Shown one piece after another: positions 1 through 32,533 of a stretch of 32,533 nucleotides of DNA; positions within the stretch are counted from its first letter, which is position 1; every line of letters begins with the position of its first letter. The notes below the pieces were generated by a model. It was given only the letters and a program-made list of their open reading frames with translations. It was not told the origin of the DNA and did not search any database. Origin of the DNA: Streptomyces phytophilus (GTDB taxonomy: Bacteria > Actinomycetota > Actinomycetes > Streptomycetales > Streptomycetaceae); assembly GCF_013870535.1 (NCBI RefSeq), contig NZ_JACBXC010000009.1, positions 1 to 32,533 of the forward strand. The letters are read 5' to 3'. The position numbers and the translations under genes were made by a program.

Positions 1-189
1 TACGCGGGATTGCCGGGCCACGTCGACGATGCCGGGGAAGACCTCCATGACCTGGGCGGCCATCTCCCGGTCGGCGGCGTAGTGATCCTTGCCTCCCACC
101 CAGAAGTCCCACACACGGGCCTGGTGCGGGCGGGTCGGATCGATCGGCATGTCCAGCCGTTCGGCTGCTCTGGCTGAGTCCTCGGTCAT
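1..189 (-). CDS. DUF574 family SAM-dependent methyltransferase, N-terminal part only
   Basis: Reads leftward from an ATG at 189 and leaves the window after 63 codons. The visible part holds the family hallmark: a Pro-His-Gln-Ala-Arg-Val run, then DFWVGGKDHYAADRE, then a VFPGI segment. This matches the start of the actinomycete DUF574 / Methyltransf_19 proteins, which have a Rossmann SAM-binding core further on (not visible here). The substrate of this family is not known to me. A GAGGACC ribosome-binding site lies just upstream of the ATG. Two relatives sit at the other end of the window (a relic near 28.6 kb and an intact gene at 29.2 kb). Confidence in the family is high; function is unassigned. 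Confidence 0.85.
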   Translation of the reverse strand, partial: MTEDSARAAERLDMPIDPTRPHQARVWDFWVGGKDHYAADREMAAQVMEVFPGIVDVARQSRV

Positions 190-350
190 AGCTGGTCCTC
201 GAATGCGCGGTGGATGTCGACGGCGAACGTACATCAGCCCGACGCAGGTGCCCAACGCGCGGCGCGGGAGGTTTCCGTGCGATGGGCTGCTTTATGCTCC
301 CCGGCCAACCTAGGGTTGGCGGAGGTCACCAGATTGGGGAATGGGAGATC

Positions 351-680
351 ATGGCCGAGATCAAGGGGCTGCTAGCGACGGACGTGGCGAAGACCATTAT
401 CGAGGTCATGCAGTGGGAGAAGACTGCCACTTCGCGGTGGTTCGGCCCGAGACAGGAGCGCATCGAGATTCCCGGTGACCAGCGGTGGATCGGTGTCACC
501 AGCAGTCTGCTCTCCAAGTGGGTGAGCTTGCACGCCGGCCGGATTGACGGAGAAGAGTTCCTGTCGCCCGAGGTGCACTCGAAGCGCGTGGACGGCACCG
601 ACCAGGCGGCACTGGCCCTCGCTACACGGCAGGTGTGGGAGGAGTTGGACAGGCAGGACGCCGCGAAGAAGCGCCCCTGA
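351..680 (+). CDS. small soluble protein of unknown function (109 aa)
   Basis: I do not recognise this gene. The ATG at 351 is preceded by GGGAG four bases upstream; an in-frame extension to 210 has no ribosome-binding site and a composition unlike the rest, so I reject it. The protein is mixed alpha/beta in appearance, with a tryptophan-rich middle (EVMQWEKTATSRWFG, then GDQRWIGVTSS) and a charged C-terminal helix (VWEELDRQDAAKKRP). No signal peptide or membrane segment is visible. It converges on the next gene, with only six bases between the stop codons. Codon use is typical of the host. Confidence 0.6.
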   Translation: MAEIKGLLATDVAKTIIEVMQWEKTATSRWFGPRQERIEIPGDQRWIGVTSSLLSKWVSLHAGRIDGEEFLSPEVHSKRVDGTDQAALALATRQVWEELDRQDAAKKRP

Positions 681-686
681 CAGTGA

Positions 687-1196
687 TCAGTCGGCGAGGA
701 GCATCGAGCCGAGGAAACGACTCAGGCGGCTGATCACGTTTATCGTGGCGATGGTCTGGCTCCACAGGCTGTTCGGGACGTGGGACAGGTCCCACGCCTC
801 CCACTCGGCCCCGGGATCGTCGGCGGCCCATTGCGCTTCGAGGCGTTCGGTATCGGGGCGAAGCTGGTCGCACAGGTCGGCGACAGCGGCGAGGAGCATC
901 GGCAGCGGGCCCGTCTGCGGGAGTGGTGCAGCGGCGGCGCGCAGCGCGCTGGCCACCTGCACGGCATGGGCGGCCTGCTGGAGCCAGGCCGGCCGGGCGA
1001 GTGGATCACCCACGTCGCGGGTGGGGACGGCTGGGTAGTCGAAGGCAGGCAGCTCGGGGCCGGTCAAGCCGGTCGCGCGGGCCGCGGCCCGCTCCGCGTC
1101 TGTGACGCTCCATTCGCCGTCCTGGTACAGGGCCTTGGCATCGCGCAGGCAGCGGACGACCAGGTCGTGCGCGTCCTCCCACGCTGCACCGTGCAT
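687..1196 (-). CDS. hypothetical helical protein (169 aa)
   Basis: I do not recognise this gene. The start chosen is an ATG at 1196; the open frame continues much further upstream but that part is proline and arginine rich and overlaps the leader of the restriction gene on the other strand, so it is probably not translated. The protein begins MHGAAWEDAHDLVVRC and is rich in Ala, Leu, Asp and Glu, suggesting helices throughout; residues 70-115 (LQQAAHAVQVASALR onward) look like a helical hairpin. No membrane segment or catalytic motif is visible. It ends six bases from the stop of the convergent 109-aa gene. Third positions are strongly G/C, which supports coding. Confidence 0.6.
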   Translation of the reverse strand: MHGAAWEDAHDLVVRCLRDAKALYQDGEWSVTDAERAAARATGLTGPELPAFDYPAVPTRDVGDPLARPAWLQQAAHAVQVASALRAAAAPLPQTGPLPMLLAAVADLCDQLRPDTERLEAQWAADDPGAEWEAWDLSHVPNSLWSQTIATINVISRLSRFLGSMLLAD

Positions 1197-1609
1197 CAAA
1201 CCCGCCTGCCCCGACCGGTGCCGGGGGCCGTTCGGCGTTCCGTTTGCGTGCTGCTGTCCGGGAGGATCACACCGGAACCCTAGCGATCCACCTCGTGGGA
1301 CGGCCGTACCGTTGACCAAGCCCGTGGGAGCGTCGACCGCGGGCGGCTCCGGCCACCCCGCCGGGTATCCACACTGACGGATCCTCCCCTCTCCGTTCCT
1401 CCCCGAGTGTCCTTTGTCATCCAACCGAGGCGTTTGACGGCGAATCCAGCCGCGAGCCAAAGCGGGGATAACTGCCCTCACTTGAATCGTTCGTCTTAGC
1501 TGGCCGACGATCGGCGATAAGGTCAAGGCAGGATGGCTCAGCGCCATGCATGCTTTGTCGGGACTCGCAGCCGAGGTCCGCAGACGAGTCTGAGGGGGGA
1601 TGAGAGTCA
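1197..1609. other. intergenic, divergent leader region
   Basis: About 410 bases between divergently read genes, so it should hold promoters for both. I see no convincing -35/-10 pair, repeat or RNA gene. A run of G residues (1593-1599) supplies the ribosome-binding site for the GTG at 1610. Open frames in either direction have poor codon bias. Confidence 0.4.
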
Positions 1610-2542
1610 GTGGCGGGGATGCAGCCTTGGAAGCGGTATCAATACGACGCTGCCCAGTTGCTGAGTGAACTGGGATTTGCCGTCCAGGTCGAGGACCAGA
1701 TCGCCTCTTCCCGGGGAGTAACCCACGAGGTCGATGTGTCTGCCCGCCGCACTGTTGCTGGGGTGGAGGTTCTCTGGGTGGTGGAGTGCAAGCTCTGGCG
1801 TAGTCGGGTAGACAAGGAGAAAGTCGCCGCTCTCTCCGCCATCTGCGAAGACCTGGGTGCTGATCGCGGCCTATTGATGTCAGAGGCCGGTTTCCAGTCC
1901 GGTGCTCTCCAGATGGCATCTGGCCGGAATATCACCCTAACCAGCCTGGAAGATCTGCGCTCTACCGCCGCTCTTGACCTGCAGCTTGCCCGACAGCACC
2001 AAGCCGACCATCGGCTGCGGGCAGTAGAGATGGAATTGAGAGAGATGCGGGACACAACAATCGGTGAAAGCTTTGGCGAACTCCTAAAGGTCATCTACCT
2101 CTTGGGGCTGTCACAGGATGAGCACGCACAACGCGCCGAGGAGGCAGAGGCACGTCCTACCGTTCAAGATGTTCTAGCGGTGAAGGATCGCGTTAACCAG
2201 CAGCATCCAGACCTCGGACAGAAAGAAGATGCCGACAGGCGACGCGCAATAAGAACATTCGAGCGCGTGGAGCGGATGCTCCAGACGAGCGTTCCAAGCA
2301 AAGCCGACCAGGAAGAAGTTGGAGTTTTGGCCAAGGTGGCCGTTAAGTGCCGGACGAGCCTTGACGAAGGCGCTCTTGGGAAATGGCCCGTTCTGGCCGA
2401 AGACCAAGAGGGTACACTCCGAACCACCTGGTGTATGCGGCAGTTGCTCGATGTGCTTGAAATGTCAATTGTCGATTTGAGCCGAAGGGTCGATATCCAA
2501 CGTCAGCAAGTAGAAAGAGAGCGGACAGATGCGGCGTCATAA
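1610..2542 (+). CDS. Mrr-like restriction endonuclease (310 aa)
   Basis: The N-terminal 120 residues match the Mrr_cat / PD-(D/E)XK nuclease fold: an opening helix (AAQLLSELGF), then THEVDV with Asp42, then VVECK with Glu59 and Lys61 as the E-x-K pair, followed by GADRGLLMSEAGFQSGA, the conserved stretch after the core. Such enzymes cut DNA, often methylated DNA, in the cytoplasm. The C-terminal 190 residues are charged and helical and I recognise no DNA-recognition domain there; this half may hold the specificity or oligomerisation element. The start is a GTG with a G-rich Shine-Dalgarno; an internal ATG at codon 4 is an alternative. No methylase is adjacent, which fits a stand-alone type IV-like enzyme. 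Codon use is visibly richer in A/T than the flanks, suggesting later acquisition. Confidence 0.8.
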   Translation: MAGMQPWKRYQYDAAQLLSELGFAVQVEDQIASSRGVTHEVDVSARRTVAGVEVLWVVECKLWRSRVDKEKVAALSAICEDLGADRGLLMSEAGFQSGALQMASGRNITLTSLEDLRSTAALDLQLARQHQADHRLRAVEMELREMRDTTIGESFGELLKVIYLLGLSQDEHAQRAEEAEARPTVQDVLAVKDRVNQQHPDLGQKEDADRRRAIRTFERVERMLQTSVPSKADQEEVGVLAKVAVKCRTSLDEGALGKWPVLAEDQEGTLRTTWCMRQLLDVLEMSIVDLSRRVDIQRQQVERERTDAAS

Positions 2543-2898
2543 GATCTCTTGCCAATCAAGCTAGTCGCTGCAGGTCAACGGACGGGGCGCGGCTGGCTTC
2601 ACTGTCAGGGGACACCGAGCGCAGTAATGCGCGGTTCTGCCCCATTGGATTTGTTCACGAGTTGTGAAGCCAGTTCGTCATGATGTCCTTTCTCACTCAA
2701 TCGAGTCGATTTCCGGCGAACCGGGTCGTTGGACCTGCGGGCGATCGAGGAGAGCCGAGTACACACCGGCTGATTGCCTGCATCCGGCAGGGATGCACCG
2801 CGCTGACCTGCCAGCACCCCCCATGACGAGGCAGGTTCCCGACAGCGGAGGATAAGCCGACAGGCCGGGGCGCCGGCCCGCGAAGGGTGGAGTGCGAG
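2543..2898. other. intergenic, no gene seen
   Basis: About 350 bases between two plus-strand genes. No open frame with convincing codon bias, no tRNA-like fold and no strong hairpin. GGAG at 2889-2892 is the ribosome-binding site for the next gene. Confidence 0.4.
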
Positions 2899-3639
2899 AT
2901 GACCGGTCGGCGAGAAGTGACGGCCTTCCGGGCCGGAGCGAGGCGCGTCCTGGGGCTGCTGATGATCGCGGTGTCCGGGGCCCTGGCGGCGGGCTGCGTC
3001 CTCGCGTTCACCGACTGGCTGCCCGCCAACGTCGCGCGATACGAGGAGTACCGCGCAGCCGAACGCTGCCCGGCCAACGCGACGCCAGATGCGTGGCGGG
3101 AGGACTGCCTGCGGGAAATCGACCTCAACATCGTGGACACGGTGGTCCGCGGAGGCAAGGGCAGCGAGTACCGGGCGACCGTGGACAGCAAGCGGTTCCA
3201 CGGCAAGCTGGACTTCGGCGACCCCGGACCGCTCCTGGACACGCTCCAGGAGGGCGACAAAGCCGTCGGCACCGTCTGGCGCGGCGACATCGTCGCACTC
3301 ACCAAGGGCAGGATCCGGCAGAAGACCTCCGACGAGCCGCGCGACGAGCCCCAGATGATCGCCGCCGGAGGCGCGGGCCTTGGCCTGCTCGCGGTGCCCG
3401 GTCTCGTCCTGGGCGCGGCACGCCTCGTCGCGCCGCGCCGCCCCGGCCCCTTCACCTGGAGCAGGTCCGGCAAGAGGCTGTTCTTTACCAACCTGGCAGC
3501 CACCTTCGGCGTGGGGCTACCCGCAGTGTGGCTCGGCGTTCCCTGGCAGCTCGTGCCGCCGGCGATCGTGGCGGTCGTGCTGGGTGTGAGCTTCTTTCTC
3601 CGGGGCATCCGGAGATCGGCCGAGGCAGGCGCGAAATGA
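2899..3639 (+). CDS. four-helix membrane protein of unknown function (246 aa)
   Basis: I do not recognise the family. The ATG at 2899 has GGAG six bases upstream; a GTG at 2887 is possible but its spacing is poor. Predicted topology: a membrane helix at about residues 18-38 (LGLLMIAVSGALAAGCVLAF), a 115-residue outside loop, then three helices at about 154-178, 195-216 and 219-237. The loop contains two cysteines spaced about 14 residues apart (ERCPANATP ... REDCLRE) that could form a disulphide, and a YRATVDSKRFHGKLDF segment suggestive of a beta domain. The C-terminus is short and basic. This layout resembles other actinomycete membrane proteins with one external domain; no transport or enzyme motif is visible. 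Likely monocistronic. Confidence 0.7.
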   Translation: MTGRREVTAFRAGARRVLGLLMIAVSGALAAGCVLAFTDWLPANVARYEEYRAAERCPANATPDAWREDCLREIDLNIVDTVVRGGKGSEYRATVDSKRFHGKLDFGDPGPLLDTLQEGDKAVGTVWRGDIVALTKGRIRQKTSDEPRDEPQMIAAGGAGLGLLAVPGLVLGAARLVAPRRPGPFTWSRSGKRLFFTNLAATFGVGLPAVWLGVPWQLVPPAIVAVVLGVSFFLRGIRRSAEAGAK

Positions 3640-3772
3640 ACGACCGGTGGACTACGGCCGACACACCCTCCCCCACCCCATGCCCACGCCTCACCTGGCT
3701 GCCCAACCCTCCGGCACTCATGCCAGGGGGCGTGGGACTGGCCCGGCACCCGGGCGCTTCATGCACGACGAC

Positions 3773-3843
3773 CGACCAGATCACCCGAAACCACAAGCGA
3801 ATCGGACCAGACCGCCTAAGACGTGGACCAGATCCTCGGAGAC
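3773..3843 (-). repeat. three copies of a 19-bp dispersed repeat (patch A)
   Basis: Three 19-base units in the same orientation at 3773-3791, 3804-3822 and 3825-3843. The window-wide consensus is GGACCAGATCNCCNGAGAC; the copies here read CGACCAGATCACCCGAAAC, GGACCAGACCGCCTAAGAC and GGACCAGATCCTCGGAGAC. Four more copies lie at 21.98-22.14 kb. They look like transposon subterminal repeats or protein-binding sites; which is unknown. Confidence 0.7.
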
Positions 3844-3882
3844 GGAACACGGCACTCAGCCATTCTCCCTGACCCCTGAGAT

Positions 3883-3970
3883 CTGTCTCAACGAATCAAG
3901 TCCTCGCGTCTCACCCAATCCAGTCCACGCAGGTCACCGCAAGGGTGGAGGACTAACTTCGTTGAGACAG
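3883..3970. repeat. 88-bp palindromic, MITE-like unit
   Basis: Arms of 23 bases at 3883-3905 and 3948-3970 are inverted copies with only the three central bases differing: CTGTCTCAACGAA, then TCA or GTT, then AGTCCTC. The spacer is 42 bases. The outer sequence of the right arm, read on the minus strand (TCCTGTCTCAACGAAG), recurs as TCCTGTCTCGCCGAAG at about 22178-22193, tying this unit to repeat patch B. It could be a non-autonomous transposable unit or a long hairpin in RNA. Confidence 0.6.
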
Positions 3971-4012
3971 GACACATGACTTCGGGAGGCACGTGGTGAC
4001 CGGTTCGGTGGT

Positions 4013-4769
4013 TGTTCACGAGAACGGGCAGCACCGAGAGTCGAGGCGCGGCACGCTGCGGGGGTGACCACTACATCGGACCGCTTGGACCTACCCGCAC
4101 GTCGTCGCCGCCACGCGCGACTGATCGCCGCCCTGACCACGTTGGTCGGAGCCTGCGCCGAGGCGGCTGGCGCCGTGTACCGCCCCATCGCCGCCGCCTC
4201 GCCCGGTCAGGAAGCTGTCGAGGTGAATGTCGTGCCGTGTATCCAGGTCAGTCTCACCGCTGCCGATCTGCTGGACCGGGCCCGCGCCGAGGACGACGCC
4301 CGGTGGCCGGCCGTGGCGGCGTCGGAGCGGGCGCAGGCCCAGCGGACATACGCGGCACGATGCGCCGTCGCGCAGGCCCGGGAGTTCGTCGAGCAGCCCG
4401 ACCCTCCCGGCCGTGTGCCGCTGCCGACGGTGGAGCAGGCCGCGGCGATGGATCTGGTGAGTGCTGCCACCGAGGTCGCCGCCTGCTGGCGGAGCGATCC
4501 AGAGGAGGCAGCCGCCTTGGTGCGCGAGCTGGCGGCCGGTGGCGAGCTCGCCGTGGACGAGATCCTCGACGAGGCGGCCGGCGCCGCGGCGATGACCGGT
4601 CTGCTGGCACTACAGGAGGCACGCACCTCCACGGACCCGAGTACGACGGCCGAGCTCTGCCTGGCCGCTGTTTCCCACATCACGCTCGCGGTCGCCCTGG
4701 CCTCAGCCGACTTGGACTGATCGAGAGATTGAGATCGGCGCTCCCCAGTGCTGTCCATTCTCGTGAACA
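4013..4769. repeat. 24-bp inverted repeat bracketing the 218-aa gene
   Basis: The left arm at 4013-4036 begins TGTTCACGAGAACGG; the right arm at 4746-4769, read on the minus strand, begins TGTTCACGAGAATGG. The 24 bases match at 21 positions and the three differences are all transitions. The arms enclose one gene of 218 codons and almost nothing else, like a gene cassette or non-autonomous transposon. I find no clear target duplication outside the arms, and no transposase inside. Confidence 0.6.
4064..4720 (+). CDS. alanine-rich helical protein of unknown function (218 aa)
   Basis: I do not recognise this gene. It starts at a GTG (4064) because no earlier in-frame start exists, though the upstream ribosome-binding site is weak. 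The protein is almost entirely helical, rich in Ala, Glu, Arg and Asp, with a basic N-terminus (DLPARRRRHARL) and no membrane segment. Repeated acidic helices such as PEEAAALVRELAAG and VDEILDEAAGAAAM suggest a helical bundle. G/C bias at third positions is strong, so it is probably a real gene. It lies between the two arms of a 24-bp inverted repeat, and the downstream IS element is inserted about 60 bases beyond the right arm. It may be cargo of a small mobile cassette. Confidence 0.6.
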   Translation: MTTTSDRLDLPARRRRHARLIAALTTLVGACAEAAGAVYRPIAAASPGQEAVEVNVVPCIQVSLTAADLLDRARAEDDARWPAVAASERAQAQRTYAARCAVAQAREFVEQPDPPGRVPLPTVEQAAAMDLVSAATEVAACWRSDPEEAAALVRELAAGGELAVDEILDEAAGAAAMTGLLALQEARTSTDPSTTAELCLAAVSHITLAVALASADLD

Positions 4770-4822
4770 TTCAGCTCGGCCATCCAGTCCTACTGACTCC
4801 GAACTGACGACGAACTGCTGCT

Positions 4823-4830
4823 GGTTCTCG
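4823..4830. repeat. target-site duplication, left copy
   Basis: GGTTCTCG immediately outside the left inverted repeat; identical to 7250-7257. Confidence 0.9.
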
Positions 4831-4869
4831 GGCTCTGGTCCACTTCATGTGATCGCGTACGCAGAGTGA
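4831..4869 (+). repeat. IS left terminal inverted repeat
   Basis: Pairs with 7211-7249 at 32 of 39 positions; the first 25 bases match at 21 positions. Conserved blocks are GGCTCTGG, CACTTC, TGTG and TACGCAG. Confidence 0.88.
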
Positions 4870-4950
4870 CTGTTGATCATCGTGCGATGACGGTTGAGGT
4901 CGCCCGAAAATCGCCCGGCTGCAACGCGGTGTGGTCGACAGTCCTTCGCC

Positions 4951-6546
4951 GTGAACGAAGTACTGCCGCAACTGGATGAGCTGCTGTTCTCCTCGCTCGA
5001 CGATGTGTCCGTAGTATCGGTCGAGGTGGCTGATTCGGCGGTCCGAGTCAGGGCCCGTACCACCGCAAGGCAGGCGGCCTGCCCAGGATGTGGATGCTGG
5101 TCGAGCCGAATACACGGCTCCTATCTGCGGTTTCCTCATGATCTACCCGCGGCCGGCAAGTCCGTCATGGTGTCACTGCGAGTCCGCCGATTCATCTGCG
5201 CTGAGCAATCCTGCCTGCGCAGGACCTTCGTCGAGCAGGTGCCAGGTCTCACACGCCGGTTCAGCAGGCGGACCGAGCGGCTGCGATCGACGTTGGTATC
5301 CGTCGGCCTCGCGCTCGCGGGCCGGGCCGGCGCCCGGATGACGAAGGTCTTCGACGCGCCAGTCAGCCGCAACACCCTGCTCCGGCTGATCGCCTCGCTG
5401 CCGGATCCTCCCACCGCAACGCCCCGCGTGGTCGGCGTGGACGAATACGCCCAGCGCAAGGGCCGAATCTACGGAACCGTGCTCGTCGACGTCGAAACAC
5501 GTCGCCCGATCGACCTCCTGCCGGACCGGGAGGCGGACACACTCGCGGCCTGGCTCGCCCAGCGGCCCGGCATCGAGATCGTCTGCCGCGACCGCGCTCC
5601 CTTCTTCGCCGACGGCGCCACCCGTGGAGCACCGCAGGCCCTCCAGGTCGCCGACCGCTGGCACATCTGGCACAACCTCAGTGAGGCCGCCGAGAAATGC
5701 GTCTACCGGCACCGTGACTGCCTCCGGCCGGCCCCGCCGACAGACGCCGAGGAACAGGCAGCAGCCGAGCCGCCCGAGCCGCGGCCCTGGCCAACAGGAC
5801 ACCGGTTCGCCGAACGCACCCGTGCCAAGCACGCCACCATCCATGCACTGCTGGCCGCGGGGCACAGCAAGCGATCCGTTGCCCGGCAACTCGGCATGAC
5901 TCTCAACACCATCCTGCGCTACTCCCGCGCCGCCGACCCGGAGGAGATGTTCACCGGCCAGTGGCAAAGTCGCGTGACCAAACTCGACGCCTACAAGCCC
6001 TACCTCGACCAGCGCTGGCAGGAAGGATGCACCAACGCCTGGAAACTGTGGGAGGAGATCAAAGAACAGGGCTACCCCGACGGCTACGGCAACGTCCGCA
6101 ACTACATCAGCCGGACCCTTCGCAGAAAGCCCCAGCCTGTCGGGCCCCGGCCGCCGTCGGCCCGCGCCGTCACCCGCTGGATCCTCACGCACCCCGACGC
6201 CCTGCCCGAGCGCGACCGACTCCAGCTCAAGGCCGTGCTGGCCAACTGCACCGAGCTGGCGACACTTGCCAAGCACGTGCGCTCCTTCGGCCGCATGGTC
6301 ACCGAGTTACAAGGCGACCTGCTGCCGGAATGGATCGAATCGGCCCGAGCCACCTCTGAGCTTCCCAGCCTCAGCCGGTTTGCCCAGCACCTCGAACGCG
6401 ACCTCGACGCCGTCATCGCCGGCCTCTCCCACCACTGGAACTCCGGTGTCGTCGAAGGCCATATCAACCGGATCAAGATGCTCAAGCGGCAGATGTTCGG
6501 CCGCGCAGGCTTCGACCTCCTACGGAAACGAGTCCTGCTGTCTTGA
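4951..6546 (+). CDS. ISL3 family transposase
   Basis: DDE transposase that cuts and rejoins the IS ends. Domain order: N-terminal zinc ribbon with C44-x2-C47 and a second pair FICAEQSC (C83, C88); an HTH region around 100-145; then the DDE_Tnp_ISL3 domain. Catalytic residues visible are Asp164 in VVGVDEYA, Asp214 in CRDRAPFF and Glu502 in GVVEGHINRIK. A second HTH insert (HSKRSVARQLGMTLNTILRY) lies between the second Asp and the Glu. At 531 residues it is full length and the C-terminus KRQMFGRAGFDLLRKRV is that of intact members. I chose the GTG at 4951, which gives the usual family N-terminus; an upstream TTG at 4894 is in frame. It is followed after three bases by the stop of the convergent passenger gene. 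Confidence 0.93.
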   Translation: MNEVLPQLDELLFSSLDDVSVVSVEVADSAVRVRARTTARQAACPGCGCWSSRIHGSYLRFPHDLPAAGKSVMVSLRVRRFICAEQSCLRRTFVEQVPGLTRRFSRRTERLRSTLVSVGLALAGRAGARMTKVFDAPVSRNTLLRLIASLPDPPTATPRVVGVDEYAQRKGRIYGTVLVDVETRRPIDLLPDREADTLAAWLAQRPGIEIVCRDRAPFFADGATRGAPQALQVADRWHIWHNLSEAAEKCVYRHRDCLRPAPPTDAEEQAAAEPPEPRPWPTGHRFAERTRAKHATIHALLAAGHSKRSVARQLGMTLNTILRYSRAADPEEMFTGQWQSRVTKLDAYKPYLDQRWQEGCTNAWKLWEEIKEQGYPDGYGNVRNYISRTLRRKPQPVGPRPPSARAVTRWILTHPDALPERDRLQLKAVLANCTELATLAKHVRSFGRMVTELQGDLLPEWIESARATSELPSLSRFAQHLERDLDAVIAGLSHHWNSGVVEGHINRIKMLKRQMFGRAGFDLLRKRVLLS

Positions 6547-6549
6547 TGT

Positions 6550-7098
6550 TTAGAACTCTTCGAGACCGAGGTTCACCCTTAGACTCTTGCGAAGAAGGGA
6601 GAGATGGCGACTCGCGTCGCGCAACTGGGTTTCAGGGTCAGCGTGGGCTGTCTCGGAATCATGAGTAGGGCGCTCGACACCTTTGAGGAGTTCATATAGC
6701 CCCATGAGAGAGGCGTTCGTGGCGTGCGCCTCGCTCATAACGGAGCCAGGCACGATCATCTGTGCTTCCGCGTAGATCCCCTGGTAGGCGACACGAGCCT
6801 CTTCCAGATCGGAAAGTTGGGTCTCGGAAGGACCCACTTGTTCATTCGCTCGGTGATAGATGAACATTACTGAATGAAACCGGCGCGCAAATTGATTGAG
6901 AGACACATAGCAGGCTCTCCGCGCTTCCTGGACGGATCGTTCTTCCTCCAGCCGCTCAGCCCGTCGATTCTCCCGTTCTGCATGCTCAAGTTCCATCGCC
7001 TTCGATTGTGCGGCGCTTCGCTGGGTGAACAACGCAGAAGCGAGCGTTCCTGCGACGCCTACAGTAGCGATCATAAACGGCCCTAAGTCTCCGTTCAC
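6550..7098 (-). CDS. passenger protein of the IS: N-terminal membrane helix plus coiled coil (182 aa)
   Basis: Function unknown. It lies wholly within the IS between the transposase stop and the right inverted repeat, so it moves with the element. The GTG at 7098 is chosen because GGAGG lies at the right distance; GTG codons at 7104 and 7110 are alternatives. Residues 5-25 (LGPFMIATVGVAGTLASALF) form one membrane helix, followed by a highly charged coiled coil at about 30-60 (AMELEHAERENRRAERLEEE) and a helical C-terminal domain. The fifth codon is TTA, so translation should depend on the bldA tRNA. The gene is more A/T-rich at third positions than the transposase. I see no toxin, methylase or resistance motif. 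Confidence 0.75.
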   Translation of the reverse strand: MNGDLGPFMIATVGVAGTLASALFTQRSAAQSKAMELEHAERENRRAERLEEERSVQEARRACYVSLNQFARRFHSVMFIYHRANEQVGPSETQLSDLEEARVAYQGIYAEAQMIVPGSVMSEAHATNASLMGLYELLKGVERPTHDSETAHADPETQLRDASRHLSLLRKSLRVNLGLEEF

Positions 7099-7210
7099 GC
7101 GCACCTCCACATCTGCTTCCTCTGACCCCCTTGGCTACCACAAGATCGCTGGCGCTTGGTCGCGGGCGGTCGAACCTGCCACCGACTACCCGGAGTTGGC
7201 CATGACGGCG

Positions 7211-7249
7211 TCACGCTGCGTATTCGACCACAAGAAGTGAGCCAGAGCC
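7211..7249 (-). repeat. IS right terminal inverted repeat
   Basis: Inverted counterpart of 4831-4869. Ends GAAGTGAGCCAGAGCC on the plus strand. Confidence 0.88.
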
Positions 7250-7257
7250 GGTTCTCG
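7250..7257. repeat. target-site duplication, right copy
   Basis: GGTTCTCG immediately outside the right inverted repeat; identical to 4823-4830. Confidence 0.9.
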
Positions 7258-7379
7258 CGTACAGAGCCACCTGCTGACTCGCGTGAAAGTGTCTAAGCAG
7301 TTCGCCTAAAGGTGTCCGGGTAAGAACTCCCGCTGACCTGCACTTATGTTGCCGTTGACGTCTACGAAGGATTGGACAC

Positions 7380-7629
7380 TCAGCCGGTGTCGGCCCACGC
7401 TGACCGGATGTCCTGCAGCGACACCAGCTGCGGCTCCGTGTCCTGCTCGCCCGCCGGCGTGGAGATCACCAGTGCGAGGGACGTGAGGTCGCTGCTGTGG
7501 CCGCTGCCCGTCTTGACGTGTGCGGCCAGAGCCTTGCGTAGAGCAGGGATGGCCTCCATCGCCAGGGTGCCTCCGAGGGCAGGAGGTAGCCCAGCTCCAG
7601 GGCGTACCAGGCGTCATCCCGGGCCGGAT
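7380..7629 (-). pseudogene. decayed N-terminal copy of the neighbouring 323-aa gene
   Basis: Translation on the minus strand gives DAWYALELGYLLPSEAP and WRPSLLYA, then after a shift ALAAHVKTGSG, SSDLTSLALVISTPAGEQ and a stop. These align with YALELGYLLPSSAP, WKPSLLYA, KHMKSGGS and SDLATLALVIFTMAGEQ of the intact gene immediately upstream. The break is explained by a 4-base deletion after the CTCTACGC sequence. Similarity ends at about residue 85 of the intact protein. It begins right after the stop of the intact gene, so this is a tandem duplicate that has been truncated and frameshifted. It has lost a good start as well. Confidence 0.8.
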
Positions 7630-7635
7630 CACCGT

Positions 7636-8607
7636 TTACCGCGCTGCCTCCGACGTGCTGTCGCGCTCGGACTTCTTACCGATGGGCCACCGCCACAAGC
7701 CCCTCGATCCGCCGGCGCCGATCCGGGCGGTCAGACGGGACAGCGGGCGGCGCCGATCCTCGTCAGGCGGCCAGTGGATCCGGTGGACGCTGTCGATGCA
7801 CAGCTCGCCGTCGATCTGGAGGCGACCCTCGGAACGCGCGGCGGCCGGGTCGCGCCGCTGGAGCGCCAGCGCGCTGCGCACCTGCCTGGCCGTAGGGGTG
7901 TCCACGAAGCTGACGTGCCCGGCCGGGCACTCCAGCCAGACATCCTCCCCGTCAACGGCCACGACTCGTATCCGTCGAGCCTCTTCCGGGTCCGCGTCGA
8001 GTCCGCAGCGCTCGCAGCGAGGGCTGGACGGCCCGAAGAGGGAACTGAATTCTCCGATCAAGCTGACCTTGTCGGCTTCGATCCGCACGGGGCCCACGGG
8101 AGCCGGTGGATCGGGAAGCCGGGCGACGCGGCGGGCGGACAGGCGGTCAAGCACCGGCACCAGCCTGTCCATCGCCTTGTGCAGCTCCGGAGGACTCCAC
8201 CTGAAATCGCCATACTCGTGGGCAATCGAATCCTCACCGGGGATGGCGGACAGCTCGCGGACCAGCCTGCGCAGACCCGTGGACCGCGCGCCCCGTTCAT
8301 CGGAAGCCTGCTCGGCCTGGTCCCCGATCCTGCTGCGCAGCGCGGAGTGCTCGGCGTCGGTGCCTGCTTGGAGTGCGGCCCTGATCTCCGGCAGCGCGAG
8401 GTGCTGCGGTTCGGTGCCCTGCTCACCGGCCATCGTGAAGATCACCAGTGCGAGTGTCGCCAGATCGCTCTGCGAGCCGCCTGACTTCATGTGTTTGGCC
8501 AGGATCTTGCCGGCGTAGAGCAGGGAGGGCTTCCACCGCGGTGGTGCGCTCGACGGAAGGAGGTAGCCCAGCTCTAACGCATACGCGTGCCTGCTCAGGG
8601 GAATCAT
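7636..8607 (-). CDS. unknown protein with a central zinc-ribbon-like motif (323 aa)
   Basis: I do not recognise the family. The ATG at 8607 overlaps the stop of the upstream 2H phosphoesterase as ATGA, so the two are translationally coupled and probably work together. The N-terminal 100 residues are helical (ALELGYLLPSS, SDLATLALVIFTMAGEQ); the middle holds CERCGLDADPEEARR followed about 20 residues later by WLECPAGHVSF, a C-x2-C ... C-x3-H pattern that could bind zinc. The C-terminus is basic. Codon 11 is TTA (8577-8575), placing the gene under likely bldA control. A truncated frameshifted second copy follows directly. Its duplication and operon with an RNA-type phosphoesterase suggest a nucleic-acid or regulatory role, but that is inference. 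Confidence 0.7.
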   Translation of the reverse strand: MIPLSRHAYALELGYLLPSSAPPRWKPSLLYAGKILAKHMKSGGSQSDLATLALVIFTMAGEQGTEPQHLALPEIRAALQAGTDAEHSALRSRIGDQAEQASDERGARSTGLRRLVRELSAIPGEDSIAHEYGDFRWSPPELHKAMDRLVPVLDRLSARRVARLPDPPAPVGPVRIEADKVSLIGEFSSLFGPSSPRCERCGLDADPEEARRIRVVAVDGEDVWLECPAGHVSFVDTPTARQVRSALALQRRDPAAARSEGRLQIDGELCIDSVHRIHWPPDEDRRRPLSRLTARIGAGGSRGLWRWPIGKKSERDSTSEAAR

Positions 8608-9227
8608 GCGCCTCCCAGTTTCACGCTGGCCAGCTCCCGCCACGTGATGTACCGACGGTCGTGTGACTGTGCCACCAGGGTAAGGGTGTCCAGCCTCAAC
8701 GCGACCGGGTCGCCCGGCAAGTCCGACAGCACGACCTTCGCCTGGGCGCGGTTGAGCAGGGGTGCCTGGCTCGTTCCGTAGGCCAGAGATGCATGCGGGT
8801 AGGACAGCGCCGGGATCCGGGGGAACCGGTGGCCGGTGACTTCTTCGTGTACGGCGCAGGCCATCTCCCACACCCGCCGTGCCGGTTCGCCCGGGTGTCC
8901 GCCGCACTCCAGCGCTACCGTGCCGAACGCGGGCCGGGCCAGCGTCACTTCGACTGGCTGCATCGCTCGCGCCCGCTCGGCGACACCGGTCTTGATCGCC
9001 TCGACCTCTCCCTCGCGGTACGCGGCCATCGGCGCCCCATGCTGGACGGTGATGTGGATCCACTCCGGGGCGACCGGGGCCATGCCCGGCAGACTTGCCG
9101 CGGCCTGGTAGCCCTCGGTCAGAGCCTGGCTGACCGAGGGCTGAGGCAGCAGATGCCAGTGCAGATCCTCGCGGCCAGCGGGCCAGGCGTGCTCACGGCT
9201 CTCCACTGCGTCGAAGAAGTCTTTCAC
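8604..9227 (-). CDS. 2H phosphoesterase (2'-5' RNA ligase family) (207 aa)
   Basis: Two H-x-T/S motifs define the 2H fold: EWIHITVQH with His58 and Thr60, and SYPHASLAYG with His145 and Ser147, about 87 residues apart, as in 2'-5' RNA ligase and cyclic phosphodiesterase relatives. These enzymes act on RNA ends with 2',3'-cyclic phosphates or on cyclic nucleotides. I chose the GTG at 9227 because of the strong GGAAGGGAA site; an ATG at 9269 is in frame but has no ribosome-binding site. The stop overlaps the next start (ATGA). The first 40 residues (HWHLLPQPSVSQALTEGYQ) are conserved-looking and precede the fold. The true substrate is unknown. Confidence 0.8.
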   Translation of the reverse strand: MKDFFDAVESREHAWPAGREDLHWHLLPQPSVSQALTEGYQAAASLPGMAPVAPEWIHITVQHGAPMAAYREGEVEAIKTGVAERARAMQPVEVTLARPAFGTVALECGGHPGEPARRVWEMACAVHEEVTGHRFPRIPALSYPHASLAYGTSQAPLLNRAQAKVVLSDLPGDPVALRLDTLTLVAQSHDRRYITWRELASVKLGGA

Positions 9228-9402
9228 GATGTTCCCTTCCGTGCCGTCGGCACTCTTGGTGTTCCGCATGTTCGTTGCAGCGCGGCGGCGTGTGCGCGCC
9301 GTGCTCCCGACCGGGTCGCCGACCACCGGCGGCCCAGGGACGCCCTGGTCGATCTCCTGTGCGGACTCGGGCTCTCGTCCCGGTGCCGGTCGGTGCCGGC
9401 TC

Positions 9403-10026
9403 TTAGGTGGTGTGGACGGTGGTGGTGCGGCGCCAGTGGGTGCGGGCTTGCTCGATCAGTGCGCGGGCTGCGTTGCCGTGGACGGCCGCCTGGTTGAGCA
9501 GATCGAGTGCTTTGATGTGCAGGGCGATCTCGTCGGGGCTGGTGATGTCGAGGCCGGAGGAGACGAGTTCGACGTGAACGCGGGTGTTGTCGTGGAGGTT
9601 GAAGGCGTTGACCGGAAGGGTCGGCATCTGCGCTGTGCGGGGGAGGATGCCCAGTCGCAGGGTGGGCTGGTCGAAGTCGTCCAGGAGGCGGTCCATCTGG
9701 CCGGCCATCACCGCCGGGCCGCCGATGTTGGTGTAGAGGGCCTGCTCGCCGAGGAGGACGTCGAAGTGGCGTCCGGGCTCGTAGAGCACCTGCTGGCGTT
9801 CCATCCGGGCGGCGACGCCTGCCTCGACGTCGTCGGGGGTGCCGAGGAAGTCGACGACCTGGCGGAGGATGACGCTCGCGTACGCGTGGGTCTGGAGCGT
9901 TCCCCAGATCATGGTGGGGATCCACGAGCGGCTGTTCCGCACGGCGCGGTACTGGTCGATGATCTCTTCCTGTACCGGGGCGGTGCCCTCGCTCAGGCGC
10001 TGCTGCCAGGGGACGGGCTGGTCCAT
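9403..10026 (-). CDS. DUF5753 (Scr1-type) protein lacking an HTH domain (207 aa)
   Basis: The whole protein corresponds to the C-terminal half of actinomycete XRE-DUF5753 regulators: an entry segment (VQEEIIDQYRAVRN), WGTLQTHAYASVIL, GVAARMERQQVL, LLGEQALYTNIGG, then a strand-rich core ending in LGILPRTAQ and the helical tail. The usual N-terminal helix-turn-helix of about 70 residues is absent, and an AGGAGG site just upstream of the ATG shows the start is genuine. In the full-length proteins this domain senses a signal or partner; here it may act as a stand-alone partner of a separate DNA-binding protein such as the XRE regulators nearby. No DUF397 gene is adjacent. Confidence 0.8.
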   Translation of the reverse strand: MDQPVPWQQRLSEGTAPVQEEIIDQYRAVRNSRSWIPTMIWGTLQTHAYASVILRQVVDFLGTPDDVEAGVAARMERQQVLYEPGRHFDVLLGEQALYTNIGGPAVMAGQMDRLLDDFDQPTLRLGILPRTAQMPTLPVNAFNLHDNTRVHVELVSSGLDITSPDEIALHIKALDLLNQAAVHGNAARALIEQARTHWRRTTTVHTT

Positions 10027-10155
10027 GGGGCCTCCTGTATCGAGTTCAGCCGGCCGATCTGATGCCGGCCGGGGCTTACGACGCGGTGTTGTCCGCGGCG
10101 CGGGGGTGCTGGCGGGGGCGGGTGCATTCCGGCGTCGTCGTCGCCGCTGTGTTCC

Positions 10156-10755
10156 TTAGCGGGGCGGGCTTCCGTCGGCCACGGCGACGCGGAGAATCAC
10201 TGTCGTGCGCAGGCCGGCGGTGATGGGGCGGACACCGTGGACGTGGTCTCGGGTTGCGGGGAAGGCGACGACCGAGCCTCGGGGAGGGCGGAGATCAATG
10301 GGCGGTTCCTGGAAGAACAGCGCTCCGCCTTGGTACTCGTCGGGGCCGCTGAGCCAGGTCACCACGGTGATGTCACCGCCGACGACCGGCTGGCCGTTGG
10401 TGCGTGCGTGTTCGCGTTCGATGTCGGTGACCTCGTCGTGGTGGGCGACGAAGCCGACGCCCTCGCCGTATCGGTAGGCGACGCACTGCTGGGCGGGGAT
10501 GCGCTGGACGCGGACGCCGAAGTGCTGTTCCATCACGGGTTCGACCTGGCTGAACAGCCGTTCCTCCAGGGGGCCGGGGATCTCGGTGTAGTCGCTCTTG
10601 CGCTGCGACTCATCGAGGACCCCCTGGTAGGTGCGGGGACTGTGCGCGGCGGTGCTGGCGTAGCGTATGAGGTCGGTGCACAGCTCGGCGTCGATGCCTG
10701 CCTTGGCTACGAGAGGGGCAGCTGTGCGCCAGTTTGTTGTTCCGGTGTCGGCCAC
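10156..10755 (-). CDS. 2OG-Fe(II) oxygenase, prolyl-4-hydroxylase type (199 aa)
   Basis: Non-haem iron dioxygenase using 2-oxoglutarate. The iron ligands are visible as His105-x-Asp107 (AHHDEVTD) and His173 (DHVHGVRPI), and Arg183 (GLRTTV) is the 2-oxoglutarate anchor. The spacing and GGALFF / RGSVVAFP strands fit the P4H-like branch, which hydroxylates amino-acid side chains. The GTG start at 10755 has GGAAGGAA upstream and lies inside the 3' end of the cysteinyl-tRNA synthetase gene in another frame, an overlap of 49 bases, so the two genes are probably co-transcribed. It could hydroxylate a free amino acid or peptide made by the operon; the substrate cannot be read from sequence. Confidence 0.85.
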   Translation of the reverse strand: MADTGTTNWRTAAPLVAKAGIDAELCTDLIRYASTAAHSPRTYQGVLDESQRKSDYTEIPGPLEERLFSQVEPVMEQHFGVRVQRIPAQQCVAYRYGEGVGFVAHHDEVTDIEREHARTNGQPVVGGDITVVTWLSGPDEYQGGALFFQEPPIDLRPPRGSVVAFPATRDHVHGVRPITAGLRTTVILRVAVADGSPPR

Positions 10756-12110
10756 CAGCGGGTTCCTTCCGGGGTGTCTTCGATGGTGATGCCCTGGGCT
10801 GCCAGGTCATCTCGGATGCGGTCGGCAGCGGTGAAGTCCTTGTTTTTGCGGTGGAGTTCACGCTGCTGGAGGGCGGCTTCGATGGCCGCGGACTCGTCCG
10901 TGCCTCGTTCGGTGCTGAGGTGGAAGGTGTCGAAGAGGTCGTTGATGTCGGCCAGGAGCTGGGCCGCGGCGGGCCCCGGTGCCGCGGTGGCTTTGTTGGT
11001 TGCGCGGATGTAGTCGAAGAGAGCGGCGAGCGCGCCGGGGGTGTCGAAGTCGTCGTCCAGGTGCGCGAAGAACGCGGTGCGCGCCTCCGTCGCCGTGCTG
11101 ACGGTTTCCGCGGTGTCGGTGGTGGTGATGGTCCTGGCGAAGTTCTCGACCCGGCGCCGGGCGGCTTGGGCCTGCTGGAGCGCTTCGGTGTTGTAGTCGG
11201 TTGAAGAGCGGTAGTGCTGGCTCAAGAATGTGTACCGCAGGGTGCGGTAGTCGGTCTGAGCGAGGGCGTCGCGGATCGTGGTGAAGTTGCCGGAACTCTT
11301 CGACATCTTCGAGCCGGCGACCCGCAGCAGGCCGGTGTGCATCCAATGGAGGGCCAGCGGTGCTTTCCCGGAGGCGGATTCCATTTGAGCGATCTCTGCC
11401 TCGTGGTGGGGGAAGATGAGGTCTACCGCTCCACCGTGCAGGTCGTACTGCGGACCGAAGAGGGCGTTGGTGATGGCGGTGTCTTCGATGTGCCAGCCGG
11501 GCCGGCCCTCACCGAGAGCGCCGTTCCAGAACGGTTCACCAGGCTTCCGCGCCTTCCACAGCGCGAAGTCCCCGGGATTCCTCTTTCCCGAATGCTCGTC
11601 GATGCGCGAAAGGGAGTCCTCGGGCCGGATGTCGGTGCGGCCGGAGAGCTTTCCGTATGCGGCGAAGGACGCCAGGTCGAAGTACCAGCCGTCATCCAGT
11701 CGGTAGGCGTGCCCCCGCTCGATGAGCTGTTGGACTTGCTCGATGATCTGGTCGATGTGGTCGTGGGCACGGGCGTGGATGTCGACGCTGTTGTTTCCCA
11801 GCGCGACCATGTCCTCGCGGTAGCGGCGTTCGTATTTCTCGGCGAGTTCACGAGGGTCGGCGGAGAGTTCCTGGGCGCGGCGGATGATCTTGTCGTCGAC
11901 GTCGGTAATGTTCTGTGCGTAGGTCACGCGGAATCCGCTGTGCCGCAGGTATCGGGCGACGAGGTCGAACTGCGTGTACGTCTTGGCGTGCCCTACGTGG
12001 CTGAGGTCGTAGACCGTGGGTCCGCAGACGAACATCTCCACGACGCCCGGGGTGCGCGTGGTGAAGGGTTCCTTGGTGTTGGTCAGCGTGTCATGGATCG
12101 TCAGCGGCAC
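10707..12110 (-). CDS. cysS: cysteinyl-tRNA synthetase paralog with an altered zinc site (467 aa)
   Basis: Full-length class I synthetase that would join cysteine to tRNA-Cys. It has the HIGH-box variant HVGH (38-41), the KMSKS loop (268-272), the expected C-terminal helical domain and a normal length. Of the four zinc ligands known in the E. coli enzyme, Cys29, His235 and Glu239 are present, but the second Cys is replaced: GWHIED has Asp210 where the E. coli enzyme has GWHIEC. Zinc holds the cysteine thiol in known enzymes, so specificity or affinity may differ. The GTG start has a perfect GAGGAGG site. It sits third-to-last in an operon of oxygenases, ATP-grasp and nucleotidyltransferase genes, not in a translation locus, and is presumably additional to a housekeeping copy elsewhere. 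It could be a resistant target or a supplier of cysteinyl-tRNA. Confidence 0.9.
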   Translation of the reverse strand: MPLTIHDTLTNTKEPFTTRTPGVVEMFVCGPTVYDLSHVGHAKTYTQFDLVARYLRHSGFRVTYAQNITDVDDKIIRRAQELSADPRELAEKYERRYREDMVALGNNSVDIHARAHDHIDQIIEQVQQLIERGHAYRLDDGWYFDLASFAAYGKLSGRTDIRPEDSLSRIDEHSGKRNPGDFALWKARKPGEPFWNGALGEGRPGWHIEDTAITNALFGPQYDLHGGAVDLIFPHHEAEIAQMESASGKAPLALHWMHTGLLRVAGSKMSKSSGNFTTIRDALAQTDYRTLRYTFLSQHYRSSTDYNTEALQQAQAARRRVENFARTITTTDTAETVSTATEARTAFFAHLDDDFDTPGALAALFDYIRATNKATAAPGPAAAQLLADINDLFDTFHLSTERGTDESAAIEAALQQRELHRKNKDFTAADRIRDDLAAQGITIEDTPEGTRWWPTPEQQTGAQLPLS

Positions 12111-12149
12111 GGCTACGCCTCCTCGTTGGTTGGGGATGCCGCAGCCTAT

Positions 12150-13082
12150 CTAGGCGTGCACCGGGCTGGGGTGGGGCACCAGGGAAGGCGCCGGGCTGTC
12201 CCGGTAGGTCGCCGCTCGCTCGCCGAGGAGCTGCTTGCTGAGCTGGTACGTCTTACGGACCGACTGCGTGTTCTGCTGATCCAGCACGATCCCGAGGGAA
12301 GCGCACAGTTGTTCCAGGTCGTCAATGCGGCGTCCGAGGTCAGCCATCGAGTGCGGATCGCACGTCAGAACCCGCAGTACGAGCTGCTCTTGCGCCTCTG
12401 TGATCATCCCCAATTCCCGGAGCTGGAAAAGCTTCCACTTGCGGTTGGGGACGAGCCTGCCGCAGGTGATGTATATCCAGTCGATGACTTCGTCGAGCGC
12501 CATGGACAAGACGACGTGGCCGGACGACGGCCCCACTCGGCGGGCTTGCTTGAGGGCGATTTCTCGTGAGTCCCAGGTGATGCGGTTCAGGAGATGAAGC
12601 CTCTCCTGCTGCTGGAGATGCTGCTGCTCCCGTGTCTTCAGCGCGATGAGGTCGCCGAATCGCCCTGCGCGATCCAGTAGCGGTTCTCCCTTGTTCGAAT
12701 AGGCGTCGCATTTGTCGCTGTTCCACACGGTGCGGACATCCGCTTCGTACTGGTAGACGAGCTGGTGAACGTTTACTTCCATCCTTCCCCATGGAACGGG
12801 CAGATAGAAGCTGAACTCGGGCACCCAGGCCGGCAGCCGATCGGCGAGGAGGTCATAGGTCTGCTCGGGCTTCGGCCGCCACTCGTCCGAACGGAGTGGG
12901 ACGTCGAGAACGACTGAGAGGTCGAAGTCGGAATCCTCCCCGAAGACTGTTACGTTCTCGCTTGTATCAGCGGACGACGACAGCACGTAGAGAGCTTGGA
13001 CTTCGGGGTTTTTCCCGAGTTCCGCAATGAGGTTGCTGGCGCATCGCCGTGCCTGTGCTCGTAGTTCGGTGGTGGATGTCAA
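12150..13082 (-). CDS. nucleotidyltransferase-fold protein (310 aa)
   Basis: The first 65 residues carry a nucleotidyltransferase core: LYVLSSSADTS followed by GEDSDFDLSVVLD, where Asp52 and Asp54 form the D-x-D metal site; a third carboxylate may be Glu in GRMEVNVHQ. The remainder is helical and includes IDWIYITCGRLVPNRKWK, resembling the DUF4037-type helical domain of antibiotic and small-molecule nucleotidyltransferases. Such proteins move NMP onto hydroxyl groups of small molecules or RNA. The start is a TTG at 13082, with AAGGAG somewhat far upstream; it lies 19 bases after the ATP-grasp stop, consistent with one operon. Whether it is biosynthetic, a resistance enzyme, or acts on tRNA is open. 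Confidence 0.75.
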   Translation of the reverse strand: MTSTTELRAQARRCASNLIAELGKNPEVQALYVLSSSADTSENVTVFGEDSDFDLSVVLDVPLRSDEWRPKPEQTYDLLADRLPAWVPEFSFYLPVPWGRMEVNVHQLVYQYEADVRTVWNSDKCDAYSNKGEPLLDRAGRFGDLIALKTREQQHLQQQERLHLLNRITWDSREIALKQARRVGPSSGHVVLSMALDEVIDWIYITCGRLVPNRKWKLFQLRELGMITEAQEQLVLRVLTCDPHSMADLGRRIDDLEQLCASLGIVLDQQNTQSVRKTYQLSKQLLGERAATYRDSPAPSLVPHPSPVHA

Positions 13083-13101
13083 GGCGGACCGTGCTCCTTG
13101 G

Positions 13102-14235
13102 TCAGATGAGTGGACGGTTGCGCAGTTCTTTGAGACGGCTCACGAGAATCGGAGCGACCATCTGGTGGGTGCGCTGGATGTGTGCGAGCGAAGGCCCGCT
13201 GTTCCCCTCGATGACAGTAGGGCCCTGGGGGGTGAGTGCGATGTCCCAGCCGATAAGGGGGGTCTGCGGGAAGAGGTGGGCTGCCCGCTCCGCCAGCTCG
13301 GTGATGCCCTTGATGGCGGAGAATGTGTGGCCGGCGAAGCGCCTTCCCGTTACCGGGTGGCACTGGTGCTGGTGCATTCTCCGGTCGTAGCCGAAGCGGT
13401 CGAGTTCACCGGTGTCGATATCGACCCGGACTTGAAGCCCTCCGGCGCCGGAGTTGTCGGTGTGGCCGGTGCTGCCACCGAGCTTCAGCATGCAGTACAG
13501 CGTCTCCGCACCGCTCGCCCGCAGGCAGGTGATGACGCGGAAGGTGTTGAGTGCCGAGGGGTTGAGCGTGGCCGTTTCCTCATGCTGCGAGGCGTGCTCC
13601 TCGATCAGCCAGGATCCCCAGCGGCCGGCGTAGTCGCACAGCGAGAAATCCTCTCTGTCCGGCCGCGGCATGAGCAGCGTGACGCCGCTTCCGCCACTGG
13701 AGTACCGGGCAGGCTTGACCACCATCAGTGTGTGCGCCGGCAACGCCCCCATCGCCGCCTGCAGCGGCAACCGCACGCCGTCCGGCAAGAACGCGCTGCT
13801 GGCATCGCCACTGAGTAACAGCCGCGGCTGGGGAACACCTCCGGACGCGAGGACCCGCTTGCAGACGACCTTGTCGTCCAGGAGCACGGTGTCCCTGTTC
13901 ACCTGCGGCAGCAGCCGCGCGAACAGCACCGTCTCCGGCAGAAACGTCCGGCACTCCGCCAAGTCCAGACCACACTGGTACAGCCCGTAACGGAAGTAGT
14001 GGAACGGAACACATCCCCAATGGCGCCCGAGCGCCAGCAACTCGCGCCCCATACGCCACGCGGACTTCCGGTCATCCCTTCCCTGCATCACCGGCAGGTG
14101 CTCCGCCAGCAACTGCCGCGCCTGGTAGCCGAACGACCCCGGCCACATCAGAGGGGGAAGGATCCTTGCCCGGAAGCGGTCCTCCATGCCCGCTTGGCGG
14201 ATGTTGAGGTTGATCGCGCGCCCACGGGTGGTCAT
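13102..14235 (-). CDS. TupA-like / sugar-transfer-associated ATP-grasp enzyme (377 aa)
   Basis: ATP-grasp ligase of the ATPgrasp_ST (TupA-like) type. Visible signatures: an ATP-binding Lys174 and glycine-rich loop (MVVKPARYSSGGSGV), the hinge WLIEEH, the family motif SALNTFRVIT, and the metal-binding C-terminus LIGWDIALTP then VIEGNSGPSL with Asp331, Glu343 and Asn345. These enzymes form amide or ester bonds through an acyl phosphate. The ATG at 14235 overlaps the TauD-type stop as ATGA. Codon 140 is TTA (13818-13816), a strong hint of bldA-dependent translation and therefore of secondary metabolism. The acceptor and donor are unknown; cysteine or a cysteine derivative is an attractive guess from the neighbouring synthetase. 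Confidence 0.87.
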   Translation of the reverse strand: MTTRGRAINLNIRQAGMEDRFRARILPPLMWPGSFGYQARQLLAEHLPVMQGRDDRKSAWRMGRELLALGRHWGCVPFHYFRYGLYQCGLDLAECRTFLPETVLFARLLPQVNRDTVLLDDKVVCKRVLASGGVPQPRLLLSGDASSAFLPDGVRLPLQAAMGALPAHTLMVVKPARYSSGGSGVTLLMPRPDREDFSLCDYAGRWGSWLIEEHASQHEETATLNPSALNTFRVITCLRASGAETLYCMLKLGGSTGHTDNSGAGGLQVRVDIDTGELDRFGYDRRMHQHQCHPVTGRRFAGHTFSAIKGITELAERAAHLFPQTPLIGWDIALTPQGPTVIEGNSGPSLAHIQRTHQMVAPILVSRLKELRNRPLI

Positions 14236-15032
14236 CGCCTACCCCCGGCCGTGAGTTCGGCAGCGATATCGTGCCGAGCTTCGAATCCGTCCGGTAAGGC
14301 GAAGGCCGGCTCACCGAGGGCACGCCAGCACTGCCGCGGTCCCGTGAAGGTGTAACGGCCGTGCAGCCAGCGGTGGTTGTCCAGAAGGTAGCCCTGGCCG
14401 GTGCCCAGCCTCAGCACGTGCCGGTGTATATCGAGGGCGGTCTTCCAGTGTTCGAGGTAGGGCTGGATGAGCGGGCTGAAGCGTACGAGGTCGTCCTGCC
14501 GCATCCGGATCCGCACGCGCCTGCTGCCGGTGACAGTGATCACCTGCCCCAGGTGCCCGTCGCCTGATCCGAAGAACGCCGTCCGGGGCCGCGCGATGGA
14601 CGCCGCAGCATGGGCGTCGCACTCGCTGAGGTGCGCGTACGCCTCGCGGCCGTCGACCAGTACGCATTCGCCGCCGCTGATCGCCGGGCGGGCACAGGTC
14701 AGCAGCATCAGCCGGGGAGGACGCGGCATGCTGGAGCCTTCGGTGTGCACCGCCATTTCCCCGGAGCCGAATCCGGCGCAGCCAGCGCCGCCGGCCCGCC
14801 GGGGCGATGGACGAAGGGCCGTCAATCCGTCGGGATCGCTGTCACGGTGTGCCGTGATGGTCATGAGCCGGCGCGCCAGATCCAACACCGCGCCTCGGGT
14901 GGTCAATCCCCCGAGAGCGACCAATCCGCGTGCCCGAAGCTCTTCCGCGATGACCTCCTCGGCGCCGGTGGCGGTGTGGTCGACGAAGTGCCTTCCGAAG
15001 ACCTCGGCCGAGTCAGGCAGAGGACCAGACAT
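14232..15032 (-). CDS. TauD/TfdA-family 2OG-Fe(II) dioxygenase (266 aa)
   Basis: First gene of the minus-strand operon. The iron-binding triad is visible as His96-x-Glu98 in AVHTEGSSMPRPP and His224 in NHRWLHGRYTF, with a downstream Arg (RQCWRAL) for 2-oxoglutarate. The motif SGGECVLVDG between them is typical of the clavaminate-synthase-like branch, which oxidises amino acids in natural-product pathways. The ATG at 15032 has GGAAGGA at good spacing; a much longer open frame upstream is a shadow of the opposite-strand genes. The stop codon overlaps the ATP-grasp start (ATGA). It is divergent from a NUDIX-XRE pair that probably controls the shared promoter region. Confidence 0.88.
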   Translation of the reverse strand: MSGPLPDSAEVFGRHFVDHTATGAEEVIAEELRARGLVALGGLTTRGAVLDLARRLMTITAHRDSDPDGLTALRPSPRRAGGAGCAGFGSGEMAVHTEGSSMPRPPRLMLLTCARPAISGGECVLVDGREAYAHLSECDAHAAASIARPRTAFFGSGDGHLGQVITVTGSRRVRIRMRQDDLVRFSPLIQPYLEHWKTALDIHRHVLRLGTGQGYLLDNHRWLHGRYTFTGPRQCWRALGEPAFALPDGFEARHDIAAELTAGGRR

Positions 15033-15203
15033 GTCGCTGTCCTTCCAAATGCGGTAGCTGAGGCTCAGCGTCGGCGCCGCCGGAGGCCGCGGTAAAGCGA
15101 CAACCTGTCGACTCCGACAATCCGGGCACACACCCGCAGAGCTGACCGGGCGCGTGCTACGTTCCGGACATCTCCCCTTCGCCGTCGACCCCGAGGACCT
15201 GTG
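15033..15203. promoter_or_regulatory. divergent promoter/operator region
   Basis: About 170 bases between the start of the TauD operon and the NUDIX-XRE operon, so both promoters must lie here. A candidate operator around 15101-15121 contains two copies of CGACAA separated by about ten bases, with GTCGAC between them. GAGGA at 15193 serves the NUDIX start. No -10/-35 pair is convincing. Confidence 0.4.
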
Positions 15204-15620
15204 ATGGCTCCCTCGCCGACCTGGCCGGTGTCTGTCAAAGCCGTGGTCGTAGATACCCATGGGCGTGTGCTGCTGCTGAAGAACGAGCGGGAGGAGTGGG
15301 AACTGCCCGGCGGCCGGTTGGATCCGCTCGACCCCACCCCCGAGGACGCGGTCGAGCGGGAGGTGAGGGAGGAGACCGAGTGGGAGGTCAAGGCGGGACC
15401 CCTGCTGGATGTGTGGATCTACCAGCCCTTGCCCGACACGCTGCCCGAGCGCCGGGTGGTCATCGTCACCTACGGCTGTCGGGTACTCACCCCCGAGTCG
15501 GTACCGGTAGCCAGCCACGAGCACAAAGACATCGGCCTGTTCACCGAAGAGGAGGTTGCGCGGTTGCACATGCCTGATGGGTACAAGCGCTCGATCGCCG
15601 ACTGGTACACCCGCAGGTAA
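15204..15620 (+). CDS. NUDIX hydrolase (138 aa)
   Basis: Cuts nucleoside diphosphates linked to another group. The Nudix box is complete: GGRLDPLDPTPEDAVEREV followed by REETEWEV, i.e. G ... E ... REVREET, with a two-residue longer spacer than the classic 23-residue box. Length is typical of stand-alone NUDIX enzymes. The ATG at 15204 has GAGGA upstream. It is followed after six bases by an XRE regulator and the pair face the biosynthetic operon. NUDIX genes next to HTH regulators recur three times in this window, so the enzyme may clear or generate a nucleotide-linked signal rather than take part in the pathway. Confidence 0.87.
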   Translation: MAPSPTWPVSVKAVVVDTHGRVLLLKNEREEWELPGGRLDPLDPTPEDAVEREVREETEWEVKAGPLLDVWIYQPLPDTLPERRVVIVTYGCRVLTPESVPVASHEHKDIGLFTEEEVARLHMPDGYKRSIADWYTRR

Positions 15621-15626
15621 CCGCCC

Positions 15627-16823
15627 ATGGCCGGACAACGCGCCGAGCACCCTGACGGAGAAGCGGAGCTGACCGCATCGGCTGCGGTGCCCGCACACGT
15701 GCTGTGGCACTGGGCCACCCCGCAGGCCGAGCACGTACTCGCCCGCCGCGACCTCGCCGGGATCCTGCGCTTCCACAGGAAGATCACCGGGACGAACCAG
15801 ACCGCTCTCGGGGAACTCCTCGGCTACGACAAGACCTATATCTCCGCTCTTGAGCTGGGCAAGCGCTCCGTCGACGACATTGCCTCCCGCCGCCGCATCG
15901 CCCAGTGCCTCGGCCTGCCGCCGCACGTGCTCGGCGTGACCGACTCCGCCGACGTCGACCATCGAGCCATGGTCCAGTTCGGCGAATCGACCGTCCGCCT
16001 GGCCGAGATCGCCCGCCAGGCCGGCCACGCCGCCGAAGCGGTCGCTGAACTGTGGCCGCTCGTAGCGCGCCTGGAAGCGCGGCTTGCCGAAGGGCATGGA
16101 GAGCGTGAGGTTCTGCGCCTGCTCGCCGGGGCGCGACTCGGCCTCGGGGTCGCCCTGGGCAACGTGCTGCCCGAGGAGCGGCTGAGCACAGCCGCCCGCT
16201 GGACGGCCAAGAGCCTGGTCATCGCCCGCCGATTCGACGACACCCGCTTCACCTGCCAGGTCATGCGGATGCACGGCAACGAACTGCGCAAGTCCCTGCT
16301 GAACGGCGCCGCCGTCGACCGTCTCCGCCGTGCCCTGGCCCTGGCACCCGATCACGCTGCCGAGGCAGCCGTCTTGCCGCTGCTGGCTCGGGCCGCCGGC
16401 GCCCTGGGGGACCACGAACTGTTCGACCAAACCCTCCAGCAAGCTGCCGTGTTGCTGGAGCAGACCGATCAGACCTCCTTGTTCAACCCCTTCGCTCTGC
16501 ACGAGATTCGCCTGCGCGGCCTGCTTGCCACCGGACGCACTCGCACCGCCATCCAACTCGCCCAAGACGAACCGCCGCTGACCACCACGGCTGCACCCCA
16601 ATGGCAGGTCATCGGGCTGATCACCAGCGCCCGCGTACACATGGCCGCCGGCGACCCGCGCGGCGCACGCGACCGCCTTGCCGCGGCCGTCTCCGAGGCC
16701 ACCCGCCAGCGCCTGCCCCACCAGTTGCAGCGCATCCTGCGCACAAGCCGCGGCGCTCTCCCCGACATCCAGGACGCCGCGTCCACCGAACTCCACCGAC
16801 TGCGCAGAGAAATGGCAGCCTGA
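15627..16823 (+). CDS. XRE-type regulator with helical repeat C-terminus (398 aa)
   Basis: DNA-binding regulator. An HTH of the Cro/CI type occupies about residues 43-100 (LAGILRFHRKITGTNQTALG, LLGYDKTYISALELGKRSV). The remaining 290 residues are alpha-helical pairs of the TPR kind (for example ALALAPDHAAEAAVLPLLAR and AALGDHE-like turns), commonly the sensing part in Streptomyces. A 40-residue extension precedes the HTH. The ATG is six bases after the NUDIX stop, so they form one operon. Its position, divergent from the TauD-ATP-grasp-CysS operon across 170 bases, makes it the leading candidate for control of that operon. The ligand is unknown. Confidence 0.85.
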   Translation: MAGQRAEHPDGEAELTASAAVPAHVLWHWATPQAEHVLARRDLAGILRFHRKITGTNQTALGELLGYDKTYISALELGKRSVDDIASRRRIAQCLGLPPHVLGVTDSADVDHRAMVQFGESTVRLAEIARQAGHAAEAVAELWPLVARLEARLAEGHGEREVLRLLAGARLGLGVALGNVLPEERLSTAARWTAKSLVIARRFDDTRFTCQVMRMHGNELRKSLLNGAAVDRLRRALALAPDHAAEAAVLPLLARAAGALGDHELFDQTLQQAAVLLEQTDQTSLFNPFALHEIRLRGLLATGRTRTAIQLAQDEPPLTTTAAPQWQVIGLITSARVHMAAGDPRGARDRLAAAVSEATRQRLPHQLQRILRTSRGALPDIQDAASTELHRLRREMAA

Positions 16824-16936
16824 ACACCTACTGACCTTCTCGCGACTCCGGCCCACGTCACGCCCGCCGATCCTTGGGCCGCCCACCAAATACGGTGGCA
16901 CCGGCTCGACGTCGTCTTCCCCGACCCGGGCGGTCA

Positions 16937-17365
16937 TCACGGCCCCCCGGTGGGTACGCGGAAGCGGCACCACGTGGTCCTGCCGCCGTTGTTGACGCCC
17001 CAGTCCTGCGCGAGGGTCGCGATGAGGAACAGGCCCCTGCCCGAGTCCTCATCGTCGCCGGCGTGGTGCAGTTCGGCCGGAACGGGGTTGGCGTCGGTGA
17101 CTTCGATCTGCAGATCGCCGGCGGCGTACCGGACGTGCAGGCTGACATCTCCCCTGCCGTGCACCACGGCGTTGGACACCAGCTCGGAGACGGCGACCAC
17201 AACGTCGTCGGCCAAGGAACCGGTCAGATCCCATAAGGCCAGGTAGGCGGCGGTGATCTGGCGCAGACACCCGACGCGCGATCGGTCCGGTGCACATCCC
17301 ACCTCGAAGGCGTACGAGCAAGGCGCGTCCGCAGTGACCGGCGCGGCGGCTGCGGCGAGGGTCAT
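16937..17365 (-). CDS. HATPase_c_2 anti-sigma-factor-like ATP-binding protein (142 aa)
   Basis: Stand-alone GHKL ATPase domain of the RsbW/SpoIIAB-like type common in Streptomyces. The N box is VAVSELVSNAVVHG with Asn65; Asp91 in IEVTDANP corresponds to the G1 box; SGRGLFLI (108-115) is the G2 box; the final strands TTWCRFRVP close the fold. These proteins phosphorylate anti-anti-sigma partners or bind sigma factors; no partner is adjacent, so the target is unknown. The ATG at 17365 has a perfect GGGAGG site. It is convergent with the XRE regulator and divergent from the PLP-enzyme operon. Confidence 0.88.
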   Translation of the reverse strand: MTLAAAAAPVTADAPCSYAFEVGCAPDRSRVGCLRQITAAYLALWDLTGSLADDVVVAVSELVSNAVVHGRGDVSLHVRYAAGDLQIEVTDANPVPAELHHAGDDEDSGRGLFLIATLAQDWGVNNGGRTTWCRFRVPTGGP

Positions 17366-17583
17366 CGGAAGCCTCCCGAGTGGTCCATGCAGGTGCCCCT
17401 GCGGCATCGGGCCGGGACGGGCCGTGCGGAACGCCCTGGATCTCCGATCACTGAACGTGTCCTTGGAGTGACCAGGGAACACCGCCAGCTAGCGACATGG
17501 GAATGACTTCCAAATGACGTTGACCCGTCAGTAACACTGTTCGGGGTGCCGATTGAGGCGGCAGCCCTGACATGCTGGGCGGC

Positions 17584-18363
17584 ATGGTGACGCTCAACGG
17601 AAAGCCGGTATCCGCCGAAGACGTGCTGCCGCTGGCCCTGACGAACCTCGGGCACTTCACGTCCATGCGCGTCGACGAGTCCGGCATCCGCGGCCTGGCA
17701 CTGCACCTGGAGCGCCTCGTGCGGGACTGCAAGGTGATCTGGGGCGCGGACCTGGACACCGGATGTGTACGCGACTACGTCCGCCGCGCCGTGGAGGGAC
17801 AGAGCCGCCCGTGCGTCGTGCGCGTCACTGTCTACGACCCGAAGACCGACATGGGGCGCCCCGCCGACGCCGACGAGCCGAAGATCCTGGTGTCCGTACG
17901 CGGTGCCGGCGCGATGCCGCCGGCGCCGCTGCGCGCGATGAGCGTGCCGTACGAACGAGATCTCCCCGAGGTCAAGCACGTCGGTCTCCTCGGAGCGCTG
18001 CGCGCCCGCCGCACCGCGCAACTCGCCGGCTACGGCGACGCCTTGTTCGTCGGACGCGACGGACTCGTTTCCGAGGGCGGCACCTGGAACGTCGGCTTCG
18101 TCGATCAGAACGGCACGATCGTGTGGCCGCAGGCGCCCGTACTTCCCGGCGTCACCATGGCGTTGCTCCAGCAGATCGCCGAGCACCGGATCGCCACCGT
18201 CACCCTGGAACAGGCCAAGGGCATGGCAGCCGCGTTCGCGACGAACACGAGCATCGGAGTCCGCCCCTTGGCCGCCATCGACGAGGCCGAATTCCCCACC
18301 GATGACCCAGTGTTGTGCCAGCTCCAAGCCGCGTACCTGCTGGTCCCTGGCGAGACCCCCTAG
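17584..18363 (+). CDS. class IV aminotransferase-fold PLP enzyme (259 aa)
   Basis: Fold-type IV PLP enzyme (branched-chain aminotransferase / aminodeoxychorismate lyase superfamily). The PLP lysine is Lys131 in LPEVKHVGLLGALRAR, and Glu164 in LVSEGGTWNVGFV is the family's cofactor-binding Glu. Length is normal. The ATG at 17584 is preferred because homologous proteins begin close to the LNG motif; an ATG at 17572 is also in frame. It would make or consume an amino acid or keto acid. It is followed after nine bases by the HTH-SUMF1 gene, probably as one operon, and lies close to the ATP-grasp/dioxygenase block, so it may supply its amino-acid precursor. Substrate is not readable. Confidence 0.83.
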   Translation: MVTLNGKPVSAEDVLPLALTNLGHFTSMRVDESGIRGLALHLERLVRDCKVIWGADLDTGCVRDYVRRAVEGQSRPCVVRVTVYDPKTDMGRPADADEPKILVSVRGAGAMPPAPLRAMSVPYERDLPEVKHVGLLGALRARRTAQLAGYGDALFVGRDGLVSEGGTWNVGFVDQNGTIVWPQAPVLPGVTMALLQQIAEHRIATVTLEQAKGMAAAFATNTSIGVRPLAAIDEAEFPTDDPVLCQLQAAYLLVPGETP

Positions 18364-18372
18364 AGCACGAGC

Positions 18373-19290
18373 ATGGCAGGGGTCACCAGGTGGACCGGCC
18401 GCGAGGCCGGCCTGCTTCGCAAAGCGATGCGCAAGACCGGCAAAGCGTTCGCCGAGCTGGTCGGCGTCAATCCACGCCAGATCCCTCGTTGGGAGGGCCG
18501 CGGCGAAACCCTGGAACTGAGCCTCGCCAACCAAGCAGCCCTCGATACCGTCCTCGCGCGCGCGGATCCCGCCGTCCAGCAGCGCTTCGCGGCCCTTCTC
18601 ACCGAGCTGGCTGCCGCCGGGCATGACGAGCGCGCCGAGGAACTGCTCCGACGCGACACACGAACCAGCCGGCACCCCGTCGACGGGAAGCTGATGACCG
18701 TCGTCGACGAAGGCATCTACCTCTCCGGTCCGGACAACCGCTCGGTATGGCTGGAGCCCTACCTCATCGACGTCTACCCGACGACCAACGCCGACTACGC
18801 GAGATTCGTGCGCGCCACCGGCCACCGGCCACCGCGGCACTGGTCCGCCGGCCGGTGCCCCGACGATCTCGTAACCCATCCGGTGGTGTGGGTGACCTGG
18901 CACGACGCCACCGCCTACGCCCGCTGGGCCGGCAAGACACTGCCGAGTGCTCAGCAGTGGGAGAAGGCCGCCCGCGGCCCGCGCGGACGCCTCTACCCGT
19001 GGGGCAACGACCCCACAGCCGCGAAGTGCAACGTCGCCGAGACCGGTATCGACGCCACGACACCGGTCTCCCGCTACCAATCCGGCGTCAGCCCGTACGG
19101 CGCCTTCGACCTGTGCGGCAACGTGTGGGAGTGGTGCTCCACCGAAGAACAGCCCGGCAACGGCCGGTACGCGCTGAAGGGCTCGGCCTTCACCTCTCCG
19201 TTCGAACGGGCCACCCCGTCCCTGCACAACGCGGCGAACGCGACCATGCAGGACAACGACACCGGATTCCGCTGCATCAGCCCTCCCTAG
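18373..19290 (+). CDS. XRE HTH fused to SUMF1/FGE-like domain (305 aa)
   Basis: Residues 7-75 are a helix-turn-helix of a type common in Streptomyces regulators (RWTGREAGLLRKAMR, FAELVGVNPRQIPRWE, NQAALDTVLARADP). Residues about 105-303 are an FGE-sulfatase/SUMF1 domain: PYLIDVYPTTNADYARFV, VVWVTWHDATAYARWAGK, LPSAQQWEKAARG, YPWGN and DLCGNVWEW are all classic. The two active-site cysteines that bind copper in formylglycine-generating enzyme are missing: the KGSAFTSPFERATP segment has no Cys where the catalytic pair should be. It is therefore probably not an FGE; it may be a non-haem iron enzyme relative or a ligand-sensing module on a repressor. A hairpin terminator follows. Confidence 0.87.
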   Translation: MAGVTRWTGREAGLLRKAMRKTGKAFAELVGVNPRQIPRWEGRGETLELSLANQAALDTVLARADPAVQQRFAALLTELAAAGHDERAEELLRRDTRTSRHPVDGKLMTVVDEGIYLSGPDNRSVWLEPYLIDVYPTTNADYARFVRATGHRPPRHWSAGRCPDDLVTHPVVWVTWHDATAYARWAGKTLPSAQQWEKAARGPRGRLYPWGNDPTAAKCNVAETGIDATTPVSRYQSGVSPYGAFDLCGNVWEWCSTEEQPGNGRYALKGSAFTSPFERATPSLHNAANATMQDNDTGFRCISPP

Positions 19291-19311
19291 ACGGACACCG
19301 ACACGGCGCCC

Positions 19312-19332
19312 CCCGCACCGGCTCGGTGCGGG
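19312..19332 (+). terminator. hairpin terminator after the HTH-SUMF1 gene
   Basis: Perfect 9-bp stem, CCCGCACCG and CGGTGCGGG, with loop GCT, 22 bases after the stop codon. No U tract, as usual in high-GC actinomycetes. Confidence 0.7.
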
Positions 19333-19503
19333 CAGCGAAGGCCGGCAGACAGCAGCGACAGCTGCGCAGTACGCAGGCACCGACGCCATCCCAGCCTCCG
19401 CGATCCAGGCGATCACCCTCCCGACTGAAAGCCGGAAGGGGCGCAGACCCTCACTCTCTGCACCGATCCGAGGACACACCGAGAACCGTCCTGTGACAAT
19501 GAC

Positions 19504-20841
19504 GTGGCCCGATCCACCCCCGATCCCAACCGCAGGCAGGCGCGGCCGATGCCCGATCAGCTCCGCAACGACATGCGGCAGGCACGCAGGGCATCCGGCG
19601 TGGCCTGGGCGCGCTTCGCCCGCGAAGCGGGCTTCGGAGAGTCCTACCTGCGCAACGTCGAGAATGGAAACAGATCGGTGACCAGCGGCGTCGCCGCCGC
19701 CTATGATCGTGTACTGCGCACGGGCGGCGCCTTCGCCAAAGCGCTGGAAGAGACCGGCTCAACGGCCGCCGGCAGCGTGCCGTGGGACCCGCCCGAGAGC
19801 CCGACCGTTCTCGCTGGCCTGCTGAACGGGAGCAGCGTGGATCGCAGAAGCGTCTTCTCCGCCGGGGCCGCGCTCTCCGTCTCGGCGAGCAAGTGGTCCG
19901 AGATCCTCGGGCCAACCCGGCCGACCACAACGCCCGCACCCCTGGCCGACGGCCCGGCGCTACTGGCGCACGTGGATGACCGCCTCGACCACCTACGGCA
20001 CCTGGACGACGAGCTGGGCAGCGGCGACGTACACCAACTGGCCCGCAGCGAACTCTCCTTGATCGTCAAGCTGATCAAGTCCCGCCGCTACAACGGCCGG
20101 ACCCTGGACCACCTCCATTCGATGGCGTCCGAGGCCGCACGACAAGTGGCCTGGAGCGCGTTCGACCAAGGCCGACCGGGCATCGCCCAGCACTTCTTCG
20201 ACGGCTCCCTCCGCGCCTCAGCCGACGCCGGCGACCCGATCAGCGGCGCCTACGCCCTGTCTTTCGCCGCCATCCAGTGCTACTCGACCCCAGGCCATGC
20301 CCACAGGGCGGTCTCGCTGCTGGAGACGGCACGCACGCAGGCAAAGCGGAAGGCGACACCGCGCATGCACGCCATGCTGGCCGCCCGCACCGCCCGCGCC
20401 CTGTCCAAAGCCGGCACGAAGAAGGAATGCGCCCACCAACTCCACATCGCCCGCCAAGCGCTCGACAAGGGACCACACGACGACGACCCGAAGATCCTGT
20501 ACTGGGTCGACATGGGCGAGATCGAAATGATTGCCGGCTCGGCCGCCTTACACCTCGGAGACCCCGCCGAGGCACTCCGCCGCTTCGAAGCCGCCATGAC
20601 TGCGGCGTACCCAGGCGACGAGGAATACCCACGCAGCCACGCCATCTACCTCGCCCGCGCCGCCGAAGCACACCTCGCCCTCCACGACCTCGACGCCGCG
20701 GTCGCCACCGCACGCCACGCAGCCCGATGCCTCGGCTCGGTCGACTCCACACGCTCGGCCTCCGAGCTGAAGGGCCTCCGCGAGAAGCTGACACCCCACA
20801 TCCAGCACACGGCCGTACGGGACTTCCTACAGACCGGCTAG
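19504..20841 (+). CDS. XRE-type regulator with TPR-like C-terminus (445 aa)
   Basis: The HTH covers about residues 19-72 (LRNDMRQARRASGVAW, AREAGFGESYLRNVENG). From about 165 the protein is a superhelix of TPR-like helix pairs, with AHRAVSLLETARTQAK and DPAEALRRFEAAMTAAYPG as clear repeats. A transcriptional regulator whose repeat domain may bind a peptide or other signal. The GTG at 19504 is the longest start; an ATG at 19549 just before the HTH is equally plausible and neither has a strong ribosome-binding site. Codon 349 is TTA (20548-20550). Its last 15 bases overlap the end of the convergent HAD gene. It follows the terminator of the preceding operon, so it is probably transcribed alone. 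Confidence 0.85.
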   Translation: MARSTPDPNRRQARPMPDQLRNDMRQARRASGVAWARFAREAGFGESYLRNVENGNRSVTSGVAAAYDRVLRTGGAFAKALEETGSTAAGSVPWDPPESPTVLAGLLNGSSVDRRSVFSAGAALSVSASKWSEILGPTRPTTTPAPLADGPALLAHVDDRLDHLRHLDDELGSGDVHQLARSELSLIVKLIKSRRYNGRTLDHLHSMASEAARQVAWSAFDQGRPGIAQHFFDGSLRASADAGDPISGAYALSFAAIQCYSTPGHAHRAVSLLETARTQAKRKATPRMHAMLAARTARALSKAGTKKECAHQLHIARQALDKGPHDDDPKILYWVDMGEIEMIAGSAALHLGDPAEALRRFEAAMTAAYPGDEEYPRSHAIYLARAAEAHLALHDLDAAVATARHAARCLGSVDSTRSASELKGLREKLTPHIQHTAVRDFLQTG

Positions 20842-21459
20842 CCCCAGCACCTCACGCAGACGCCCCGCCACCACCTTCTCATCCAGCGCCAGCAACGGCG
20901 TGATTCCCAGACCTGCAGCGGCTGCAAGATTCTCTTCACCGTCGTCGACAAACAGGCACCGCTCGGCCGGCACCCCGAGCTTGTCGAGCACCAGCCGGAA
21001 TATCGCCGGGTCCGGCTTGCGCAGCCCGTGCTCCGCGGAGAGCACGACCTCATCGAAGGTGCCCTGCAAGTCGAACCCCGCGTAAGGATCGTACGGATCC
21101 CGACCGAGACTGTTGGACAACACCGCCGTCTTCACCCCGGCAACGCGCGCCAGCCGCGCGACGTTCAGGACCTGGTACGCCGGGAAGGCGTCGTGGAGAT
21201 AGCGGGCCATCAGGTCGTCAGGTGAAGTGCCGATCAGGGCTGCGAACCCGCTGTTCCACTCCGGTTGGCTGATCTTGCCGAGTTCGAGCTGACGGAACAG
21301 CTCCTGCCCGCGCGGATCCGCCCAGGCCCGAAGAAACGTCCCCCGAACGAGTTGCTCCCGTTCCTCGAAGTACGAGATCACCTCGACCATGTTGGCCGTC
21401 AAGACCCCGAAGAAGTCGAAGATCACGCCACCGAACCTGGGCTCCGCCGTCCTCGCCAT
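20827..21459 (-). CDS. HAD superfamily hydrolase-like protein (210 aa)
   Basis: HAD fold with its four motifs: I, FDFFGVLT; II, AVLSNSLG; III, the Lys in GLRKPDPAIF; IV, CLFVDDGEENLAAA. The nucleophile Asp is present, but the usual second Asp of motif I (D-x-D) is replaced by Phe, as in the D-x-G/F subgroup, so it may be a weak phosphatase or have another role. Size and helical cap fit subfamily IA. The ATG at 21459 has TGAGGA immediately before it, unusually close; a GTG just upstream of motif I is less likely. It converges on the XRE regulator with a 15-base overlap. Confidence 0.83.
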   Translation of the reverse strand: MARTAEPRFGGVIFDFFGVLTANMVEVISYFEEREQLVRGTFLRAWADPRGQELFRQLELGKISQPEWNSGFAALIGTSPDDLMARYLHDAFPAYQVLNVARLARVAGVKTAVLSNSLGRDPYDPYAGFDLQGTFDEVVLSAEHGLRKPDPAIFRLVLDKLGVPAERCLFVDDGEENLAAAAGLGITPLLALDEKVVAGRLREVLGLAGL

Positions 21460-21525
21460 TCCTCAAGCCTACGGCCGGGGAGCAAGGAACAGCCCTCCCG
21501 GCAGAGGAGACCCTGCCCCACGTGG

Positions 21526-21912
21526 CTAGCCCGCGCCGCCTCCGGCGTGATGTGGTGCCGGCGGCTGCCGCGTGGACGTCGCCCGGGGCGGCGTCCGGCT
21601 CAGGTCGCCGCCGCGGGGGATGCCCACTGGCGGATCCCCTGTCGACAGGACGAGCATCACTCGGGCGTCCCATCGGTAGGTGCGGCAGAAGGTCTCGTCC
21701 CTGCTACTAAGTTCAGGGACGGGGAGCCGGATCGTGAGCTGCAGGCCGATGGTCCGATCCGGCCAGTCGTGTCTGGCCATCACGCTGGCCAGGCGCCAGT
21801 CGCTCAAGGTGTAGACGAGCAGGCGCGGCGGGTGGCTGGGCGAGTAGATCCGGACGCGCGGCGGCGGACCCATGTCGGGGCACCACGGCTGAACCTCGAT
21901 CGCTTCACTCAC
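21526..21912 (-). CDS. small hypothetical protein (128 aa)
   Basis: I do not recognise this gene. It probably starts at a GTG (21912); the open frame continues upstream through the repeat patch, but codon bias is lost there. The protein has a tryptophan- and arginine-rich middle (VYTLSDWRLASVMARHDW, IGLQLTIRLPVPEL) that looks like beta strands, and a disordered proline-rich tail (PPRATSTRQPPAPHHAGG). No ribosome-binding site is obvious, so it may be leaderless. The 19-bp repeats lie immediately upstream of its start. Confidence 0.5.
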   Translation of the reverse strand: MSEAIEVQPWCPDMGPPPRVRIYSPSHPPRLLVYTLSDWRLASVMARHDWPDRTIGLQLTIRLPVPELSSRDETFCRTYRWDARVMLVLSTGDPPVGIPRGGDLSRTPPRATSTRQPPAPHHAGGGAG

Positions 21913-22193
21913 GTGTGCGAGTCTAGGTCGGAACTGTCTCATCACAAACGACCTGGTCCACGGCCACGACTGTGACTTGCGACGACCAGATCGCTTGAGA
22001 CGAAAGCGCCCGGGAATCTCAGCCGATCTGGTCCCGGAGCTGCGAACGCGCCGCGTTCGCCCTGCCGCCGACCAGGGCGTCTCAACCGACATGGCCGGAC
22101 AGGACCAGATCATCCGAGGCGGGGACCAGAACGGCAGAGACGGGACAGGAGCCTGCTGGGCGGGTTGGTGTCGCTCAGGTCCTGTCTCGCCGA
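21913..22193. repeat. 19-bp dispersed repeats, patch B
   Basis: Copies of the 19-mer: CGACCAGATCGCTTGAGAC (21983-22001), GGACCAGATCATCCGAGGC (22102-22120) and GGACCAGAACGGCAGAGAC (22123-22141) on the plus strand, and GGACCAGATCGGCTGAGAT on the minus strand (22034-22016). A looser version with a five-base insertion lies at about 21936-21959. The element TCCTGTCTCGCCGAAG at 22178-22193 matches the end of the palindromic unit at 3.9 kb. Copies occur in both orientations, unlike patch A where all point the same way. No gene overlaps the patch. Confidence 0.7.
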
Positions 22194-22613
22194 AGATGGC
22201 ACCGTTCCATTGTCATCGTGCGATATCTCAAATAGGACCTGTGCGAAATGCGATTGGTCGCTCGTGCACCTGATCTGATGAACCTCGCCGTGCGAGTTCG
22301 GCATTGCGTGGGCGCGGGTGGCAGATTCTGTCGTGCACGTCGGTGGCTCATCACCGGCGTCCGCCTCATGCCGCCGTCGGCGGAGCAGGAGCAAGCCGCG
22401 AGACGTCCAGACGCCACCGAGGCGCTGTTGGGGCTGATCGTTCTTCGGGCGTTGGCAGGTGGGCCGTACGGGGCGAGGACCGCCACACACCCTCTCCGGG
22501 GTATTGGCCCGTTTCTCGTCGGCACGAGGCTTCGGCTCTCGGGCGCGTGACGCGCTCCCGATAGACGGGAGCTTGTGCGTTCGCCCGGCACGCCTGGGTG
22601 GAAGGAAAACATC
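22194..22613. other. leader region of the 836-aa gene
   Basis: About 420 bases without a credible gene. A short hairpin, GCTCCCG and CGGGAGC around a five-base loop, lies at 22554-22572, about 40 bases before the ATG, and may affect translation. GGAAGGAA at 22600-22607 is the ribosome-binding site. No convincing -35/-10 pair was found. Confidence 0.4.
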
Positions 22614-25124
22614 ATGGTCGCGACACGAAGCGACGTCATCTTCCCGCGCATCGGCACCGACGCCTGGGGCCGGAAACTCGCGGACGCCATCGAGAACACC
22701 TGCGCGGAACTCGGGGTCGTGCCCCCTCCCCGGCAGGCGATCACCGAGGGTCTGGCCACCGCCCTCCCGGACACCGAGATCAAGGGCCTGACCGTCACCC
22801 GGAGCGGCAAGAGGATGCTCAAGCCCACGGCCCACCGTCTCGTGCAGGCGGGCGACGAGCAGGTGCTCTTGCTGATGTGCGACGTCCATGGCGCTGCGGT
22901 GGCCCCGTGGGACCTCAACGACCGCACCGTCGGCTGCTGGTCGCCGCCCGTTGCTGAGGCCAGCCAGCGAGTCAAGGAACTCATCGCTGCTGAGCTGGCG
23001 CTGAACGAGGCCAGGAAGACCAAGGGGACGACAGAGAAGGAGCGGGAGAGGTGCCGCCGCGCAGCCGGAGACGACACCTACGCCGCGCAGGCCCTGGAGG
23101 CGGCCAAGCAGAAGCACAAGGACGCTGAGGCCCGCGTGGCGGAACTCGAACGCGAGCGTCAGGCCCTCCTTACCGCCCTCGGTAACCGACGGCCGCGGCC
23201 TGTGGTCCGGGCAGCAGAGCAGGACGGGAAGCCGAAGGCGGCGCTCACCCTCGCCGAGCAGCCGTATGAGGTGGCCGTTCATTTGCAGCGGTACGCCGCC
23301 GAGAATCTGGAGCGTGCCGGCAAGACCCGCGGCTACGACCTGACCGAGTCCCTTGTGGACGCGGGCCAGCTCTCCAAGGGCATGAACGTCCTGCAGCAGT
23401 GGCAGATCACCCGCCCCGACGGCACGGTGCTGAAGTTGTGGCGACTGGCCGCCGTGACCGGGAACAACCGGGCACTGGCCCGTCTCGACATCTTCCGTGT
23501 GCGTCCGGAACACCTGGTCACGGGGATGCCCCAGTCCCTCCTGCCCATGCCGAAGGGCAAGAAGGCCGACCCCGGGCTGCTGCTGCTGGGTCAGCGGGAG
23601 ATCCTGAACCGGCTCTCCGACCGGCTCAACGCGGTCACCGCCAACCCGGAGACGGAAGCGACCGACCCGGCGGTCCGCGCCGAGAAGATCGCCACGGTCT
23701 CCGCGGAGATCGTGATCGGCTGCACCAAGCCTGCGGCCCTGGAACACGTCCTGCGGACGCTGAATGTCAACGACCACCTGCGCGGCATCCAGCCCTACGA
23801 CGAGGACGCGCGCCTGATCGCCCTGTTCGCGACGCTCGTCGACGCATACGCCAGGGAATCGCTCCTCGCGGACGCACTCGCCGAGGCGTTCCCCGACGCG
23901 CGCGGCGCGGACCTCCTCGACCTGGTCGGCGTGCGCGACGCGCTGACCGCCAACGGACCGCTCGACCCGCTCGTGCCGCTCGTGCCTGCGGGCGACGACA
24001 TCGCCCCGGTCGTGCTCCGCGACATCGCGGTGCGCGCCATCACCGCGCTCGTATTCCCCGAGATCCCGCCCGAGTCCCCGGAGCGGACGAACGCACGCAC
24101 CGTCCGCGACACGGGGCGCTTCTGGCCGATCGTCAGGGGCACGCTGCAGGAGTCGGCGTGGAGCAGGACCAGGGCGAAGGCAGCCCAGGCACGCACCCGC
24201 CTGTGGTCCGCCGCCATCGCCCAGCTGTTCGTGCACCGGGGCAACATCCTCTCCGCCCTCGGCTTCTTCGGCGTCCAGGAGACCGCCACCGGCGCCGGGC
24301 AGGACCCGCGGTCGCTCAAGGCGCTCCTCCTCGGAGCAGAGGCCGGCGACGCGACCGCCTGGAACGCCCTCGTCCAGCGCATGGCACCGGCGCTGATCCA
24401 CGCGCCACAGCCGTTCATCACCGCCGGCCAGGGCAGCGAGGCCGGCCACGACCGCAAAGGCGTGCGACGCACCCCCACAAGCGCCCTCGCCGCCCTCAGC
24501 CTCGCGTACACGGCAGCCAGCAGCCCGAAACCCAGCCGGGCACTCCTCCTCGCGTTCGCGAAGGCAGTGTTGGAGCACCCGGACGCGACCCAGCCGCCCG
24601 AGGCGGAAAGCGGCGAAACTCTGATCTGCTACGGCGAACAGCACTGGGTTGAAGGGCATACGCCCATCACCGCCGGGATGATCACCGCTCCTGACAGCGG
24701 GGGCCGACCCACCCGCTACATCGCCGACAAGGAATGGTTCGACGAGACGTTCCCCGTGGAACTCGGTATCCCGGCCGCGAGCAACACCGCCACTTCCCCC
24801 ACGGCCGGGACCAGCGAGGGCACCACTGCCACCATCCACGGTGCTCCGCTGGCTGACCCACACGACCAACTGGCCACGCTGCGCCGGGAGCTGCCCGCCC
24901 GTGTGGAACTCGTCGAGAGCGGCTACCAGCAGGCCGTGGACTCCGCCCACACCCTGATGACCGATTTCGAAGAGGCCCACCGCCTACGCGTCCAGCTCGA
25001 AGAGGACGCGCTCCCGGCCGAGCAGCGGATCGAGTGGATGGAGAAGCTGACGAAAGCCCGGGCCGCGGCACAGGCCAGCACGACGACGCTCGAACAGGTG
25101 GAAGCGCTGATCCTCCAGGTCTGA
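22614..25124 (+). CDS. large protein of unknown family (836 aa)
   Basis: I do not recognise this protein. The ATG at 22614 has a strong GGAAGGAA site. Visible layout: residues 1-115 mixed (VTRSGKRMLKPTAHRLV, LLLMCDVHGAAVAPWDL); 120-190 a charged coiled coil (LEAAKQKHKDAEARVAELER); 215-310 a mixed segment with RPDGTVLKLWRL and VTGNNRALARLDIF, faintly like the G-x-R-R or DGQHR boxes of ParB-like/DndB-like folds; 330-680 an Ala-rich helical region; 690-740 a low-complexity Thr/Ala linker; and 755-836 a second coiled coil. No signal peptide or membrane segment. It stands alone, with its own leader and a perfect terminator, next to repeat patch B. Size and solitary setting would suit a defence or DNA-processing role, but I have no motif proof. 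Confidence 0.75.
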   Translation: MVATRSDVIFPRIGTDAWGRKLADAIENTCAELGVVPPPRQAITEGLATALPDTEIKGLTVTRSGKRMLKPTAHRLVQAGDEQVLLLMCDVHGAAVAPWDLNDRTVGCWSPPVAEASQRVKELIAAELALNEARKTKGTTEKERERCRRAAGDDTYAAQALEAAKQKHKDAEARVAELERERQALLTALGNRRPRPVVRAAEQDGKPKAALTLAEQPYEVAVHLQRYAAENLERAGKTRGYDLTESLVDAGQLSKGMNVLQQWQITRPDGTVLKLWRLAAVTGNNRALARLDIFRVRPEHLVTGMPQSLLPMPKGKKADPGLLLLGQREILNRLSDRLNAVTANPETEATDPAVRAEKIATVSAEIVIGCTKPAALEHVLRTLNVNDHLRGIQPYDEDARLIALFATLVDAYARESLLADALAEAFPDARGADLLDLVGVRDALTANGPLDPLVPLVPAGDDIAPVVLRDIAVRAITALVFPEIPPESPERTNARTVRDTGRFWPIVRGTLQESAWSRTRAKAAQARTRLWSAAIAQLFVHRGNILSALGFFGVQETATGAGQDPRSLKALLLGAEAGDATAWNALVQRMAPALIHAPQPFITAGQGSEAGHDRKGVRRTPTSALAALSLAYTAASSPKPSRALLLAFAKAVLEHPDATQPPEAESGETLICYGEQHWVEGHTPITAGMITAPDSGGRPTRYIADKEWFDETFPVELGIPAASNTATSPTAGTSEGTTATIHGAPLADPHDQLATLRRELPARVELVESGYQQAVDSAHTLMTDFEEAHRLRVQLEEDALPAEQRIEWMEKLTKARAAAQASTTTLEQVEALILQV

Positions 25125-25159
25125 CCAGCGCGGTAGAACCCCAACGCTGGCGTGCGTCG

Positions 25160-25190
25160 GCGGGCTCCTCAACGCAGTTGAGGAGCCCGC
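25160..25190 (+). terminator. strong hairpin terminator after the 836-aa gene
   Basis: Perfect 14-bp stem (25160-25173 with 25177-25190, core GGGCTCCTCAAC) and a GCA loop, 35 bases after the stop codon. Confidence 0.8.
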
Positions 25191-25277
25191 CCCCGGGAAC
25201 TACGCACGGGCAGCCACAGCACGCCCGGCAGCCACCAGCCGCGCATTATCGCCCCGGACCTGGTCACCGACGCCCAG

Positions 25278-25433
25278 ATGTGCCTCAAGCGCGGCGGCAG
25301 CGAACGGGCATGCGCCACCTGTCACCGCGCCCTCGACCACATGGACGGCGTCCGCTCCAACCGCATCGGCAATGCCGTCACCGGCATGCGCAACGACCTC
25401 ACCGCTTACGGGCCCGCGGCCTGCGACGCGTAG
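25278..25433 (+). pseudogene. C-terminal remnant of a TPR-type regulator
   Basis: A 51-codon frame ending at a TAG (25431). The segment LDHMDGVRSNRIGNAVTG resembles the final helix pair of Streptomyces XRE-TPR regulators, which end with a similar LD-x-VRS-x-RI pattern. No matching HTH or repeat coding sequence lies upstream; the terminator of the 836-aa gene is about 90 bases before. Probably a relic, possibly a chance frame. Confidence 0.35.
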
Positions 25434-25484
25434 CCGAACTCGATGAGCGCGGAAGCGAATTCCTCACCGGCTCCTGACCTCCGC

Positions 25485-26222
25485 TCAGCGCCGCTCGCAC
25501 AGGCGGCGGACGATCGGCTCCAGATAGTCCGCGTGTGGACCGTCCAGGATCGCCAACTCCTTCGGCGAGGACACCAGGGCGATGCCGTCGAGTTCAGGTT
25601 CGCGCCCCTGGACGCGCTCAGCCGCTGCCGCAGCGGCGAGGCCGGCGCGCAGCGCTGCCTCGGAACACGCGGGGGCAAGGTAGGTCAGGCCGACACTGCC
25701 GTTCTCCCCCCGGGTCACAACCCAAAGTCGCAACTCCTCGGCGACGCGAATCCCCACCTCCTCGGCGAGTTCCCGCGCTGCCTGAGCGGCAAGCCCCGAC
25801 TCGTCCAGCACCGCGCCTTCCTCGGGGGGCTCCACTGAGCCTCCCGGTAGTTGCCAGCGCCCTGGAGCCGCCGTAGAAGGCGCCATCCTCACCGCCAACA
25901 AGCGGCCGTTGTCGGTCGGCTGAGCGACGTTCACGAACAGCGAGGGCAATGCGGTGGCGCCGGAGACACGCCGTAAGGCGTAGTGCCGATAGGTCACCTG
26001 CACCCAGGACAACCGCAGCACTCGCGGGCTCAACCACTCCAGTCCCCTACAAGCCACCACCGGCCCGTCGAAGAGGTTGGGGTTGGCCCGAACCGCCCTT
26101 TCCCACACACGGTCTCGGGCCTCGGCATCGTGAGCCGGCAGCGGTGGCTCCTGGGCTTCGTCCAGCACAAGCCGTTTCGCGTCGAGGAGGTCAATGCCTA
26201 CCGGGCGCAGGATCTCAGTCAC
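25485..26222 (-). CDS. NUDIX hydrolase with N-terminal extension (245 aa)
   Basis: The Nudix box lies in the middle: PGGSVEPPEEG, then AARELAEEVGI with the REUxEE catalytic glutamates; the loop between the two parts is expanded to about 14 residues, longer than the classic spacing. About 120 residues precede the box (FDGPVVACRGLEWL, VQVTYRHYALRR) and form their own small domain, as in larger NUDIX proteins. Start is a GTG at 26222 with only a weak ribosome-binding site. Codon 83 is TTA (25976-25974). The downstream end is about 50 bases from the regulator relic. Substrate unknown; ADP-ribose- or sugar-nucleotide-like molecules are typical. Confidence 0.82.
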   Translation of the reverse strand: MTEILRPVGIDLLDAKRLVLDEAQEPPLPAHDAEARDRVWERAVRANPNLFDGPVVACRGLEWLSPRVLRLSWVQVTYRHYALRRVSGATALPSLFVNVAQPTDNGRLLAVRMAPSTAAPGRWQLPGGSVEPPEEGAVLDESGLAAQAARELAEEVGIRVAEELRLWVVTRGENGSVGLTYLAPACSEAALRAGLAAAAAAERVQGREPELDGIALVSSPKELAILDGPHADYLEPIVRRLCERR

Positions 26223-26462
26223 CGGCCCATCGTAGAACCGCCCTCTGGCGCACCTTTACTCTTTCACCCGGACAGTCCTCACAGAGCGTCTGAAGTCCCC
26301 CACCCAGGTTGCAGCGGAACGTCTCATCAGCGTGGGCGGCGTCGGAGGCAAAGCTGGCCCAGCGGATACCCGATGTTGGGGTGCACCCGCCCGATTTCTG
26401 ACGGAGGTTAGGCTGCGCAGTTTGATTGAAGCGATCGTACGGAGGGTGATTCTCGGCACCGA
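26223..26462. other. intergenic between two NUDIX genes
   Basis: About 240 bases of comparatively A/T-rich sequence with no gene, repeat or strong hairpin seen. Confidence 0.35.
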
Positions 26463-26975
26463 TTACAAGAGGCGCCCGTTCTCCAGGTAGCGTGGGATTT
26501 GTTCCTCAAGCGCTTTCAACGCTTGAGCGGCACGGCGGGCGATGCGTTTCTGGAGCATCTTCACGGCGTGATCGGGTTCGAGGAACTTTATCGCCGACAA
26601 TTCGCGATCACGAGGGCGGAGGCTGGAGCATTGCTCTGCTGTGAGGATGCCACCATCGAAGATAAAGGCCAGTTGATCATCCCACGGTCCATGCGGTGGC
26701 ACCCAGTCCACGACCAGTACTCTGATCAGAGGGAGGGTGAGCCAAAGCTCTTCGCCCAACTCTCGATTGGCCGCACCGTGCGGCGATTCATTTGCCTCGG
26801 CCATACCGCCGGGCAAGTCCCATGCATCCTTATATGTCGGCTTGACAATCAGGATACGGCCTCCCTCGTCGCAGAAAAGGGCATCTGCCGCAACACGTTT
26901 ACGTGCCTGCTTGGCATTGCCTTCTGCCAGGTGAGCCTCCTGCTCGCCGTTGGTTGACTCGGACTTTGTGGTCAC
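26463..26975 (-). CDS. NUDIX hydrolase (170 aa)
   Basis: The classic box is intact: LPGGMAEANESPHGAANREL followed by GEELWL, i.e. G-x5-E-x7-REL-x-EE. The N-terminal 25 residues are hydrophilic and probably disordered; the C-terminal helix (MLQKRIARRAAQALKALEEQ) is basic and amphipathic. Translation starts at a GTG whose bases overlap the stop of the XRE regulator (GTGA), so the enzyme is made together with the regulator. Both genes show lower G/C at third positions than their neighbours, suggesting they moved in together. The coupling suggests that the NUDIX activity and the regulator share a signal or pathway. Confidence 0.87.
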   Translation of the reverse strand: MTTKSESTNGEQEAHLAEGNAKQARKRVAADALFCDEGGRILIVKPTYKDAWDLPGGMAEANESPHGAANRELGEELWLTLPLIRVLVVDWVPPHGPWDDQLAFIFDGGILTAEQCSSLRPRDRELSAIKFLEPDHAVKMLQKRIARRAAQALKALEEQIPRYLENGRLL

Positions 26976-28210
26976 GTGTACGAACCTTCCATGGTGGGCG
27001 AGGCACCGATATCTGCGAACAGGACGGCTCGTTGCTCATTCACTGCCAGCAGGCATTCAAGGAAGTCACTCACCGAGCTTTGTTGTCGATAGGGGTTAAG
27101 TGCTATGGCCAAGTTGTTCAGTTGGTTTGTAGCGCGTATTGACCCGAGTGTATGACAAGCGCCGAGTAGTTCATTTCCCACGGTGCATGCTGCCTCAAGC
27201 TCTCCCTGTTGGACTCTGATCAGCGCCAGCGAGATCTGCCCGAAAACTCTGCTGCGGGCCCTGTCGCCAGGACGCAGGGATACTGCTCGCTCCGCCTCTG
27301 CAGCCGCTGCTGATAGTTTTCCCAGATCCTGCAGCGCCAGCGCGGCTTCACTGGCGAGCGCGGCTGAATCGAAACTGCTGGTCCATTCTGAGACTGCAGG
27401 AACCGGGGCAGACCTCAGCTCCTCGTGCGCGGCGTCAAGAACACGACGAGTGGCCTCTGCTTCTCCCCGTTTGGCCAGCGCCCGCGCTTCCATCGCATAC
27501 AGGCGAGACGATAGCGCGGGAACTTTCGGACCCAGATTAGCGTTCTTCCGCCCGGCCTGTGCTAGCGATGCCGCCTCGCTGAGTCGGCCGCGCTGCAGGG
27601 CAAGGTGACTCATGCTGGCCATAATATTCGCACCCAGCGCCGGGTCATTTCCGGAGCGAGCTAGGGGTAGGGCCTTCTGGAAATGTCTATTTGCGTGAGC
27701 GTCGCTCCCTGAATCGTGTGCCATCCAGCCAGCTAATTCAGTCAACGAAGCTGCTGCTAGGAATGTCTGCTGCGGTTCATCGTCCTCTTCGCTTCCGAAG
27801 AGGCGCGGTGCAATGTTGTGGTGAAGATATCGCAGAACTGACCGGTAAAGGTGCCCTCCGCCGAGTTGGCGATCCGCCGCCCTGAACGAAGCTATAGCCG
27901 TAGCATCAGAGGAAGATCTCTCTCCGGCTTCACGCGATGCCTGTCGAATAGTCACGTTCCGAGGAACGGTCCCCGGATCCCGTATTGTTCGTTTTGTCTG
28001 AGGCGTGCCGGGGGGGGCAGTGAAGGCAATCAACTCGCCGTTGGCCCTGAGGGCCTTGTCGAGTGCAGCTGCGATTTGGGGGGTTGGCTTCCGACGCCCG
28101 GTCACCAGATCTCCTACGTGACCTCGGCTGCAGTTCGCAAGATGGGCGACGTCCCGTAGCGAGAGGCTACCGCGCCGGCGGTGCAGTGCTTCCCCGAACG
28201 TCTCCTCCAT
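26972..28210 (-). CDS. XRE-type regulator with TPR-like C-terminus (412 aa)
   Basis: The HTH lies at about residues 6-60 (FGEALHRRRGSLSLRDVAHL, SRGHVGDLVTGRRKPT). The rest is a helical repeat array (SSRLYAMEARALAKRGEAEA; ASEAALALQDLGKLSAAAAE). Probably a repressor or activator of its own operon. The ATG at 28210 has GGAAGG upstream; a longer open frame to 28282 runs through direct repeats and is rejected. Codon 159 is TTA (27736-27734). The stop overlaps the NUDIX start as GTGA. The lower G/C codon use compared with neighbours suggests transfer. A run of three GTCCGCA repeats sits just upstream and may be its own operator. Confidence 0.87.
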   Translation of the reverse strand: MEETFGEALHRRRGSLSLRDVAHLANCSRGHVGDLVTGRRKPTPQIAAALDKALRANGELIAFTAPPGTPQTKRTIRDPGTVPRNVTIRQASREAGERSSSDATAIASFRAADRQLGGGHLYRSVLRYLHHNIAPRLFGSEEDDEPQQTFLAAASLTELAGWMAHDSGSDAHANRHFQKALPLARSGNDPALGANIMASMSHLALQRGRLSEAASLAQAGRKNANLGPKVPALSSRLYAMEARALAKRGEAEATRRVLDAAHEELRSAPVPAVSEWTSSFDSAALASEAALALQDLGKLSAAAAEAERAVSLRPGDRARSRVFGQISLALIRVQQGELEAACTVGNELLGACHTLGSIRATNQLNNLAIALNPYRQQSSVSDFLECLLAVNEQRAVLFADIGASPTMEGSYT

Positions 28211-28224
28211 CGTGACGCCTTCCA

Positions 28225-28264
28225 GTCCGCAGGAGTCCGCAGGGCGTCCGCACAGCCGCGGACG
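28225..28264 (-). promoter_or_regulatory. direct-repeat candidate operator before the XRE-NUDIX operon
   Basis: GTCCGCA occurs at 28225, 28235 and 28246, spaced 10 and 11 bases, i.e. one DNA turn apart, with an inverted copy (GCGGAC) at 28258-28263. About 30 bases further upstream a TTGAGA box and a TTGGAT box on the minus strand (28320-28315 and 28297-28292) are 17 bases apart, a plausible promoter. Binding by the XRE protein is inference. Confidence 0.4.
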
Positions 28265-28610
28265 CTTGCGTACAGGCCGCATCTTTCACCGATCCAACCT
28301 GCGATGAATCCTACTCTCAAGGGCGTCGACAGACTGCGACGTCAGGTCAGAACTGAACTACCAGGTGAGTGGTGTTGGTGATCGAGAGACGAGTGGTGAG
28401 GTGGACGGTGATCGGGTCGGCGCGCGCCCACTGGCTCGACGAGGCGGACTCATCGCGCTCGTTCACCAGCCCTGATCTGCTCGGCGCCTCCAACCGCACG
28501 CGCAGCCTCAGGAACGTCAACGCACCACTCCTTTCCACCCGCGTGCGAAAGAGGAGGTACGCCACCTCCCTGCGGGCTGGACACCTCGTTGTCTCGATGA
28601 GGCGATACGT
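28265..28610. other. intergenic, possible minus-strand gene fragment
   Basis: No certain gene. A minus-strand frame ending at 28347 has good G/C third-position bias over its last 40 codons (for example PITVHLTTRLSITNTTHL) but no clear start, no recognisable domain and no ribosome-binding site. I treat it as an unproven fragment. Confidence 0.25.
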
Positions 28611-28800
28611 ATGAACCAGTGGATGAGGGTCCGCCCGCCAGCTGAACGGACTGACGTCGACTTCTGCCGGCCGCATCCTGCACGGGTAAACGGCTACCTG
28701 TTGGGCGGCAAGGACAACTACGTGGCCGACCGCGATCTCGCCGGAGTCGTTACAAAGGTCCCGAAGGCCCGCGTGGAGTCCCTCTTGAGGGTGCTCGGTG
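28611..28800 (+). pseudogene. truncated DUF574 methyltransferase relic
   Basis: Translation from the ATG at 28611 gives CRPHPARVNGYLLGGKDNY and VADRDLAGVVTKVP, the N-terminal hallmark of DUF574 proteins. Beyond about codon 60 the frame continues but becomes arginine-rich, without the D-x-GTG SAM-binding motif expected near residue 90. The gene is therefore cut short and probably inactive. An intact relative follows 430 bases later in the same orientation, which suggests duplication and decay. Confidence 0.7.
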
Positions 28801-29233
28801 ACCACCGCCGTCGTCACGAGGTTCGCCCGGCCGGCGCCTGCACTCGGAAGATCCCGCCCTGCCCGACCGCCTTCCCCGGACTGCTCGACGGTCTCGCGCC
28901 GTCCTGTGCGTGCCTCGTTGTGACCCCGGCCCTTGCCTACCAGGGGCTTCGGCCAGTAGCGGCGAAACGCCAGCAGCGACTCGTAGACCTGGGCGCACGC
29001 CTGCTCTTGGTCCGTGGAGGCCACCGTAAGCCGCTGGTCTGGCGGAGACGCAGACCGCTTTCCCCTCGACGGCGGTGTGACATCGAAGGCGGCTATCGCA
29101 AATGCAATTCACTGATCCACCCTTCCTCCCAGAAGGAAGCGCGGGCAAGGGTGATCCGCCACGGTTACACCCCTTCACGGGACATGCCCTTCCGTCTTCC
29201 GTTCTGTCCGAACCCCTGTTAATCGAGGCTGGC
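28801..29233. other. intergenic with decayed coding sequence
   Basis: About 430 bases. On the minus strand a frame from 29024 (STDQEQACAQVYESLLAFRR) has coding-like bias for about 40 codons but no family I can name. GAGG at 29225-29228 is the ribosome-binding site for the next gene. No RNA gene or repeat is seen. Confidence 0.3.
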
Positions 29234-30136
29234 ATGGCCGAAACTCCCTCCAACCCTTCAGGCAACTCCCCACGCGTCAACGGATTCGACGGCGTTGAGT
29301 TGCCGAGCGCTGCGCAGCCGAATGCGGCACGCATCTACGACTACCTCCTGGGCGGTAAGGACTTCCTCAGCGTCGACCAGAAGGCCGCCGCAGAACTGCA
29401 GAAAGTCTTTCCGCACGCAGAGATTACCGCCCGGGAAAACCGGCGTTTCATGGCCCGTGCCGTGGGTTTCCTTGCGCGGCGGGGCGTGACGCAGTTCTTG
29501 GACGTCGGCACCGGTATCCCCACCTCCACACCTGATCTGTCCAATCTCCACGAGGTCGTCCAGGGAATCCAGCCGCGCGCCCGGGTGGTGTACGTGGACA
29601 ACGACCCAGTTGTCATGGCCCATGCGCGCGCCCTGCTGACCGGCACCGGCCAGGGCAGCGTGGGCTACGTAAGGGCGGATCTGCGCAAGCCGCAGCGCAT
29701 CCTCGACTCGGCGCCGGTACGCGCGCTGGACCAGACGCGGCCGGTCGCGCTCTCCCTCATCGCCATTCTCCATTTTCTGCGGGACGACGTTCGTCCGCAC
29801 GACGCGGTGGCCACGCTGATCGATGCCCTTCCCGCGGGCAGCTACCTGATCGTCTCGCACGTCACCAACGACCTGGTTTCCGAGGCCGGACCGGTGTCCA
29901 TGGAGGCCGCGGCGGACCTGTACCGGAACCACGGGATCCAGGCGCAGGCCCGTGATGCCGAGGAAATCCGCGGCTTCTTCGACGGGCTGGAGTTCATAGA
30001 CCCCCCGGGGCTGGTGCCGGTCCATCGCTGGCCGGCCGACGGCATCCTCAGCCGCCAAGTCACCGATGCAGAGGTCTCCTGCTACGGCGCAGTGGCCCTC
30101 AAGCGCAACCGGACTCGAACCGGGGGGCGAGGATGA
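29234..30136 (+). CDS. DUF574 family SAM-dependent methyltransferase (300 aa)
   Basis: Intact member of the family. It has the N-terminal hallmark AARIYDYLLGGKDFLSVDQK (31-50), TARENRRFMARAV, the SAM-binding motif I FLDVGTGIPT (88-97), the acidic motif II VVYVDNDPVV (118-127) and the downstream RPVALSLIAILHFL strand. The target of these actinomycete enzymes is unknown. The ATG at 29234 has GAGG upstream; the open frame begins earlier but without a ribosome-binding site. The stop overlaps the next start as ATGA. Two other copies or parts lie in the window (1-189 and 28611-28800), so the family has multiplied here. Confidence 0.92.
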   Translation: MAETPSNPSGNSPRVNGFDGVELPSAAQPNAARIYDYLLGGKDFLSVDQKAAAELQKVFPHAEITARENRRFMARAVGFLARRGVTQFLDVGTGIPTSTPDLSNLHEVVQGIQPRARVVYVDNDPVVMAHARALLTGTGQGSVGYVRADLRKPQRILDSAPVRALDQTRPVALSLIAILHFLRDDVRPHDAVATLIDALPAGSYLIVSHVTNDLVSEAGPVSMEAAADLYRNHGIQAQARDAEEIRGFFDGLEFIDPPGLVPVHRWPADGILSRQVTDAEVSCYGAVALKRNRTRTGGRG

Positions 30137-30323
30137 GCCCGAAGCACGCACGCGAACAGCAGAAGATCACGACGAGTGTGTGGCGGCCGTTCACGCTGCT
30201 CGCTCTGCTCGTGGGCGCTATCAGCGCAGCGGTACTGCCCGGTGGCGCCCGTGGCGAGACGTCAGGGTCAGCGCGGTGCCGAAGGTCACGGCGGGCGAGG
30301 TGGAGGCCGGCCATGGTGTGTAG
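30133..30323 (+). pseudogene. small membrane protein, probable frameshift near 30255
   Basis: The ATG at 30133 is coupled to the methyltransferase stop (ATGA). Residues 17-40 (VWRPFTLLALLVGAISAAVL) form a membrane helix, followed by GGARGE, as in the small protein at 31518. In the same frame the sequence then turns arginine-rich, whereas another frame reads VRVSAVPKVTAGEVEAGHGV and a stop at 30323. One insertion or deletion near 30255 would join them into a protein of about 60 residues. Either a real frameshift or a sequencing error. Without a shift the frame would run on into the next gene. Confidence 0.5.
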
Positions 30324-30498
30324 GCACCGCCCCCGCTGCCCGTCGGCTCAGGCGGCCGACCGCGACGCGGCCAAGAGCGTAGCGCGCGATCGTGTGTCGG
30401 GCTGGAGCCTGCTGTGCAACGGAGTCGTCGTCTTCGATGACACCGGCGAGCTGCTTCCCGATGGCCGCGTCATCAACCCGCACCGAGTCCAGTTGTAG
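30313..30498 (+). CDS. DUF5999 family protein (61 aa)
   Basis: A small protein of a family common in Streptomyces: VCRHRPRCPSAQAADRDAAK, then GWSLLCNGVVVFDDTGELLP and DGRVINPH, the conserved core. Cysteines 3, 9 and 35 and the two histidines could bind metal. The ATG at 30313 has GGAGG at 30302 with ideal spacing; a GTG one codon later is an alternative start. Function unknown to me. It follows the membrane protein and the DUF574 methyltransferase in one overlapping operon. Confidence 0.75.
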   Translation: MVCRHRPRCPSAQAADRDAAKSVARDRVSGWSLLCNGVVVFDDTGELLPDGRVINPHRVQL

Positions 30499-30524
30499 AC
30501 GCCGTACGGCTAGGCGCTCATGCC

Positions 30525-30607
30525 CCTGCTGCCCGCCGGATGCCGGGCCCTCGCTTGTACGAGGAGGACCATCCCCCGTGTCCTTTGCCCGCCTGGCGGG
30601 CAGCAGG
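30525..30607. repeat. 13-bp inverted repeat in the methyltransferase leader
   Basis: CCTGCTGCCCGCC at 30525-30537 and its exact inverted copy at 30595-30607, with 57 bases between. It lies between the DUF5999 stop and the next ATG. It could act as a long-loop terminator or a 5' leader structure. Confidence 0.5.
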
Positions 30608-30675
30608 TCTCACCACCGCCCGCGGCGTCATCCCCAACTCCGCAAAACCCGAACGCCTTTGGAGTTCTGATTTCT

Positions 30676-31521
30676 ATGTCCTCCGTCAGCCCGATCCGGG
30701 GCAAGGGAGATGCTCTGTCGCTATACGTCGATCCGGGTGGGATCTTCACCGGAACTGCCGGCTTCTACTCGGCGCGGCCGGGCTACCCTGACGTGCTGCT
30801 GGACCACATCGCCGGACTCACGGGCGGGGTGCCGGGCGCGAGGGTGCTCGATCTCGGGACGGGAACCGGCGCCGTCGCGCGTGAGCTGGCTGCTCGCGGG
30901 CTGGACGTGCTCGCGGTGGATCCCTGTGCAGAGATGCTGGAGGAGGCCCGCCGCCTGGCGATGGCCAGCGGTCACGACTCCATCACGTGGCGGAAAGGGA
31001 TCGCCGAAGACCTGCCGACCGGCCTAGGGCCGTTCACGCTGGCCGTCATCGGGGACGCTTTCCACTGGATGAACCGCGGCCGTGTGCTGCGCGCCCTGCA
31101 CCAACTCATCGAGCCCGGGGGGTGCGTGGCGCTGCTGTCGCACCGGTGGCCCGGCTACCCCAAGCCCGCCTGGACCCCTGTCCTGGAGCAGGTCCGCAGC
31201 CGGCACCTGGGCCCGAACCGACATGCCGGCCCGACCGGACAATTCTCCCGTTCGCAGGCTGGCCACGAAGACGCCTTCCGGGACTCCGAGTTCGGACACC
31301 TGACTCGGGTTACGACTGACTACACCATTGATGTCCGACTGGACGATCTCCTCCGCTGGCAGTGGTCCCAGGTCCATTCCTCAGTGCCTCTGCTGGGGGA
31401 CGGGTGGGCGGCGTACGAGGCCGACCTGCGCACCTTGCTGCGCGTGTGGGAGCCAAGCGAGCAGTTTCGCGAGGTCAGCCAGGCTCACCTGCTGATCGGG
31501 CAACGCGGAGGCGACCGGTGA
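30676..31521 (+). CDS. class I SAM-dependent methyltransferase (281 aa)
   Basis: Methyltransf_11-type Rossmann enzyme. Motif I VLDLGTGTGAVAREL (58-71), acidic residue ending strand 2 in VLAVDPCAEML (Asp82), and strand 4 TLAVIGDAFHWM with the catalytic-region His/Trp pair resembling small-molecule methyltransferases. The C-terminal 120 residues are a cap. The ATG at 30676 has GGAG at 30661, slightly distant. Its stop overlaps the following small gene as GTGA. The target is unknown. The N-terminal GGIFTGTAGFYSARPGYP is typical of this group. Confidence 0.9.
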   Translation: MSSVSPIRGKGDALSLYVDPGGIFTGTAGFYSARPGYPDVLLDHIAGLTGGVPGARVLDLGTGTGAVARELAARGLDVLAVDPCAEMLEEARRLAMASGHDSITWRKGIAEDLPTGLGPFTLAVIGDAFHWMNRGRVLRALHQLIEPGGCVALLSHRWPGYPKPAWTPVLEQVRSRHLGPNRHAGPTGQFSRSQAGHEDAFRDSEFGHLTRVTTDYTIDVRLDDLLRWQWSQVHSSVPLLGDGWAAYEADLRTLLRVWEPSEQFREVSQAHLLIGQRGGDR

Positions 31522-31724
31522 CCCGCCACAAGCGAGCACCGGAGCAGGAGTCCGAGGAGGCGCAGGATCCGGCGGGCCCTGACCTGTGGCCGTTCATCTG
31601 GCTCAGCGCGGTCGTGATCGCCATCTCCATCGTCGTCTTGGGGGACCCGGCCCGCGGCGCTGAGCCTGTCGACACCGTCACCAGTACCGCGCCGGCCGAC
31701 GAGAACGCGGTGGATCCGTGGTGA
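31518..31724 (+). CDS. small single-helix membrane protein (68 aa)
   Basis: Starts at a GTG that overlaps the methyltransferase stop (GTGA). The N-terminal 20 residues are charged (TRHKRAPEQESEEAQ), residues about 24-43 (LWPFIWLSAVVIAISIVVLG) form one membrane helix, then DPARG and a short Thr/Asp-rich tail that would be outside. It resembles the membrane protein at 30133, both coupled to a methyltransferase stop. A strong terminator follows. No function can be assigned. Confidence 0.65.
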   Translation: MTRHKRAPEQESEEAQDPAGPDLWPFIWLSAVVIAISIVVLGDPARGAEPVDTVTSTAPADENAVDPW

Positions 31725-31743
31725 TGCTCCCTCAGCCCTTCAT

Positions 31744-31771
31744 ACGGGCCGGGCGGGCTCGCCCGGCCCGT
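31744..31771 (+). terminator. strong hairpin terminator
   Basis: Perfect 12-bp stem (ACGGGCCGGGCG and CGCCCGGCCCGT) with a GGCT loop, 19 bases after the stop of the small membrane protein. Confidence 0.8.
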
Positions 31772-32024
31772 GTGATCACCACCCCAGGAGAAGTCCGGGG
31801 GCACCAGATTCCGCCGCGCCCTGGGGAGGTTGCGACGGCGGACTGCCGGGCTGCCGGCTCTTACCGGCCGGCGGCCCGGCCCACATCACCACAACGCGGC
31901 TCCGCCCACTCCGGTACAGCGGGCGGCGGGCCGGTCCTTCGTGCACAGCCCTTCGGACCGTGACCTACGCCTACCCACCTGACCTATACGACCCCCTCTG
32001 CTGATCACGCCGAGAAACCAGGAC
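31772..32024. other. intergenic before the last gene
   Basis: About 250 bases; no gene or clear promoter. A weak AGGA at 32019-32022 is the only candidate ribosome-binding site for the ATG at 32025. Confidence 0.35.
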
Positions 32025-32533
32025 ATGAAGCCGCCATCAACTGCCGATCGCACCGCAATCGATGCCACCGCGCCCGATGCACCGCCAGCCCTCCTTCCGC
32101 CGCCACCACCCGCACGTCCCTCCGAGCCGCCGGCCCGCCCGTCGTCCGCGACCGGATGTGAGCGCGAACCCGAGGCGGCCAACGCGGCCCCAGTCCAGTT
32201 AAGAGGCGGGCAGCAGCCCGCGGTGTTCACCTTCGACCGGGTGAACCCGAAGCGGGCCGTTGTCGACGCCTGTGGACTGCTACTGATCGTCCTTGCGGCG
32301 GTCTGCGTGGGTTCGCTCTACGCTTTCGCCGACCTGAGTGGCGTGCACCAGGCCCCGCACGAGGAGACGGTCACGCTGGTCTTCTCCGTGCTCGCCGCCG
32401 GCATGGTGCTGTTGTGGCTGACTTGGTTGCTGGTCAACCGGGGCGCGCCGAGGTGGGTGTGTCTGGTGGCCGTGGTGGTCGGGGTGCTTGCCGTGGTGGC
32501 GAAGGTGCCCGAGCCCTGGCAGACGACCGGGCA
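32025..32533 (+). CDS. membrane protein with proline-rich N-terminus, runs off the right edge
   Basis: Open from an ATG at 32025 to the end of the window, 169 codons. Residues 1-60 are proline/alanine rich and cytoplasmic (LLPPPPPARPSEPPARP); membrane helices lie at about 84-103, 116-137 and 142-160. Codon 59 is TTA (32199-32201), so translation is likely bldA-dependent. The style resembles DUF2637-type or other actinomycete 'spdB-like' membrane proteins, but I cannot assign a family. The C-terminus is not visible. Confidence 0.7.
   Translation, partial: MKPPSTADRTAIDATAPDAPPALLPPPPPARPSEPPARPSSATGCEREPEAANAAPVQLRGGQQPAVFTFDRVNPKRAVVDACGLLLIVLAAVCVGSLYAFADLSGVHQAPHEETVTLVFSVLAAGMVLLWLTWLLVNRGAPRWVCLVAVVVGVLAVVAKVPEPWQTTG

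What the first reader, a model, noticed from the sequence alone, without database searches (positions are those of the whole stretch)
22614..25124. Solitary 836-aa protein with no recognised family
A large, well-expressed-looking gene with its own leader and terminator, two coiled coils and a VTGNNRALARL segment faintly like ParB/DGQHR boxes. It sits beside repeat patch B. Large solitary unknowns in accessory DNA are often anti-phage or conjugation genes.
Basis: inference. Interest (0 to 1): 0.6.

Follow-up and report, generated by a model that had tools for sequence, protein, structure and literature searches.

The report
Mobile unknown gene with conserved leader
A large Streptomyces protein of a family without known relatives occurs in changing genome surroundings together with an unusually conserved non-coding leader, sometimes beside bacterial defence genes, so it is a testable candidate for a new conflict gene.

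Summary
In detail: an intact, solitary 836-aa ORF at 22614-25124 (+) with a terminator hairpin behind it and no significant match in Pfam, NCBIfam, PADLOC, PHROGs or PDB sequences. Its family has three branches (A, the window type; B, about 40% identity; C, about 25%), found in 34 of 392 sampled Streptomyces genomes. The surprise lies in front: 19 of 20 other A loci share 278-427 bp of non-coding DNA just before the start codon although flanking genes mostly differ. Its core is more conserved than fourfold-degenerate codon sites in 18 of 18 comparisons. A core box is shared with B genes; in 15 of 16 genomes with the exact box the gene, or a piece of it, follows; one has the leader alone. The leader ends in a terminator-like hairpin and a hairpin at the ribosome-binding site. 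Six B and two C genes are followed by a small GIY-YIG-like gene; one B locus has a PADLOC candidate-defence helicase; some A loci adjoin Wadjet-type or restriction genes. I read it as a leader-controlled accessory conflict (probably defence) gene. The ParB/DGQHR resemblance found no profile support, but that test was weak. Function is inferred, not shown.

The parts
22206..22613 (+). Conserved non-coding upstream block (promoter-side region plus mRNA leader) that goes with the gene; the part shared by nearly all A loci begins about 22318
   Evidence: blastn of the 2 kb upstream: 19 of 20 other A loci match over 278-427 bp at 72-92% identity, ending within 17 nt of the start codon; the exception L020 is a 5'-truncated, frameshifted copy; aligned
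22267..22280 (.). Operator-like imperfect palindrome (roughly CACYYGATCNGGTG)
   Evidence: found by a pattern that fixes its left half 338-351 nt before the start in 19 of 20 A loci (window included), 3-7 of 7 symmetric pairs, perfect in L060. DNA site or RNA hairpin not decided
22336..22385 (+). Leader core box CACGTC[AG]GTGG...TGCCGCCGNCGGCGGAG, shared by branches A and B
   Evidence: exact pattern in 16 of 392 genomes, once each, reversed control 0; in 15 of the 16 the gene or a piece of it follows; also upstream of B genes
22554..22572 (+). Terminator-like hairpin in the leader (GCTCCCG/CGGGAGC), about 45 nt before the start codon
   Evidence: a hairpin at this place in the single-sequence fold of 20 of 20 A leaders, with changed but paired stems, e.g. 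L060 and L015
22580..22602 (+). Hairpin overlapping the ribosome-binding site (GGAAGGA at 22600-22606)
   Evidence: single-sequence folds, 19 of 20 (L008 folds differently); stem changed on both sides in L060, CCCAGC/GCTGGG
22614..25124 (+). 836-aa ORF, branch A of a protein family without recognised relatives
25159..25191 (+). 15-bp perfect hairpin with 3-nt loop behind the stop codon; probable terminator
   Evidence: read from the sequence; downstream similarity to L008, L009 and L048 only

Best explanation
SHOWN: an intact gene of a family without recognised relatives, found in changing surroundings together with a strongly conserved non-coding leader of about 300 nt. INFERRED: it is a conflict gene (most likely anti-phage or anti-plasmid) whose product is kept low by the leader, through premature termination at the hairpin before the start codon and masking of the ribosome-binding site, and is released when a trigger acts on the conserved leader core. 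The protein, with long coiled coils and an invariant NRxxxR patch, would act as an oligomeric nucleic-acid-binding sensor or scaffold. In the B branch and part of the C branch it works with a small GIY-YIG-type nuclease encoded directly behind it; the A branch (window) acts without that partner.
For: Leader conserved in 19 of 20 other A loci while neighbours mostly change. Leader core identity exceeds both whole-CDS and fourfold-site identity in 18 of 18 comparisons. Core box followed by the gene or a piece of it in 15 of 16 genomes. No conserved upstream reading frame. Hairpins before the start codon in the folds of 20 of 20 (terminator-like) and 19 of 20 (ribosome-binding site) leaders; 37 double-changed cells against 15.7+-2.6 in shuffles, 11 double-changed pairs against 7.7+-1.3. 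Partner gene c1 within 36 nt behind the family gene in 8 of the 47 loci of the family cluster, some of them fetched twice; in the plasmid collection 4 of 4 records with c1 have a family member beside it. c1 carries [GA][ILV]Y, 10 residues, WLG, then R, H and E. PDC-S28 helicase (E 1e-295) downstream of the B gene of L067. Type ISP restriction gene beside the A gene of a linear plasmid; Wadjet-type, restriction and candidate-defence proteins among A neighbours. Frameshifted, truncated or fragmentary copies in several genomes.
Against: No fold: AF2 mean pLDDT 41 and 35. No PADLOC match for the window protein, one B or one C member. Random regions also contained defence genes (74 against 127 PADLOC families at E<=1e-10, tables cut at 25 rows). 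Leader folding energy is not exceptional and not strand-specific (whole leader: sense z -1.7, antisense z -2.4; core: -2.35 and -2.19; 60 shuffles each), so RNA function is not proven. c1 has no Pfam match in the five members scanned and no PDB match. Of six plasmids that carry the family, five have readable annotation and only one shows a restriction gene nearby. The window's own near neighbours do not look like defence genes. The core box was not found at the C loci.
Confidence: 0.35

Rival explanations
1. Accessory replicon-maintenance gene: a DNA-binding protein of linear replicons (telomere, segregation or copy control) with the leader as its DNA binding site.
For: Five of the six plasmid records found with a C query are linear. 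Mirrored B genes lie 5.3 kb from both ends of a 12.1-Mb chromosome, and one lies 3.8 kb from the end of a Kitasatospora linear plasmid next to an end-proximal helicase gene. A ParA-family gene is the third gene upstream in a 73-kb linear plasmid. A palindrome sits in the conserved block.
Against: Of four A genes on contigs over 7 Mb, three lie about 1 Mb or more from an end; the fourth, truncated, lies 58 kb from one. No profile link to ParB or DGQHR (weak test). Patchy presence and broken copies do not fit an essential maintenance role. Linear plasmids are common in these bacteria (recalled), so linearity alone says little.
Confidence: 0.2
2. The leader is a functional RNA that acts together with the protein (ribonucleoprotein), not only a cis-regulator of its mRNA.
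For: Leader core more conserved than the coding DNA; nearly complete leader without the gene in G215; core shared by A and B branches.
Against: Energy test not strand-specific; no Rfam match; a leader without the gene was seen in only 1 of 392 genomes and may be a remnant of gene loss; C branch lacks it.
Confidence: 0.12
3. The leader is only a long, conserved transcriptional control region (DNA operators) of an otherwise ordinary accessory gene of metabolic or stress function.
For: Dyad-symmetric palindrome; weak RNA energy signal; near neighbours in the window are an aminotransferase, an FGE-sulfatase-domain protein and an XRE-type regulator, with HAD- and NUDIX-like genes judged by eye.
Against: Conservation runs on to the start codon and includes a hairpin at the ribosome-binding site with paired changes; no enzyme family is recognised.
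Confidence: 0.25

Closest known systems
ParB N-terminal / DGQHR (DndB) domain proteins
   Same: A short Asn-Arg patch (VTGNNRALAR) looks like the GERR or DGQHR boxes (box names recalled; DGQHR boxes seen).
   Different: No Pfam hit; profile-profile probability 0.3% or less against 11 DGQHR/DGQQR proteins and a ParB set, in both of which a few rows may be in a wrong frame; the glycine of the patch is Ala in five aligned members.
GIY-YIG nucleases (for the partner gene c1 of branches B and C, absent from the window)
   Same: [GA][ILV]Y, 10 residues, WLG, then conserved R, H and E in 8 c1 proteins. PMC1564403 (passages only) describes two separate GIY and YIG boxes and an Asn motif that can be absent.
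   Different: No Pfam or PDB match; YIG is WLG; one member has AIY.
Attenuator-type leaders of Actinobacteria (whiB7-like, recalled)
   Same: Long leader with a terminator-like hairpin shortly before the coding region.
   Different: No conserved upstream reading frame; no Rfam match; the leader goes with one protein family.
PADLOC PDC-S28 helicase
   Same: A PDC-S28 helicase follows the B gene and c1 in L067; genes of the same cluster follow in L066, L068 and L069.
   Different: The B protein matches no PADLOC family, and c1 of L081 only UzuA at E 0.02; the window region shown has no such helicase next to the gene.

Membership tests
ParB/Srx superfamily (ParB_N PF02195, DndB PF14072) | Match to the family profile | tested here: not met
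   not among the 16 Pfam families that any of 34 members hit at E<=1
ParB/Srx superfamily (ParB_N PF02195, DndB PF14072) | Distant profile-profile similarity | tested here: inconclusive
   hhalign probability 0.3% or less; the same method gives 0.1% for DGQHR against ParB, so it cannot exclude the fold
ParB/Srx superfamily (ParB_N PF02195, DndB PF14072) | ParB/Srx fold | tested here: inconclusive
   AF2 models unusable; no fold search was run on them
Known anti-phage defence families (PADLOC-DB 2.0.0) | Match to a defence protein profile | tested here: not met
   0 families for the window protein and for one B and one C member
Known anti-phage defence families (PADLOC-DB 2.0.0) | Location in defence islands | tested here: inconclusive
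   127 PADLOC families hit by 125 neighbours at 18 A loci against 74 by 125 genes of random regions; both tables cut at 25 rows
Known anti-phage defence families (PADLOC-DB 2.0.0) | Protection against phage | not testable with these tools
   needs a phage challenge
Rfam RNA families | Match of the leader to a covariance model | tested here: not met
   three matches in 21400-25400, all E>=2.3 and outside the leader
Leader-peptide attenuators | Conserved upstream reading frame | tested here: not met
   the conserved ATG opens frames of 6 to 83 codons with shifts and stops
Leader-peptide attenuators | Terminator/antiterminator hairpins before the gene | tested here: inconclusive
   hairpin present in 20 of 20 leaders but with a short or no U-tract; alternative pairing not tested
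GIY-YIG nucleases (partner c1) | GIY/YIG boxes with R and E | tested here: met
   motif read by eye from 8 aligned c1 proteins; G of GIY is A in L084
GIY-YIG nucleases (partner c1) | Profile match | tested here: not met
   no Pfam family for five of eight members, no PDB chain up to E 10

The most novel reading that the evidence does not exclude
The leader is a structured non-coding RNA that forms a working complex with the protein, a portable RNA-plus-protein conflict system of Streptomyces; the two-gene form adds a GIY-YIG-like nuclease, and the leader can persist alone.
Probability: 0.12. Interest if true: 0.85.

Novelty: new variant of a known kind. Interest (0 to 1): 0.55.

Why it matters
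An 836-aa family without any recognised relative, in about 4% (A branch, 14 of 392) to 9% (all branches and fragments, 34 of 392) of sampled Streptomyces genomes, comes with a ready experimental handle: a short leader that has been selected together with it. If the leader proves to be a switch or an RNA partner, the trigger it senses would tell what the protein is for. If the gene protects, the A, B and C branches with and without the nuclease-like partner give a natural series for working out the mechanism.

Tried and rejected
ParB/DGQHR membership: not accepted for lack of profile support. One search used a DGQHR set with wrong frames, redone; there one of 11 rows (L168) and in the ParB set a few rows (e.g. 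L112) may still be in a wrong frame, which weakens the test. Leader as coding DNA: rejected. Leader as a known RNA: no Rfam match. A strong claim of RNA structure was withdrawn after the strand and shuffle control; the covariation counts may partly reflect relatedness. A hand-made alignment of the two 3' hairpins was misaligned in the distant rows and not used for counts. Phage origin: no relative in viral contigs and none of the A protein or leader in phage records. Leader in plasmid records: 1 record, the one already known. Of 46 genomes with any leader match, 32 have only short matches (E 8e-6 to 9e-4); I dropped these as short GC-rich matches, except the B core box of G168. Structure: two AF2 jobs failed for want of diverse sequences. 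Distribution outside the genus: four searches died; only the 61-genome sample and the scan bear on it. One search scored few candidates per genome, so its counts may be low. Papers: listings showed none on this family; passages only were seen of PMC1564403 and PMC11514479. I make no wider claim about print.

Full report
1. The gene. The ORF at 22614-25124 (+) is 836 aa, open, has a codon-position GC profile typical of high-GC coding DNA (0.72/0.50/0.88) and has the highest codon-model score of the window. GGAAGGA precedes the ATG. The own genome (6.9 Mb, 82% complete) holds one copy. A perfect 15-bp hairpin follows the stop at 25159-25191 (read).

2. The family. A search of 392 Streptomyces genomes gives matches in 34 (few candidates were scored per genome, so this may be low). 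I sorted them by hand into A (window type, 65-88% identity over the whole length) in 14, B (about 40%) in 5, C (about 25%) in 12, and short fragments only in 3. A against C is confirmed by profile-profile comparison (99.9% over 619 columns). In a 61-genome sample of relatives 6 have a match, one of them from another family of the same order. A scan of GTDB species genomes gave 14 loci, 13 in Streptomyces and one in Wenjunlia. A C query finds six plasmid records, five of them linear; the window query adds fragments in two more. Viral contigs and, for the A protein, phage records gave none. Broken copies: frameshift in G283, truncation in G381, fragments in G302, G189, G413 and G266, plus L021 and NBC_01166.

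3. What the protein resembles. Nothing significant in Pfam, NCBIfam, PADLOC or PHROGs (best single-member E 0.0054, in NCBIfam); PDB hits start at E 0.16 and are mostly coiled coils. Invariant positions in the 34-member alignment include N102, R104, R239, G251, Q252, N285, R286, R290, N384, H388, G607, S608, R618, R619, W708 and F709. The ParB/DGQHR idea found no support: probability 0.3% or less against 11 DGQHR/DGQQR proteins and a ParB set. The method also misses the DGQHR-ParB link and a few rows may be in a wrong frame, so this lowers but does not exclude the fold. Two AF2 jobs failed (mean pLDDT 41 and 35); only the coiled-coil stretch 114-188 was fairly confident.

4. The leader. I compared the 2 kb upstream of 20 other A genes with the window: 19 match over 278-427 bp at 72-92% identity, ending within 17 nt of the start codon; the exception is the 5'-truncated copy L020. 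Only 3 of 20 match downstream, over 36-73 bp. Flanking genes mostly differ; shared contexts are four loci with Wadjet-type genes (L016, L018, L019, L051), L008/L048, and L057/L059, besides single genes. In 18 loci where both could be measured, the leader (alignment columns 30-280) is 70-94% identical to the window and its core (columns 32-168) 78-98%, against 46-84% at fourfold-degenerate sites. The core exceeds whole-CDS identity in 18 of 18, the longer leader in 15 of 18. The leader is not coding: the one conserved ATG opens frames of 6 to 83 codons with stops and shifts.

5. The leader goes with the gene. The exact core box occurs in 16 of 392 genomes, once each, with no hit for the reversed control pattern. 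In 15 the gene follows, in G168, G218 and G381 only as a truncated gene or piece. The sixteenth, G215, has a nearly complete leader (83% over 289 nt) and no gene behind it. blastn finds the long leader (E<=1e-28) in 14 of 392 genomes: 13 of the 14 with an A gene, and G215. The missing one is G283, whose gene has lost its 5' part. B genes carry the core box exactly in G020, G161, G168 and G218 and, weakly scored (E 0.2) because of one inserted base, in G091. The Kitasatospora B gene lacks it, and none was found at the C loci.

6. Anatomy. About 347 nt before the start lies a palindrome with 3-7 of 7 symmetric pairs in 19 of 20 loci, perfect in L060; the search pattern fixed its left half. A hairpin at 22554-22572 (window) is in the single-sequence fold of 20 of 20 leaders, and one over the ribosome-binding site in 19 of 20, with paired base changes in L060 and others. 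RNAalifold proposes 76 pairs, 11 with double changes; 37 double-changed cells exceed 500 shuffles (15.7+-2.6), which related sequences can do by themselves. Against this, the whole leader folds little better than column-shuffled controls (z -1.7), the antisense strand scores z -2.4, and for the core the two strands are alike (-2.35, -2.19). Rfam has no match. So strong selection on the leader is shown; RNA hairpins at its 3' end are likely; structure of the core is open.

7. Neighbours. In 8 of the 47 loci of the family cluster (some fetched twice), six B and two C, a 138-176-aa gene (c1) follows within 36 nt, overlapping by 4 bp in four. In the plasmid collection all 4 records with c1 have a family member beside it. 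c1 reads [GA][ILV]Y, 10 residues, WLG, with conserved R, H and E, like GIY-YIG nucleases (PMC1564403, passages), but matches no Pfam family in five members scanned and no PDB chain. In four B loci a helicase follows; the one tested, L067, is PADLOC PDC-S28 (E 1e-295), and a 550-aa protein behind it matches PDC-M58A weakly (E 1e-5). The B genes of G091 lie 5.3 kb from both ends of its chromosome. Among 125 neighbours at 18 A loci, the 25 PADLOC families shown (of 127 at E<=1e-10) include Wadjet JetA3 and JetC3, restriction enzymes and methyltransferases, RmrA, PD-T4-6, HEC-06 and PDC-S18 (the table does not say which neighbour is which). Pfam adds Type_ISP_C and GmrSD_N, five integrase-domain proteins and several transposase matches. 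I gave 125 of the 140 selected neighbours: those of L018 and L019 were left out because their context largely repeats L016. The control, 125 of 135 selected genes from random regions of ten genomes that carry the family (four with an A gene), gave 74 families, including a DISARM and a PDC-M07 locus. The lists count families, not loci, so I call the enrichment suggestive. A relaxase-domain gene lies beside the A gene of L057, with a relative near L059. The window's near neighbours that were scanned are not defence genes.

8. Reading. Patchy, in changing surroundings, sometimes broken, near defence genes at some loci, with a nuclease-like partner in two branches: an accessory conflict gene is the best fit (0.35). 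The conserved leader suggests that the product must be kept off until needed. Rivals are a replicon-maintenance role on linear replicons (0.2), an ordinary accessory gene with a long control region (0.25) and an RNA-protein complex (0.12). None of the functions is shown.

Noticed in passing
window 21941-22142: Patch of imperfect direct and inverted repeats (GACCAGATC/GATCTGGTC types) just upstream of the conserved leader block; upstream similarity to other A loci stops before it.
   Followed up: partly
L125 8881-9165 (G215:C37:38880-39164): Nearly complete leader without a gene of the family behind it.
   Followed up: partly
L054 8200-8262 (G013:C1:6177199-6177261): Second, partial copy (69 nt of query, 83%) of the leader core, starting about 230 nt upstream of the full leader match.
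   Followed up: no
L066-L069: Recurrent gene row behind B genes: c1, helicase (PDC-S28 in L067), then a 550-aa protein (L067-L069) and a 378-388-aa protein (L066, L068, L069). The 550-aa protein has a GGDGGRD...YEAKS stretch that by eye looks like a PD-(D/E)XK nuclease; the other matches AbiJ_NTD3 weakly. Possibly a multi-gene defence locus.
   Followed up: partly
L067 5245-7701 (G091:C1) and L049 11989-14481: B genes mirrored 5.3 kb from both ends of a 12.1-Mb chromosome, as expected for terminal repeats; a Kitasatospora B gene 3.8 kb from a linear plasmid end beside an end-proximal helicase gene.
   Followed up: no
L084 11994-13319: Schlafen AlbA_2-domain protein behind c1 in a C locus.
   Followed up: no
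L016, L018, L019, L051: Three gene clusters (c6-c8) upstream of the A gene that I take for Wadjet type III genes, from their sizes and the JetA3/JetC3 hits.
   Followed up: partly
G000:C1329:25579-29027 (outside the window): Two DndB-family genes in the window's own genome.
   Followed up: no
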